From assembly GCA_007133465.1 (NCBI GenBank), contig SLMP01000073.1, positions 1-35,923 on the forward strand: a stretch of DNA of 35,923 nt, read 5' to 3'. Shown here in pieces: positions 1-35,923 of this stretch. The position numbers and the translations under genes are program-made. Positions within the stretch are counted from its first letter, which is position 1; the number at the start of each line of letters is the position of its first letter. The notes below the pieces were generated by a model that ran no database searches, was not told the origin of the DNA, and saw only the letters and a list, made by a program, of their open reading frames with translations. Origin of the DNA: Nitriliruptoraceae bacterium. Its GTDB lineage: Bacteria; Actinomycetota; Nitriliruptoria; Nitriliruptorales; Nitriliruptoraceae.

Positions 1-59
1 CCGCCTCCGCCTCCGCCTCCGCCTCCGCCGCCACCGCCACCGCCACCGCCACCGCCACC
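1..59. repeat. hexanucleotide repeat tract (CCGCCT)n then (CCACCG)n
   Basis: Two adjoining simple repeats, CCGCCT about four to five times followed by CCACCG about five times, continuing to the window edge. On the minus strand they encode glycine as GGC/GGA and GGT/GGC pairs inside the partial secreted protein. Because the unit is six bases, changes in copy number would alter the glycine run length without shifting the frame. Confidence 0.85.
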
Positions 60-152
60 ACCCGGCGCCGCGACGCCGGGCAACGCGATCAGCGAGAGGA
101 GCAGTGTCAGCACGAGGACGAGGACGGCACGTGGGTGCGCCGTCTCCCTCAT
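1..152 (-). CDS. secreted glycine-rich protein, N-terminal part only
   Basis: Partial gene running off the left edge. The ATG at 150-152 is preceded on the minus strand by a clear AAGGAG site about 9 bases upstream. The first 30 or so residues form a classical signal peptide: a short N-region with Arg, a Leu/Val-rich core (VLVLVLTLLLSLIALPG), then an Ala-rich cleavage region. It then enters an uninterrupted run of at least 20 glycines up to the window edge. No domain is visible, so function cannot be assigned. The glycine run may be a linker between the signal peptide and a folded surface domain, or the start of a longer glycine-rich structural protein. The reading frame is convincing because of the SD and signal peptide; everything beyond is unknown. 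Confidence 0.75.
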   Translation of the reverse strand, partial: MRETAHPRAVLVLVLTLLLSLIALPGVAAPGGGGGGGGGGGGGGGGGGGG

Positions 153-444
153 CGTTCGCATCTCCTTCGGGCCCGCAGGCCCCCGGATGTGCCCCTGCCA
201 ACCGGTCAGCGGGAACGTCGCCTGTGCTCGGGCTCCCGGCGGGCCCCGACCTCTGGAGGGACCGCCGGACCGGCTGCGCCCTCACCCAGCAGCGTCCTCC
301 CTGCAGGGTGCAGCGACCATGGGCCACCCGGCCCCTTCGGCAGGAACAACCGGCCGTCCGCCGTTGCTACGGCCATCTCCGTGAGAACCGACGTCGCTTG
401 GGTATCCGGCGCAGCAGCAGCGGCCACCCCCCCCGTCCGGTCGG

Positions 445-1431
445 TCAGACCTGCAGGGCCAGCAACGCGGCGAGGTCGCCGTGCACCTCCAGGCCGGCGT
501 GACGGCCCACCCCGGCGACGGTCCGGCCGTGGCGACGATCGCGCAGCTCCAGCTCGATCGTCGAGCGCATCGTCTCCCCGACCCGTGACCCCATGGTCTC
601 CCGGGTCGGGCCGTGGAGCAGGCCGCCGTCGGTCCGGTGGGCACGGATGCGCAGGTCGTACGCGCCGCCGGTCACGGTCCAGTCGACGTGCTCGTCGTCG
701 ATCCGCAGCGCGGTCGTCCGCGCCCCGGTGTACGTGGCGAACCGCAGCAGCCGCTCGCGGTACCGCAAGCCGAGGATGATGCCGGGGAAGGCGGATCCCC
801 TCCAGGGCACGATCGCGATCGACCCGACGAAGCTGGTGCCGACCTGACCGAAGTGGTTGCTCTGCATCCACACGTACCCCGCCGGGAACGCGGCCCCCCA
901 GTCCTTCTCGAGGTACCCCCGCCCACCGTCGAACCCGACCTCCGTGCCGTCGATCGTCAGGTTCCCGGCGAGGGCGTGATCGAGGCTGACCACCCCGTGG
1001 TTGCACTCCATCCAGGGCACATAGGCGTAGGGCCCCATGATCCCGGGCGATCGCAGCGTCACCGGCCACGGTGCCAGCGGCCCGAAGCGGACGGTGCCGC
1101 GGACGATCCGCTGGTCGTCGTCGATCGCGAGGTCGATCCCCCGGTCGTTGAATCGGTTGGGACCGACCCGCACGTCGAACGCATCGGGGGCCGCGTCGAA
1201 CGCGTCCACCGGGTAGCGGTGGTAGGTCGCCGTCCCGGTCGTGCCGTCCAGCACCTGCACGAACGCGTGCGCCTGGTCCGGGTCGTCGCTGGTGAACAGC
1301 CCGGGGATCACGGCGTACCGGGCGCGCTCACCTGCATCGACGAGCTTGACGTACCAGCCCTCGAAGAACGGTGGTCGCTTGCCCTCGCCGTGGAAGCCCT
1401 CCGGGTGGCGCAGGTGGGTCAGCCAGCGCAC
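445..1431 (-). CDS. tocopherol-cyclase-like protein
   Basis: A 328-residue protein from GTG 1431, chosen because GGAG lies 6 bases upstream on the minus strand; the open frame extends further upstream, but that part looks non-coding. The N-terminal PFFEGWYVK (about residues 21-29), preceded by a His-Gly, and the internal GYLEKDWGAAFP...WMQSNHF stretch (about residues 172-192) are the two hallmarks of the tocopherol cyclase family. The plant and cyanobacterial enzymes close the chromanol ring of vitamin E; members in actinobacteria and Firmicutes have no established substrate, and no neighbouring gene suggests tocopherol synthesis. No signal peptide or membrane segment is seen. It is divergent from the LigA-like gene at 1734. 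Family call is firm; activity is unknown. Confidence 0.85.
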   Translation of the reverse strand: MRWLTHLRHPEGFHGEGKRPPFFEGWYVKLVDAGERARYAVIPGLFTSDDPDQAHAFVQVLDGTTGTATYHRYPVDAFDAAPDAFDVRVGPNRFNDRGIDLAIDDDQRIVRGTVRFGPLAPWPVTLRSPGIMGPYAYVPWMECNHGVVSLDHALAGNLTIDGTEVGFDGGRGYLEKDWGAAFPAGYVWMQSNHFGQVGTSFVGSIAIVPWRGSAFPGIILGLRYRERLLRFATYTGARTTALRIDDEHVDWTVTGGAYDLRIRAHRTDGGLLHGPTRETMGSRVGETMRSTIELELRDRRHGRTVAGVGRHAGLEVHGDLAALLALQV

Positions 1432-1533
1432 GGACGGCTCCGATGACGTCCTGGCATCTCGCCCTCCCACTGCCGGCAGACACCCACCGTAGCGGGCCTT
1501 CCGACCAGCCCCGGGCGGGCCGGCTGTCGAGCA

Positions 1534-1601
1534 CCGCCCGACCGACCGGGAGGTCGGGCGGAGGGTGGGGCCGAGGGTCCCATCAGGTCGGGTCCCTCGG
1601 C
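1534..1601. other. two adjacent strong hairpins in a divergent spacer
   Basis: The 302-base spacer between divergent starts at 1431 and 1734 holds two hairpins 8 bases apart. The first has a perfect 10-bp stem, CCGCCCGACC (1534-1543) with GGTCGGGCGG (1552-1561) and an 8-base loop. The second pairs GCCGAGGG (1570-1577) with CCCTCGGC (1594-1601), then a single T/T mismatch and three more GC pairs, with an 8-base loop. Neither is followed by a T-run. They could be 5'-UTR structure for either gene or binding sites; strand is undetermined. Confidence 0.5.
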
Positions 1602-1669
1602 GAACGAAGCGGTGCCCTCCGCCCCCTTCGCGGGGTCCGGTGCGTCGGAGACACTCCTTCTCGAACCGC

Positions 1670-1684
1670 TGACCTGCTAGGTCA
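1670..1684. promoter_or_regulatory. inverted repeat TGACC-N5-GGTCA upstream of LigA-like gene
   Basis: Perfect 5-base arms separated by 5 bases, ending 49 bases before the ATG at 1734. Its position would suit an operator or promoter-proximal site. A short repeat of this size can occur by chance in a GC-rich spacer, so confidence is low. Confidence 0.3.
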
Positions 1685-1733
1685 ACGTTACGACCGGGAC
1701 AACGAGGTCCCCCCGCACACGAGGAACCGCACC

Positions 1734-2291
1734 ATGGACGCAACGACCAAGGACCGCTCCGCCTCCGGCGCCCTCGAGGCGCCCGCGATCGAGACCCAGC
1801 TGCGCAGCTCGAAGCTGATCTCCGTCGTCGCCCTGATGGCGATCATCGTCGGCATCGGCTCGATGCTCGGCGGCATCGCGGGCGGCGCCTACACCTACCA
1901 GCAGGCGGCGGTGGAGAACATCACCACGCCAGACGACGCGCGCATCGCCGGGGCCGACGTCCGTGGCCCGCTGACGATGTGGGCGCAGTCGGACATCATC
2001 ACCCACCACCAGCTCGAGCGCACCGAGGGCCTCCGCTACGCGGAGATGGAGCGCATGGTCCCGCAGGTCGACGAGGCCGGCGAGGTCGTGCTCGGTGAGG
2101 ACGGCGAGCCCGTCATGGTCCCGAACCAGGAGCGGCTGTCCTGGATCGACGCCACCAGCCTGACCACGGTCCTGGGCGTCGGCATCATGGCCTACGCGCT
2201 GGCGGCCTTCGCCGTCGTGGTCGGCGCCACGCTGCTCGGCCTCGGCCTGGTCCTGATGCGCCTGCGGCGCACCGCGCTCGGGCTGATCTGA
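1734..2291 (+). CDS. LigA-like small membrane protein, paralog 1
   Basis: 185 residues from ATG 1734, with GAGGA about 9 bases upstream. It has an N-terminal transmembrane helix (about residues 27-51), an exported middle domain and a second helix (about 145-176) followed by a basic tail, so both ends are probably cytoplasmic. The middle domain begins with ITTPDDA (63-69) and contains GPLT, Q-x2-II and H-x-LE-x-T-x-G-x2-YAE. The same pattern occurs in the gene at 14871, so the two are paralogs. This actinobacterial family is often labelled 'aromatic ring-opening dioxygenase LigA' in databases, but nothing here resembles a dioxygenase and that label should not be used as a function. Paralog 1 has about 20 extra acidic residues between YAE and helix 2. 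Role unknown. Confidence 0.85.
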   Translation: MDATTKDRSASGALEAPAIETQLRSSKLISVVALMAIIVGIGSMLGGIAGGAYTYQQAAVENITTPDDARIAGADVRGPLTMWAQSDIITHHQLERTEGLRYAEMERMVPQVDEAGEVVLGEDGEPVMVPNQERLSWIDATSLTTVLGVGIMAYALAAFAVVVGATLLGLGLVLMRLRRTALGLI

Positions 2292-2318
2292 GCGGAGCGG
2301 ACGGGCCCGAGGGTCCGG

Positions 2319-2356
2319 CGACGAGGGCCGGTGGCACACGCCACCGGCCCTCGTCG
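2319..2356 (+). terminator. strong hairpin terminator after LigA-like gene 1
   Basis: A perfect 17-bp stem (2319-2335 with 2340-2356) closed by an ACAC tetraloop, beginning 28 bases after the stop at 2291 and ending before the helicase start. No true T-run follows, as is common for actinobacterial terminators. Confidence 0.8.
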
Positions 2357-2418
2357 TGTCGTGCGCGGCGGGCATACTGCGTTCGTCCCTTCCCTTGCCT
2401 CCCGCCCCAGGAGTCCCC

Positions 2419-4131
2419 GTGACCGAGTCCGCGAGCACCGCGAGCCCGCCGTCGTTCGCCGATCTCGGCCTCCGAGCGGAGTTGCTCGGCACCCTCACCG
2501 CGCTCGGGTACGAGGAGCCGACGCCGATCCAGCAGCAGGCGATCCCCCCGCTCCTCGCCGGTCGGGACCTGCTGGGGCAGGCCGCGACCGGGACCGGCAA
2601 GACCGCGGCGTTCGCGCTGCCGGTCCTCCAGCAGCTCGACGGCGCGGCTCGGGACGCACCGCTGGCGCTCGTGCTGGTCCCCACGCGTGAACTGGCCATG
2701 CAGGTCTCGCAGGCGTTCCACCGCTACGGCCGGGAGCTCGGCGCCCGGGTGCTCCCGATCTACGGGGGGCAGCCGATCTGGCGCCAGCTCAAGGCGCTGG
2801 AGCGCGGCGTCGACGTCGTCGTCGCCACCCCTGGACGGGCACTCGACCATCTCGGTCGGGGCACGCTCGACCTCGGCCACCTCGAGGTGGTGATCCTCGA
2901 CGAGGCCGACGAGATGCTCGACATGGGCTTCGCGGAGGACCTGGAAGAGCTGCTGGCCGCAACGCCGGAGCACCACCAGACGATGCTGTTCTCCGCGACG
3001 ATGCCACCACGCATCGGCGGGATCGCCCGGCGTCATCTGACCGACCCGGTCCGCATCACCCTCGGGGGCCGGTCCGCCCAGCCGAGCGAACGGCCCCTGG
3101 TCCACCAGCGCGCCTACCTCGTCAGGCGGGCGCACAAGCCCGCCGCGCTGAGCCGCGTGCTGGACGTCGAGTCGCCCGACGCGACGCTCGTCTTCTGCCG
3201 CACGCGCACGGAGGTCGACGAGCTCACGGAGACGATGAACGGTCGCGGCTATCGGGCCGAGGCGTTGCACGGGGGGATGACCCAGGACCAGCGGGACCGG
3301 GTGATGGGACGTCTCCGCAGCGAGACCGCGGAGCTCCTCGTCGCCACCGACGTGGCCGCGCGCGGGCTCGACGTCGAGCACCTCACCCACGTCGTCAACT
3401 ACGACGTCCCATCGGCACCGGAGGCGTACGTCCACCGCATCGGCCGGGTGGGACGCGCGGGCCGCGAGGGGGTCGCCATCACGCTGGTCGAGCCGCGTGA
3501 GCACCGCACGCTGCAGGCGATCGAACGCCACACCGGCCAGCGCATCCCGATGGAAGCGCTGCCGACGGTCGCCGACCTGCGCGCCCGCCGGTTGGAGCTG
3601 ACCCGCGCGGCGCTGCGCGAGAGCCTGCTCGACGACGACCTCGACCGGTTCCGGGTCGTGGTGGAGTCGCTCAGCGACGAGTTCGACATGATGGAGGTCG
3701 CGCTCGCCGCGGTGAAGCTCGCGCACGAGGCCGTCAGCGGTGGCGAGGACGACGAGGAGGAACTGCCCGAGGTGACCCTGCGGACGGACCGCGGCGGAAC
3801 GGGCACCGGGGGTGGGGCACGCGGCGGGGGCACGGGCGGCAAGGGTCCCCGCGGTCCCGGCGGCGGACGGCGGCCGGGAAGCGGCGAGACGGCCCGGGTC
3901 TACGTCGGCCTCGGCCGGACCGCCGGGATCCGTCCGAAGGACCTCGTCGGGGCGATCGCCAACGAATCGAGCGTCGCCGGCCGGGAGATCGGGGCGATCG
4001 AGATCACCCACCGGTTCGCGCTCGTCGAGGTGCCGGCCGCCAAGGCGGACGAGGTGATCAAGGCGCTGCGGGCGACGACGATCAAGGGCCGCCGGGCGAC
4101 CGTGCGGCGCGACAAGGCCGAGGGGCGCTAG
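2419..4131 (+). CDS. deaD: DEAD-box ATP-dependent RNA helicase with DbpA-type RNA-binding tail
   Basis: 570 residues from GTG 2419, with GGAG 5 bases upstream. All helicase motifs are visible: Q motif PTPIQQQAIP (about 35-43), Walker A ATGTGKT (56-62), PTRELA (88-93), DEAD (161-164), SAT, LVFCRTR, ATDVAARGLD and HRIGRVGRAGREG. A helical region is followed by an acidic then Gly-rich linker, and the last 75 or so residues (ARVYVGLGRTAGIRPKDL onward) match the DbpA/CsdA RNA-binding domain. That order is typical of DeaD/CsdA helicases, which unwind structured RNA in ribosome assembly, mRNA turnover and cold adaptation. It is probably monocistronic: a strong hairpin precedes it and another follows its stop. 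Catalytic assignment is secure; the choice of symbol within the family is less so. Confidence 0.95.
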   Translation: MTESASTASPPSFADLGLRAELLGTLTALGYEEPTPIQQQAIPPLLAGRDLLGQAATGTGKTAAFALPVLQQLDGAARDAPLALVLVPTRELAMQVSQAFHRYGRELGARVLPIYGGQPIWRQLKALERGVDVVVATPGRALDHLGRGTLDLGHLEVVILDEADEMLDMGFAEDLEELLAATPEHHQTMLFSATMPPRIGGIARRHLTDPVRITLGGRSAQPSERPLVHQRAYLVRRAHKPAALSRVLDVESPDATLVFCRTRTEVDELTETMNGRGYRAEALHGGMTQDQRDRVMGRLRSETAELLVATDVAARGLDVEHLTHVVNYDVPSAPEAYVHRIGRVGRAGREGVAITLVEPREHRTLQAIERHTGQRIPMEALPTVADLRARRLELTRAALRESLLDDDLDRFRVVVESLSDEFDMMEVALAAVKLAHEAVSGGEDDEEELPEVTLRTDRGGTGTGGGARGGGTGGKGPRGPGGGRRPGSGETARVYVGLGRTAGIRPKDLVGAIANESSVAGREIGAIEITHRFALVEVPAAKADEVIKALRATTIKGRRATVRRDKAEGR

Positions 4132-4158
4132 CGCGACCGCCGGAGCACGCCGTCCCCC

Positions 4159-4185
4159 GCTGCGTGCGTCCGACCCCCACGCAGC
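4159..4185. terminator. hairpin between convergent helicase and M28 peptidase genes
   Basis: A perfect 8-bp stem, GCTGCGTG (4159-4166) with CACGCAGC (4178-4185) and an 11-base loop, in the 64-base gap between convergent stops at 4131 and 4196. It could serve transcription from either side. Confidence 0.5.
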
Positions 4186-4195
4186 TGTGCGGCTC

Positions 4196-5374
4196 TCACC
4201 CCACCGCCAGGCACCTGCCCGCCAGCACCGGCAACAGGGTCGCGACGGTCGTGGCGACGTCGGCCAGCACCTCGACGTCGACCACCTCGACGGTGTCGTC
4301 CGGCGTGTGCGCGATGGTCGCCATCACCTCGTGCACGCCGGCGGTCGTCGCCGCGAGCGCCGGGATCCCGCGCATCGCGAGCACGGCGTGGTCGCTCTCG
4401 TACCAGGGTTCGCTCAGCGCCCACCCTGGCCGGTCCGCGATGACCGCCGCGACCAGCGCATGCAGGTCGGGTGGGCAGGCCATCAGCGCGAGTGACGACC
4501 CGCGCCCCCGGAGGCCGGCGCCGTCGATGTTGACGATGGCAGCGATCTCGGTCAGGTCGGTCGCCGCCAGCCAGGCGACCTCGCCGCACGCGTCGACGTG
4601 GTCCTCACCGTTGAACGCGACCACCTCGACGGGAACGCCGGCGGGCAGCCCGTGTTCCGCGAGGGCGAGCAGGACGGCCACGCCGCCGGCGTTGTCGAAC
4701 GCCCCCGGGGTGGTGACCTTGCTGTCGACGTGCGCGCTCAGCACGAGCCGAGGGCCGGCGTCCGAGGTCCGCGCCGCGACGTTCACGCCGTCGCCGCGGT
4801 GGACGGCACCACCGAGGCGCAGCACCACCTCGGCGCCCGTGACCAGGCCGTCGGCGTCGGCGGTCCGGATCGTCGTCGACGGCACCCCAAGGTCCGGGTC
4901 CTCGATGATCGGCTGCCAGTGGTCGCTCACGGCGATCGCCGCGGCAGGTCGTGCCGCCAACAGGGCGGCCGCGATCGCGCGGTGGGTCGGCTCGGCGAGG
5001 AACGGGAACGCGACCGGCCAGAGGGGGTCGCTGGCCAGGGCACCCGTCAGGACCACGAGCCGTCCCGCGGGCCCCTCCGCCAGCCGCTCCAGCGCCGGGA
5101 GATCCGCGGCCATGACGACGCTGGCCCGGAGGTCGCAGGGTGGGCTGTAGGGGTTCGGGACGACCGTGAGGTCGCGCCCGTCCACCCGCAGCTGCCCCGG
5201 CCCTGGCTCCCACCAGCGGGTCCGGAACGGGTCGCAGCGCACGGTCAGCCCGGCGCGTTCGAGCGTCGACGCGACGTGCGTGGTGGCGCGGAGGTTCGCC
5301 GCGGACCCGGGCGGCCGAGCCCCGATGTCCTCGGCCAGGATCCGCAGGTGGTGGTCGATGCGCTCCGCCAGCAC
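4196..5374 (-). CDS. M28-family zinc metallopeptidase (aminopeptidase-like)
   Basis: 392 residues from GTG 5374, chosen because GGAGGAG sits 6 bases upstream; the frame remains open for 53 more codons with no comparable site. M28 metal ligands appear in order: SAHVDS (His about 215, Asp 217), AFDNAGG (Asp 227), NGED (Glu 257 as likely general base, Asp 258 as ligand), NIDGAG (Asp 285) and AHTPDD (His 356). A substrate-lid or PA-like insert lies between residues 70 and 190. No clear signal peptide is seen from this start, so it may be cytoplasmic. Asp rather than Glu follows the catalytic Glu, a conservative change. It lies 193 bases downstream of the ABC permease on the same strand, with no evident operon link. 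Expected activity is release of N-terminal residues or dipeptides; specificity is unknown. Confidence 0.88.
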   Translation of the reverse strand: MLAERIDHHLRILAEDIGARPPGSAANLRATTHVASTLERAGLTVRCDPFRTRWWEPGPGQLRVDGRDLTVVPNPYSPPCDLRASVVMAADLPALERLAEGPAGRLVVLTGALASDPLWPVAFPFLAEPTHRAIAAALLAARPAAAIAVSDHWQPIIEDPDLGVPSTTIRTADADGLVTGAEVVLRLGGAVHRGDGVNVAARTSDAGPRLVLSAHVDSKVTTPGAFDNAGGVAVLLALAEHGLPAGVPVEVVAFNGEDHVDACGEVAWLAATDLTEIAAIVNIDGAGLRGRGSSLALMACPPDLHALVAAVIADRPGWALSEPWYESDHAVLAMRGIPALAATTAGVHEVMATIAHTPDDTVEVVDVEVLADVATTVATLLPVLAGRCLAVG

Positions 5375-5567
5375 CGCAGACTCCTCCGGTCGCGCGCGAC
5401 CGCCCGCGCACCACGACCCTCCCCACCGTCCCACGCCGAGCACCGCGACCATGCGGGCCGAGCGTCCCCGCCGGACGGGCCCTTCGGCTACGGGCGAGCT
5501 GACCTCGGCGCAGGCGACGGAGGCGAAGGCCACGTCGCCCCGCCGCGACGACGTCGCCTTCCCGTGG

Positions 5568-7043
5568 TCAGGCCACCCGCCGGGGCAGCAGCAACCGGGC
5601 CGACCCGAAGGTCACCACCGCGATCGCGAGCAGACCGAGGGAGAGCTCGGACGGCGCCGGCTGCAGCAGCAACATCAGGTGCTGCAACCCGAGGAAGCCG
5701 TAGGTCGCCGGCAGCAGCCAGGAGACGATCTCCACCGGCATACCGATCCGCTCGAGCGGCATGAACAGCCCCGTGAAGAAGATCGCCGCCAGCAGGAGCA
5801 GCATGCAGTACTGCACCGCCTGGCTGTCGGTCTTGGACACCGACGCGACCAGGTAGCCGATCCCGAGCGAGGCCAGCAACGTCAGCGAGACGAGCAGCGT
5901 GTAGCCGAGCCAGTCCGCGGGCAGCGGCACGTCGAAGGCGAAGACGCTCAGCGCCGTGAGCGCCACGGCCGTGAGGCTCCCGAGCAGCAGGAACGCGAGG
6001 CTCTTGCCGGCCAGCCGCTCGCCGGTGGTGACCGGGGCGATCCGGAGCATGTCGAGGGTGCCGGCCTCCCGTTCCCGGACGAGCGAGAGCGCCGCGAAGG
6101 TGATACCGAGGTGCTGGAGCATGAGCGCGATCAACCCGGGCGCGTAGAACCGGTCGAGGGTCACCGCCACCGGGGTGGCGCTGTACATGTCCGCCGCGAA
6201 GGGCCGGACCGCCACCGCCGGGTCGATGCTGCGGACGAAGGTCACGACCTCGTCGACCTCCGCGAGGGTCACGGCGGCGGCGTCGAGCTCCGCGATCGCG
6301 TCGATGCGGGTCAGCGCGTCGAGCTGCTCGGCCCCCTGTCGGAGGGTGACCACGACGTCGTCGAGCTCACCGCCGAACCCGAGCTGCGCGACGAACCCGC
6401 CGCCGGACTCGAGCGTCGTGGCCAGCTCGGTGAACCGCTCCGCGAGCTGCCCCGCGGTGCGTTGCACGAACGCGACGTCCTGCTCGTCGAGCGCCGCGCG
6501 GATCGCGTCGAGTTCCTCGCGCGCGATGGCGAGCTGTTCCTCCACCCCCTCGGTCTGCTCCTGCGCCTCGCCGAGCACCTGTTCCAGGATGTCGTCGTTG
6601 ATCTCGTTGATCGCGAACTCCGCGGCGATCACGACCTGGTAGTAGGTGACCGGGTCGAGGCTGCGCTGGTGGACCTCGATGACCGCCTGCTCGCTCGCGC
6701 TGATGGAAGCGAGCGCCCCCTCCGGCAGGACGATCACGAGGTCGATGTCCCCGTTGCGCAGGCGCCGGAACGCGTCGTCCGCGTCCGCGGTGGTGCCCTG
6801 GTAGTCGATCTCCGCGGGTTCGGCACGGCTGATGTAGTCGTCGACCTGCTCGGTCAGCTCGTCCTCGTCCGCCCCGACGACCACGGTGGCGAGCGTCGGC
6901 AGCTGGTCCTCGTACCCGAGCCCGAAGACGAACAGCACGAGGAACGGTCCGAACACGAGCGCCAGTAGCAGCCGGGGCTGGCGCAGCGTCGTGACGAGCT
7001 CGCCCCGGACGAACGAACCGGTACGGATCAGACGTTCACGCAC
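5568..7043 (-). CDS. ABC-2 type exporter permease
   Basis: 491 residues from GTG 7043 (GAGGAGG 6 bases upstream), overlapping the ATPase stop by 8 bases, so the two are translationally coupled. Layout is one N-terminal transmembrane helix (about residues 24-42), a long extracytoplasmic region (about 45-300), then five or more helices ending near the C-terminus. This is the usual ABC-2 plan of YhgE/Pip-like and drug or lipid export permeases. The extracytoplasmic part is rich in Glu, Gln, Leu and Ala in a helical pattern between about 150 and 250, suggesting a coiled-coil stalk. LVREREAGTLDMLRIAPV is the typical ABC-2 coupling stretch before the membrane domain. Substrate cannot be told from the sequence. 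Confidence 0.88.
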   Translation of the reverse strand: MRERLIRTGSFVRGELVTTLRQPRLLLALVFGPFLVLFVFGLGYEDQLPTLATVVVGADEDELTEQVDDYISRAEPAEIDYQGTTADADDAFRRLRNGDIDLVIVLPEGALASISASEQAVIEVHQRSLDPVTYYQVVIAAEFAINEINDDILEQVLGEAQEQTEGVEEQLAIAREELDAIRAALDEQDVAFVQRTAGQLAERFTELATTLESGGGFVAQLGFGGELDDVVVTLRQGAEQLDALTRIDAIAELDAAAVTLAEVDEVVTFVRSIDPAVAVRPFAADMYSATPVAVTLDRFYAPGLIALMLQHLGITFAALSLVREREAGTLDMLRIAPVTTGERLAGKSLAFLLLGSLTAVALTALSVFAFDVPLPADWLGYTLLVSLTLLASLGIGYLVASVSKTDSQAVQYCMLLLLAAIFFTGLFMPLERIGMPVEIVSWLLPATYGFLGLQHLMLLLQPAPSELSLGLLAIAVVTFGSARLLLPRRVA

Positions 7044-7986
7044 GGTCGTCCTCCTCGCGATCGGCGCCGGTGCTGGTGCTGCCACCGTCCCCGTCCGGCG
7101 GGATCGCGAACTCGCCGGTGGTCAGGACCCGCTCGCGGCCCGTCTCCTTGCCGCGCACCTCGTCCTCGTGGCGGCGCAGCAGCGCGACGAACACGTCGTC
7201 GAAGGTGCTCTCGGCCGGAGGGTCGTCGCCGAACGCGCGGCGCCGCAGGCCATCCGGGGTGTCCTCGACGATCGGCTCGCCGTTCGCCAGGATCGCGACC
7301 ATGTCGCAGTGTGCGGCCTCCTCGACGTACTGGGTGGTGACGAAGATGGTCACCCCTTGGTCGCGCAGCTCACGCAGCCGGTCCCAGATCTCCCGACGCA
7401 GCATCGGGTCGATCCCGGAGGTCGGCTCGTCGAGGACCAGGAGCGACGGCTCGTGGATCAGCGCCGCCGCGAGGCCCAGCCGGCGCTGCTCGCCGCCCGA
7501 GGCATCCCGGAGCCGGGTGCCCTGGCTGTCGGTCAACCCGAGGAACGCGAGGGTGTCCTTCACCCGCGAACGTGCCGCCTTGCCGCCGTCGCTACGGGCC
7601 CACCGCCCCCGCCAGGGCATGCCGTACAGGGAGGCAGCGAAGTGCAGGTTGTGGCGCAGCGACAGGTCGCGGTAGAGCGCCATCGACTGCGGCATGTACC
7701 CGATCCGCTTGCGATCCTCCTGTGAGAATGCCGCGGGGTCGGAGCCGAGCACGCGCAGCTCACCCTCCTCCGGCGTCTCCAGGCCGAGCATCATCCGCAC
7801 GGTGGTCGACTTGCCGGACCCGCTCGGCCCGATCAGCGCGAAGATCGACCCGGCCGGCACCTCGAGGTCGAGGTCGTGGACCCCCTGTTCCCCGTAGAGC
7901 CGTCGCAGGCCACGGGCGACGATCGCCGGCTCGGCGTCCTGCGGCCCCTCCGCCGGTGCGTCGGGTTGCGATGTCGTGCTCGACAT
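7036..7986 (-). CDS. ABC transporter ATP-binding protein of the exporter pair
   Basis: 316 residues. ATG 7986 is chosen over two upstream GTG codons because GGAGG lies 5 bases before it. Walker A GPSGSGKST (about 53-61), Q-loop YMPQ (98-101), signature ASGGEQ (162-167) and Walker B LLVLDEPTSG (about 182-191) are intact, followed by a switch region VTTQYVEEAAHCD in which Gln takes the usual His position. The signature has Ala for the usual Leu, a common variant. A short basic insert (about 124-145) separates Q-loop and signature. The acidic Ser/Gly-rich tail may be a regulatory or docking extension. It powers the permease encoded immediately downstream; substrate is unknown. Confidence 0.92.
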   Translation of the reverse strand: MSSTTSQPDAPAEGPQDAEPAIVARGLRRLYGEQGVHDLDLEVPAGSIFALIGPSGSGKSTTVRMMLGLETPEEGELRVLGSDPAAFSQEDRKRIGYMPQSMALYRDLSLRHNLHFAASLYGMPWRGRWARSDGGKAARSRVKDTLAFLGLTDSQGTRLRDASGGEQRRLGLAAALIHEPSLLVLDEPTSGIDPMLRREIWDRLRELRDQGVTIFVTTQYVEEAAHCDMVAILANGEPIVEDTPDGLRRRAFGDDPPAESTFDDVFVALLRRHEDEVRGKETGRERVLTTGEFAIPPDGDGGSTSTGADREEDDRA

Positions 7987-8070
7987 GTGGGCCTCCGCGG
8001 TCACCACCTCGGTCCTGGCCCCTCCCCGCCCGGGCCGGCGCGGACGCTAGACGGCGACGTCGCGACCGAG

Positions 8071-8096
8071 CCGCCGCCGGACGGACCGGACGGCGG
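8071..8096 (-). terminator. possible terminator after the PAP2/lipid kinase gene
   Basis: CCGCCGCCGG and CCGG-A-CGGCGG can form a 10-bp stem with a one-base bulge and a 5-base loop, about 55 bases past the stop at 8152 and before the ABC gene start at 7986. No T-run follows, so this is tentative. Confidence 0.3.
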
Positions 8097-8151
8097 TGGA
8101 CCGGCGAACCCCGCGGCGGACGGCCACCTGACCGGACGGCCCGTCGGCCGC

Positions 8152-9669
8152 TCAGGGTTGGAGCAACCGCAGCGCCGCGGGGCGCGTGCGCACCGTGACC
8201 TCCGTGGGCCCCTGCCAGGTCTCCCCGTCACCGGCGAGGCGCAGCGGCCCGTCCACGGACCGGACCCGCACCTCCTGCGCCGACCACCGTTCGTAGACGG
8301 GCGTGTGCGCGACCCGGCCGAGCAGCAACGCCAGCAGCAGCCGGGTACGGGCGAGACGGCGTTCCGCGGCGACCAGGCGCACGTCGAGCGTGCCGTCGTC
8401 CAACCGCCGCCGGCGGCTCGGCGCGAGGCCGTCCTCGGTGAAGCGCCCGTTGCCGAAGAACAGGAACCACACCCGCCGCCGGCGCCCGTCGATCTCGAGC
8501 TCGTAGGGGTCGTGGGTCGCGAGCACCCGCAGCAGCGCGGCGAGGGCGGCGGGCCACTTGCCGACCCTGTCCTCCCACCGCTCGCGGTCGGCGACCAGAT
8601 GGGGGTAGACCCCGACGCTCGCCGCGTTCACGAACGTCCGCCCGCCCAGTTCGCCCAGGTCCGCGACGACGACACGACCGCCGCGGACCGCCGCGATCGC
8701 GTCGTCGACGTCAGCGATCCCGACGTCCTTGGCGAGGTGGTTGAGCGTCCCGGCCGGGACGACGAGCAGCGGCACGTCGGTCGCGGTGGCGGCATCCGCT
8801 GCCGCGCTGACGCTGCCGTCGCCGCCCGCCACCCCGAGCACGGCCGCGCCCGTGGCCGCGCGCCGGAGCGCTGCGGGCAGCTCGTCCCCCTGGTCGACCG
8901 CCACGCAGCGGGTACCCGGCAGCGCGTGCTGCAGCCGCTCGACGGGATCCGCTCCCAGCGCACCCCCCGCATCGGCGTTGGTGACGAGCACCAGGCCGGT
9001 CCCGTCGACCTCGGCACGAACGGTCGCGGGACCGGCGGGTGCCCCCGTCGCCGGGGTGTCGTCCGCCAGCGGCCACGGGCGGGTGGTGACCCGGGCCACG
9101 ACGGCGCCGAGGGCGGCGCCGGCGAGGACGTCGCCGGGGTAGTGGACACCCGTGTAGACCCGCGAGTAGGCGACCGCGGACGCCAAGGCGAACAACGGGA
9201 GCCGGGCGCGACGCTGCTCGAGCGCGAAGGCGGTCGCGAACGCGAAGGCCGATGCCGAGTGGCCGGACGGGAACGAGGTGGACGCCGGCACCCGCGCGAG
9301 CCGCCGCACCTCCGGGACGAGGTCGAGGTCGGGGCGCTGCCGGCCCGCCAGGTACTTGGCCGGCAGGTTCGTCAGCGCCGAGGTGGCGCCGATCGCGAGC
9401 ACGCCGCGCAACCCGGCCCGACGCCCGAAACGTCCCCCGACGACCGCGGAGCCGGCCGCGATCGCCAGCCACAGCCTCGAGTGGTTGGCGGCCCGTGACA
9501 GGGGTGGGAGCAGCGGGCCGACCACGGGGAGCTCGGAGCGGGCCGCCGCGCGGAACACGGCGAGGTCCGCCCGCCGGATCGGGGCCGGGACCAGCCGACG
9601 GACGCGCCGTTGGACGCCACCCCACCGCGTGGTCACCTCGGTGGCGCCGCCCGGCGCGAGCGGCGTCAT
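8152..9669 (-). CDS. PAP2 phosphatase fused to diacylglycerol-kinase-like lipid kinase
   Basis: 505 residues. The N-terminal half is a membrane PAP2 phosphatase with KYLAGRQRP (Lys 105 to Pro 113), SFPSGHSAS (PSGH 134-137) and SRVYTGVHYPGD (Arg 170, His 176), the three signature blocks. The C-terminal half (from about 225) is a DAGK catalytic domain with VAGGDGSVS (GGDG 282-285), PAGTLNHLAKD (305-315) and a C-terminal beta domain. This fusion is a known actinobacterial arrangement and joins a lipid phosphate phosphatase to a lipid kinase in one membrane protein, presumably in phospholipid or glycolipid recycling. The start overlaps the upstream gene's stop as ATGA, with no good SD, so translation is probably coupled. 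An internal GTG start cannot be excluded. Confidence 0.92.
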   Translation of the reverse strand: MTPLAPGGATEVTTRWGGVQRRVRRLVPAPIRRADLAVFRAAARSELPVVGPLLPPLSRAANHSRLWLAIAAGSAVVGGRFGRRAGLRGVLAIGATSALTNLPAKYLAGRQRPDLDLVPEVRRLARVPASTSFPSGHSASAFAFATAFALEQRRARLPLFALASAVAYSRVYTGVHYPGDVLAGAALGAVVARVTTRPWPLADDTPATGAPAGPATVRAEVDGTGLVLVTNADAGGALGADPVERLQHALPGTRCVAVDQGDELPAALRRAATGAAVLGVAGGDGSVSAAADAATATDVPLLVVPAGTLNHLAKDVGIADVDDAIAAVRGGRVVVADLGELGGRTFVNAASVGVYPHLVADRERWEDRVGKWPAALAALLRVLATHDPYELEIDGRRRRVWFLFFGNGRFTEDGLAPSRRRRLDDGTLDVRLVAAERRLARTRLLLALLLGRVAHTPVYERWSAQEVRVRSVDGPLRLAGDGETWQGPTEVTVRTRPAALRLLQP

Positions 9670-10694
9670 GCAAGCGCCGGGTTGTGCTCGGGCGGGACCC
9701 GCTCCGCCGCGGGGACCGGTCCCGGCGGCGTCCCGTCACCGAAGGGGGCGCCGCCGAGCGCCTCCCGACCGTGGGGGGTCGCCCAGCCGGACAGGTCGGG
9801 ACCGCGCGGGACGACGCCCGTCGGGTTGATGTCGCGATGCACCTCGTAGTAGTGCCGCTTGATGTGGACGAAGTCGGTGGTGTCGCCGAAGCCCGGGGTC
9901 TGGAACAGGTCGCGGGCGTAGCCCCACAACACCGGCTGCTCGCTCAGCTTGGCGCGGTTGCACTTGAAGTGCCCGTGGTAGACGGCGTCGAACCGGGCGA
10001 GGGTGGTGAACAGTCGGACGTCGGCCTCCGTGATGGCGTCCCCGACGAGGTAGCGCTGCCGCTCCAGGCGAGTCGAGAGCCAGTCGAGGCGGGCGAAGAG
10101 CCGGTCGTAGGCGTCCTCGTACGCGGCCTGCGTTCCGGCGAAGCCGGCCTCGTACACGCCGTTGTTCACGTCGCGGAAGACCGCCTCCGCGACCTCGTCG
10201 ATCTCCTCGCGACGGTCCTCCGGGTACAGCTGCGGCGCACCGTCGCGGTGGTGCGCCGTCCACTCGGTGGACAGGTCCAGGGTGATCTGCTTGAAGTCGT
10301 TGGTGACCACCTGACCCGACGGGACGTCGACGACCGCCGGCACGGTGATGCCGAGGTCGTACCCGGGGACGCGGGCCTCGTACGCGTCCTTCAGGCGGGG
10401 GATCCCGAGGACCGGGTCCACGCCGCCGGGGTCGAGGTCGAAGGTCCAGCTGTCGGCGTCGTGGGTCGGGCCGGCGACCGCCATCGGTAGGGCGGCCTCG
10501 AGGCCGAGCAGGCGTCGCACGATGATCGCCCGGTTCGCCCACGGGCACGCGCGGCTCACCACCAGGCGGTACCGGCCGGGCTCGACCGGCCAGCCGTCGC
10601 GACCGTCGGCGGTGATGCGATCGGCGAGGTAGCGCATGTCGCGCTCGTAGCGCTCCTCCACGTAGCCGCCGCTCCGGTCCTGGTCGTCAGCCAT
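9666..10694 (-). CDS. glutathionyl-hydroquinone-reductase-like (Xi-class GST) protein
   Basis: 342 residues from ATG 10694. The thioredoxin-fold half holds SRACPWANRA with the catalytic CPWA cysteine at residue 50, and the helical C-terminal half carries the family's Tyr-rich stretch (HIKRHYYEVHRDINPTG). This is the ECM4/YqjG group, which removes thiol adducts from hydroquinones. Actinobacteria generally make mycothiol rather than glutathione, so the physiological thiol here is probably mycothiol; that is inference. It is the first gene of a pair coupled by an ATGA overlap to the PAP2/lipid kinase fusion. A TAGCGT element at 10736-10741 on the minus strand could be its -10 box. Confidence 0.88.
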   Translation of the reverse strand: MADDQDRSGGYVEERYERDMRYLADRITADGRDGWPVEPGRYRLVVSRACPWANRAIIVRRLLGLEAALPMAVAGPTHDADSWTFDLDPGGVDPVLGIPRLKDAYEARVPGYDLGITVPAVVDVPSGQVVTNDFKQITLDLSTEWTAHHRDGAPQLYPEDRREEIDEVAEAVFRDVNNGVYEAGFAGTQAAYEDAYDRLFARLDWLSTRLERQRYLVGDAITEADVRLFTTLARFDAVYHGHFKCNRAKLSEQPVLWGYARDLFQTPGFGDTTDFVHIKRHYYEVHRDINPTGVVPRGPDLSGWATPHGREALGGAPFGDGTPPGPVPAAERVPPEHNPALA

Positions 10695-10791
10695 CGCGTC
10701 GTCCGTCCTGCCGTTCGTGGCCTGGGGTCCGCGGGACGCTAGCGACCAGCCCGCACCACGGTCGTGCCATCCGGACAGGTTCGTGATGACG

Positions 10792-10797
10792 TAACGT
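10792..10797 (+). promoter_or_regulatory. possible -10 element TAACGT for the drrAB-like operon
   Basis: TAACGT fits the actinobacterial TAnnnT -10 pattern, 41 bases before the GTG at 10839. No good -35 hexamer is seen at the expected distance. Confidence 0.35.
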
Positions 10798-10838
10798 GCG
10801 CTGGGTGTCGCCGCACCGACGCCCGGTCAGGAGTGGGC

Positions 10839-11831
10839 GTGGAGGGGACGATCCGTGCATCGGGTCTCGTCAAGCGCTACGGCGAGGTGCTGGCGCTGGA
10901 CGGACTCGACCTCGAGGTCCCCCAGGGGACGGTGCTCGGCCTCCTGGGACCGAACGGTGCCGGCAAGACCACCGCGGTCCGCATCCTCACGACGTTGCTG
11001 CAAGCCGACGGAGGCCGCGCCGAGGTGGCCGGGGTGGACGTGTTCGAAGACCCGAGCGCGGTGCGCGAACGGATCGGGGTGTCCGGTCAGTACGCGGCCG
11101 TGGACGAGCACCTGACCGGGTTCGAGAACCTCGACATGGTCGGCCGGCTCTACCGCCTGGGCCGCCGCCGCGCTCGGCTCCGCGCTCGCGAGCTGCTCGA
11201 CCGGTTCGACCTCGCGGACGCGGCCGATCGGCCCGTCAAGACCTACTCCGGTGGCATGCGCCGCCGGCTCGACCTCGCGGGGGCTCTCGTCGCCGAGCCG
11301 ACCGTGCTGTTCCTGGACGAGCCGACCACCGGGCTCGACCCTCGCAGCCGGCTCGGCATGTGGGACATCCTCCGTGAGCTGCTCTCGCAGGGCACGACCC
11401 TGCTGCTGACCACCCAGTACCTCGAGGAAGCGGACCAGCTCGCCGACGAGATCGTCGTGATCGACCACGGCCGGGCCATCGCCCGGGGCACCGCCGACCA
11501 GCTCAAGGCGCAGGTCGGGGGTGAGCGGGTCGAACTCGTCGTCCGCGTCCCGGAGCAGCTCGACGCGGCCCGTTCGGTGCTGCAGACGGTCAGCCTCGGT
11601 GACGTGCAGGTCACACCACACGCCCATGCCCTGTCCGCCGGCGTCACCGGTGGCGCCGACGCGCTGATGGAGGTGCTCCGGCGGTTGGACACGGCCGGGG
11701 TCGGCCTGCTCGACGTCGGCCTGCGTCGCCCGACGCTCGACGACGTGTTCCTGACCCTGACCGGCCAACACGCCGAACCGGCGACGGGCGACCCGCAGGC
11801 ACCGGACGAGCACACCACGGAGGTGGCGTGA
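10839..11831 (+). CDS. DrrA-type ABC exporter ATP-binding protein
   Basis: 330 residues from GTG 10839, with AGGAG 5 bases upstream. Walker A GPNGAGKTT (37-45), Q-loop SGQYA, signature YSGGMRRR (136-143) and Walker B VLFLDEPTTGLD (156-167) are intact. The region after the nucleotide-binding domain (about 215-310) and the LRRPTLDDVFLTLTG motif match the DrrA daunorubicin-resistance group. Its partner permease starts at the last base of its stop codon. Such pairs export drugs, lipids or glycolipids; no biosynthetic cluster is nearby, so a housekeeping lipid or detoxification role is as likely as antibiotic resistance. The start region is divergent from the GST gene, with 144 bases between. Confidence 0.92.
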   Translation: MEGTIRASGLVKRYGEVLALDGLDLEVPQGTVLGLLGPNGAGKTTAVRILTTLLQADGGRAEVAGVDVFEDPSAVRERIGVSGQYAAVDEHLTGFENLDMVGRLYRLGRRRARLRARELLDRFDLADAADRPVKTYSGGMRRRLDLAGALVAEPTVLFLDEPTTGLDPRSRLGMWDILRELLSQGTTLLLTTQYLEEADQLADEIVVIDHGRAIARGTADQLKAQVGGERVELVVRVPEQLDAARSVLQTVSLGDVQVTPHAHALSAGVTGGADALMEVLRRLDTAGVGLLDVGLRRPTLDDVFLTLTGQHAEPATGDPQAPDEHTTEVA

Positions 11832-12631
11832 TGCACCGACTCGCCTGGGCACTCGCCGATGGGCACGTCGTGGCGAAGCGCAACATCATCAAGATCGTCC
11901 GGGTGCCGGAGGTCCTGGTCTTCGTCCTCATCTCCCCGATCATGTTCGTGCTGCTGTTCGCCTACGTGTTCGGAGACTCGATCCCGATCCCCGGGGTCGA
12001 CTACCGCGAGTTCCTCATGGCCGGGATCTTCACGCAGACGGTGATCTTCGGTGCCACCTTCACGGGCGCGGGGATCGCCGAGGACATGCAGAAGGGCATC
12101 ATCGACCGGTTCCGGTCGCTGCCGATGTCGCGCTCGGCCGTGCTGGTGGGGCGGACGGCCAGCGACATCGTCTACAACCTGCTGTCCATCGCGATCATGG
12201 CACTGACCGGGCTGCTCGTCGGCTGGCGGATCCGCGGCTCCTGGCTCGACGCGGTCGGCGGGTTCGTGCTGCTCCTGGTGTTCGCCTACGCGTTCTCGTG
12301 GATCATGGCCTACGTCGGGCTCGTGGTCCCGAGCGTGGAGGTGATCAACAACGCGTCGTTCATCGTGATCTTCCCGCTGACCTTCATCGCGAACACGTTC
12401 GTCCCGTTGGAGAACCTGCCGGGGCCGCTGCGGACCTTCGCCGAGTGGAACCCGGTGTCCGCGGTCACCCTCGCGGCGCGTGAGGCCTTCGGCAACACGA
12501 GCGAGGCCTTCCCGGCTCCCGACGTGTGGTCGATGCGACACCCCGTCGCGTACGCGCTGCTGTGGGTGGGCATCATCCTGGCGATCTTCGTTCCGCTGTC
12601 CGTGCGCCGCTACCGCCGCTCCGGTTCCTGA
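11831..12631 (+). CDS. DrrB-type ABC-2 exporter permease
   Basis: 266 residues from ATG 11831, which shares one base with the DrrA-like stop; GGAGG lies 7 bases upstream. A GTG just before it is an alternative start. About six transmembrane helices are visible, starting near residue 28 (VLVFVLISPIMFVLLFAYVF). GAGIAEDMQKGIIDRFRSLPMSR and WNPVSAVTLAAREAF are the diagnostic DrrB stretches. It forms the membrane channel for the ATPase encoded just upstream. Convergent with the PLDc_N gene, whose stop is only 4 bases away. Confidence 0.92.
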   Translation: MHRLAWALADGHVVAKRNIIKIVRVPEVLVFVLISPIMFVLLFAYVFGDSIPIPGVDYREFLMAGIFTQTVIFGATFTGAGIAEDMQKGIIDRFRSLPMSRSAVLVGRTASDIVYNLLSIAIMALTGLLVGWRIRGSWLDAVGGFVLLLVFAYAFSWIMAYVGLVVPSVEVINNASFIVIFPLTFIANTFVPLENLPGPLRTFAEWNPVSAVTLAAREAFGNTSEAFPAPDVWSMRHPVAYALLWVGIILAIFVPLSVRRYRRSGS

Positions 12632-12635
12632 GCAC

Positions 12636-13052
12636 TCAGGGTTCGTCGCTCCGCCGGCGCAGCCGCTCCTCCAGCGCACGGAGGAACTCCGGGTCGTCGT
12701 CCGGACCACGCGGGGCCTTCCGGGGCCGGCGTCCGCCCTGCGCGCGCGGCTCACCCGTCGCGCGCCGCGTGCGATCCTGCGGAGCGGTGCCCCACGAGGG
12801 GTGGTCGCGGCGAGGGTCGTCCCCATCGGGACGCGAGGAGGCCGTGGCGGGCCCGCCGGCGCGGCGTCCGGTCCGTGGCGGACGGCCGAGCACGAACCAG
12901 GCGACCGGTCCGGCGGCCGGGACGAGCAGGACCACCAGCACCCACACGGGCTTCGGCAGCGCGCGCTGCTCCGCCGGGTCGGTGAGCACGACGTCGAGCA
13001 GCGCGTACAGGGTGAGACCGAGCCACAGCAGTGTGGCGATGCCGAGCCACAT
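12636..13052 (-). CDS. PLDc_N-domain membrane protein
   Basis: 138 residues from ATG 13052. Two transmembrane helices (about 3-21 and 37-56) with a short acidic and basic loop between match the phospholipase D N-terminal (PLDc_N) membrane module, which occurs alone in many actinobacteria. It is followed by a long hydrophilic tail rich in Arg, Pro, Gly and Asp that is probably disordered, ending in a short charged helix (DPEFLRALEERLRRRSDEP). No catalytic HKD motif exists, so it is not itself a phospholipase; role unknown. The frame stays open far upstream, antisense to the glutaminase gene, but only this part looks protein-like. Confidence 0.75.
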   Translation of the reverse strand: MWLGIATLLWLGLTLYALLDVVLTDPAEQRALPKPVWVLVVLLVPAAGPVAWFVLGRPPRTGRRAGGPATASSRPDGDDPRRDHPSWGTAPQDRTRRATGEPRAQGGRRPRKAPRGPDDDPEFLRALEERLRRRSDEP

Positions 13053-13262
13053 CTTGCCCTCGTCCCCTCGTCGGTCAGTGGTGATCCGCGGGTCCCAAGT
13101 TCGGACCGCACCTGGCGGGTGGACCACCTCGATCCTACGTCGCGCCGGCCGGACAGGACGGACGAACGGACCTCCGCCGCCACGTCCCGGATGGCAGGCT
13201 GGCCCCCGCGCGCCGCGCTGGTGCGCACCGACCCTCGTCCGGCCACCGCCACGGAGCTCCCT

Positions 13263-14213
13263 ATGCCCCGGTCCCCCGACTCCCCACAGATCGACACGGT
13301 GCTGCGCGAGGTCGCCGAGCTCGCGCGACCACGCGCCAGCGCAGGCGAGGTCGCCGACTACATCGAGCCGCTGGCCAGCGTCGACCCGGACCGCTTCGCG
13401 ATCGCCGCCGCCGACCTCGACGGCACCGAGCACGTCGTCGGTGACGTCGACGACCCGCTGCCGATCCAGAGCATCTCGAAGGTGTTCGCCCTCGTGCTGG
13501 CGATGCAGCGCGCCGACGCCGCCGACGGCGTCGCCAAGGAGCTGTGGCGACGGGTCGGCGTCGAGCCATCCGGGGACCCCTTCAACTCCCTGGTGCAGCT
13601 CGAGCACGAGCGCGGGATCCCGCGCAACCCCATGATCAACGCGGGCGCCCTGGTCGTGCACGACGTGCTGCTCGACCACTGCGACGACCCCCGAGGAGAC
13701 TTCGTGGCCCTGATGAGCGAGCTCGCCGGCGAGCCGGTCGGGGTCGACGAGGAGGTGCTCGAGGCGGAGGGCGGGACGGGCACGCGCAACCACGCGATCG
13801 CCAACCTCATGGCGTCGTTCGACAACCTCACCCATGAGGTGGACGCGGTCCTCGCGGACTACGTGCACGCCTGCGCGGTGGCGATGACCACCCGTCAGCT
13901 GGCGAGGGCGACCCGGTTCCTCGCCAACGACGGCGTCGACCCGGCCAGCGGACGACGGATCCTGTCCGCTCCGCTGGCGCGGAGGGTCGGGGCGCTGATG
14001 CTCACCTGCGGCACCTACGATGCGGCCGGCGAGTTCGCGTTCGACGTCGGACTGCCTTGCAAGAGCGGTGTCGCCGGCGCCATCATCGCGGCGGCGCCCG
14101 GCCGCATGGGTCTGTGCGTCTGGTCCCCACCGCTCGACGAGCAGGGCAACTCCGTCGCCGGCCACCTCGCGCTGCACGAGCTGTCGGAACGCTTGGAGCT
14201 GTCGGTGTTCTGA
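13263..14213 (+). CDS. glsA: glutaminase
   Basis: 316 residues from ATG 13263 with GGAG 6 bases upstream. It has the serine-dependent glutaminase fold: IQSISKVF provides the Ser 70-x-x-Lys 73 catalytic pair; RNPMINAGA, LTCGTYDAAGEFAF, GLPCKSGVAGAI and LDEQGNSVAG are further conserved blocks. Length is normal for the family. It hydrolyses L-glutamine to glutamate and ammonia in the cytoplasm. No STAS or ankyrin extension is present. It is divergent from the PLDc_N gene and followed 45 bases later by a SixA-like phosphatase on the same strand, which may be co-transcribed. Confidence 0.95.
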   Translation: MPRSPDSPQIDTVLREVAELARPRASAGEVADYIEPLASVDPDRFAIAAADLDGTEHVVGDVDDPLPIQSISKVFALVLAMQRADAADGVAKELWRRVGVEPSGDPFNSLVQLEHERGIPRNPMINAGALVVHDVLLDHCDDPRGDFVALMSELAGEPVGVDEEVLEAEGGTGTRNHAIANLMASFDNLTHEVDAVLADYVHACAVAMTTRQLARATRFLANDGVDPASGRRILSAPLARRVGALMLTCGTYDAAGEFAFDVGLPCKSGVAGAIIAAAPGRMGLCVWSPPLDEQGNSVAGHLALHELSERLELSVF

Positions 14214-14258
14214 CCCGGGCCGGCCCCTCGCCGCCCCGCGGTCGGCCAGGAGGATGCG

Positions 14259-14789
14259 ATGCCCGCTGAGGACGGCGACCGGCGCCTGTTGGTGCTCCGC
14301 CACGCGAAGTCGAGCCGGGACGACACGAGCCTGCTCGACCACGACCGGCCGCTGTCGGGTCGCGGGCGGCGGGCGCTGCCCCGCCTGCAACGCGAGCTCG
14401 CCGCGCGCGACCAGCCGATCGACCTCGTGCTGTGCTCCTCGGCGGTCCGCACGCGCAAGACGCTGGAGGGCATCCGCGGTGCCCTGCCCGGCGGCGCGGC
14501 GATCGCGATCGAGGACGGCCTGTACGGCGCGTCGGTCGCCGAGTTGATGGAACGGCTCCGGGCGGTGCCGGCGAGCGTCACCGGGGTCCTGCTGGTCGGC
14601 CACAACCCGGGGGTGGAGCTGCTGGTCCAACGGCTCGCGGGCGGCGGTGACCCCGACGCGCTCGCCCAGCTCGCGACGAAGTACCCCACCGGCGCGCTGG
14701 CGACCCTGCGGGTGCCCTCGCGCTGGTCCGCGCTCGTCGGCGGCTCGTGCCGCCTCGAGGACCTCGTCGTCCCCCGCGCCCTCGGCTGA
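14259..14789 (+). CDS. SixA-like histidine phosphatase
   Basis: 176 residues from ATG 14259, with AGGAG 6 bases upstream. It carries the phosphohistidine-forming LRHAKSS (Arg 14, His 15) at the N-terminus and the second catalytic His in VGHNPG (about 115), with the short SixA layout lacking the large insert of phosphoglycerate mutases. E. coli SixA removes phosphate from phosphohistidine proteins; actinobacterial members are poorly characterised and may act on other phospho-compounds. It sits 45 bases after glutaminase, so a shared transcript is plausible without an obvious functional link. Confidence 0.9.
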   Translation: MPAEDGDRRLLVLRHAKSSRDDTSLLDHDRPLSGRGRRALPRLQRELAARDQPIDLVLCSSAVRTRKTLEGIRGALPGGAAIAIEDGLYGASVAELMERLRAVPASVTGVLLVGHNPGVELLVQRLAGGGDPDALAQLATKYPTGALATLRVPSRWSALVGGSCRLEDLVVPRALG

Positions 14790-14829
14790 ACGGTGGCCAC
14801 CGGTCGGGGCCCGCGTCGGCTGGGACCGG

Positions 14830-14835
14830 TAGGTT
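14830..14835 (+). promoter_or_regulatory. possible -10 element TAGGTT for LigA-like gene 2
   Basis: TAGGTT fits TAnnnT and lies 41 bases before the ATG at 14871. No convincing -35 hexamer is seen, so this is only suggestive. Confidence 0.3.
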
Positions 14836-14870
14836 CCCTGGCACATCCGAACTTCGACCTCGGAGGGGGC

Positions 14871-15290
14871 ATGAACAACATGCGTCAGTTGGCTTCGATC
14901 GCCTCGATCGTGCTCGGCGTGATCCTCATCATCGGCGGTATCGCGACGTGGGTGGTCGTCAGCAGCACGCTGTCCGAGCAGCGGATCACCACGCCGGACG
15001 ACGCCTGCCTGCCTGGCCGCACCGTCTCGGGCCCCTTCACGGCCTACTGCCAGGCACGGATCATCGACCAACACGCGCTCGAGTCGACGGGTGGCGCCAC
15101 CTACGCCGAGCTCGACCGGGACGACCCGCTGCGCCAGGTCGCGATGAACGCCGCGTTCCTGCAGGCGTCGCTGTTCACCTCGGTCGTCGCCTTCGGCGTC
15201 GCGGCGATGGCCGCTGCGATGGGGCTGCTGTTCATCCTCATCGGCCTCGGGATCCGCGACGTGGAGCAGCACGTCGTCGAACGCGTCTAG
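14871..15290 (+). CDS. LigA-like small membrane protein, paralog 2
   Basis: 139 residues from ATG 14871, directly after a GGAGG-rich site. Two transmembrane helices (about 8-31 and 100-126) flank an exported domain with ITTPDDA (39-45), GPFTAYCQARIIDQHALE and YAELDRDDPLR. This is the standard short form of the actinobacterial family commonly mislabelled LigA. Compared with paralog 1 at 1734 it lacks an acidic insert and has two cysteines in the exported domain. The final 53 bases overlap the 3' end of the convergent TauE/SafE gene. Function unknown; the paired helices and small exported domain suggest a structural or sensory envelope protein. Confidence 0.88.
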   Translation: MNNMRQLASIASIVLGVILIIGGIATWVVVSSTLSEQRITTPDDACLPGRTVSGPFTAYCQARIIDQHALESTGGATYAELDRDDPLRQVAMNAAFLQASLFTSVVAFGVAAMAAAMGLLFILIGLGIRDVEQHVVERV

Positions 15291-16053
15291 GCCGCAGCAT
15301 CAGCCCGGCGACCGCGGCCAGCAGGCCGCCGAACAGCCGGGTGAGCAGGTCGGGCGCCAGCCCGAGCGCGACACTGGCACCCAGGGAGCCACCGACCAGT
15401 CCGGTGGCTCCCATCCAGCTGCCCAGCGCCCAGTCGGTGTAGCCACGACGCTGGTGCGCGACCGCCCCCGCCAGCGCCGTGGGAGCGATCACGGCGAGCG
15501 AGGTGCCTTCCGCGGTGTGCTGGTCGAGCCCGAAGCCGAGGGCGAGGACCGGGACGAGCAGGACCCCGCCCCCGAGACCGAGCAGCGACGAGAGCACGCC
15601 GACGGTCACGCCGACGCCGAGGTAGGCGACCAGCCGCCAGGCATCGAGCGCCGGCGCCGCGGCGGTCACCGCGGCGGCCGACGGGCCGCCGAGCAGCAGG
15701 CGCGCGGCGATCACCACCAGCAACAGGGCGAAGGCCCGTCGCAGCCGGGCCTCGGGGACACGGGGCAGCAGGCGCGCGCCGACCTGCGCGCCCGCGATCC
15801 CGCCGACGGCCAGGACCGCGGCGGCCGAGAAGAGCACCGCGCCGTCGAACGCGAAGCGCACCGTGCCGGACACGGCCGTGAACAGGATCGCGACCAGCGA
15901 GGTGGCGTGGGCCACGTGTTGGGGCCGGCGGAGCGCGAGGACCAGCAGCGGCACCAGCAGCACGCCGCCGCCGACCCCGAACAGCCCGGCGGCGAGGCTC
16001 GCGACGAACCCGCCTCCCACGGCGATCGCGAGCTCACGCCGATCGCCAGCCAC
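15238..16053 (-). CDS. TauE/SafE-family membrane permease
   Basis: 271 residues from GTG 16053, chosen because GGGGAGG lies 4 bases upstream; the open frame further upstream is not protein-like. It has seven or eight hydrophobic helices in two similar halves, each opening with a Gly-rich motif (GLFGVGGGVLLVPLL and SLLGLGGGVLLVPVL), typical of TauE/SafE sulfite or organosulfonate exporters. Cargo cannot be assigned from sequence alone and no sulfur genes are adjacent. The basic C-terminal tail overlaps the convergent LigA-like gene by 53 bases. It is divergent from the DUF4015 lipoprotein gene. Confidence 0.9.
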   Translation of the reverse strand: MAGDRRELAIAVGGGFVASLAAGLFGVGGGVLLVPLLVLALRRPQHVAHATSLVAILFTAVSGTVRFAFDGAVLFSAAAVLAVGGIAGAQVGARLLPRVPEARLRRAFALLLVVIAARLLLGGPSAAAVTAAAPALDAWRLVAYLGVGVTVGVLSSLLGLGGGVLLVPVLALGFGLDQHTAEGTSLAVIAPTALAGAVAHQRRGYTDWALGSWMGATGLVGGSLGASVALGLAPDLLTRLFGGLLAAVAGLMLRPRRVRRRAAPRRGSRGR

Positions 16054-16231
16054 GCCACCTCCCCGGGCGCTGGCACGATAGCGGAGGGTGCGTCCGGGAC
16101 GATCCCGAGCGGTGTTGCTGGTACCGTCCTCGCCCGCGGCACGGGGGTCGCAGGCGCGGCGAGCAGGTCTGGTCGAGCGTCCCGCCCCTCCCCGCGCCTC
16201 CTCTCGCCACTTCGCCCGACAGGTTCGCCTC

Positions 16232-17854
16232 GTGATCGTCGTCCGTCGCTCGCGACCCCTCCGGCTGCTCGCCGCCGCTGCGGTCAGCGCCGCCCTGCTC
16301 GCCGCGTGCACCGACGCGGACGTCGGGTCCACCGGCAACACCGAGGAACAGGCCGCTGCCGATGCGGCCGAACGCGGCCTCGAGGTCGACGGCCCGGATG
16401 GGGGCGAGGTGGTCAACGCCGAACAGCTCGAGGGCCTGACGTTCACGGCGGCGACCACCGACGAGGGGGGCCCTCTCGAGGACGTCAGCCTCCTGCTCGA
16501 CGGCACGGATGTCACCGCCGACGCGGACGTCACCGCCACCTCCCTGACCTACGCCCCCGGTGACCTCCCCGACGGCGAGCGCCTGCTCGAGCTCAGCGAC
16601 ACGGAGGAGACCCTCCATGCCTGGCGGTTCGAGGTCAAGGCGACCCCGCCGGAGCTGGAACTGACGTCACCCGACGGGCCCGTGAGTCCCGACGAGCCAC
16701 TCGTCCTGGCCGGCAGCACCGAGCCGGGCGCGACGGTCGCCGTCGGCGACGCGTCGGTGACCGCCGGCGACGACGGCAGCTTCGAACTCGAGCTCACGGA
16801 GGTCGACGCCACCCTGCCGGTCGTGGTCACCGACCGTGCCGGCAACGTCGTCGAGCACGAGGACCTGCTCGTCACCGTCGGGTCGCGGGTCGACGTGGAG
16901 GAGGTCCGGGGCATGCACATGGCCTTCTGGGCCTGGCCCGACCCCGAGCTGCGCGAACCGATCCTCGAGATGATCGACGAGGGCAAGGTCACGGCCGTCC
17001 AGATCGACCTCAAGGACGAGGGCGGGCAGATCGGCTACGAGTCGGAGGTCGGGCTCGCCCAGGAGATGGGCGCGACACGCTCCTTCCTCGACCTCGAGGC
17101 CACGGTCGCCGAACTGCACGAGCTCGAGGTCGCCGTCGTCGGGCGCATCGTCGCGTTCGCCGACCCCGTGCTCGCCTCCTGGGCGTGGGAGAACGGCAAC
17201 CAGGACTGGGTGATCCAGCTGCCCGACGGCAGCGACTTCTACCGCGGCTCGTACGCCGGGTTCTCCAACTACACCCACCCGGACGTGATCGACTACCTGC
17301 TGGACGTCGCCGAGGAGGCTGCGTCGCTGGGCGTCGACCACATCCTGTGGGACTACATCCGTCGTCCGGAGGGGCTGGAGAACTACGTCGTGCCGGGGCT
17401 CACGACCACCCCGGAGGAGGCGGTCGTCTCCTTCACGCAGCAGGCGGACGAGCGGCTCGCCCCGTACGGCGTGCAACACGGCGCGAGCGTCTACGGCATC
17501 GCCGCCGACCGTCCGACGCAGATCGGTCAGGACATCCCCGGGATGGCCGACCACCTCGACTACGTGGCGCCGATGATCTACCCGTCGCACTGGGGACCCG
17601 GCGAGTACGGCATCGACGACCCGAACGCACGGCCGTACGACATCGTGCGGGCCACGCTGCAGATCTGGAACGAGACCGTCGATGGGCACCGCGCCCGCGT
17701 CGTGCCGTGGCTCGAGGACACGAGCTACCGCGCCTGGGACCGGCCGTTGCAGATCCGCGAGCAGATCCGCGGGGCCGCCGACGAGGGCATCGACGAGTGG
17801 CTGATGTGGAACCCGAGCTCGCGGTTCACCTACGACGCCTACGACCCGTACTGA
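16232..17854 (+). CDS. lipoprotein with DUF4015 putative glycoside hydrolase domain
   Basis: 540 residues from GTG 16232, preferred because it places a signal peptide (VVRRSRPLRLLAAAAVSAAL) at the N-terminus with a lipobox LLAAC at Cys 26; only a weak AGG precedes it, so the start is less certain. An acidic linker and one or two Ig-like beta domains (about 50-220) lead to the DUF4015 barrel: MHMAFWAWPDPELREPI, AVQIDLKDEGGQIGYES, ILWDYIRRPEG and APMIYPSHWGPGEYG are characteristic. The acidic residues in DLKDEGG and DYIRRPEG are candidate catalytic or binding positions. It is probably a surface-anchored enzyme acting on a polysaccharide; substrate unknown. It is convergent with a radical SAM gene, overlapping by 16 bases. 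Confidence 0.85.
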   Translation: MIVVRRSRPLRLLAAAAVSAALLAACTDADVGSTGNTEEQAAADAAERGLEVDGPDGGEVVNAEQLEGLTFTAATTDEGGPLEDVSLLLDGTDVTADADVTATSLTYAPGDLPDGERLLELSDTEETLHAWRFEVKATPPELELTSPDGPVSPDEPLVLAGSTEPGATVAVGDASVTAGDDGSFELELTEVDATLPVVVTDRAGNVVEHEDLLVTVGSRVDVEEVRGMHMAFWAWPDPELREPILEMIDEGKVTAVQIDLKDEGGQIGYESEVGLAQEMGATRSFLDLEATVAELHELEVAVVGRIVAFADPVLASWAWENGNQDWVIQLPDGSDFYRGSYAGFSNYTHPDVIDYLLDVAEEAASLGVDHILWDYIRRPEGLENYVVPGLTTTPEEAVVSFTQQADERLAPYGVQHGASVYGIAADRPTQIGQDIPGMADHLDYVAPMIYPSHWGPGEYGIDDPNARPYDIVRATLQIWNETVDGHRARVVPWLEDTSYRAWDRPLQIREQIRGAADEGIDEWLMWNPSSRFTYDAYDPY

Positions 17855-19077
17855 GTCGCGGCGGGCTCCGGCGACGACGCATCGCCGGAGCCGTGCTCGG
17901 CCATCAGCTCCGCCCACAGCGGCTCGATCAGGCGGTAGGTGACCGCACGCTCGACGTCGTGGTACCGGTCGTAGCCGCCAGCGGTCAGGTGGAGCCCGTC
18001 CGGGGTCGACGCCAGCCAACCCGCCGCCCGCCCGAGGTGCAGCGCCGCGGTCAGCAGCCGCTCGCCGCCGGGGCCACGAGCGACGAACCCGGTCGGGACC
18101 GCGCCGGTGTAGAGCTGCCAGAACAGCCGGTACGCCCCGGCGGCGCTGGGTGACAGCTGCGCGAGCCGCGCGATCGGCAGTCGGCCGGCGTCCACCGCGG
18201 CGAGGTAGGGCGCGAGCCCGAAGTGGTCGACGAGGAACCAGGTGCCCGCCGAGGACGCGGCACCGGCGCCGACGCCGAGGTAGGCGGCGCGGGTGATCGA
18301 CGAGTAGGTCGGCCCACCGACGCGGTTGAAGGTCCAGACCGACCGCCGTTCGTAGCCGTGCGCCGCGGCCAGGTCGGTCGCCTCCCGCAACAGCCGGTGC
18401 TCCCGCCGGGGCTGGTGCGGGCGCTTGCCGAACGGGGTGTAGCCGAACCGCATCAGCGGGTAGGTCGAGACCTGGTCGGCACCCATCGCGAAGCAGGTCG
18501 CGAGGTCCGTCAGCAAGACCTCGGGCCGGTCGAACGCGGTGTCGAACAGCAGGTCCACGTCCACGCAGCGGAACCGACCGACGGCGCGGGCGACGGCCTC
18601 GCGGTTCTGCGTGGCCGTCGTCGGACGCCGCAGGTGACGCAGCACCTCGGGGTCGAACGACTGCACACCGAGGCTGACCGCATCGAACCCGGCCGCGAGC
18701 AGACGGGAGGCCATCGGATCGTTCAGGTGCGAGGGCAGGACCTCGATGGCGCGCTCGCCGGTCACGGTGACGCGCCGGGCGATCCGCTCGACGAGTTCGG
18801 GGCACAGCGTCGGCGTACCGCCCCCGACGTAGAGCGAGGTGAACGGCTCCGCTCCCGCCACGAGGTAGGCGTCGAGCTCACGCTGCAGGGCCGTGCCGTA
18901 GTCGGCGGCCAGGCCGCCGTGGTAGCGCACCTTGTTGTAGGGGCAGAACGGGCACAGCGACCGACAGAACGGGATGTGGACGTAGAGGCCGGGCCGGTCC
19001 CGGAAGTGGCGCAGCACGCTCGCCGCGTCGGGGGGCGGGTCAGGGGTCCTGAAGCGCACCCCTGGCAGCCGTCGCAT
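17839..19077 (-). CDS. HemN/HemW-like radical SAM protein
   Basis: 412 residues. The iron-sulfur motif CRSLCPFC (Cys 38, 42, 45, spacing C-x3-C-x2-C) follows YVHIPF, then YVGGGTPTL and SLGVQSFDPEVLRHLRR, all typical of the coproporphyrinogen-oxidase-like radical SAM family; a C-terminal HemN-like helical domain is present. The family includes the oxygen-independent heme enzyme HemN, heme chaperone HemW and many enzymes of unknown substrate. PYNK after the cluster cysteines differs from ordinary HemW, so no specific role is assigned. No heme genes are nearby. The ATG at 19077 has only a poor SD, so the N-terminus is uncertain. The 3' end overlaps the DUF4015 gene by 16 bases. Confidence 0.85.
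   Translation of the reverse strand: MRRLPGVRFRTPDPPPDAASVLRHFRDRPGLYVHIPFCRSLCPFCPYNKVRYHGGLAADYGTALQRELDAYLVAGAEPFTSLYVGGGTPTLCPELVERIARRVTVTGERAIEVLPSHLNDPMASRLLAAGFDAVSLGVQSFDPEVLRHLRRPTTATQNREAVARAVGRFRCVDVDLLFDTAFDRPEVLLTDLATCFAMGADQVSTYPLMRFGYTPFGKRPHQPRREHRLLREATDLAAAHGYERRSVWTFNRVGGPTYSSITRAAYLGVGAGAASSAGTWFLVDHFGLAPYLAAVDAGRLPIARLAQLSPSAAGAYRLFWQLYTGAVPTGFVARGPGGERLLTAALHLGRAAGWLASTPDGLHLTAGGYDRYHDVERAVTYRLIEPLWAELMAEHGSGDASSPEPAATQYGS
17864..17892 (+). terminator. hairpin terminator of the DUF4015 gene, inside the opposite gene
   Basis: A perfect 11-bp stem, GGCTCCGGCGA (17864-17874) with TCGCCGGAGCC (17882-17892) and a 7-base loop, beginning 10 bases after the stop at 17854. It lies within the last codons of the convergent radical SAM gene, where it encodes a Gly/Ser/Asp/Pro-rich tail. 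Confidence 0.65.
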
Positions 19078-19094
19078 GCCTCAGCGTCCCGCGG

Positions 19095-19128
19095 CCCGGG
19101 TCGGGCCACCAGGGTCCGTGGACCCGGG
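19095..19128 (-). terminator. likely terminator after M23 peptidase A
   Basis: CCCGGGT (19095-19101) pairs with ACCCGGG (19122-19128), with an inner CCAC/GTGG helix and a 4-base bulge. It starts just past the stop at 19137 on the minus strand and before the radical SAM start. Confidence 0.45.
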
Positions 19129-19136
19129 TGGACGGC

Positions 19137-21350
19137 TCAGTCCGCGGACGATGCCTCGTCCGCCGCCTCCGGGGGGACACCGAGGTAGTGCACGGTCACC
19201 GTGGGCTCGCCGTCGCTGTGCGCGTCACGGAACGACCACAGGGTGTCGTGCAGGACCCCGACGGTGTCGCGGCCGTCCCCGGTGACGTCCCCGACCACGG
19301 GCACGTCGGCGGGAGCGTCCCCGAAGGCGAAGACCACGTCCGCGTTCCCGGCGGCGAGGGTGTTGCGCAGCAGCCAGCGACCGTCCCGCCGCACCCCGAC
19401 GGTGTCGCGCCCGTCGCCGTTCCAGTCGCCGACGAAGGGTTCGTCTGCCGGTTCACGACCGAAGACGAAGACGTGGTCGGGTTCGGTGTCCGCGTGGTCG
19501 TCGAGCAGCAGCCACGTGTCCCCGCGACGGACCCCGACGGTGGCGCGCCCATCGCCGTTCCAGTCGCCGACGACCGGGATGTCGTCGTCCTCGCCGAACT
19601 CGACGACCTGGACCGCGGTGCCGGCCGCGAGTTCGTCGTGCAGGTGGAAGCGACCGTCCCGCCAGACGCCGATGGTGTCGTGGCCGTCGCCGTTCCAGTC
19701 GCCGACGACGGCGATGTCCCCCGCCCGCCGGCCGTAGTGGACGACGACGTCGTCACCCTCGGGCGTCGCGGCCTGGAGGTGGAAGTGCTCGCCGATGCGC
19801 CAGCCCGGGGTGTCGATCCCGTCGCCGTTCCAGTCCCCCAGCAGGGGGACGCCCGGCGCGGGACCGTACGCGAAGGTCAGGTCGCCCTCCCCCGCGGCGT
19901 GCTCGTTGCGCAGCAGCCACTCGTCGCCGGCGACGACCGCGCCGACGGTCGTGCGCCCGTCGGCGTTCCAGTCGCCGACGACGGGGACCGCGTCCTCGTG
20001 CTGGCCGAAGTCGAAGGATCGGTCCGCGTAGCCGGCGGCGAGCACGTCCCGCAGCAGCCACCTGCCGTCGGGGTGCCAGGCACCCACCGTGGTGCGCCCG
20101 TCGCCGTTCCAGTCGCCCACGATGCCGACGGCGTCATCGGCACGCCCGAACACGACATGGTGGTCCGCCTCACCGTCGGCCAGTTCGTCGCGCAGGAACC
20201 ACTCCCCGCCGGCACGGCGCACACCGACCGTCGTGCGGCCGTCGCCGTTCCAGTCGCCGACGAAGCCCACGTCCTCCGCCCCCTCCCCGAACACGAAGTC
20301 GTGGTCGGGTGCGCCGGGCGCGTTGGTGTCACGCAGCAGCCACCGGTCCCCACGGCGCACACCGATCGTGTCGGTGCCGTCACCGTTCCAGTCGCCGACG
20401 ACGGGCTGGTCGGTTGGCAGCCCGAAGCTCACGACGGCGTCGGTGTGCCCCGCTGCGCCGGCCTCCCGCAGGTAGAAGCGGTCGCCGATGCGCCAGCCCG
20501 GCGTGGCGTGACCGTCGCCGTTCCAGTCGCCGACCAGCGGAGCCGGCACGGAGGCCGCCTGGGGGTTGCCGACCGGGCCGGACAGGAAGATCGCGGCGTG
20601 GGCCGGGTCGATGTCCCCCGGATTGATGTCCCCCGGGTAGTCGCCCCGTTGCTCCGCGGCGCGGAGGCTGAAGTAGGGGTTGATGCGGTGGGATCCGTCG
20701 GGGGCTCGGACCGCCGGGTCGTGGATCTCGAAGTGCAGGTGCGGGTAGGGCTCGGTGGCGTTGCCCGAGTAGCCCGCGTACCCGAGGTGCTGCCCACGCT
20801 CGACCACCGATCCGCAGGTGATCCCGGGGGCGTACGCCTCGACGGCCGGCCCGTCGTTCGTGCCGAAGTGCAGGTACCAGTACTCGCGCCCGTCGTCCCC
20901 ATCGACCCGGATCGCGTACCCCCAGGCGGGGGGCTCGTCGAGCGCGCCCGCCGCCGCCGACCCACACCCGAGGCCGGTGATCAGCCCGACCGTGCCGCCG
21001 ACGACCGCGTGGATCGGGGTGCCGGTGTCGACCATCACGTCCGTCGCGCCGTGGTCGCCGCGCCGCCGTGGCTGGACGTAGTCGTTGAAGTAGGAGTAGC
21101 GGGCACCCCAGTAGCGGGCTTCCGGCGAGACCGGAAAGGTCAGGTCGACGACCTGCTCGTGGTTGCCGGTGGGTGCCGGCGCCCGACGACCCCGCTGCTG
21201 CGGGTCGCCGGCCTGCGCACCCGACCGGTCCTCGGACGCGGTGCCTGCGCTGTCATGCTGGTCGTGGGCGACCGCGGCAGGCCCCCCGGCCACCAGCAGC
21301 GTCAGGACGAGCGCGCCCACCAGCAGCGTCGGTACGACTCGATGCTCCAA
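19137..21350 (-). CDS. secreted M23 metallopeptidase with ten WNGDG repeats, paralog A
   Basis: 737 residues. The only start in frame after an upstream TAG is TTG 21350, with GGAG 3 bases upstream. A signal peptide (about 1-28) is followed by a Gln/Arg/Pro linker and an M23 (LytM) domain with HGATD (His 100, Asp 104), YLHFG (His 161) and HLHFE (His 204, His 206): zinc ligands and catalytic His all present. Two cysteines in GLGCGS and GITCGS probably form a disulfide. From about 271 there are ten repeats of about 45 residues, each opening with a variant of VGDWNGDG. Repeats 1 and 6 share TPGWRIG, and 2 and 7 share DTIGV, so the array is 5+5. Likely a cell-wall endopeptidase with a calcium-binding propeller-like adhesive or regulatory tail; the substrate bond is unknown. 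Confidence 0.92.
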   Translation of the reverse strand: MEHRVVPTLLVGALVLTLLVAGGPAAVAHDQHDSAGTASEDRSGAQAGDPQQRGRRAPAPTGNHEQVVDLTFPVSPEARYWGARYSYFNDYVQPRRRGDHGATDVMVDTGTPIHAVVGGTVGLITGLGCGSAAAGALDEPPAWGYAIRVDGDDGREYWYLHFGTNDGPAVEAYAPGITCGSVVERGQHLGYAGYSGNATEPYPHLHFEIHDPAVRAPDGSHRINPYFSLRAAEQRGDYPGDINPGDIDPAHAAIFLSGPVGNPQAASVPAPLVGDWNGDGHATPGWRIGDRFYLREAGAAGHTDAVVSFGLPTDQPVVGDWNGDGTDTIGVRRGDRWLLRDTNAPGAPDHDFVFGEGAEDVGFVGDWNGDGRTTVGVRRAGGEWFLRDELADGEADHHVVFGRADDAVGIVGDWNGDGRTTVGAWHPDGRWLLRDVLAAGYADRSFDFGQHEDAVPVVGDWNADGRTTVGAVVAGDEWLLRNEHAAGEGDLTFAYGPAPGVPLLGDWNGDGIDTPGWRIGEHFHLQAATPEGDDVVVHYGRRAGDIAVVGDWNGDGHDTIGVWRDGRFHLHDELAAGTAVQVVEFGEDDDIPVVGDWNGDGRATVGVRRGDTWLLLDDHADTEPDHVFVFGREPADEPFVGDWNGDGRDTVGVRRDGRWLLRNTLAAGNADVVFAFGDAPADVPVVGDVTGDGRDTVGVLHDTLWSFRDAHSDGEPTVTVHYLGVPPEAADEASSAD
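19176..20540 (-). repeat. ten-copy protein repeat array in M23 peptidase A
   Basis: Ten copies of about 135 bases encoding GDWNGDGxxTxGVRRG(D/x)RWLLR...FG units. The DxNxDG core resembles calcium-binding loops. Copy 5 has DWNADG and copy 10 has DVTGDG. Boundaries are approximate. The copies are also visible at DNA level as a recurring GTCGCCGTTCCAGTC core on the plus strand. Confidence 0.9.
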
Positions 21351-21394
21351 GGTCTCCCACCCGATCGGTCCGGTTCGCTACAGCTGCCGGCCCG

Positions 21395-21400
21395 ACTCTA
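21395..21400 (-). promoter_or_regulatory. possible -10 element TAGAGT for M23 peptidase A
   Basis: On the minus strand TAGAGT fits TAnnnT, 45 bases before the TTG start, with TTCCGT 17 bases further upstream as a weak -35. The 210-base gap between the two M23 genes leaves room for a separate promoter. Confidence 0.3.
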
Positions 21401-21560
21401 CTCCCCTCCCCGGTCCCACGGAACGCAGGGGGCCGGCGGTGGGCGACGGGCGCCCGGGCGAGACTGCCACGCGCGCTGCGCTCCCCGCGCGAAACCATGA
21501 ACCTCTACTTCAGGTCGAATATCGGACGGCCCCCGGCCGACACCGCGCCCCCCGCGAGGA

Positions 21561-23639
21561 TCAGCCGGCGTAGCGGTAGGTCAGCGACGTCGGGCCCGCG
21601 CTGTTCGCGTTGCGCAGGAACCACTCGGTGTCGATCAGGTAGCCCACGGTGTCCTGCCCGTTGCCGTTGAAGTCCCCGGTGATGCCGACGGCCGCGGGGT
21701 GCGAGCCGTGGTTGAAGGCCACGTCGGCGAACCCGGCCGCGAGGCGGTTGCGTAGCAGCCACCGGTCACCGCGCCGCACACCGACCGTGTCCCGACCGTT
21801 GCCGTTCCAGTCCCCCACGATCGGGACATCGCGCGGGTCGATGCCGAAACGGAAGTTGTGGTCGGCAGCGCCCGAGGACAGCGTGTTGCGCAGCAGCCAG
21901 CGATCGCCGCGACGCACACCGACGGAGTCGCGGCCGTTGCCGTTCCAGTCACCGACGACCGGGATGTCGGACGCCTCACCGAAGGTCACGATGTGGTCGG
22001 CGTTGCCGGACACGAGGTTGTCGCGCAGGAGGAACCGGTTGCCCCGCCGGACGCCGATCGTGTCGCGTCCGTTGCCGTTCCAGTCGCCGACGACCGGGAT
22101 GTCCTCAGGGCTCGTCCCGAACCGGGCGACGAGGTCGCGTCCGTCGCTGGCCGCGCGGTGCAGGTGGAAGCGCTGACCGATCCGCCACCCCGGGGTGTCG
22201 CGACCGTCGCCGTTCCAGTCGCCCATGAGCGGCACCCCCGGCGCCGGCCCGTAGACCACCGTGTCGTTGCTGAAGCCCGACGAGTGGAAGTTGCGACGCA
22301 ACCAGCGGTTGCCGTCGACGACGGCCCCGACGGTCGTGCGCCCATCGCCGTTCCAGTCCCCGACCACCGGCTTCGCGTCGGCGGCCCTCCCGAACGTGAA
22401 GGAGTGGTTGGCGTTGCCCGCGGCGTGCACGTTGCGCAGCAGCCACCTGCCGCCGGGGTGCCAGGCACCGACCGTGGTCCGACCATCGCCGTTCCAGTCA
22501 CCGACCACGCCGACGGCGTCGGAGGCGCGTCCGAAGACGTAACGCAGGTCCGCGGGCCCGCTCGACAGGCGGTTGCGCAAGAACCACTCGCCGCCCGGGC
22601 GACGCATCCCGACCGTGTCGCGCCCGTCGCCGTTCCAGTCACCGACGAAGCCGACCGCGTCGCGGTGCTCACCGAACGAGAAATCGTGGTCCGGCGCCCC
22701 GGGCGTGTTGCTGTTGCGCAGCATCCAGCGGTTGCCACGCCGGACACCGATCGTGTCTCGCCCGTCGCCGTTCCAGTCGCCGACGACCGGGTGGTCCGTC
22801 GGGAGGCCGAACGGCACGACGACATCCGAACCGCCGGACCGGTTCGCCGCGAGCAGGTAGAACCGGTCACCGATGCGCCAGCCCGGCGTCTCCACACCGT
22901 TGCCGTTCCAGTCGCCCGACAGCGGGGCGGGCAGGACGGCCGGGTGCGGGGCCCAACCGGTTGTCGCCTCGCTCGGTGGTGGCGGGGCCGGCGCGGGAGC
23001 GGGTGCGGTGCTCGTGCGGTTCGGGAAATCGCCCCGCTGCTCAGCCGACTGCAAGCTGAAGTAGGGGTTGATGCGGTCGGAACCGTCCGGCGCGTTGGTG
23101 ATCCGGTTGTCACGGATCTCGAAGTGCAGGTGCGGGTAGAGCGCGCTGGCGTTGCCCGAGTGGGCGGCGTACCCCAGGTGCTGCCCGCGCACGACCTGCG
23201 AGCCGCACGTGATCCCCGGCGCGTAGGCCTCGGACGCCGGGCCGGTCTGGGTCCCGAGGTGGATGTACCAGTAGTCGCGGCCGTCGTCGGCCGACAGCCG
23301 GATCGCGTAGCCCCAGGACGGAGGGTTGTTCAGCGAGCCGTGCGCGGCCGAACCACACCCGAGCCCGGTGATGAGCGTGACCCGTCCACTACGCGCCGCG
23401 TACACCGAGGTCCCTGCGTCGACCATGATGTCGGTCGCCCCGTGGTACCCGCGACTGCGTGGCTCGTAGTAGTCGTTGCGGTAGGTGTAGGGACCGGTCT
23501 TGTACCGCGCGTCCGACGCGACCGGGAAGGTGATGTCGACCGTCTGCTGGTAGCTCGTCGACGCCAACGCCGGCGCCGCGATCAGCGACAGTCCGGCGAT
23601 CATCGCGCCGAGCACGAGGCTGATCGCGACACGACGCAC
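21561..23639 (-). CDS. secreted M23 metallopeptidase with ten WNGDG repeats, paralog B
   Basis: 692 residues from GTG 23639, with GGAGG 6 bases upstream; the frame is open further upstream, but that part is not protein-like. Signal peptide about 1-27 (ends APALAS). M23 domain: HGATD (His 66, Asp 70), YIHLG (His 127), HLHFE (His 170, His 172), and the same two cysteines in GLGCGS and GITCGS. A Pro/Ala linker (about 208-235) leads to ten repeats from about 239 that match paralog A copy for copy. Repeats 1 and 7 to 10 read WNGNG rather than WNGDG, still with Asp/Asn side chains suited to metal binding. It ends right after repeat 10, without paralog A's acidic tail. Same orientation as paralog A, which lies 210 bases downstream: a tandem whole-gene duplication. 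Confidence 0.93.
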   Translation of the reverse strand: MRRVAISLVLGAMIAGLSLIAAPALASTSYQQTVDITFPVASDARYKTGPYTYRNDYYEPRSRGYHGATDIMVDAGTSVYAARSGRVTLITGLGCGSAAHGSLNNPPSWGYAIRLSADDGRDYWYIHLGTQTGPASEAYAPGITCGSQVVRGQHLGYAAHSGNASALYPHLHFEIRDNRITNAPDGSDRINPYFSLQSAEQRGDFPNRTSTAPAPAPAPPPPSEATTGWAPHPAVLPAPLSGDWNGNGVETPGWRIGDRFYLLAANRSGGSDVVVPFGLPTDHPVVGDWNGDGRDTIGVRRGNRWMLRNSNTPGAPDHDFSFGEHRDAVGFVGDWNGDGRDTVGMRRPGGEWFLRNRLSSGPADLRYVFGRASDAVGVVGDWNGDGRTTVGAWHPGGRWLLRNVHAAGNANHSFTFGRAADAKPVVGDWNGDGRTTVGAVVDGNRWLRRNFHSSGFSNDTVVYGPAPGVPLMGDWNGDGRDTPGWRIGQRFHLHRAASDGRDLVARFGTSPEDIPVVGDWNGNGRDTIGVRRGNRFLLRDNLVSGNADHIVTFGEASDIPVVGDWNGNGRDSVGVRRGDRWLLRNTLSSGAADHNFRFGIDPRDVPIVGDWNGNGRDTVGVRRGDRWLLRNRLAAGFADVAFNHGSHPAAVGITGDFNGNGQDTVGYLIDTEWFLRNANSAGPTSLTYRYAG
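21564..22925 (-). repeat. ten-copy protein repeat array in M23 peptidase B
   Basis: Ten units of about 135 bases, arranged as in paralog A: units 1 and 6 carry TPGWRIG, unit 4 AWHPGGRWLLRN, unit 5 VVYGPAPGV. Unit 10 has GDFNGNG and closes the protein. Boundaries are approximate. Confidence 0.9.
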
Positions 23640-23701
23640 GGAGGACCTCCAGGCGGGGGGAACCAGGGAGAGGCGGGGCACCGAAGGGCGCGCCGGCGCG
23701 G

Positions 23702-23729
23702 ACGATAGTCCGCCTGCCCGTTCGGCCAA
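23702..23729 (-). promoter_or_regulatory. candidate promoter of M23 peptidase B
   Basis: On the minus strand TTGGCC (23724-23729) and TATCGT (23702-23707) are separated by 16 bases, a reasonable -35/-10 pair for a housekeeping sigma factor. The -10 lies inside a short inverted repeat GCGGAC-GATA-GTCCGC (23698-23713). The predicted transcript would have a 5' leader of about 55 bases before GTG 23639. Confidence 0.5.
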
Positions 23730-23745
23730 CCCCCCGTTCGGCCAA
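23717..23745. repeat. 13-bp direct repeat over the M23 B promoter
   Basis: CCCGTTCGGCCAA occurs at 23717-23729 and 23733-23745, period 16. One copy overlaps the candidate -35 and the other lies just upstream, as an activator or repressor half-site pair would. Binding factor unknown. Confidence 0.6.
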
Positions 23746-23847
23746 GGCCACGCGGGAACCATCGATGCCGTCCGAGCGTTCGCGGCGGTGCGGCCGCTCG
23801 GGCGGACCCGGAGCGGTCGGACGACCGGCAGCGATCGCTCGATGATC

Positions 23848-23895
23848 ACGACCCGCAACCGCCACGAGAAGACGACCCGCAACCGCCACGAGAAG
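23848..23895 (+). repeat. perfect 24-bp tandem duplication before the NUDIX gene
   Basis: Two identical 24-base copies (23848-23871, 23872-23895) sit directly before the NUDIX start. The unit is eight codons long and in frame with the gene, encoding TTRNRHEK twice if translation begins at an upstream ATG. With the preferred start at 23902 it is 5'-UTR and its end supplies the AGAGG of the ribosome site. Confidence 0.9.
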
Positions 23896-23901
23896 AGGAC
23901 G

Positions 23902-24372
23902 ATGGTGGCACGACGCAGCGCGGGGCTGCTCGTCTTCCGACGCGGCCAGGGAGGACTCGAGGTGCTCCTGGTGCACCCCGGCGGACCGCTGTGGGCACGC
24001 CGCGATCGCGGCGCCTGGTCCCTACCGAAGGGCGAGTACCAGCCCGACGAGGACGCCGTCGATGCCGCCCATCGCGAATTCGAAGAGGAACTGGGGCTGC
24101 CCGCCCCCACCGGCCGGTTGGTGCCGCTCGGCGAGGTCACGCAGGCGGGCGGCAAGGTGGTGACCGCCTGGGCCGTGGAGGGCGACCTCGACCCGGAAGC
24201 GATCGTGCCGGGCACCTTCGAGCTGGAGTGGCCACGCGGATCGGGGACGGTGCGCTCGTTCCCGGAGGTCGACCGCGTCGCGTGGTTCGACGTCTCGGAG
24301 GCACGCACGCGCATCCTCGCAGGACAGCGCCCGCTCCTCGATCGTTTGGAGGCGCGACTGACCGGCCGCTGA
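23902..24372 (+). CDS. NUDIX hydrolase
   Basis: 156 residues from ATG 23902 (a GTG follows at 23905); AGAGG is just upstream and favours either. An in-frame ATG at 23842 would add 20 residues including an eight-residue tandem repeat but has no SD. The Nudix box is intact: G 44, E 50, then REFEEELG (58-65), fitting G-x5-E-x7-RE-U-x-EE-x-G-U. AGLLVFRRGQGGLEVLLVHPGG and AWSLPKGEY are typical of the diadenosine-tetraphosphate/MutT-like subgroup found in many bacteria. It likely cleaves a nucleoside diphosphate-linked compound in the cytoplasm; substrate not determined. Its stop lies in a hairpin shared with the convergent DUF5655 gene. Confidence 0.9.
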   Translation: MVARRSAGLLVFRRGQGGLEVLLVHPGGPLWARRDRGAWSLPKGEYQPDEDAVDAAHREFEEELGLPAPTGRLVPLGEVTQAGGKVVTAWAVEGDLDPEAIVPGTFELEWPRGSGTVRSFPEVDRVAWFDVSEARTRILAGQRPLLDRLEARLTGR

Positions 24373-24395
24373 GCGCCCTCCCGTTCAGCGGCCGG
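24362..24395. terminator. bidirectional terminator spanning both convergent stop codons
   Basis: CCGGCCGCTGA (24362-24372) and TCAGCGGCCGG (24385-24395) form a perfect 11-bp stem with a 12-base loop. Each arm is the final Gly-Arg-stop of one of the two convergent genes. Confidence 0.7.
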
Positions 24396-24771
24396 GCATC
24401 GGCCCGGAAGCCACTGCGGCCTCGTGTAGCCAGCCACGCACCTCGTCGTCGATGTCGGTCGCGGCGTACACCTCGAGGTGGTGCTGCCACCGGCCGGGAG
24501 CGGGCTGCACGACCTCCTTCCAGCGCGGCGAGTCGGCACGCCGTTCCAGCAGGACCGAGAGCACCACCTCGGCGCCCGGGTGCGCGAGGTGCCGACCGGG
24601 ACGCCACAGCACCGCGAACCCACGCCGGCGCCGGAAGGCCACCTGGCTCCGGGACGTGCGGACCTCGACGTCCGCGAACGTCTCGGTGAGGTCCTCACGG
24701 ACCGCCGCCAGGACCGCGAGGCCGAGCAGACTATCGGTGAAGAACCCCTCGGCGGTCGCCGGCTGGCTCAT
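24385..24771 (-). CDS. DUF5655-like protein
   Basis: 128 residues from ATG 24771, whose first bases overlap the upstream gene's stop as ATGA; no separate SD is seen, so translation is probably coupled. The sequence VRTSRSQVAFRRRRGFAVLWRP, EVVLSVLLERRADSPRWKEVVQPAPGRW and HHLEVYAATDIDDEVRGWL fits the DUF5655 pattern of small single-domain proteins of unknown function. It is basic and aromatic, with no signal peptide or membrane segment. Operon partner of the four-helix membrane protein at 24768-25277. Confidence 0.75.
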   Translation of the reverse strand: MSQPATAEGFFTDSLLGLAVLAAVREDLTETFADVEVRTSRSQVAFRRRRGFAVLWRPGRHLAHPGAEVVLSVLLERRADSPRWKEVVQPAPGRWQHHLEVYAATDIDDEVRGWLHEAAVASGPMPGR

Positions 24772-25277
24772 CGCGGCCGGCCGCGGGATCGCAGCCACAG
24801 GCCGCCGAGGTGCAGGACCGCGACGAGCGCGGAGAAGACGGGCAACGGCCACCGTGCGGCGGGGTCGGGGAAGGGAACGAGGACCTCGTCGATCGTCGCG
24901 AGGACCCAGAACGCCGCCATGCCGCCGAGGATCGCCGCCACGAAGCGGGACGGCAGCCCGGGAGCCCGCGCCACCGCGACGACCAGCAGCCCGCCGAACA
25001 CCAGCAGGACGCCGAAGAACACGGTCGTGGCGAACAACGCCCAGCGCACCGGTGGGTAGAGCCCCGCGACGTGCACCTCCCACGGGGAGATCACGGGCAG
25101 CACGACGTGCGCGGCACCCATCAGCGCGGCGAGCCAGCCCCCCACCTCGAGCCACCAGCGTCCCGCCGAGCTGAACACGGGCGCCACGCCGCCGGTCCCC
25201 GCCGAGGTCGGTGCCGTGTCCGGCGGTGCACCTGCCTGCACCGGCCTCGTGTCCGCCGGGTCGGACCTCCGTCGCAC
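24768..25277 (-). CDS. small four-helix membrane protein, unknown function
   Basis: 169 residues from GTG 25277, chosen because GGGAGGAG lies 7 bases upstream; the frame continues upstream without such a site. A hydrophilic, Pro/Thr-rich N-terminal stretch of about 40 residues is followed by four hydrophobic helices, with short acidic loops (ATIDEVLVPFPDP) and a basic end. I do not recognise a family. It overlaps the DUF5655 gene by 4 bases and is divergent from another small membrane protein at 25628, suggesting a membrane-associated locus. Confidence 0.7.
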   Translation of the reverse strand: MRRRSDPADTRPVQAGAPPDTAPTSAGTGGVAPVFSSAGRWWLEVGGWLAALMGAAHVVLPVISPWEVHVAGLYPPVRWALFATTVFFGVLLVFGGLLVVAVARAPGLPSRFVAAILGGMAAFWVLATIDEVLVPFPDPAARWPLPVFSALVAVLHLGGLWLRSRGRPR

Positions 25278-25627
25278 GATTCCGCTCCTCCCGGTGGCAC
25301 GCGAGCCGAGCGGCACCACCCGCCCTGGCGCCCCTCCACCTTCCGGACGGGGAGGGCCGGTGTGCACCGCAGGAAGTCCCCGGCCGGTGGGACCTTCGGT
25401 GCTCGCAGCGGCAGCGGAGGAGGCCGGACGTCACGCGCACGGCGGCGGGGCCTCTGGCCCTGGCCGAGCCGATCGCGGGGGAGCACGCTGGCCGTGCGCG
25501 CGGCTGATCGTCCGGCCCCCACGGAACCGCGGAGCTCGTCCCCTAGCCGTGGCCCGTGGCAGCGAGTCGGTCGGCGCCGTGTGCTGGAACCGTGCACTGG
25601 AACCCGAGGTCCGAGGAGGTGGGGACG
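25278..25627. other. divergent intergenic region, no gene seen
   Basis: About 350 bases between two divergent membrane-protein starts. It is very GC-rich; the only feature seen is a short direct repeat CTGGAACC, twice, near 25583-25605. No convincing promoter hexamers or structured RNA. Confidence 0.5.
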
Positions 25628-26080
25628 GTGACGACGAGCTCTGCCGCACCGGCACGGGCGACCCGACGACGGCCACCTGCGGCCGCTCGCCGCATGGGCT
25701 ACCTCCTGGCGGCGGCCATCAACGTCGTGCTGCTCTGGTTGCTGCTGGTGGAACCCGGGTGGCGGCGGCTCGGCTTCCTGACCGACGACGTCACGGTCGT
25801 CCTCGGTTGGGTCACGGTGTCGCTGCTGGCCGGTGTCGCCGTCAACCTGGCCCTGGTCGGCTACGACCCGCCCTGGGCGCGGCGTGCCGGTGACGCGCTG
25901 ACCGCCGCCGTCGCGGCCGTCGCGTTGGCACGCATCTGGGTCGTCTTCCCCTTCGACCTCGGGACGTGGTCGGGCTGGGAGACGGCGTTGCGGGTGGCCC
26001 TCGGGCTGGCCTGCGTCGGCACGGCCATCGGTGCGCTCGCCAACCTCGCGGAAGCCTTCCGGGTGCGATCCGCTCCCTGA
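25628..26080 (+). CDS. small four-helix membrane protein, unknown function
   Basis: 150 residues from GTG 25628, with GGAGG 8 bases upstream; a GTG two codons earlier is an alternative. A basic Ala/Arg/Pro-rich N-terminus (about 1-23) precedes four hydrophobic helices (roughly 24-43, 55-77, 85-106, 118-142), giving a cytoplasmic N-terminus by the positive-inside rule. No family recognised. Divergent from the membrane protein/DUF5655 pair. Confidence 0.7.
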   Translation: MTTSSAAPARATRRRPPAAARRMGYLLAAAINVVLLWLLLVEPGWRRLGFLTDDVTVVLGWVTVSLLAGVAVNLALVGYDPPWARRAGDALTAAVAAVALARIWVVFPFDLGTWSGWETALRVALGLACVGTAIGALANLAEAFRVRSAP

Positions 26081-26122
26081 GCGCCCCTTCGCCCTTCGCT
26101 GGGCATCACGCAGGAGGGACTG

Positions 26123-26446
26123 GTGTCGGTGCTCGCCGCGATCGTGGGCTACGCGGCGGCCGTGCGGCCAAGGCGGATCGACTCGGCCCGCCTTCTCGGG
26201 GTTCCTCGCTCCGGACGCTCGAGCCGCTCGCCGCAGCCACGACGGGTGCGATGGTGCGGACGTGAACGTGCGCGAGCCGTCGCCGGGTACGGGGCAGCGC
26301 CCGGTACGGTCGTCCGGTCGTCACCGCGCCGCGAGCAGACACCTCGACCCGGAGCCCTGACCGTGCACCGAACGTCGGCGGCGCGGTTCGCCAACGGGTG
26401 CGGCCGCGGGCCCGGCAGCGGGCGATCGCGTCGGGTGCGGGCGTGA
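26123..26446 (+). CDS. doubtful small open frame with a strong ribosome site
   Basis: GTG 26123 is preceded at 5 bases by a textbook AGGAGG, and the first 15 residues (VSVLAAIVGYAAAVR) are hydrophobic, as in a small membrane or exported peptide. The remaining 90 residues are Arg/Gly/Pro-rich and look like translated non-coding DNA. It may be a real short peptide with a frameshifted or decayed 3' part, or chance. The rest of this 367-base gap (26081-26447) shows nothing else. Confidence 0.25.
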   Translation: MSVLAAIVGYAAAVRPRRIDSARLLGVPRSGRSSRSPQPRRVRWCGRERARAVAGYGAAPGTVVRSSPRREQTPRPGALTVHRTSAARFANGCGRGPGSGRSRRVRA

Positions 26447-26447
26447 C

Positions 26448-27710
26448 GTGAGGGCGCCCGCGACACGGTCCATCGACGAGGCGGGCCGGTTGCGGCGCGC
26501 CCGCGCTGCGGTGTCGGCGCTCTTCCTCGTCAACGCGGTCCTCTTCGCGAACCTGGTCCCCCGACTGCCGGAGGTCAAGGACGCCCTCGGGCTGAGCAAC
26601 GCCGCCCTCGGCACGGCCCTCGCGGGCATGCCGGCGGGCGCGCTCGTGGCGGGCTTGTTCGCGCCGGCGGTCATCGGTCGGTTCGGTTCGGCCAAGGTCG
26701 CGTCCCTGGGGCTCGTCGGCATGGGCGCGGTACTGGTCGGCGTCCCCGCGGCAGGCACCTGGGCCGGGTTCGCCGCGCTGCTGTTCGTCCTCGGAGCGCT
26801 GGACAGCATCGTCGACGTCGCACAGAACGCCCACGGGTTCCGGGTGCAACGGCGGTACGGCCGCTCCATCATCAACGCCTTCCACGGCCTGTGGAGCGCG
26901 GGCGCCGTCCTGGGCGGGATCCTCGGGTCGATCGCGGCCGGGCTGGCACTCCCCCTGCGTTGGCACCTCACCGCCGCCGCGGTGGTCTTCAGCGGGCTGG
27001 CGCTGGTGAGCCTTCGTTTCCTGCTCCCCGGCCCCGAGGACACGGAACGGACCACGGCGACCGCGAACGAGGGCCGCAGCGGCGCGGTGGGGGGTCCCGA
27101 TGGCGACGACGTGGCGCTCCTGCGGCGCAACGGCACGGTCGCCGCGCCCCGCCACACCATCCTGCTGTTGGCGGCGCTGGGCGTGCTCGCCATGGCGGGC
27201 TCGTTCGTCGAGGACGCCGGGGCCTCCTGGGGCGCGCTGTTCCTGCGCAACGAGGTGGGCGCGCGGGCGGTCTTCGCCGGTGCGGCCTTCGTCGCCCTGC
27301 AGAGCGCGATGACCGTCGGGCGCCTGACGGGCGATCGCTTCGTCGACCGCTACGGACAGCGGCGGATCGCACGCGTCGGTGGGGGCCTCGTCGCTGCCGG
27401 CATCGCCCTGACCCTCGCCGTGCCCTCCGTGGTCACCACGGTCGCCGGTTTCGGCGCCGCGGGACTCGGCGTGGCCACGCTCGTCCCCGCGGTCATGCAC
27501 ACCGCCGACGAGCTCCCCGGCCTCCGACCCGGCGTCGGACTCACGGTGGTCAGTTGGTTGTTGCGCGTCGGCTTCCTCGTCTCCCCGCCGCTGATCGGGG
27601 TGCTCGCCGACCTCACCAGCCTGCGGGCCGCCCTCACCGTCGTCGTCGCCGCCGGCGTGACGATCATGGTGCTCGGACGGATCCTCGACGGCCAGGACGG
27701 AGCGAGCTGA
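26448..27710 (+). CDS. major facilitator superfamily transporter
   Basis: 420 residues from GTG 26448; the SD is weak and the exact start uncertain. Around twelve hydrophobic helices split by a charged central loop (about 195-235) give the normal MFS plan. NLVPRLPEVKDALGLSNAALG near the first loop and GRLTGDRFVDRYGQRRIAR after helix 8 are the conserved MFS loop motifs of the YbjJ-like group. Substrate unknown; probably an efflux or sugar-type carrier. No regulator is adjacent. Convergent with a small charged protein whose stop is 16 bases away. Confidence 0.9.
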   Translation: MRAPATRSIDEAGRLRRARAAVSALFLVNAVLFANLVPRLPEVKDALGLSNAALGTALAGMPAGALVAGLFAPAVIGRFGSAKVASLGLVGMGAVLVGVPAAGTWAGFAALLFVLGALDSIVDVAQNAHGFRVQRRYGRSIINAFHGLWSAGAVLGGILGSIAAGLALPLRWHLTAAAVVFSGLALVSLRFLLPGPEDTERTTATANEGRSGAVGGPDGDDVALLRRNGTVAAPRHTILLLAALGVLAMAGSFVEDAGASWGALFLRNEVGARAVFAGAAFVALQSAMTVGRLTGDRFVDRYGQRRIARVGGGLVAAGIALTLAVPSVVTTVAGFGAAGLGVATLVPAVMHTADELPGLRPGVGLTVVSWLLRVGFLVSPPLIGVLADLTSLRAALTVVVAAGVTIMVLGRILDGQDGAS

Positions 27711-27726
27711 CCGTCGGCCGCTGGCG

Positions 27727-27957
27727 TCAGCGCCACCGGCTGCGCTGCAACCACGAGGCGAACGCTTGCGCGGTGTGCGATCGGTCCGCCGCGGCCCACG
27801 CCGCCGCGAACTCCGCGCGATCGTCACCGACGACGCCTTCGATCGAGCGACCGTCCGCCTGCGCCTCCCGCAGGTGCGTTCGCAGCTCCTCGGCCTTCCG
27901 TCGGCGCGCCCGGCGCGGCATACCCGCCCGGTACCACTCGTTGTTGCCCTGCCGCAC
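27727..27957 (-). CDS. small charged hypothetical protein
   Basis: 76 residues from GTG 27957; ATG 27921 would give 64. Neither has a strong SD. The core (RARRRKAEELRTHLREAQAD, then GVVGDDRAEFAAAWAAAD and SWLQRSRW) reads as two amphipathic helices with alternating Arg/Lys and Glu/Asp. Composition is protein-like in this frame but no family is recognised. Perhaps a small RNA- or membrane-associated protein; function unknown. Confidence 0.55.
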   Translation of the reverse strand: MRQGNNEWYRAGMPRRARRRKAEELRTHLREAQADGRSIEGVVGDDRAEFAAAWAAADRSHTAQAFASWLQRSRWR

Positions 27958-28086
27958 CGTGCGGTGGATCGCGTGCTTCTGACGGCTGTCAGCCGGGGGT
28001 CCGGAGCTGTCGAGCGGCCCCCGACCCCCAGCGCCGCGGCCGGACGGGCTCGCCGATGTCCCGTCGCTCCGTCGAGCGCGGTGCGT

Positions 28087-28092
28087 TACGCT
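28087..28092 (+). promoter_or_regulatory. candidate -10 element TACGCT for the leuS leader
   Basis: TACGCT fits TAnnnT and ends 9 bases before the ATG of the Leu-rich leader frame at 28102. If used, the transcript would start at about 28097-28100, making the leader peptide leaderless or nearly so. No clear -35 hexamer is seen. Confidence 0.4.
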
Positions 28093-28101
28093 GCCAGGGC
28101 G

Positions 28102-28176
28102 ATGATGCTGCTGCCGACCGCTGACCTCCTCGAGCTCCTCGGTGCGACCCGGGAGCCGGTCGCGGTGCTGCGCTAG
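28102..28176 (+). CDS. putative leucine-rich leader peptide of leuS
   Basis: A 24-codon open frame beginning ATG ATG CTG CTG and containing seven leucines, five-codon core CTC CTC GAG CTC CTC (codons 9-13). It ends with TAG 28174-28176, 16 bases before a perfect GC palindrome and about 100 bases before leuS. AGGG lies 5 bases before the second ATG. The last tandem Leu codons fall in the 5' arm of a hairpin (28134-28142 with 28149-28156, 8 bp, one bulge), the geometry expected of ribosome-mediated attenuation. High Leu content in a GC-rich reading frame can arise by chance, so this is a candidate, not an established gene. Confidence 0.5.
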   Translation: MMLLPTADLLELLGATREPVAVLR

Positions 28177-28192
28177 CCACCTCACGCGAGAT

Positions 28193-28216
28193 CGAGCCCC
28201 GGGATCCCGGGGCTCG
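28193..28216 (+). terminator. attenuator or terminator hairpin in the leuS leader
   Basis: A perfect 24-base palindrome (arms CGAGCCCCGGGA and its complement) followed by TTCGGGTTT. It lies between the Leu-rich frame and the leuS ribosome site. Segment 28131-28138 (CGAGCTCC), within the Leu codons, resembles its 5' arm and could pair with its 3' arm (28209-28216), and CCCGGG at 28148-28153 could pair with its 5' arm, so alternative folds exist. Confidence 0.6.
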
Positions 28217-28220
28217 TTCG

Positions 28221-28255
28221 GGTTTCCGGGCCGGGAAGGGAGCCGGGAGGGAACC
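28221..28255 (+). promoter_or_regulatory. hairpin able to mask the ribosome site before leuS
   Basis: GGTTTCC (28221-28227) can pair with GGGAACC (28249-28255), 7 bp with one G-T wobble, enclosing a G-rich loop. The 3' arm includes part of the GGGAGGG site that serves the ATG at 28258. This could give translational control in addition to any attenuation. Confidence 0.4.
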
Positions 28256-28257
28256 CC

Positions 28258-28278
28258 ATGAGGACGGTGACGACATGA
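28258..28278 (+). CDS. six-codon upstream open frame overlapping the leuS start
   Basis: ATG 28258 has the best SD in the region (GGGAGG, 7 bases upstream) and encodes MRTVTT, ending in a TGA (28276-28278) that overlaps the leuS ATG at 28275. The leuS start itself has only AGGA 10 bases upstream. Terminating ribosomes could reinitiate directly on leuS, so the frame may act as a translational coupling device. Confidence 0.4.
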   Translation: MRTVTT

Positions 28279-31040
28279 TGGCGACCGGCGGCATGCCCCG
28301 ATGGCGCTACGACGCCCGGCTCGCGGCGAGCATCGAGTCGCACTGGCAGGCGTGGTGGGAACGTCACGACACGTTCGCGACCGCCAACCCGACGACGGAA
28401 GCGAGCGGGTCGTCCGACCTCGGTGCGCCGCTGTACGTGCTGGACATGTTCCCCTACCCGTCGGGTGACGCGCTGCACGTGGGACACCCGTTGGGCTACA
28501 TCGCGACGGATGTGCACGCCCGTTTCCAGCGGATGGGCGGACGCCACGTGCTGCACCCGTTTGGGTTCGATGCGTTCGGGCTGCCGGCGGAGCAGTACGC
28601 GGTGGAGACCGGCCAGCATCCGGCCGTGACGACGGCCGACAACATCGCCACGATGCGGTCACAGCTGCGTGCCCTCGGGCTCGGCCACGACCCCTACCGG
28701 ACGGTCGTGACCTCGGATCCGGGCTACTACCGGTGGACGCAGTGGATCTTCCTCGAGCTGTTCAACGCCTGGTTCGACCCGGACACACGGCGCGCTCGTC
28801 CCATCCGCGAGCTCGAGACGCAGTTGGCCTCGGGGCAGCGGGCGCCGGTCGACGCCACCGCGAACCCCGACGCTCGACCGTGGCAGGAGCTCGGGACGGT
28901 CGCGCGTCGCCGGGTCGTGGATGGCTGGCGGCTGGCGTACCTGGCCGAGTCGCCGGTGAACTGGTGTCCGGCGTTGGGCACGGTGCTGGCCAACGAGGAG
29001 GTGACCAACGAGGGCCGCAGCGAACGGGGCAACCATCCGGTCCACCGGCGGCGGCTGCGTCAGTGGATGCTGCGGATCACCGCCTACGCCGACCGGTTGC
29101 TGGAGGACCTGGAGCTGCTGGACTGGCCCGAGCCGATCGCTCGGATGCAGCGCAACTGGATCGGCCGCCGTTCGGGCGCACGCATCCGGTTCCCCGTGGA
29201 CGGCGCGGACGGCTCGATCGAGGTGTTCACCACGCGGCCGGAGACGCTGTTCGGCGCGACGTTCGTGGCGCTGTCCGTGGACCACGCGGCCCTCGACGAG
29301 CTCGGCCTGCCCCGAGACGGTGTCGGATCCGTCGCCGTGCGTGAGGGCGGCGTGGCCACCGGGGGCTTCGTGCGCCATCCCGCCACCGGCGGGCGCCTAC
29401 CGGTCTACGTTGCCGACCACGTGCTGGCGGAGGCGGGGACCGGTGCGGTGATGGGGGTGCCGGCACACGACGAACGCGACTGGCGGTTCGCCCAGGCCCA
29501 CGGCCTGCCGGTGCGTCCGGTCGTCACCCGGCCCCCCGACCACGATCCACACGCCGCCTCCACCGGGCAGGGGACGATGGTGGCGTCCCGCGGCGGCGGG
29601 CTGGAACTGGACGGGCTGCACTCGTCGCAGGCCCGACAGGTCGTCATCGACTGGCTCGGATCGTCCGGGCACGGTGGTGGCGCGACCAGCTACCGGCTGC
29701 GGGACTGGCTGTTCTCCCGACAGCGGTACTGGGGCGAGCCCTTCCCGATCGTGTTCGACGACCACGACCTGCCTGTCGCGCTGCCTGCTGACCTGCTGCC
29801 GGTCGTGCTCCCGGACCTCGACGACTTCCGGCCCCGCCCGGTCGACATCGACCAGCCGCCGACCCCACCGCTGGCTCGCGCTGCCAGCTGGGTCGAGGTC
29901 GACCTCGACCTCGGCGACGGGCTGCGGACCTACCGGCGTGAGACCAACACGATGCCGCAGTGGGCCGGCTCGTGCTGGTACCACCTGCGCTACCTCGACC
30001 CGGCGAACGCCGAACGGCTGGTCGATCCCGACGTCGAGCGCTACTGGATGGCCGGGACCGATCGCGACCGCACCGGCGGGGTCGACCTGTACGTCGGCGG
30101 GGTCGAGCACGCCGTGCTGCACCTGCTCTACGCCCGGTTCTGGCACAAGGTCCTGTACGACCTCGGTCACGTGTCCACCCCTGAGCCGTTCCAGCGGCTG
30201 GTCAACAACGGCTACGTCCAGGCCCCGGCCTACCTCGACGACCGCGGCAGCTACGTCCCCGCCGACGAGGTGAGCGTCGACGCGGACGGCACCGCGTTCC
30301 ACCGGGGACGCCCCGTCACCACCCGCATGGGCAAGATGGGCAAGAGCCTCAAGAACGCCGTGCGGCCCGACCAGATCATCGACACCTACGGTGCCGACAC
30401 GCTGCGTCTGTACGAGATGGCCTCCGGGCCGCTCGAGGCCGACCGACCCTGGGAGCCCCACGACATCGTCGGGATGCACCGGTTCCTGCAACGGGTGTGG
30501 CGCAACCTCGTCGACGAACACCACGGGACACCCATCGTCACCGACGACCCGCCTCCTGACCGGCTCCGGCGAGCGTTGCACACCACCATCGACGAGGTCG
30601 GCCGCGAGCTGACCGAGCTGAGGTGCAACACGGCGATCGCGCACCTGACCGCCCTGAACAACGCACTGACCGCCGTGGTCCGCGAGCGCGGGACGTGTCC
30701 CCGCGAGATCGCCGAGCCGCTCGTCCTCATGCTCGCGCCGTTCGCCCCCCACGTCGCCGAGGAGCTGTGGGCACGGCTCGGGCACCCGCCGAGCATCGCC
30801 GACGTCGGGTTCCCCACGGCCGACCACCGGTGGGTCCGACCCACCGACGTCGAGCTGCCGGTCCAGGTCGACGGCAGGACCCGCGGATCGGTGACCATCC
30901 CGGCCGACGCCGACGAACACGAGGTCGTCCGAGTCGTGCGGGAGGACGAACGGATCGGCGACCGGCTCGCCGAAGCGACCGTTCGGCGCGTGATATACGT
31001 CCCCGGAAGGATCATCAACTTCGTCACGAGTGGAAGGTGA
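28275..31040 (+). CDS. leuS: leucine--tRNA ligase
   Basis: 921 residues from ATG 28275 (ATGs at 28278 and 28293 are alternatives). Class I synthetase signatures: DMFPYPSGDALHVGH with the HIGH-type HVGH at 68-71, WDAFGLPAE-like FDAFGLPAEQYA, CP1 editing domain with TTRPETLFGATF and AVMGVPAHDERD, and the KMSKS-type MGKMGKSLKN near residues 685-694. Anticodon-binding and C-terminal domains follow (LPVQVDGRTRGSVTIPADA). It charges tRNA-Leu and edits misacylated tRNA in the cytoplasm. It is preceded by an unusual leader with a Leu-rich frame and hairpins, suggesting expression responds to leucine or charged tRNA-Leu. Length is close to the usual 900-970. Confidence 0.97.
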   Translation: MMATGGMPRWRYDARLAASIESHWQAWWERHDTFATANPTTEASGSSDLGAPLYVLDMFPYPSGDALHVGHPLGYIATDVHARFQRMGGRHVLHPFGFDAFGLPAEQYAVETGQHPAVTTADNIATMRSQLRALGLGHDPYRTVVTSDPGYYRWTQWIFLELFNAWFDPDTRRARPIRELETQLASGQRAPVDATANPDARPWQELGTVARRRVVDGWRLAYLAESPVNWCPALGTVLANEEVTNEGRSERGNHPVHRRRLRQWMLRITAYADRLLEDLELLDWPEPIARMQRNWIGRRSGARIRFPVDGADGSIEVFTTRPETLFGATFVALSVDHAALDELGLPRDGVGSVAVREGGVATGGFVRHPATGGRLPVYVADHVLAEAGTGAVMGVPAHDERDWRFAQAHGLPVRPVVTRPPDHDPHAASTGQGTMVASRGGGLELDGLHSSQARQVVIDWLGSSGHGGGATSYRLRDWLFSRQRYWGEPFPIVFDDHDLPVALPADLLPVVLPDLDDFRPRPVDIDQPPTPPLARAASWVEVDLDLGDGLRTYRRETNTMPQWAGSCWYHLRYLDPANAERLVDPDVERYWMAGTDRDRTGGVDLYVGGVEHAVLHLLYARFWHKVLYDLGHVSTPEPFQRLVNNGYVQAPAYLDDRGSYVPADEVSVDADGTAFHRGRPVTTRMGKMGKSLKNAVRPDQIIDTYGADTLRLYEMASGPLEADRPWEPHDIVGMHRFLQRVWRNLVDEHHGTPIVTDDPPPDRLRRALHTTIDEVGRELTELRCNTAIAHLTALNNALTAVVRERGTCPREIAEPLVLMLAPFAPHVAEELWARLGHPPSIADVGFPTADHRWVRPTDVELPVQVDGRTRGSVTIPADADEHEVVRVVREDERIGDRLAEATVRRVIYVPGRIINFVTSGR

Positions 31041-31056
31041 CGTCGAAGGCACCTTC
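31033..31056 (+). terminator. hairpin terminator at the end of leuS
   Basis: GAAGGTG (31033-31039) pairs with CACCTTC (31050-31056), 7 bp with a 10-base loop, overlapping the leuS stop codon; an alternative CGAAGG/CCTTCG fold overlaps it. No T-run. Confidence 0.4.
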
Positions 31057-31091
31057 GCTCGGCGCGCAGGGTCGCCTGCGGTCCCCGACCG

Positions 31092-31868
31092 CTACATGAC
31101 CGCCTCGAGGTAGGTGCCCAACGGCTCGAAGCCCATCCGGCGGTACATCGGGGTACCCATCGGCGACGGCTCCAGCACGGCGGTCTCGTACCCCCGCGCC
31201 CGAGCCTCGAGGAGGGCGGCGCTGGTCAGGGCGGTGCCGAAGCCCCGCCCGCGGTGGGGCGGTCGGGTCGCGACGCTGTAGACGCCCGCCAGGTGCACGC
31301 TCGGCGTCGTCGCGAGCATGGACGTGGCGACCGGTTCGCCCGCCAGGTAGCCGATGAACACCGTGAAGGACGGGACCGTCAGCAGGTTCGGCCCGAGCTC
31401 GCGACGCAGCTCGTCCGGATCGGCGCCGAACGCGTCGGCGAAGCACTGCACGGCATCCTCGATCGTGTCCTTTCCGGCGGCGACGATCGACAGGCCGGCG
31501 GTCGGGCGTGCGCCGACCGACCAGGGACGCAGCGACATCCAAGACACCGGTGCCTCGTCGAACTCGACGCCGCGACGGAGGGCTTCCGCGACCAGCTCCT
31601 GGTCGAGCTCCGGTTGGAGCTTCAGGAGCCACGGCAGCGCTGCCCTCCGGTAGCGCTCCGCGGCGCCTGCCAGTGCCGAGCCGGGATCCGCCAGCTCGCC
31701 CCCCGAGATCGCGAGGTTGAACGACGGACTGCTCGACCCGGTTGCCATGCACGTGAGACCGTTCGCATCGGTCGCCCAACCCGTCGGGGTGGAGAGGGAG
31801 AGCCGACGCCACGCGTCGTGGAGGTGACCGTGGAACCGCCGCAACATCCGGTGTCGGTGGTCGGTCAT
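31092..31868 (-). CDS. GNAT-family N-acetyltransferase
   Basis: 258 residues from ATG 31868, with GGAG 6 bases upstream, overlapping the rhomboid-like gene's stop as ATGA. The C-terminal GNAT domain has motif A VATRPPHRGRGFGTALT (acetyl-CoA pyrophosphate loop R-G-R-G-F-G) and motif B LEPSPMGTPMYRRMGF. The first 110 residues form a separate region of weak similarity, perhaps a degenerate second GNAT fold, as in several two-domain acetyltransferases. Substrate unknown. It is the second gene of a two-gene unit with the membrane protein. Confidence 0.88.
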   Translation of the reverse strand: MTDHRHRMLRRFHGHLHDAWRRLSLSTPTGWATDANGLTCMATGSSSPSFNLAISGGELADPGSALAGAAERYRRAALPWLLKLQPELDQELVAEALRRGVEFDEAPVSWMSLRPWSVGARPTAGLSIVAAGKDTIEDAVQCFADAFGADPDELRRELGPNLLTVPSFTVFIGYLAGEPVATSMLATTPSVHLAGVYSVATRPPHRGRGFGTALTSAALLEARARGYETAVLEPSPMGTPMYRRMGFEPLGTYLEAVM

Positions 31869-32221
31869 CGTCCGCTCCGTTCGACGAGCGCGATCTGGTC
31901 CCGCGCCCAGGCGACGTGGAGGCCCGCGAGCAGGTAGACGGCCAGCACATGCACCGACCCGGCGACCCGTTCGAACCTCCCGGCGACCAGGCCGATGACG
32001 AGGACAGCGACGGCGATGTGGATGAGCACCTCGGCCGTGGAGAAGACCGGGAGCATCGTCCAGGGCTGCTCGACGACGCCCGCCCAGTCCGCGGGCACGG
32101 CGAGGACCTCCAGGTGCCGGCTCTCGACGGTCACCGCGACGAAGACGGCCACGTTCGCCGCGATCAAGAGCGCCGACATCGGCGCCGCAGCGATGGCGAC
32201 ACGCAGATCGATCGTGGGCAC
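31865..32221 (-). CDS. short rhomboid-like membrane protein, probably not a protease
   Basis: 118 residues from GTG 32221, chosen because AGGA lies 5 bases upstream; the frame extends 27 codons more without an SD. Three hydrophobic helices are visible. The stretch EQPWTMLPVFSTAEVLIHIAV and AGRFERVAGSVHVLAVYLLAGL resembles the first half of rhomboid proteases (W-x-L-x-T...H, then G-x-x-LE-x-x-x-G...YL-x-x-GL). The chain stops there: the catalytic GxSG serine and the C-terminal histidine are absent, so it is either truncated or a small pseudo-rhomboid. Its stop overlaps the GNAT start, so they are co-translated. Confidence 0.6.
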   Translation of the reverse strand: MPTIDLRVAIAAAPMSALLIAANVAVFVAVTVESRHLEVLAVPADWAGVVEQPWTMLPVFSTAEVLIHIAVAVLVIGLVAGRFERVAGSVHVLAVYLLAGLHVAWARDQIALVERSGR

Positions 32222-32461
32222 GGCAATCCTGGGTCGGTCGTCGTACGGGAGGCCTCGCGACCTGTGCTCGTGCCCGCTGCGAGTGGTCACCCGGTGGCCC
32301 ACGAGGGCCCACGAGCACGGCCATGCTTGCGGATCCTGCTCCGAACCCGTCGAAGAGCACCAGGGTCCATGTTCGAGACCGGTGGAGCCCTGCGCCCCTA
32401 CGGACCATCGCAGCGGAGGCGGGGTGATTGGTCGCTGGGCTGCGGACGCGACAGCGCGCGA

Positions 32462-32493
32462 ACGGGGGGTGCTCCCGCGGAAGCACCCCCCGT
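32462..32493 (-). terminator. strong terminator after nrdJ
   Basis: ACGGGGGGTGCT (32462-32473) and AGCACCCCCCGT (32482-32493) form a perfect 12-bp stem with an 8-base loop, 15 bases past the nrdJ stop at 32508 on the minus strand. Confidence 0.8.
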
Positions 32494-32507
32494 GACGCAG
32501 GTGGATC

Positions 32508-35306
32508 TCAGCTGCAGCCGCTCGTGGTGCCGCACGACTCGCAGACGTGGCAGGCCCCGGCCCGCTTCATCTTGATGCCGCACTCGAAGCACATCGGTGC
32601 GTCGTGGTCGACGGGCACCGACGAGCCAGTGAACTGCGGCACCGGCTCCGCCTTGGCGACGTCCTCCGCCGAGGGGGTGGTCGGGACCAGCGTCTCCTGG
32701 TCGCCGTACCCCTCGTCGAGGATCCGGTTGCGCTCCTCGAGCGTGTGGATGCCGAGCTCCGCCCGCTTCTCGAACGGCAGGTACTCGATCGCGAGCTTGC
32801 GCGCCAGGTAGTCGACGATCGAGGTCGAGAAGCGGATCTCCTCGTCGTCGGTCATGCCGGCGGGCTCGAAGCGCATGTTCATGAACTTCGACACGTAGGT
32901 CTCGAGCGGCACCCCGTACTGCAGCCCGATCGAGACCGAGATCGCGAAGGCATCCAGCAGCCCGGACAGCGTCGAGCCCTGCTTGCCGAGCTTCACGAAG
33001 ATCTCGCCCAGCCCGTCGCCCGGGTACTCCCCGGCGGTGATGTAGCCCTTGGCGTCGCCGACCGCGAACGAGATCGTCTGCGACGGGCGGGTCTTCGGCA
33101 ACCGGCGCCGCATGGGGACGTGGGACACCTCGACGGGGGCTACGGCCTTCGCCTCCGCCTTCTTCGACACGCTCAGGGGTTGCGCCACCTTGCAGTTGTC
33201 GCGGTAGATCGCGATCGCCTTGATCCCGAGCTTCCACGCGTCGACATGCAACTGCTCGATGTCCTCGATTGTGGCCGACTCCGGGAGGTTGACCGTCTTG
33301 GAGATCGCCCCGGAGATGAAGGGCTGTGCCGCCGCCATCATCTTGACGTGCCCCATGTAGTGGATCGCGTCGTCACCCATGGCGCACTGGAAGACCTTCA
33401 GGTGCTCGCGCTTGATGGCGGGCGCCCCGTGGATCGTCTTGTGCTCGTCGATGTAGGCGACGATCGCCTCGACCTGTTCCTCGGTGTAGCCGAGGTGGCG
33501 CAGCGCCTGCGGGACGGTCTGGTTGACGATCGTGATCGCGCCACCACCGACCATCTTCTTCATCTTCACGAGGCCGAGGTCGGGTTCGATGCCCGTCGTG
33601 TCGCAGTCCATCATCAGGCCGATGGTGCCGGTCGGCGCCAGCACCGTCGCCTGCGCGTTGCGGTAGCCGTGTGCCTGGCCGAACTCGAGCGCCTCGTCCC
33701 AGGCCGTGCGCGTGGCCTCCATCAGCTCCGCCGGCACCGGCCGCGGGTCGATGTCGTCGACGGCAGCGCGATGCTTGCCGATCACGCGCAGCATCGGCTG
33801 CTCGTTCTTCGCGTAGCCGTTGTGCGGCCCCTTCACGCGGGCGAGCTCCGCCGAGGTGCGGTAGGCGTGCCCGGTCATCAGTGCGGTCAACGCCCCCGCC
33901 CAGGCGCGCCCCTCGTCGGAGTCGTAGGGCAACCCGAGCGACATCAGCAGCCCACCGAGGTTCGCGTAGCCGAGCCCGAGCTCACGGAAGTCGATCGCGT
34001 TCTTGCCGATGCGCTCGGTCGGGTACGACGAGTAGCCGACGATGATCTCCTGCGCGGTGAAGACGATCTCGACCGCGCGCTTGTAGGCCTCGACGTCGAA
34101 CCGGCCCGCCTCGTAGTCGTAGAACTTCTTGAGGTTCAGGCTCGCGAGGTTGCACGCCGAGTTGTCGAGGTGCATGTACTCCGAGCAAGGGTTGGAGCCG
34201 TTGATCCGGCCCGACTCCGGCGAGGTGTGCCAGTCGTTGATGGTGGTGTCGTACTGCAGGCCCGGGTCGGCGCACGCCCAGGCAGCCTCGGAGATCTGCC
34301 GCATGACCTCGCGGGCGTCCCTCTCCTCGAGCACGTCGCCGGTGGTGACGGCGCGCACCGGGTAGGTGGCGCCGCGCTCGTAGGCCTCCATGAACTCGTC
34401 GGTGACCCGCACGGAGTTGTTCGCGTTCTGGTACTGGATCGACGCGTAGTCCTCGCCGTCGAGGTCCATGTCGAAACCGGCCTCGCGCAGCACGCGGACC
34501 TTCTTCTCCTCCCGCGCCTTGGTCCAGATGAACTCCTCGATGTCGGGGTGGTCGATGTTGAGGATCACCATCTTGGCCGCACGGCGGGTCTTGCCGCCCG
34601 ACTTGATCGTGCCCGCGGACGCGTCCGCGCCCCGCATGAAGCTGACCGGCCCCGACGCCTCCCCGCCGCCCTTGAGGATCTCCTTGGACGAGCGGATCGT
34701 GGACAGGTTGATGCCGGCGCCCGACCCGCCCTTGAAGATCGTGCCCTCCTCGACGTACCAGTTGAGGATCGACGACATCGTGTCCTCGACGGCGAGGATG
34801 AAGCACGCCGAGCACTGCGGCTTCTCCTCGACCCCGACGTTGAACCACACCGGGGAGTTGAACGCGGCCTTCTGGTTGACGAGCAGGTGCGTGAGCTCCG
34901 CGTTGAACACCTCCGCCGAGTCCTCGTCCGCGAAGTAGCCGCCATCGATGCCCCAGCCGGTGATGGTGTCGGCGACCCGGTCGATCATCTGGCGGACGGA
35001 GTGCTCGCGCTGCGGGGTGTTGAGCGTGCCGCGGAAGTACTTCTGGCTCACGATCTGCGTCGCCATCATCGACCACGACGAGGGGAACTCCACCCCTCGC
35101 TGCTCGAAGGACACGCTGCCGTCGCGCCAGTTGGTCAGCACGGCGTCGCGCAGCTCCCACGTGAGCTCGTCGTAGGGGTGGCGGCCAGGCGTGGAGAAGA
35201 ACCGTTCGAGGGCGAGGCCGGTCCGCCCGTCGGTGGCGACGACCCGCAGCGGGGCGCTGGTCGCATCGGTCGTGATCGGCTCGTCGGCGCGGGTGGTGTC
35301 AGCCAT
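32508..35306 (-). CDS. nrdJ: vitamin B12-dependent (class II) ribonucleotide reductase
   Basis: 932 residues from ATG 35306; AGGAG is 12 bases upstream, slightly far. Hallmarks of the class II enzyme: FKGGSGAGINLS, NPCSEYMHLDNSACNL near residue 370 (active-site Cys with Asn and Glu), APTGTIGLMMDCDTTGIEPD, and a C-terminal zinc-ribbon-like tail with C-x2-C and C-x2-C-x2-C that also provides the redox cysteines. It reduces ribonucleotides to deoxyribonucleotides using adenosylcobalamin to generate the thiyl radical, so needs no second subunit or oxygen. No nrdR gene is seen in the window, but candidate NrdR and DnaA sites lie upstream. Monocistronic, closed by a strong terminator. Confidence 0.97.
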   Translation of the reverse strand: MADTTRADEPITTDATSAPLRVVATDGRTGLALERFFSTPGRHPYDELTWELRDAVLTNWRDGSVSFEQRGVEFPSSWSMMATQIVSQKYFRGTLNTPQREHSVRQMIDRVADTITGWGIDGGYFADEDSAEVFNAELTHLLVNQKAAFNSPVWFNVGVEEKPQCSACFILAVEDTMSSILNWYVEEGTIFKGGSGAGINLSTIRSSKEILKGGGEASGPVSFMRGADASAGTIKSGGKTRRAAKMVILNIDHPDIEEFIWTKAREEKKVRVLREAGFDMDLDGEDYASIQYQNANNSVRVTDEFMEAYERGATYPVRAVTTGDVLEERDAREVMRQISEAAWACADPGLQYDTTINDWHTSPESGRINGSNPCSEYMHLDNSACNLASLNLKKFYDYEAGRFDVEAYKRAVEIVFTAQEIIVGYSSYPTERIGKNAIDFRELGLGYANLGGLLMSLGLPYDSDEGRAWAGALTALMTGHAYRTSAELARVKGPHNGYAKNEQPMLRVIGKHRAAVDDIDPRPVPAELMEATRTAWDEALEFGQAHGYRNAQATVLAPTGTIGLMMDCDTTGIEPDLGLVKMKKMVGGGAITIVNQTVPQALRHLGYTEEQVEAIVAYIDEHKTIHGAPAIKREHLKVFQCAMGDDAIHYMGHVKMMAAAQPFISGAISKTVNLPESATIEDIEQLHVDAWKLGIKAIAIYRDNCKVAQPLSVSKKAEAKAVAPVEVSHVPMRRRLPKTRPSQTISFAVGDAKGYITAGEYPGDGLGEIFVKLGKQGSTLSGLLDAFAISVSIGLQYGVPLETYVSKFMNMRFEPAGMTDDEEIRFSTSIVDYLARKLAIEYLPFEKRAELGIHTLEERNRILDEGYGDQETLVPTTPSAEDVAKAEPVPQFTGSSVPVDHDAPMCFECGIKMKRAGACHVCESCGTTSGCS

Positions 35307-35518
35307 CGGGTGTCTCGCTCCTCGTGGTGCTCGTCTGCGGCGGACGGCGTGGTCCGACGTCGGCCCTGCCGTGGTTCGGCCCAGCAGCGGGCCGGTGCGG
35401 TTGCTCCCCCGGCTCCCGGGTGCACCACCTCGGTGGAACTACACGCGTGGAAGCCAGGCGCCACTGAACCTCGTGAGCCCACCGTACGCAAGCACCGTGA
35501 CACCCGGCCAGGACCGGC

Positions 35519-35527
35519 TGTGCACAA
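35519..35527 (-). promoter_or_regulatory. possible DnaA box, one mismatch
   Basis: TTGTGCACA on the minus strand differs at one position from the actinobacterial DnaA box TTGTCCACA. Overlaps the weak NrdR candidate. Confidence 0.25.
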
Positions 35528-35537
35528 CAGGTGGTGG
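35522..35537. promoter_or_regulatory. possible degenerate second NrdR box
   Basis: About 10 of 16 positions agree with the NrdR consensus, starting 33 bases before the better box. NrdR sites usually occur as pairs about three helical turns apart. It overlaps a near-match to a DnaA box, so the assignment is weak. Confidence 0.25.
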
Positions 35538-35554
35538 TCCAAGCACCGGACACA

Positions 35555-35570
35555 CCACTACATCTTGTGT
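35555..35570. promoter_or_regulatory. candidate NrdR box upstream of nrdJ
   Basis: CCACTACATCTTGTGT agrees with the NrdR consensus ACACWATATATWGTGT at 13 of 16 positions, including every strongly conserved one. NrdR represses ribonucleotide reductase genes in most bacteria. It lies about 250 bases upstream of nrdJ, further than usual, so either the leader is long or the divergent gene is also involved. Confidence 0.55.
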
Positions 35571-35624
35571 TCTCACAGGCGGTCCTCCGTCGTTCCCTCC
35601 CATCATCCCCAGCCCGGGGCCCCG

Positions 35625-35633
35625 TTGTCCACA
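35625..35633 (+). promoter_or_regulatory. consensus actinobacterial DnaA box
   Basis: TTGTCCACA is an exact match to the high-GC DnaA box. A single 9-mer may be fortuitous, but its place in the nrdJ upstream region is notable because DnaA controls reductase genes in E. coli. Confidence 0.4.
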
Positions 35634-35843
35634 GCCTTTCGCACCGCTCGCGCTCGGCAAGCAGCGCGGACAGCGCGCACCGGCGTCGCACTCCGCGGAC
35701 GCCGGACGCACGGGCCGGCCCGCGCCGCTCGCGCCCGTCCGACGCGGTGGCCGAGCCACCCCCGGCGTCGCTCCAGCGCGCGCTTGCCCGCGTCGCCGTG
35801 GGTCGCCCGCCTACCATCCGGACGTCTGTCCGCGGAGCGCCCC

Positions 35844-35923
35844 ATGTCCGACCGTCACCGAGCCGAGGCCACGTCCGACGCGGGCGAGCAGCGCGTCGGC
35901 GGGGGCGCCACCTCGGACGGGGA
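35844..35923 (+). CDS. start of a divergent gene, truncated by the window
   Basis: ATG 35844 has GGAG 6 bases upstream. The 26 visible residues (beginning MSDRHRAEATSDAGEQRVGG) are hydrophilic and look like a disordered N-terminus. In several actinobacteria lexA, which can have such an N-terminus, lies near reductase or nrdR genes, but nothing here proves that; no SOS box was seen. Confidence 0.45.
   Translation, partial: MSDRHRAEATSDAGEQRVGGGATSDG

Follow-up and report, generated by a model that had tools for sequence, protein, structure and literature searches.

Neighbouring M23 peptidases of a Nitriliruptoraceae bacterium with ten C-terminal repeats, likely paired five-bladed propellers and candidate wall anchors

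A limited number of known anchor domains hold bacterial wall enzymes in position, and CWB2, SLH and PG_binding_1 are generally held to keep proteins on the producer's own wall. The blade of the VCBS/FG-GAP supercluster (PF13517, PF01839; Pereira and Lupas 2021, PMC8023676) has about 45 residues in four strands, with a DxNxDG-type loop between strands A and B, and the VCBS examples of known structure which that paper names have seven blades. PMC13274773 reports that the propeller of UmbA4 binds wall teichuronic acid and that the five-bladed UmbA propellers make up twelve families, and PMC4735018 describes tachylectin-2 as a five-bladed lectin with five tandem motifs of about 47 residues. Two neighbouring genes described here, A and B, encode the same kind of blade and loop as the supercluster, but in modules of five, on an M23 peptidase. 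We consider it likely that both products are M23 wall peptidases in which two presumed five-bladed propellers of the VCBS/FG-GAP kind would serve as wall-polymer anchors.

The window analysed is the whole stretch of 35,923 nucleotides (contig SLMP01000073.1), and both genes lie on its minus strand. Their coordinates and reading frame, as given in an earlier note on this DNA, were correct. The features are:

19137..21350, minus strand: gene A, M23 peptidase with ten repeats, putatively secreted, 737 residues, TTG start at 21350
21267..21350, minus strand: A, probable Sec signal peptide, residues 1-28, ending AVA, read by eye from the sequence
20718..21053, minus strand: A, M23 domain, Pfam residues 100-211, PF01551 at 38.3 bits
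19848..20540, minus strand: A, module 1, repeats 1-5, residues 271-501
19167..19847, minus strand: A, module 2, repeats 6-10, residues 502-728
21561..23639, minus strand: gene B, M23 peptidase with ten repeats, putatively secreted, 692 residues, GTG start at 23639
23562..23639, minus strand: B, probable Sec signal peptide, residues 1-26, ending ALA, read by eye from the sequence
23103..23447, minus strand: B, M23 domain, Pfam residues 65-179, PF01551 at 40.2 bits
22233..22928, minus strand: B, module 1, repeats 1-5, residues 238-469, matched by the module HMM over its full length without a break
21564..22232, minus strand: B, module 2, repeats 6-10, residues 470-692, modelled as residues 466-692

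Both proteins are members of the M23 family by Pfam score (the curated cut-off of PF01551 is 28.7 bits) and by their motifs. HxxxD and HLH (an HxH motif) are found in both, WYLH in A and WYIH in B, and the residues concerned (H100, D104, H161, H204 and H206 in A; H66, D70, H127, H170 and H172 in B) are invariant between them. We take HxxxD and HxH to be the zinc and catalytic residues of M23, and peptidoglycan endopeptidase activity is predicted from the domain. The two neighbouring products are 64% identical and appear to be tandem paralogues of a probably secreted M23 (LytM/lysostaphin-type) wall peptidase.

What is the role of the repeats then? The domains found on relatives of the peptidase point to the wall. 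Among 25 M23 relatives, 23 have a known wall-binding domain at their end (CWB2 in 13, SLH in 9, PG_binding_1 in 1) and two carry none. In A and B the propellers would fill the slot taken in these relatives by SLH, CWB2 or peptidoglycan-binding repeats, and since the relatives carry such domains there, a wall-binding role is directly testable. We propose that the propellers dock on a wall carbohydrate polymer, teichoic or teichuronic acid-like, and so could hold the peptidase at its substrate, while two propellers per chain may provide either more avidity or two specificities. A and B would then presumably act on the producer's own wall.

The other proteins that carry the module lead in the same direction. 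We scanned 45 of the 88 module ORFs, a non-random set of our choosing, with Pfam; peptidoglycan-acting domains were found in 21 and polysaccharide deacetylase in 4 more. The partners include amidases, SpoIID, glucosaminidases and a phage endolysin, and the module is also found beyond wall enzymes, on subtilase, nuclease, GSDH and beta-helix proteins. The architecture had been called unusual, which holds for the double propeller; however, an M23 domain with one module is found in 4 of the 88 other module ORFs, and the module itself sits on many wall enzymes. The phage endolysin, L152, ends in a module; neither the B module nor the L152 module matched any of 50,697 phage records in tblastn at E 1e-5, which leaves metagenomic contigs as the basis of the endolysin case. 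Scans of the genome collection and of viral sequences with the whole protein gave no match, and neither did Foldseek against viral models at E ≤ 0.001; with the repeats, the genome-collection scan found five loci.

A broader proposal, for and against which we see the chances as evenly balanced, is that five-bladed VCBS-type propellers are a further exchangeable actinobacterial wall anchor beside SLH and CWB2, shuffled among M23 peptidases, amidases, SpoIID proteins, glucosaminidases and deacetylases, acquired by one phage endolysin or more, and present in two copies in A and B for higher avidity or for two polymers. Among the papers listed in our searches, which took in few subscription papers, none was by its title and the opening lines of its abstract on five-bladed propellers as anchors of peptidoglycan hydrolases. 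The fold is already known, but a role for it as an exchangeable anchor on the wall seems little described.

An alternative that we regard as unlikely is that the propellers are adhesion domains for surfaces outside the producer, the M23 domain being secondary or attacking competitors in the manner of a lectin-aimed bacteriolysin. In PDB sequence searches the M23 domain best matches zoocin A (E 0.0022), which we take to be a bacteriolysin, and this would suit such a role. So would the frequent occurrence of lectins among VCBS-type propellers (PMC8023676), the targeting of other bacteria by UmbA propellers described in PMC13274773, and a biofilm adhesin with a five-bladed propeller predicted at its N-terminus (PMC12153261). 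However, external adhesion accords poorly with the CWB2, SLH or PG_binding_1 domains on 23 of the 25 M23 relatives and with the wall enzymes that bear modules (SpoIID proteins, amidases and glucosaminidases among them), and no immunity gene was noticed beside A and B in an unsystematic look. The suggestion in the earlier note of a surface adhesin or wall-sensing enzyme is less likely than a wall-anchoring or targeting domain.

A loop able to bind calcium, DxNx(D/N)G, had been proposed for each repeat. The usual calcium loop consensus has nine positions, DxDxDGxxD. Over the 20 repeats of the two proteins its first part is well kept, with D at position 1 in 20/20, N or D at position 3 in 19/20, D or N at position 5 in 20/20 and G at position 6 in 20/20, but position 9 is D or E in none and T or S in all 20, a difference from the VCBS metal loop with its ninth acid. 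From these sequences calcium binding is doubtful. This bears on another reading, that the propellers bind nothing and are structural spacers or calcium-dependent rigidifiers which push the peptidase through the wall. Strong internal repetition and loops rich in Asp and Asn would be in keeping with it, but the ninth acid is absent throughout, and the C-terminal place of the module on M23 enzymes and on the endolysin suits a binding domain better, because a spacer would lie between two functional parts. We think a spacer very improbable and retain wall-polymer anchoring as the preferred role.

Each array consists of ten GD[WFV][NT][GA][DN]G repeats with identical spacing in A and B (45, 46, 47, 47, 46, 45, 45, 46, 46), which bears out the earlier count of ten WNGDG-type repeats per protein. 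Exact repeats at the DNA level reach at most 27 bp in A and 25 bp in B, short enough for a short-read assembly to resolve the array. The motif DTIGV is one residue away from the commoner DTVGV. A period of five had been read from shared motifs (TPGWRIG for the pair 1/6, DTIGV for the pair 2/7), and both motifs are found at these places in both proteins. The pairing of repeats 1 and 6 holds. That of 2 and 7 is unsupported, as these are not best partners: the best partner of A2 is A8 and that of B2 is B8. Repeats 1 and 6 do not have a shortened strand of their own, since repeat 7 is likewise 45 residues long and the hairpin residue missing in 1 and 6 is missing also in 2, 7, 8, 9 and 10. Similarity at lag five over all five pairs was reached by 3.7% (A) and 7.8% (B) of shuffles, but without the pair 1/6 by 29% and 56%; the period of five is borne out only in part. 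The pairings 2/7, 3/8, 4/9 and 5/10 were rejected as evidence on these shuffles and on position-specific HMMs.

TPGWRIG is a mark of the first blade. In 20 modules from outside the window, from which we built the module HMM and the module tree and which were hand-picked among those starting with strand A (L037, L043 and L101 are near-copies among them), GW in strand B is found at blade position 1 in 16 of 20 and at positions 2-5 in 0 of 80. Position-specific HMMs score A1, A6, B1 and B6 all best as position 1, and likewise A7 and B4. Of the other blades, 16 repeats in all, A2 and B2 are the only two whose expected position ranks first; it is blade 1 alone that these HMMs mark. In B an unbroken full-length match to the module HMM is obtained only from starts at repeats 1 and 6, although the top summed score belongs to a start at repeat 5, and in A none of the starts gives an unbroken match. 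Scanned over the whole protein, the HMM gives three overlapping matches in A and in B, the second from repeat 4 in each.

The relatives show five repeats to be the natural unit. The main means of collecting them was a five-repeat profile to which the window modules had contributed, though blades were counted with a single-repeat HMM. The count covers 84 of the 88 module ORFs, after removal of 4 that a contig end truncates; among the 84 are two fragments from a single place, L110. Five blades were found in 58 of the 84, four in 19 (some of them undercounts, several apparently real), three, two and one in 2 ORFs each, and ten in 1; six to nine blades were found in 0/84. By eye, the blades are arranged as a full five, as half+4+half or as BCD+4+A. 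The relative with 10 repeats, L133, shows a degenerate strand A twice, once behind blade 5 and once at its end, which fits two closed rings.

AlphaFold2 modelled repeats 6-10 of B, with 10 sequences, at a pLDDT of 94.8 and a pTM of 0.89 with 20 strands, that is five times four, and a propeller of four-stranded blades agrees both with this model and with the structural matches to propellers. Nearly full-length B, with A as its only companion sequence, gave a pLDDT of 37, and because of this the two separate rings are deduced from relatives and the one-module model rather than predicted; each protein most likely ends in two five-bladed propellers. The two propellers put forward earlier are thus favoured by single modules, their permutations, the one-module model and the blade-1 mark, but not by prediction of the whole array. 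That the ten repeats instead make a single structure, be it a ring of ten blades, a solenoid or an open array, we judge the least probable reading: the repeats do run on continuously with no linker between 5 and 6, the nearly full-length model is uninformative and the module HMM fails to place the two halves cleanly in frame, but single five-repeat modules are commonest in relatives and six to nine blades occur in none, L133 has its degenerate strands where rings would close, B repeats 6-10 model confidently alone and blade-1 marks stand at repeats 1 and 6.

In the module tree A1-5 groups with B1-5 (support 100/99), A6-10 with B6-10 (95/91) and all four together (99/97), and a tree joining the two modules of A is rejected (p-AU 4.9e-6). 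This tree places the duplication of the module before that of the gene. Duplication of a five-repeat block, as claimed before, is thus favoured by the module tree and blade 1 but not by repeats 2/7, 3/8, 4/9 and 5/10. A single origin of the M23-propeller fusion is not rejected by the M23 tree (p-AU 0.062) but is rejected by the module tree (p-AU 0.0008); two or more fusions may be proposed, though cautiously in view of the low resolution of the M23 tree.

Should the anchoring role prove true, a function could be assigned to many proteins that now bear no more than an 'FG-GAP' or hypothetical label. The propeller might then serve as a stain for wall polymers of actinobacteria or as a means of targeting them, and in phage endolysins with the module the host range could be read from that domain. 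For the study of propeller duplication, too, the five-repeat unit with its permuted forms makes a good natural set.

FG-GAP_3 is the sole propeller family reported by Pfam for A and B, which score 19.5 and 21.6 bits with PF13517, under its curated cut-off of 26.9, while two related module proteins lie above it (L133 at 27.2 and L141 at 43.6 bits). The modules resemble VCBS/FG-GAP propellers and probably function like them, yet are outside Pfam membership. The module also aligns to PDB 5c2m, an entry titled as the study PMC4735018, with Z 10.3 over 190 residues at 5% identity; no tachylectin was found in PDB sequence searches with the module, and 1TL2 (tachylectin-2) is absent among the best 50 structural matches listed. 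Fungal PVL-type lectins (2bwr, 5mb4 and 4tqm), VCBS-like and GlcNAc-binding by their entry titles, align with Z 10.6-11.9, though PVL has seven blades (PMC8023676) against five in each module of A and B. Gp45 of the S. aureus phage phi11, likened here by its description in PMC4876445, is a five-bladed-propeller protein which binds walls with GlcNAc-modified teichoic acid, but it is a phage tail receptor-binding protein, unlike A and B. The best structural match is UmbA4 (PDB 9oee; Z 13.7 over 218 residues, rmsd 3.9), which is also the best PDB sequence match of the module, though a weak one (E 0.0056). It belongs to the umbrella particles of Streptomyces and is likewise actinobacterial and secreted, on a trypsin-like N-terminal domain. 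However, UmbA4 is six-bladed and part of a toxin particle against other species, whereas the partner in A and B is an M23 peptidase, and a scan of ten window ORFs found no umbrella-like component. M23 peptidases that bear SLH or CWB2 share the peptidase family with A and B but have a wall-binding part from another domain family; among them is L003, the closest M23 relative, which has SLH and shows 64% identity across the M23 region.

The neighbouring genes A and B encode M23 peptidases that are 64% identical (437/685 aligned residues) and lie in the following setting:

17839-19077, minus strand: radical SAM gene
19137-21350, minus strand: gene A, 737 aa, TTG start
21561-23639, minus strand: gene B, 692 aa, GTG start
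23788-24372, plus strand: NUDIX gene

Both N-termini carry a signal-like hydrophobic stretch closing with an A-x-A site, followed by an M23 domain that scores above the Pfam cut-off and contains HxxxD and HxH. The remainder of each protein is mostly ten repeats of 45–47 residues, starting with GDWNGDG or a near variant and spaced identically in A and B. The repeats described in the earlier note are real in both proteins, and their number of ten seems secure: exact DNA repeats reach at most 27 bp in A and 25 bp in B. The ten window ORFs scanned gave no sign of a dedicated system around A and B; elsewhere the window encodes a PAP2 phosphatase fused to a diacylglycerol-kinase domain (8152-9669, minus strand). 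The genome (2.77 Mb, 174 contigs, 88.7% complete) holds five M23 loci, and its only module-profile matches are four within A and B; the wall-binding domain SLH is found in two ORFs, both on other contigs, while no CWB2, another such domain, was found at this completeness.

The same repeat is found as a module on other proteins in relatives from the same family and phylum, and their sequences indicate that five repeats form the unit of the array. The relatives were retrieved mainly with a five-repeat profile built in part from the window modules; this may bias the set towards fives, although extra repeats within an ORF would still enter the count. Run on 84 uncut ORFs, a repeat HMM from 20 non-window modules counted five blades (one blade being one repeat) in 58, four in 19, three, two and one in 2 each, ten in 1 and six to nine in none. 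With one vote per 75%-identity cluster (n=64) there were 45 fives, 15 fours, 2 twos, one three and one ten. Some of the counted fours (loci L138, L146 on the plus strand and L151) have five blades by eye, the first being worn, while L047, L136 and L095 (plus strand) apparently carry true four-blade modules, judged by eye, and the second L096 ORF has four by the repeat-HMM count. One deacetylase group with a single module cluster has three (L104), four (L045) and five (L036) blades in three genomes; the repeats are near-identical within the cluster and, as exact repeats of 50–100 bp could collapse in assembly, the differing number may reflect either a real change or such a collapse. By eye, the modules fall into three circular permutations (five intact repeats; half a repeat, four and another half; strands B-C-D, four and strand A), which is what a closed propeller would allow. 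A further double module sits on a wall enzyme other than M23: a SpoIID-domain protein (L133:4004-7042, plus strand, genome G088) carries ten repeats in a 5+5 order; a worn strand A follows blade 5 and recurs at the array end, the pattern expected of two closed rings. In Actinoplanes sp. NBRC 103695, adjacent genes (L052:3326-4696 and 4700-6076, plus strand) have unlike N-terminal parts but almost the same five-blade module, apparently the result of a recent shuffling of modules.

A nearly full-length model of B, with A as the sole companion sequence, reached a mean pLDDT of only 37. Repeats 6-10 of B, modelled from ten sequences (the four window modules, four bacterial or archaeal and two from viral contigs), gave pLDDT 94.8, pTM 0.89 and 20 strands, so that by strand count five blades of four strands are predicted. 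The top solved structure was UmbA4, a propeller lectin of Streptomyces umbrella particles (9oee_A; Foldseek E 6.2e-8; Z 13.7, with 24% identity and rmsd 3.9 across 218 residues); PVL-type GlcNAc lectins (Z 10.6-11.9) ranked next, ahead of 5c2m, which belongs to the tachylectin-2 study (Z 10.3). A sequence-profile search of the PDB again placed 9oee_A best, with a weak E of 0.0056. From the relatives' modules, the single-module model and these matches we infer two separate rings in A and in B.

The motifs said to link the two halves are present: TPGWRIG occurs in repeats 1 and 6, DTIGV in repeats 2 and 7. Of the strict pairing proposed with them, 1/6 held; repeats 2 and 7 are not mutual best partners. 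Evidence for period five across the whole array is weak: mean similarity at lag five was matched by 3.7% (A) and 7.8% (B) of shuffles, rising to 29% and 56% with pair 1/6 left out. In strand B of the first repeat GW occurs in 16/20 non-window modules (hand-picked and including near-copies, hence not 20 independent cases), and in 0/80 repeats at positions 2-5. With position-specific HMMs of the 20 modules, repeats A1, A6, B1 and B6 (4/4) scored highest as position 1, as did A7 and B4. TPGWRIG therefore reads, from sequence, as a mark of each module's first blade. For the 16 repeats of A and B that are not first blades, the expected position ranked first only in A2 and B2. On B, the module HMM gave one unbroken full-length match only from starts at repeats 1 and 6, the summed score peaking at a start from repeat 5; on A, no register yielded an unbroken match. 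The other four blades are thus without a usable register. A 24-module tree groups A1-5 with B1-5 (100/99), A6-10 with B6-10 (95/91) and all four together (99/97), while A1-5 and A6-10 as sisters are rejected (p-AU 4.9e-6). Most likely, then, the module doubled first and the gene later.

Among 25 loci brought in by M23 search and encoding M23 relatives, 13 carry CWB2, 9 SLH, 1 PG_binding_1 and 2 no wall-binding domain. The nearest, L003 (64% identity over the M23 region), carries SLH and groups with A and B in the M23 tree (94/96). The propellers thus take the position that known wall-binding domains have in these relatives. Four of the 88 non-window module ORFs combine M23 with one module: L097, L099 and a single ORF in each of L144 and L146. 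In a domain scan of 45 of these 88, 21 had peptidoglycan-acting domains (9 Amidase_2, 5 SpoIID, 2 M23, 2 glucosaminidase, 1 transglycosylase-like, 1 M15_4 and 1 phage endolysin by PHROGs), and another 4 had a polysaccharide deacetylase; among the remaining 20 are CAP, VanW, NAGPA, subtilase, nuclease and GSDH proteins as well as some with no named domain. The module is also seen on a beta-helix protein (L136), a GSDH protein (L144, 2732-4633), a lamin-tail nuclease (L038) and a subtilase (L037), and so is not confined to wall enzymes. A phage endolysin (L152:3404-4651, plus strand, IMGVR_UViG_3300027784_000086; phrog_1493, E 3.9e-20) ends in a five-repeat module, at the C-terminal end where the wall-binding part of endolysins commonly sits. 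The amidase L154 has two repeats, and at L131:552-5619 (plus strand, G123) neighbouring SpoIID and amidase genes each carry a module. According to PMC13274773, UmbA4 attaches to wall teichuronic acid by its propeller and kills less well when single residues in two pockets are replaced; twelve families of five-bladed UmbA propellers are named there too. The phi11 receptor protein Gp45, in which a five-bladed propeller is reported, attaches to walls whose teichoic acid is GlcNAc-modified (PMC4876445). Slot, enzyme partners and these analogues point to a module function at the wall.

On the architecture and relatives observed, the A/B protein would be exported and its two propellers would dock on the repeating sugars of a wall polymer, with the M23 domain cutting peptide cross-links near them; having two would increase avidity or let the protein bind two polymers. 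Ligand, action on the cell's own wall and benefit of doubling are what we infer here. Calcium is not assumed, since the acid at loop position 9 is missing in 20/20 window repeats (present in only 5/100 repeats of the 20 other modules).

Among the papers listed by the literature searches, which covered few subscription papers, none dealt with five-bladed propellers as peptidoglycan-hydrolase anchors. VCBS-type propellers are a well-described supercluster of lectin-like domains (PMC8023676); highly repetitive ones differ in how many blades they have (median six), and in a 15-blade WD40-like protein the long array is predicted to split into two propellers (both from PMC9218822). A and B are not filed under FG-GAP_3 because they score below its Pfam cut-off, though they resemble its members and probably work alike.

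Follow-up and report, generated by a model that had tools for sequence, protein, structure and literature searches.

In the classical attenuators of the enteric trp, leu and phe operons, the leader RNA can adopt a set of 1:2, 2:3 and 3:4 pairings, and the regulatory codons lie in region 1. Attenuation of leuS, the leucyl-tRNA synthetase (LeuRS) gene, was predicted in Streptomyces coelicolor and S. avermitilis (Seliverstov 2005; PMC1262725), and leuL2 of S. lividans, MRAVRLLLSEPR, was mapped by RNA-seq in 2021 (PMC8079986). An earlier sequence-only reading of the DNA analyzed here had suggested that attenuation on leuS would be new; these two reports, and the wide occurrence of leuL elements described below, show otherwise. 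Two further systems involve an additional synthetase: the second, indolmycin-resistant TrpRS1 gene of S. coelicolor is under an attenuator (Vecchione and Sello 2010, as cited in PMC4787780), and AgnB2 is described as the self-immunity LeuRS of Agrobacterium radiobacter K84 (PMC5059758).

The window, a stretch of 35,923 nt with ~73% GC, belongs to a 2.77-Mb actinobacterial draft genome and carries a leuS gene, here leuS2, behind an intergenic space of 353 nt (from the minus-strand gene at 27727-27921 to the leuS2 start at 28275). The features of this region are as follows.

27727-27921, minus strand: small conserved gene, divergent from leuS2, with homologues present in 7 further genomes; bounds the intergenic region on its upstream side
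28087-28092, plus strand: candidate -10 box TACGCT, 9 nt upstream of the leader ATG
28102-28176, plus strand: leader open reading frame MMLLPTADLLELLGATREPVAVLR followed by a stop codon; ATG at 28102, 24 codons, 7 of them Leu
28126-28140, plus strand: putative regulatory codon cluster CTC CTC GAG CTC CTC, codons 9-13
28134-28156, plus strand: hairpin 1:2, 28134-28142 with 28149-28156, holding Leu codons 12-13; 8 bp, predicted fold -12.0 kcal/mol
28148-28158, plus strand: region 2 of the putative antiterminator, CCCGGGAGCCG, able to pair with 28193-28203
28160-28189, plus strand: weak hairpin around the leader stop codon, -9.0 kcal/mol, ending 3 nt before the terminator-like hairpin
28193-28216, plus strand: perfect 24-nt palindrome CGAGCCCCGGGATCCCGGGGCTCG, terminator-like hairpin 3:4; 10 bp, loop of 4, -21.8 kcal/mol
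28258-28278, plus strand: tiny frame MRTVTT behind the SD-like stretch GGGAGGGA, its stop overlapping the leuS2 start
28275-31040, plus strand: leuS2, second leucyl-tRNA synthetase of actinomycete type, 921 aa; HVGH, KMGKS and editing motifs intact

The sequence and coordinates of the sequence-only reading proved correct base for base, including the 24-codon frame with seven Leu codons, the TACGCT 9 nt before it, and the lack of a T-run after the palindrome. The minus-strand gene at 27727-27921 encodes 64 aa, with homologues 39-51% identical and scattered over the phylum; the longer frame scanned there gave no Pfam match. At the other end of the region, the stop codon of the MRTVTT frame overlaps two ATGs of leuS2, and GGGAGGGA is a strong SD-like stretch whereas leuS2's own SD is weak. 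Translational coupling from this frame to leuS2 is possible, judging from the sequence.

leuS2 encodes a complete LeuRS, and the genome carries two complete leuS genes of different lineages. The native copy, leuS1, lies on contig C147, is 74% identical over the compared stretch to the leuS of a family member, and has no Leu-rich leader before it. The family members examined hold only native-type leuS, on which ground conservation of the leader within the family was rejected. Contamination of the contig was likewise rejected, by the identity of nrdJ, beside leuS2, to its family counterparts (mostly 78-87%). Since nrdJ resembles those of the family and the leuS2 type is missing from it, the contig is part of this genome, and leuS2 is apparently imported. 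A quick tree places leuS2 on a long branch, in a group (SH-aLRT 99) with Thermomonosporaceae and an unclassified actinobacterium; the Thermomonosporaceae leuS genes of this nearest group carry leuL attenuators.

All rarity statistics given here for the leader, box, palindrome and pairings are post hoc. When the intergenic region is shuffled with its dinucleotides preserved, a Leu cluster as dense as that of the leader frame arises in 0.03-0.3% of shuffles. Across 260 kb of this genome, six of the 1826 short ORFs hold five or more Leu, with four or more of these inside a run of five codons, and the leader frame is the only one of the six with a perfect stem of at least 10 bp after its stop. All its Leu codons are CTC or CTG, both common; CTT is absent. 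A TANNNT motif lies 4-10 nt upstream of only 0.5% of ATGs in this genome. We infer that TACGCT is the -10 box of a promoter, which would set the transcript start ~0-3 nt before the leader ATG and make the message near-leaderless. No sigma-70 consensus pair or -35 match was found for this putative promoter. An alternative start at GTG 28081, seven codons longer, was dropped, there being no -10 box at the right distance.

The leader can form a complete set of mutually exclusive 1:2, 2:3 and 3:4 helices, with the candidate regulatory Leu codons in region 1. The hairpin at 28134-28142/28149-28156, the pairing of 28131-28138 with 28209-28216, and the perfect 24-base palindrome were all present as previously described. 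The helix between 28148-28153 and the palindrome's 5' arm also exists but had been understated: it extends to 28148-28158/28193-28203 and comprises 10 bp with one bulged A per strand (duplex -18.7 kcal/mol). Taken singly, hairpin 1:2 is not unusual against shuffles (P 0.16), and the 2:3 pairing is modestly so (P ~0.04). The palindrome starts 16 nt after the leader stop and is the longest perfect palindrome in the window; a perfect stem of at least 10 bp occurs in 0.4% of 80-nt windows of this genome. A repeat or mobile element was rejected as its origin, since no second copy was found elsewhere in the genome. A T-box or known riboswitch was rejected as well, there being no Rfam match in the window.

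Directly 3' of the palindrome lies TTCGGGTTT, with no U-run. Perfect intergenic GC stems of at least 10 bp in this genome are mostly found within ~110 nt after gene stops, and none has a clear T-run. Their position suggests that such gene-end stems act as U-less terminators in this genome. Because gene-end GC hairpins here are usually U-less, the lack of a T-run says little against termination at 28193-28216. In the window itself, perfect GC stems of 11-17 bp without a T-run lie just past gene stops at 2319-2356, 15384-15412 and 32462-32493.

The alternative folds raised in the sequence-only reading were computed: stalls at codons 9-12 favor 2:3 in RNA ending at 28203-28209, and at equilibrium the terminator always wins. 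With its A site on codon 9, 10 or 12, a ribosome with a footprint of ~13 nt would extend to ~28138-28147, and would cover region 1 wholly or mostly while leaving region 2 open. In computed folding of RNA ending at 28203-28209, where 2:3 dominates, this helix forms at ~1.0 with the ribosome stalled at codons 9-12, at 0.2-0.7 with a stall at codon 13, and at 0 for a ribosome that has reached the stop codon. After region 4 has been made in full, 3:4 is the favored helix at every ribosome position; without a ribosome, 2:3 also beats 1:2 until region 4 appears. Hence the choice between folds must be kinetic and would be made during synthesis. For classical attenuators, a decision during RNA synthesis is the accepted view. 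Equilibrium folding with a masked ribosome was set aside as a switching test; it is uninformative, since known leuL attenuators show no consistent switch in it either.

Collectively, we consider the element to be probably an independent, classical-type, ribosome-mediated leucine attenuator on an auxiliary leuS2. The co-occurrence before leuS of a Leu-dense frame, a leaderless-type -10 box and a strong hairpin, each rare in this genome, favors this reading. So do the complete pairing set, the position of the hairpin away from gene 3' ends, the usual lack of T-runs in gene-end hairpins here, the precedents of leuL and TrpRS1, the leuL attenuators in the nearest group of the tree, and the absence of a Leu leader before leuS1. 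Leader attenuation before leuS, as the sequence-only reading proposed, is still the best interpretation and has fuller pairings than first described, although that reading missed that leuS2 is a second copy. RNA polymerase would start at ~28099-28102, and a ribosome would translate the near-leaderless, Leu-rich frame. With Leu-tRNA well charged, the ribosome would run to the stop codon and cover region 2 (28148-28158), the hairpin at 28193-28216 would form, and transcription would stop despite the lack of a U-run. When charged Leu-tRNA is scarce, whether from leucine starvation or from inhibition or overloading of the native LeuRS, the ribosome would halt at codons 9-13 and cover region 1; the free region 2 would then pair with the hairpin's 5' arm while synthesis of the 3' arm is under way, and polymerase would read on into leuS2. 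Upstream of the nearest LeuRS relatives (60-65% identical at best), leuL carriers apart, no comparable leader was found in which conservation or covariation could be judged, and this counts against the attenuator. So do the terminator's advantage at equilibrium, the missing U-run, the modest P of 2:3, the use of common Leu codons, the -10 spacing of 9 nt and the lack of a -35 match.

The leuL elements themselves form a family. Many were found upstream of actinomycete leuS, and we aligned 17 of them, from four named families and further genomes. The alignment shows TANNNT 6-7 nt before the ATG, peptides of mostly 10-12 aa ending LLxxP[RC], and an invariant CTT as the last Leu codon of the run (CTT makes up 1% of Leu codons in the window's genes). 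The stop-codon hairpin, GCCGYGCUGA/AGCRCGGC, is stacked on the terminator, and in six sequences one of its pairs is U-A instead of C-G, a compensatory change; the terminator is CCCCTC/GAGGGG and mostly U-tailed. Its 5' arm has no competing pairing partner, so the leuL mechanism is not the textbook antiterminator. A covariance model was built from the 17 aligned elements, and members outside the model score 31-91 bits. We noted leuL in five families, Micromonosporaceae, Pseudonocardiaceae, Thermomonosporaceae, Streptomycetaceae and, by the covariance model, Dermabacteraceae. Within the class to which the window belongs, the model also matched in four genomes, all from a single genus, directly before leuS of a lineage other than the actinomycete one; the leuL peptides there are MAAHLLLIWPR, MAAALLLSWPR, MAAALLLSPPR and MATTLLLTQPR.

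Ahead of leuS, the window element has, like leuL, a putatively leaderless short Leu frame behind TANNNT, then a hairpin by the stop codon, then a GC terminator. It differs in length (24 codons against mostly 10-12 aa), in -10 spacing (9 nt against 6-7 nt), in a stop-codon hairpin (28160-28189) that is different and weaker, and in lacking both CTT and a U-run. The LL-x-x-P-[RC]-stop ending with CTT as the last Leu codon of the run is found in leuL and not in the window, while the 5' arm of the window's terminator has a pairing partner, which that of leuL lacks. On the plus strand of 28087-28222 the covariance model matched nothing, even in an unfiltered search. This non-match, together with the lack of a competing partner in leuL, indicates that the window element is not a leuL member, although it would work like a leucine attenuator.

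A kinship with leuL by descent was nevertheless considered, in which leuS2 brought a leuL attenuator along from its actinomycete donor, and this attenuator then decayed or was remodelled. The grouping of leuS2 with leuL-carrying Thermomonosporaceae genes speaks for it, as do the frame ends (GTGCTGCGCTAG in the window, GAGCCGCGCTGA in leuL) and the stop-codon hairpin that abuts the terminator in both. We regard this degenerate origin as improbable, given the silent covariance model, the absence of CTT, the other length and terminator, and the presence of an antiterminator that leuL lacks.

Two other explanations assign the leader no role. The hairpin may be an ordinary terminator or insulator against read-through into leuS2, for instance from the plus-strand MFS gene that ends at 27710, ~480 nt upstream, or from spurious starts; the Leu frame would then be coincidental and leuS2 would have its own promoter downstream. 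Strong U-less GC hairpins are common at gene ends in this genome, and conservation of the frame could not be shown. However, no gene has its 3' end at 28193-28216, and this hairpin lies far from any plus-strand gene end, the next upstream gene being the divergent, conserved one, which is convergent with the MFS gene and sits between it and leuS2. As this explanation also leaves the Leu cluster and the leaderless -10 box as unexplained coincidences, we think it unlikely. There is little to recommend the palindrome as a DNA operator for a dimeric repressor or activator of leuS2, with translation playing no role, even though its two-fold symmetry is perfect and its position ~70 nt before the gene is fitting. 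Besides being single in the genome, it has no regulator gene seen adjoining it, it would sit downstream of the apparent promoter, and its alternative pairings with the leader would have arisen by chance.

Returning to the leucine attenuator, a more specific proposal is that an imported LeuRS is kept silent under its own attenuator, evolved independently of leuL, and is switched on only when the native LeuRS fails (e.g. when poisoned by an inhibitor); we offer this as a tentative and rather doubtful extension. If true, it would be the second case, after Streptomyces TrpRS1, of a spare synthetase gene that senses housekeeping failure via uncharged tRNA, and it would suggest that LeuRS inhibitors occur in the environment. 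The spread of leuL before different LeuRS lineages matters on its own as a side result: leuS attenuation, described only for Streptomyces in the literature found, extends across several families of actinomycetes and into a second class of the phylum.

Among known systems, a literature search found no second bacterial LeuRS under attenuation. AgnB2, as far as its source describes it, is similarly a second LeuRS beside a housekeeping LeuRS but is antibiotic-linked, whereas no antibiotic cluster was seen beside leuS2. To our knowledge, attenuation has not been claimed for AgnB2. The auxiliary role suggested for leuS2 rests, by analogy, on the two leuS genes and the TrpRS1 precedent. TrpRS1, as presented in the citing article, is likewise a second synthetase gene, controlled by a leader that senses how well its own tRNA is charged; it differs in responding to Trp rather than Leu, and antibiotic resistance, shown for TrpRS1, is only a guess for leuS2. 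With the enteric attenuators the window element shares the pairing set with regulatory codons in region 1, and it differs from them in the missing U-run after the terminator and in its near-leaderless frame. Attenuation of leuS is thus known, and the putative attenuator in the window is built differently from the Streptomyces type.
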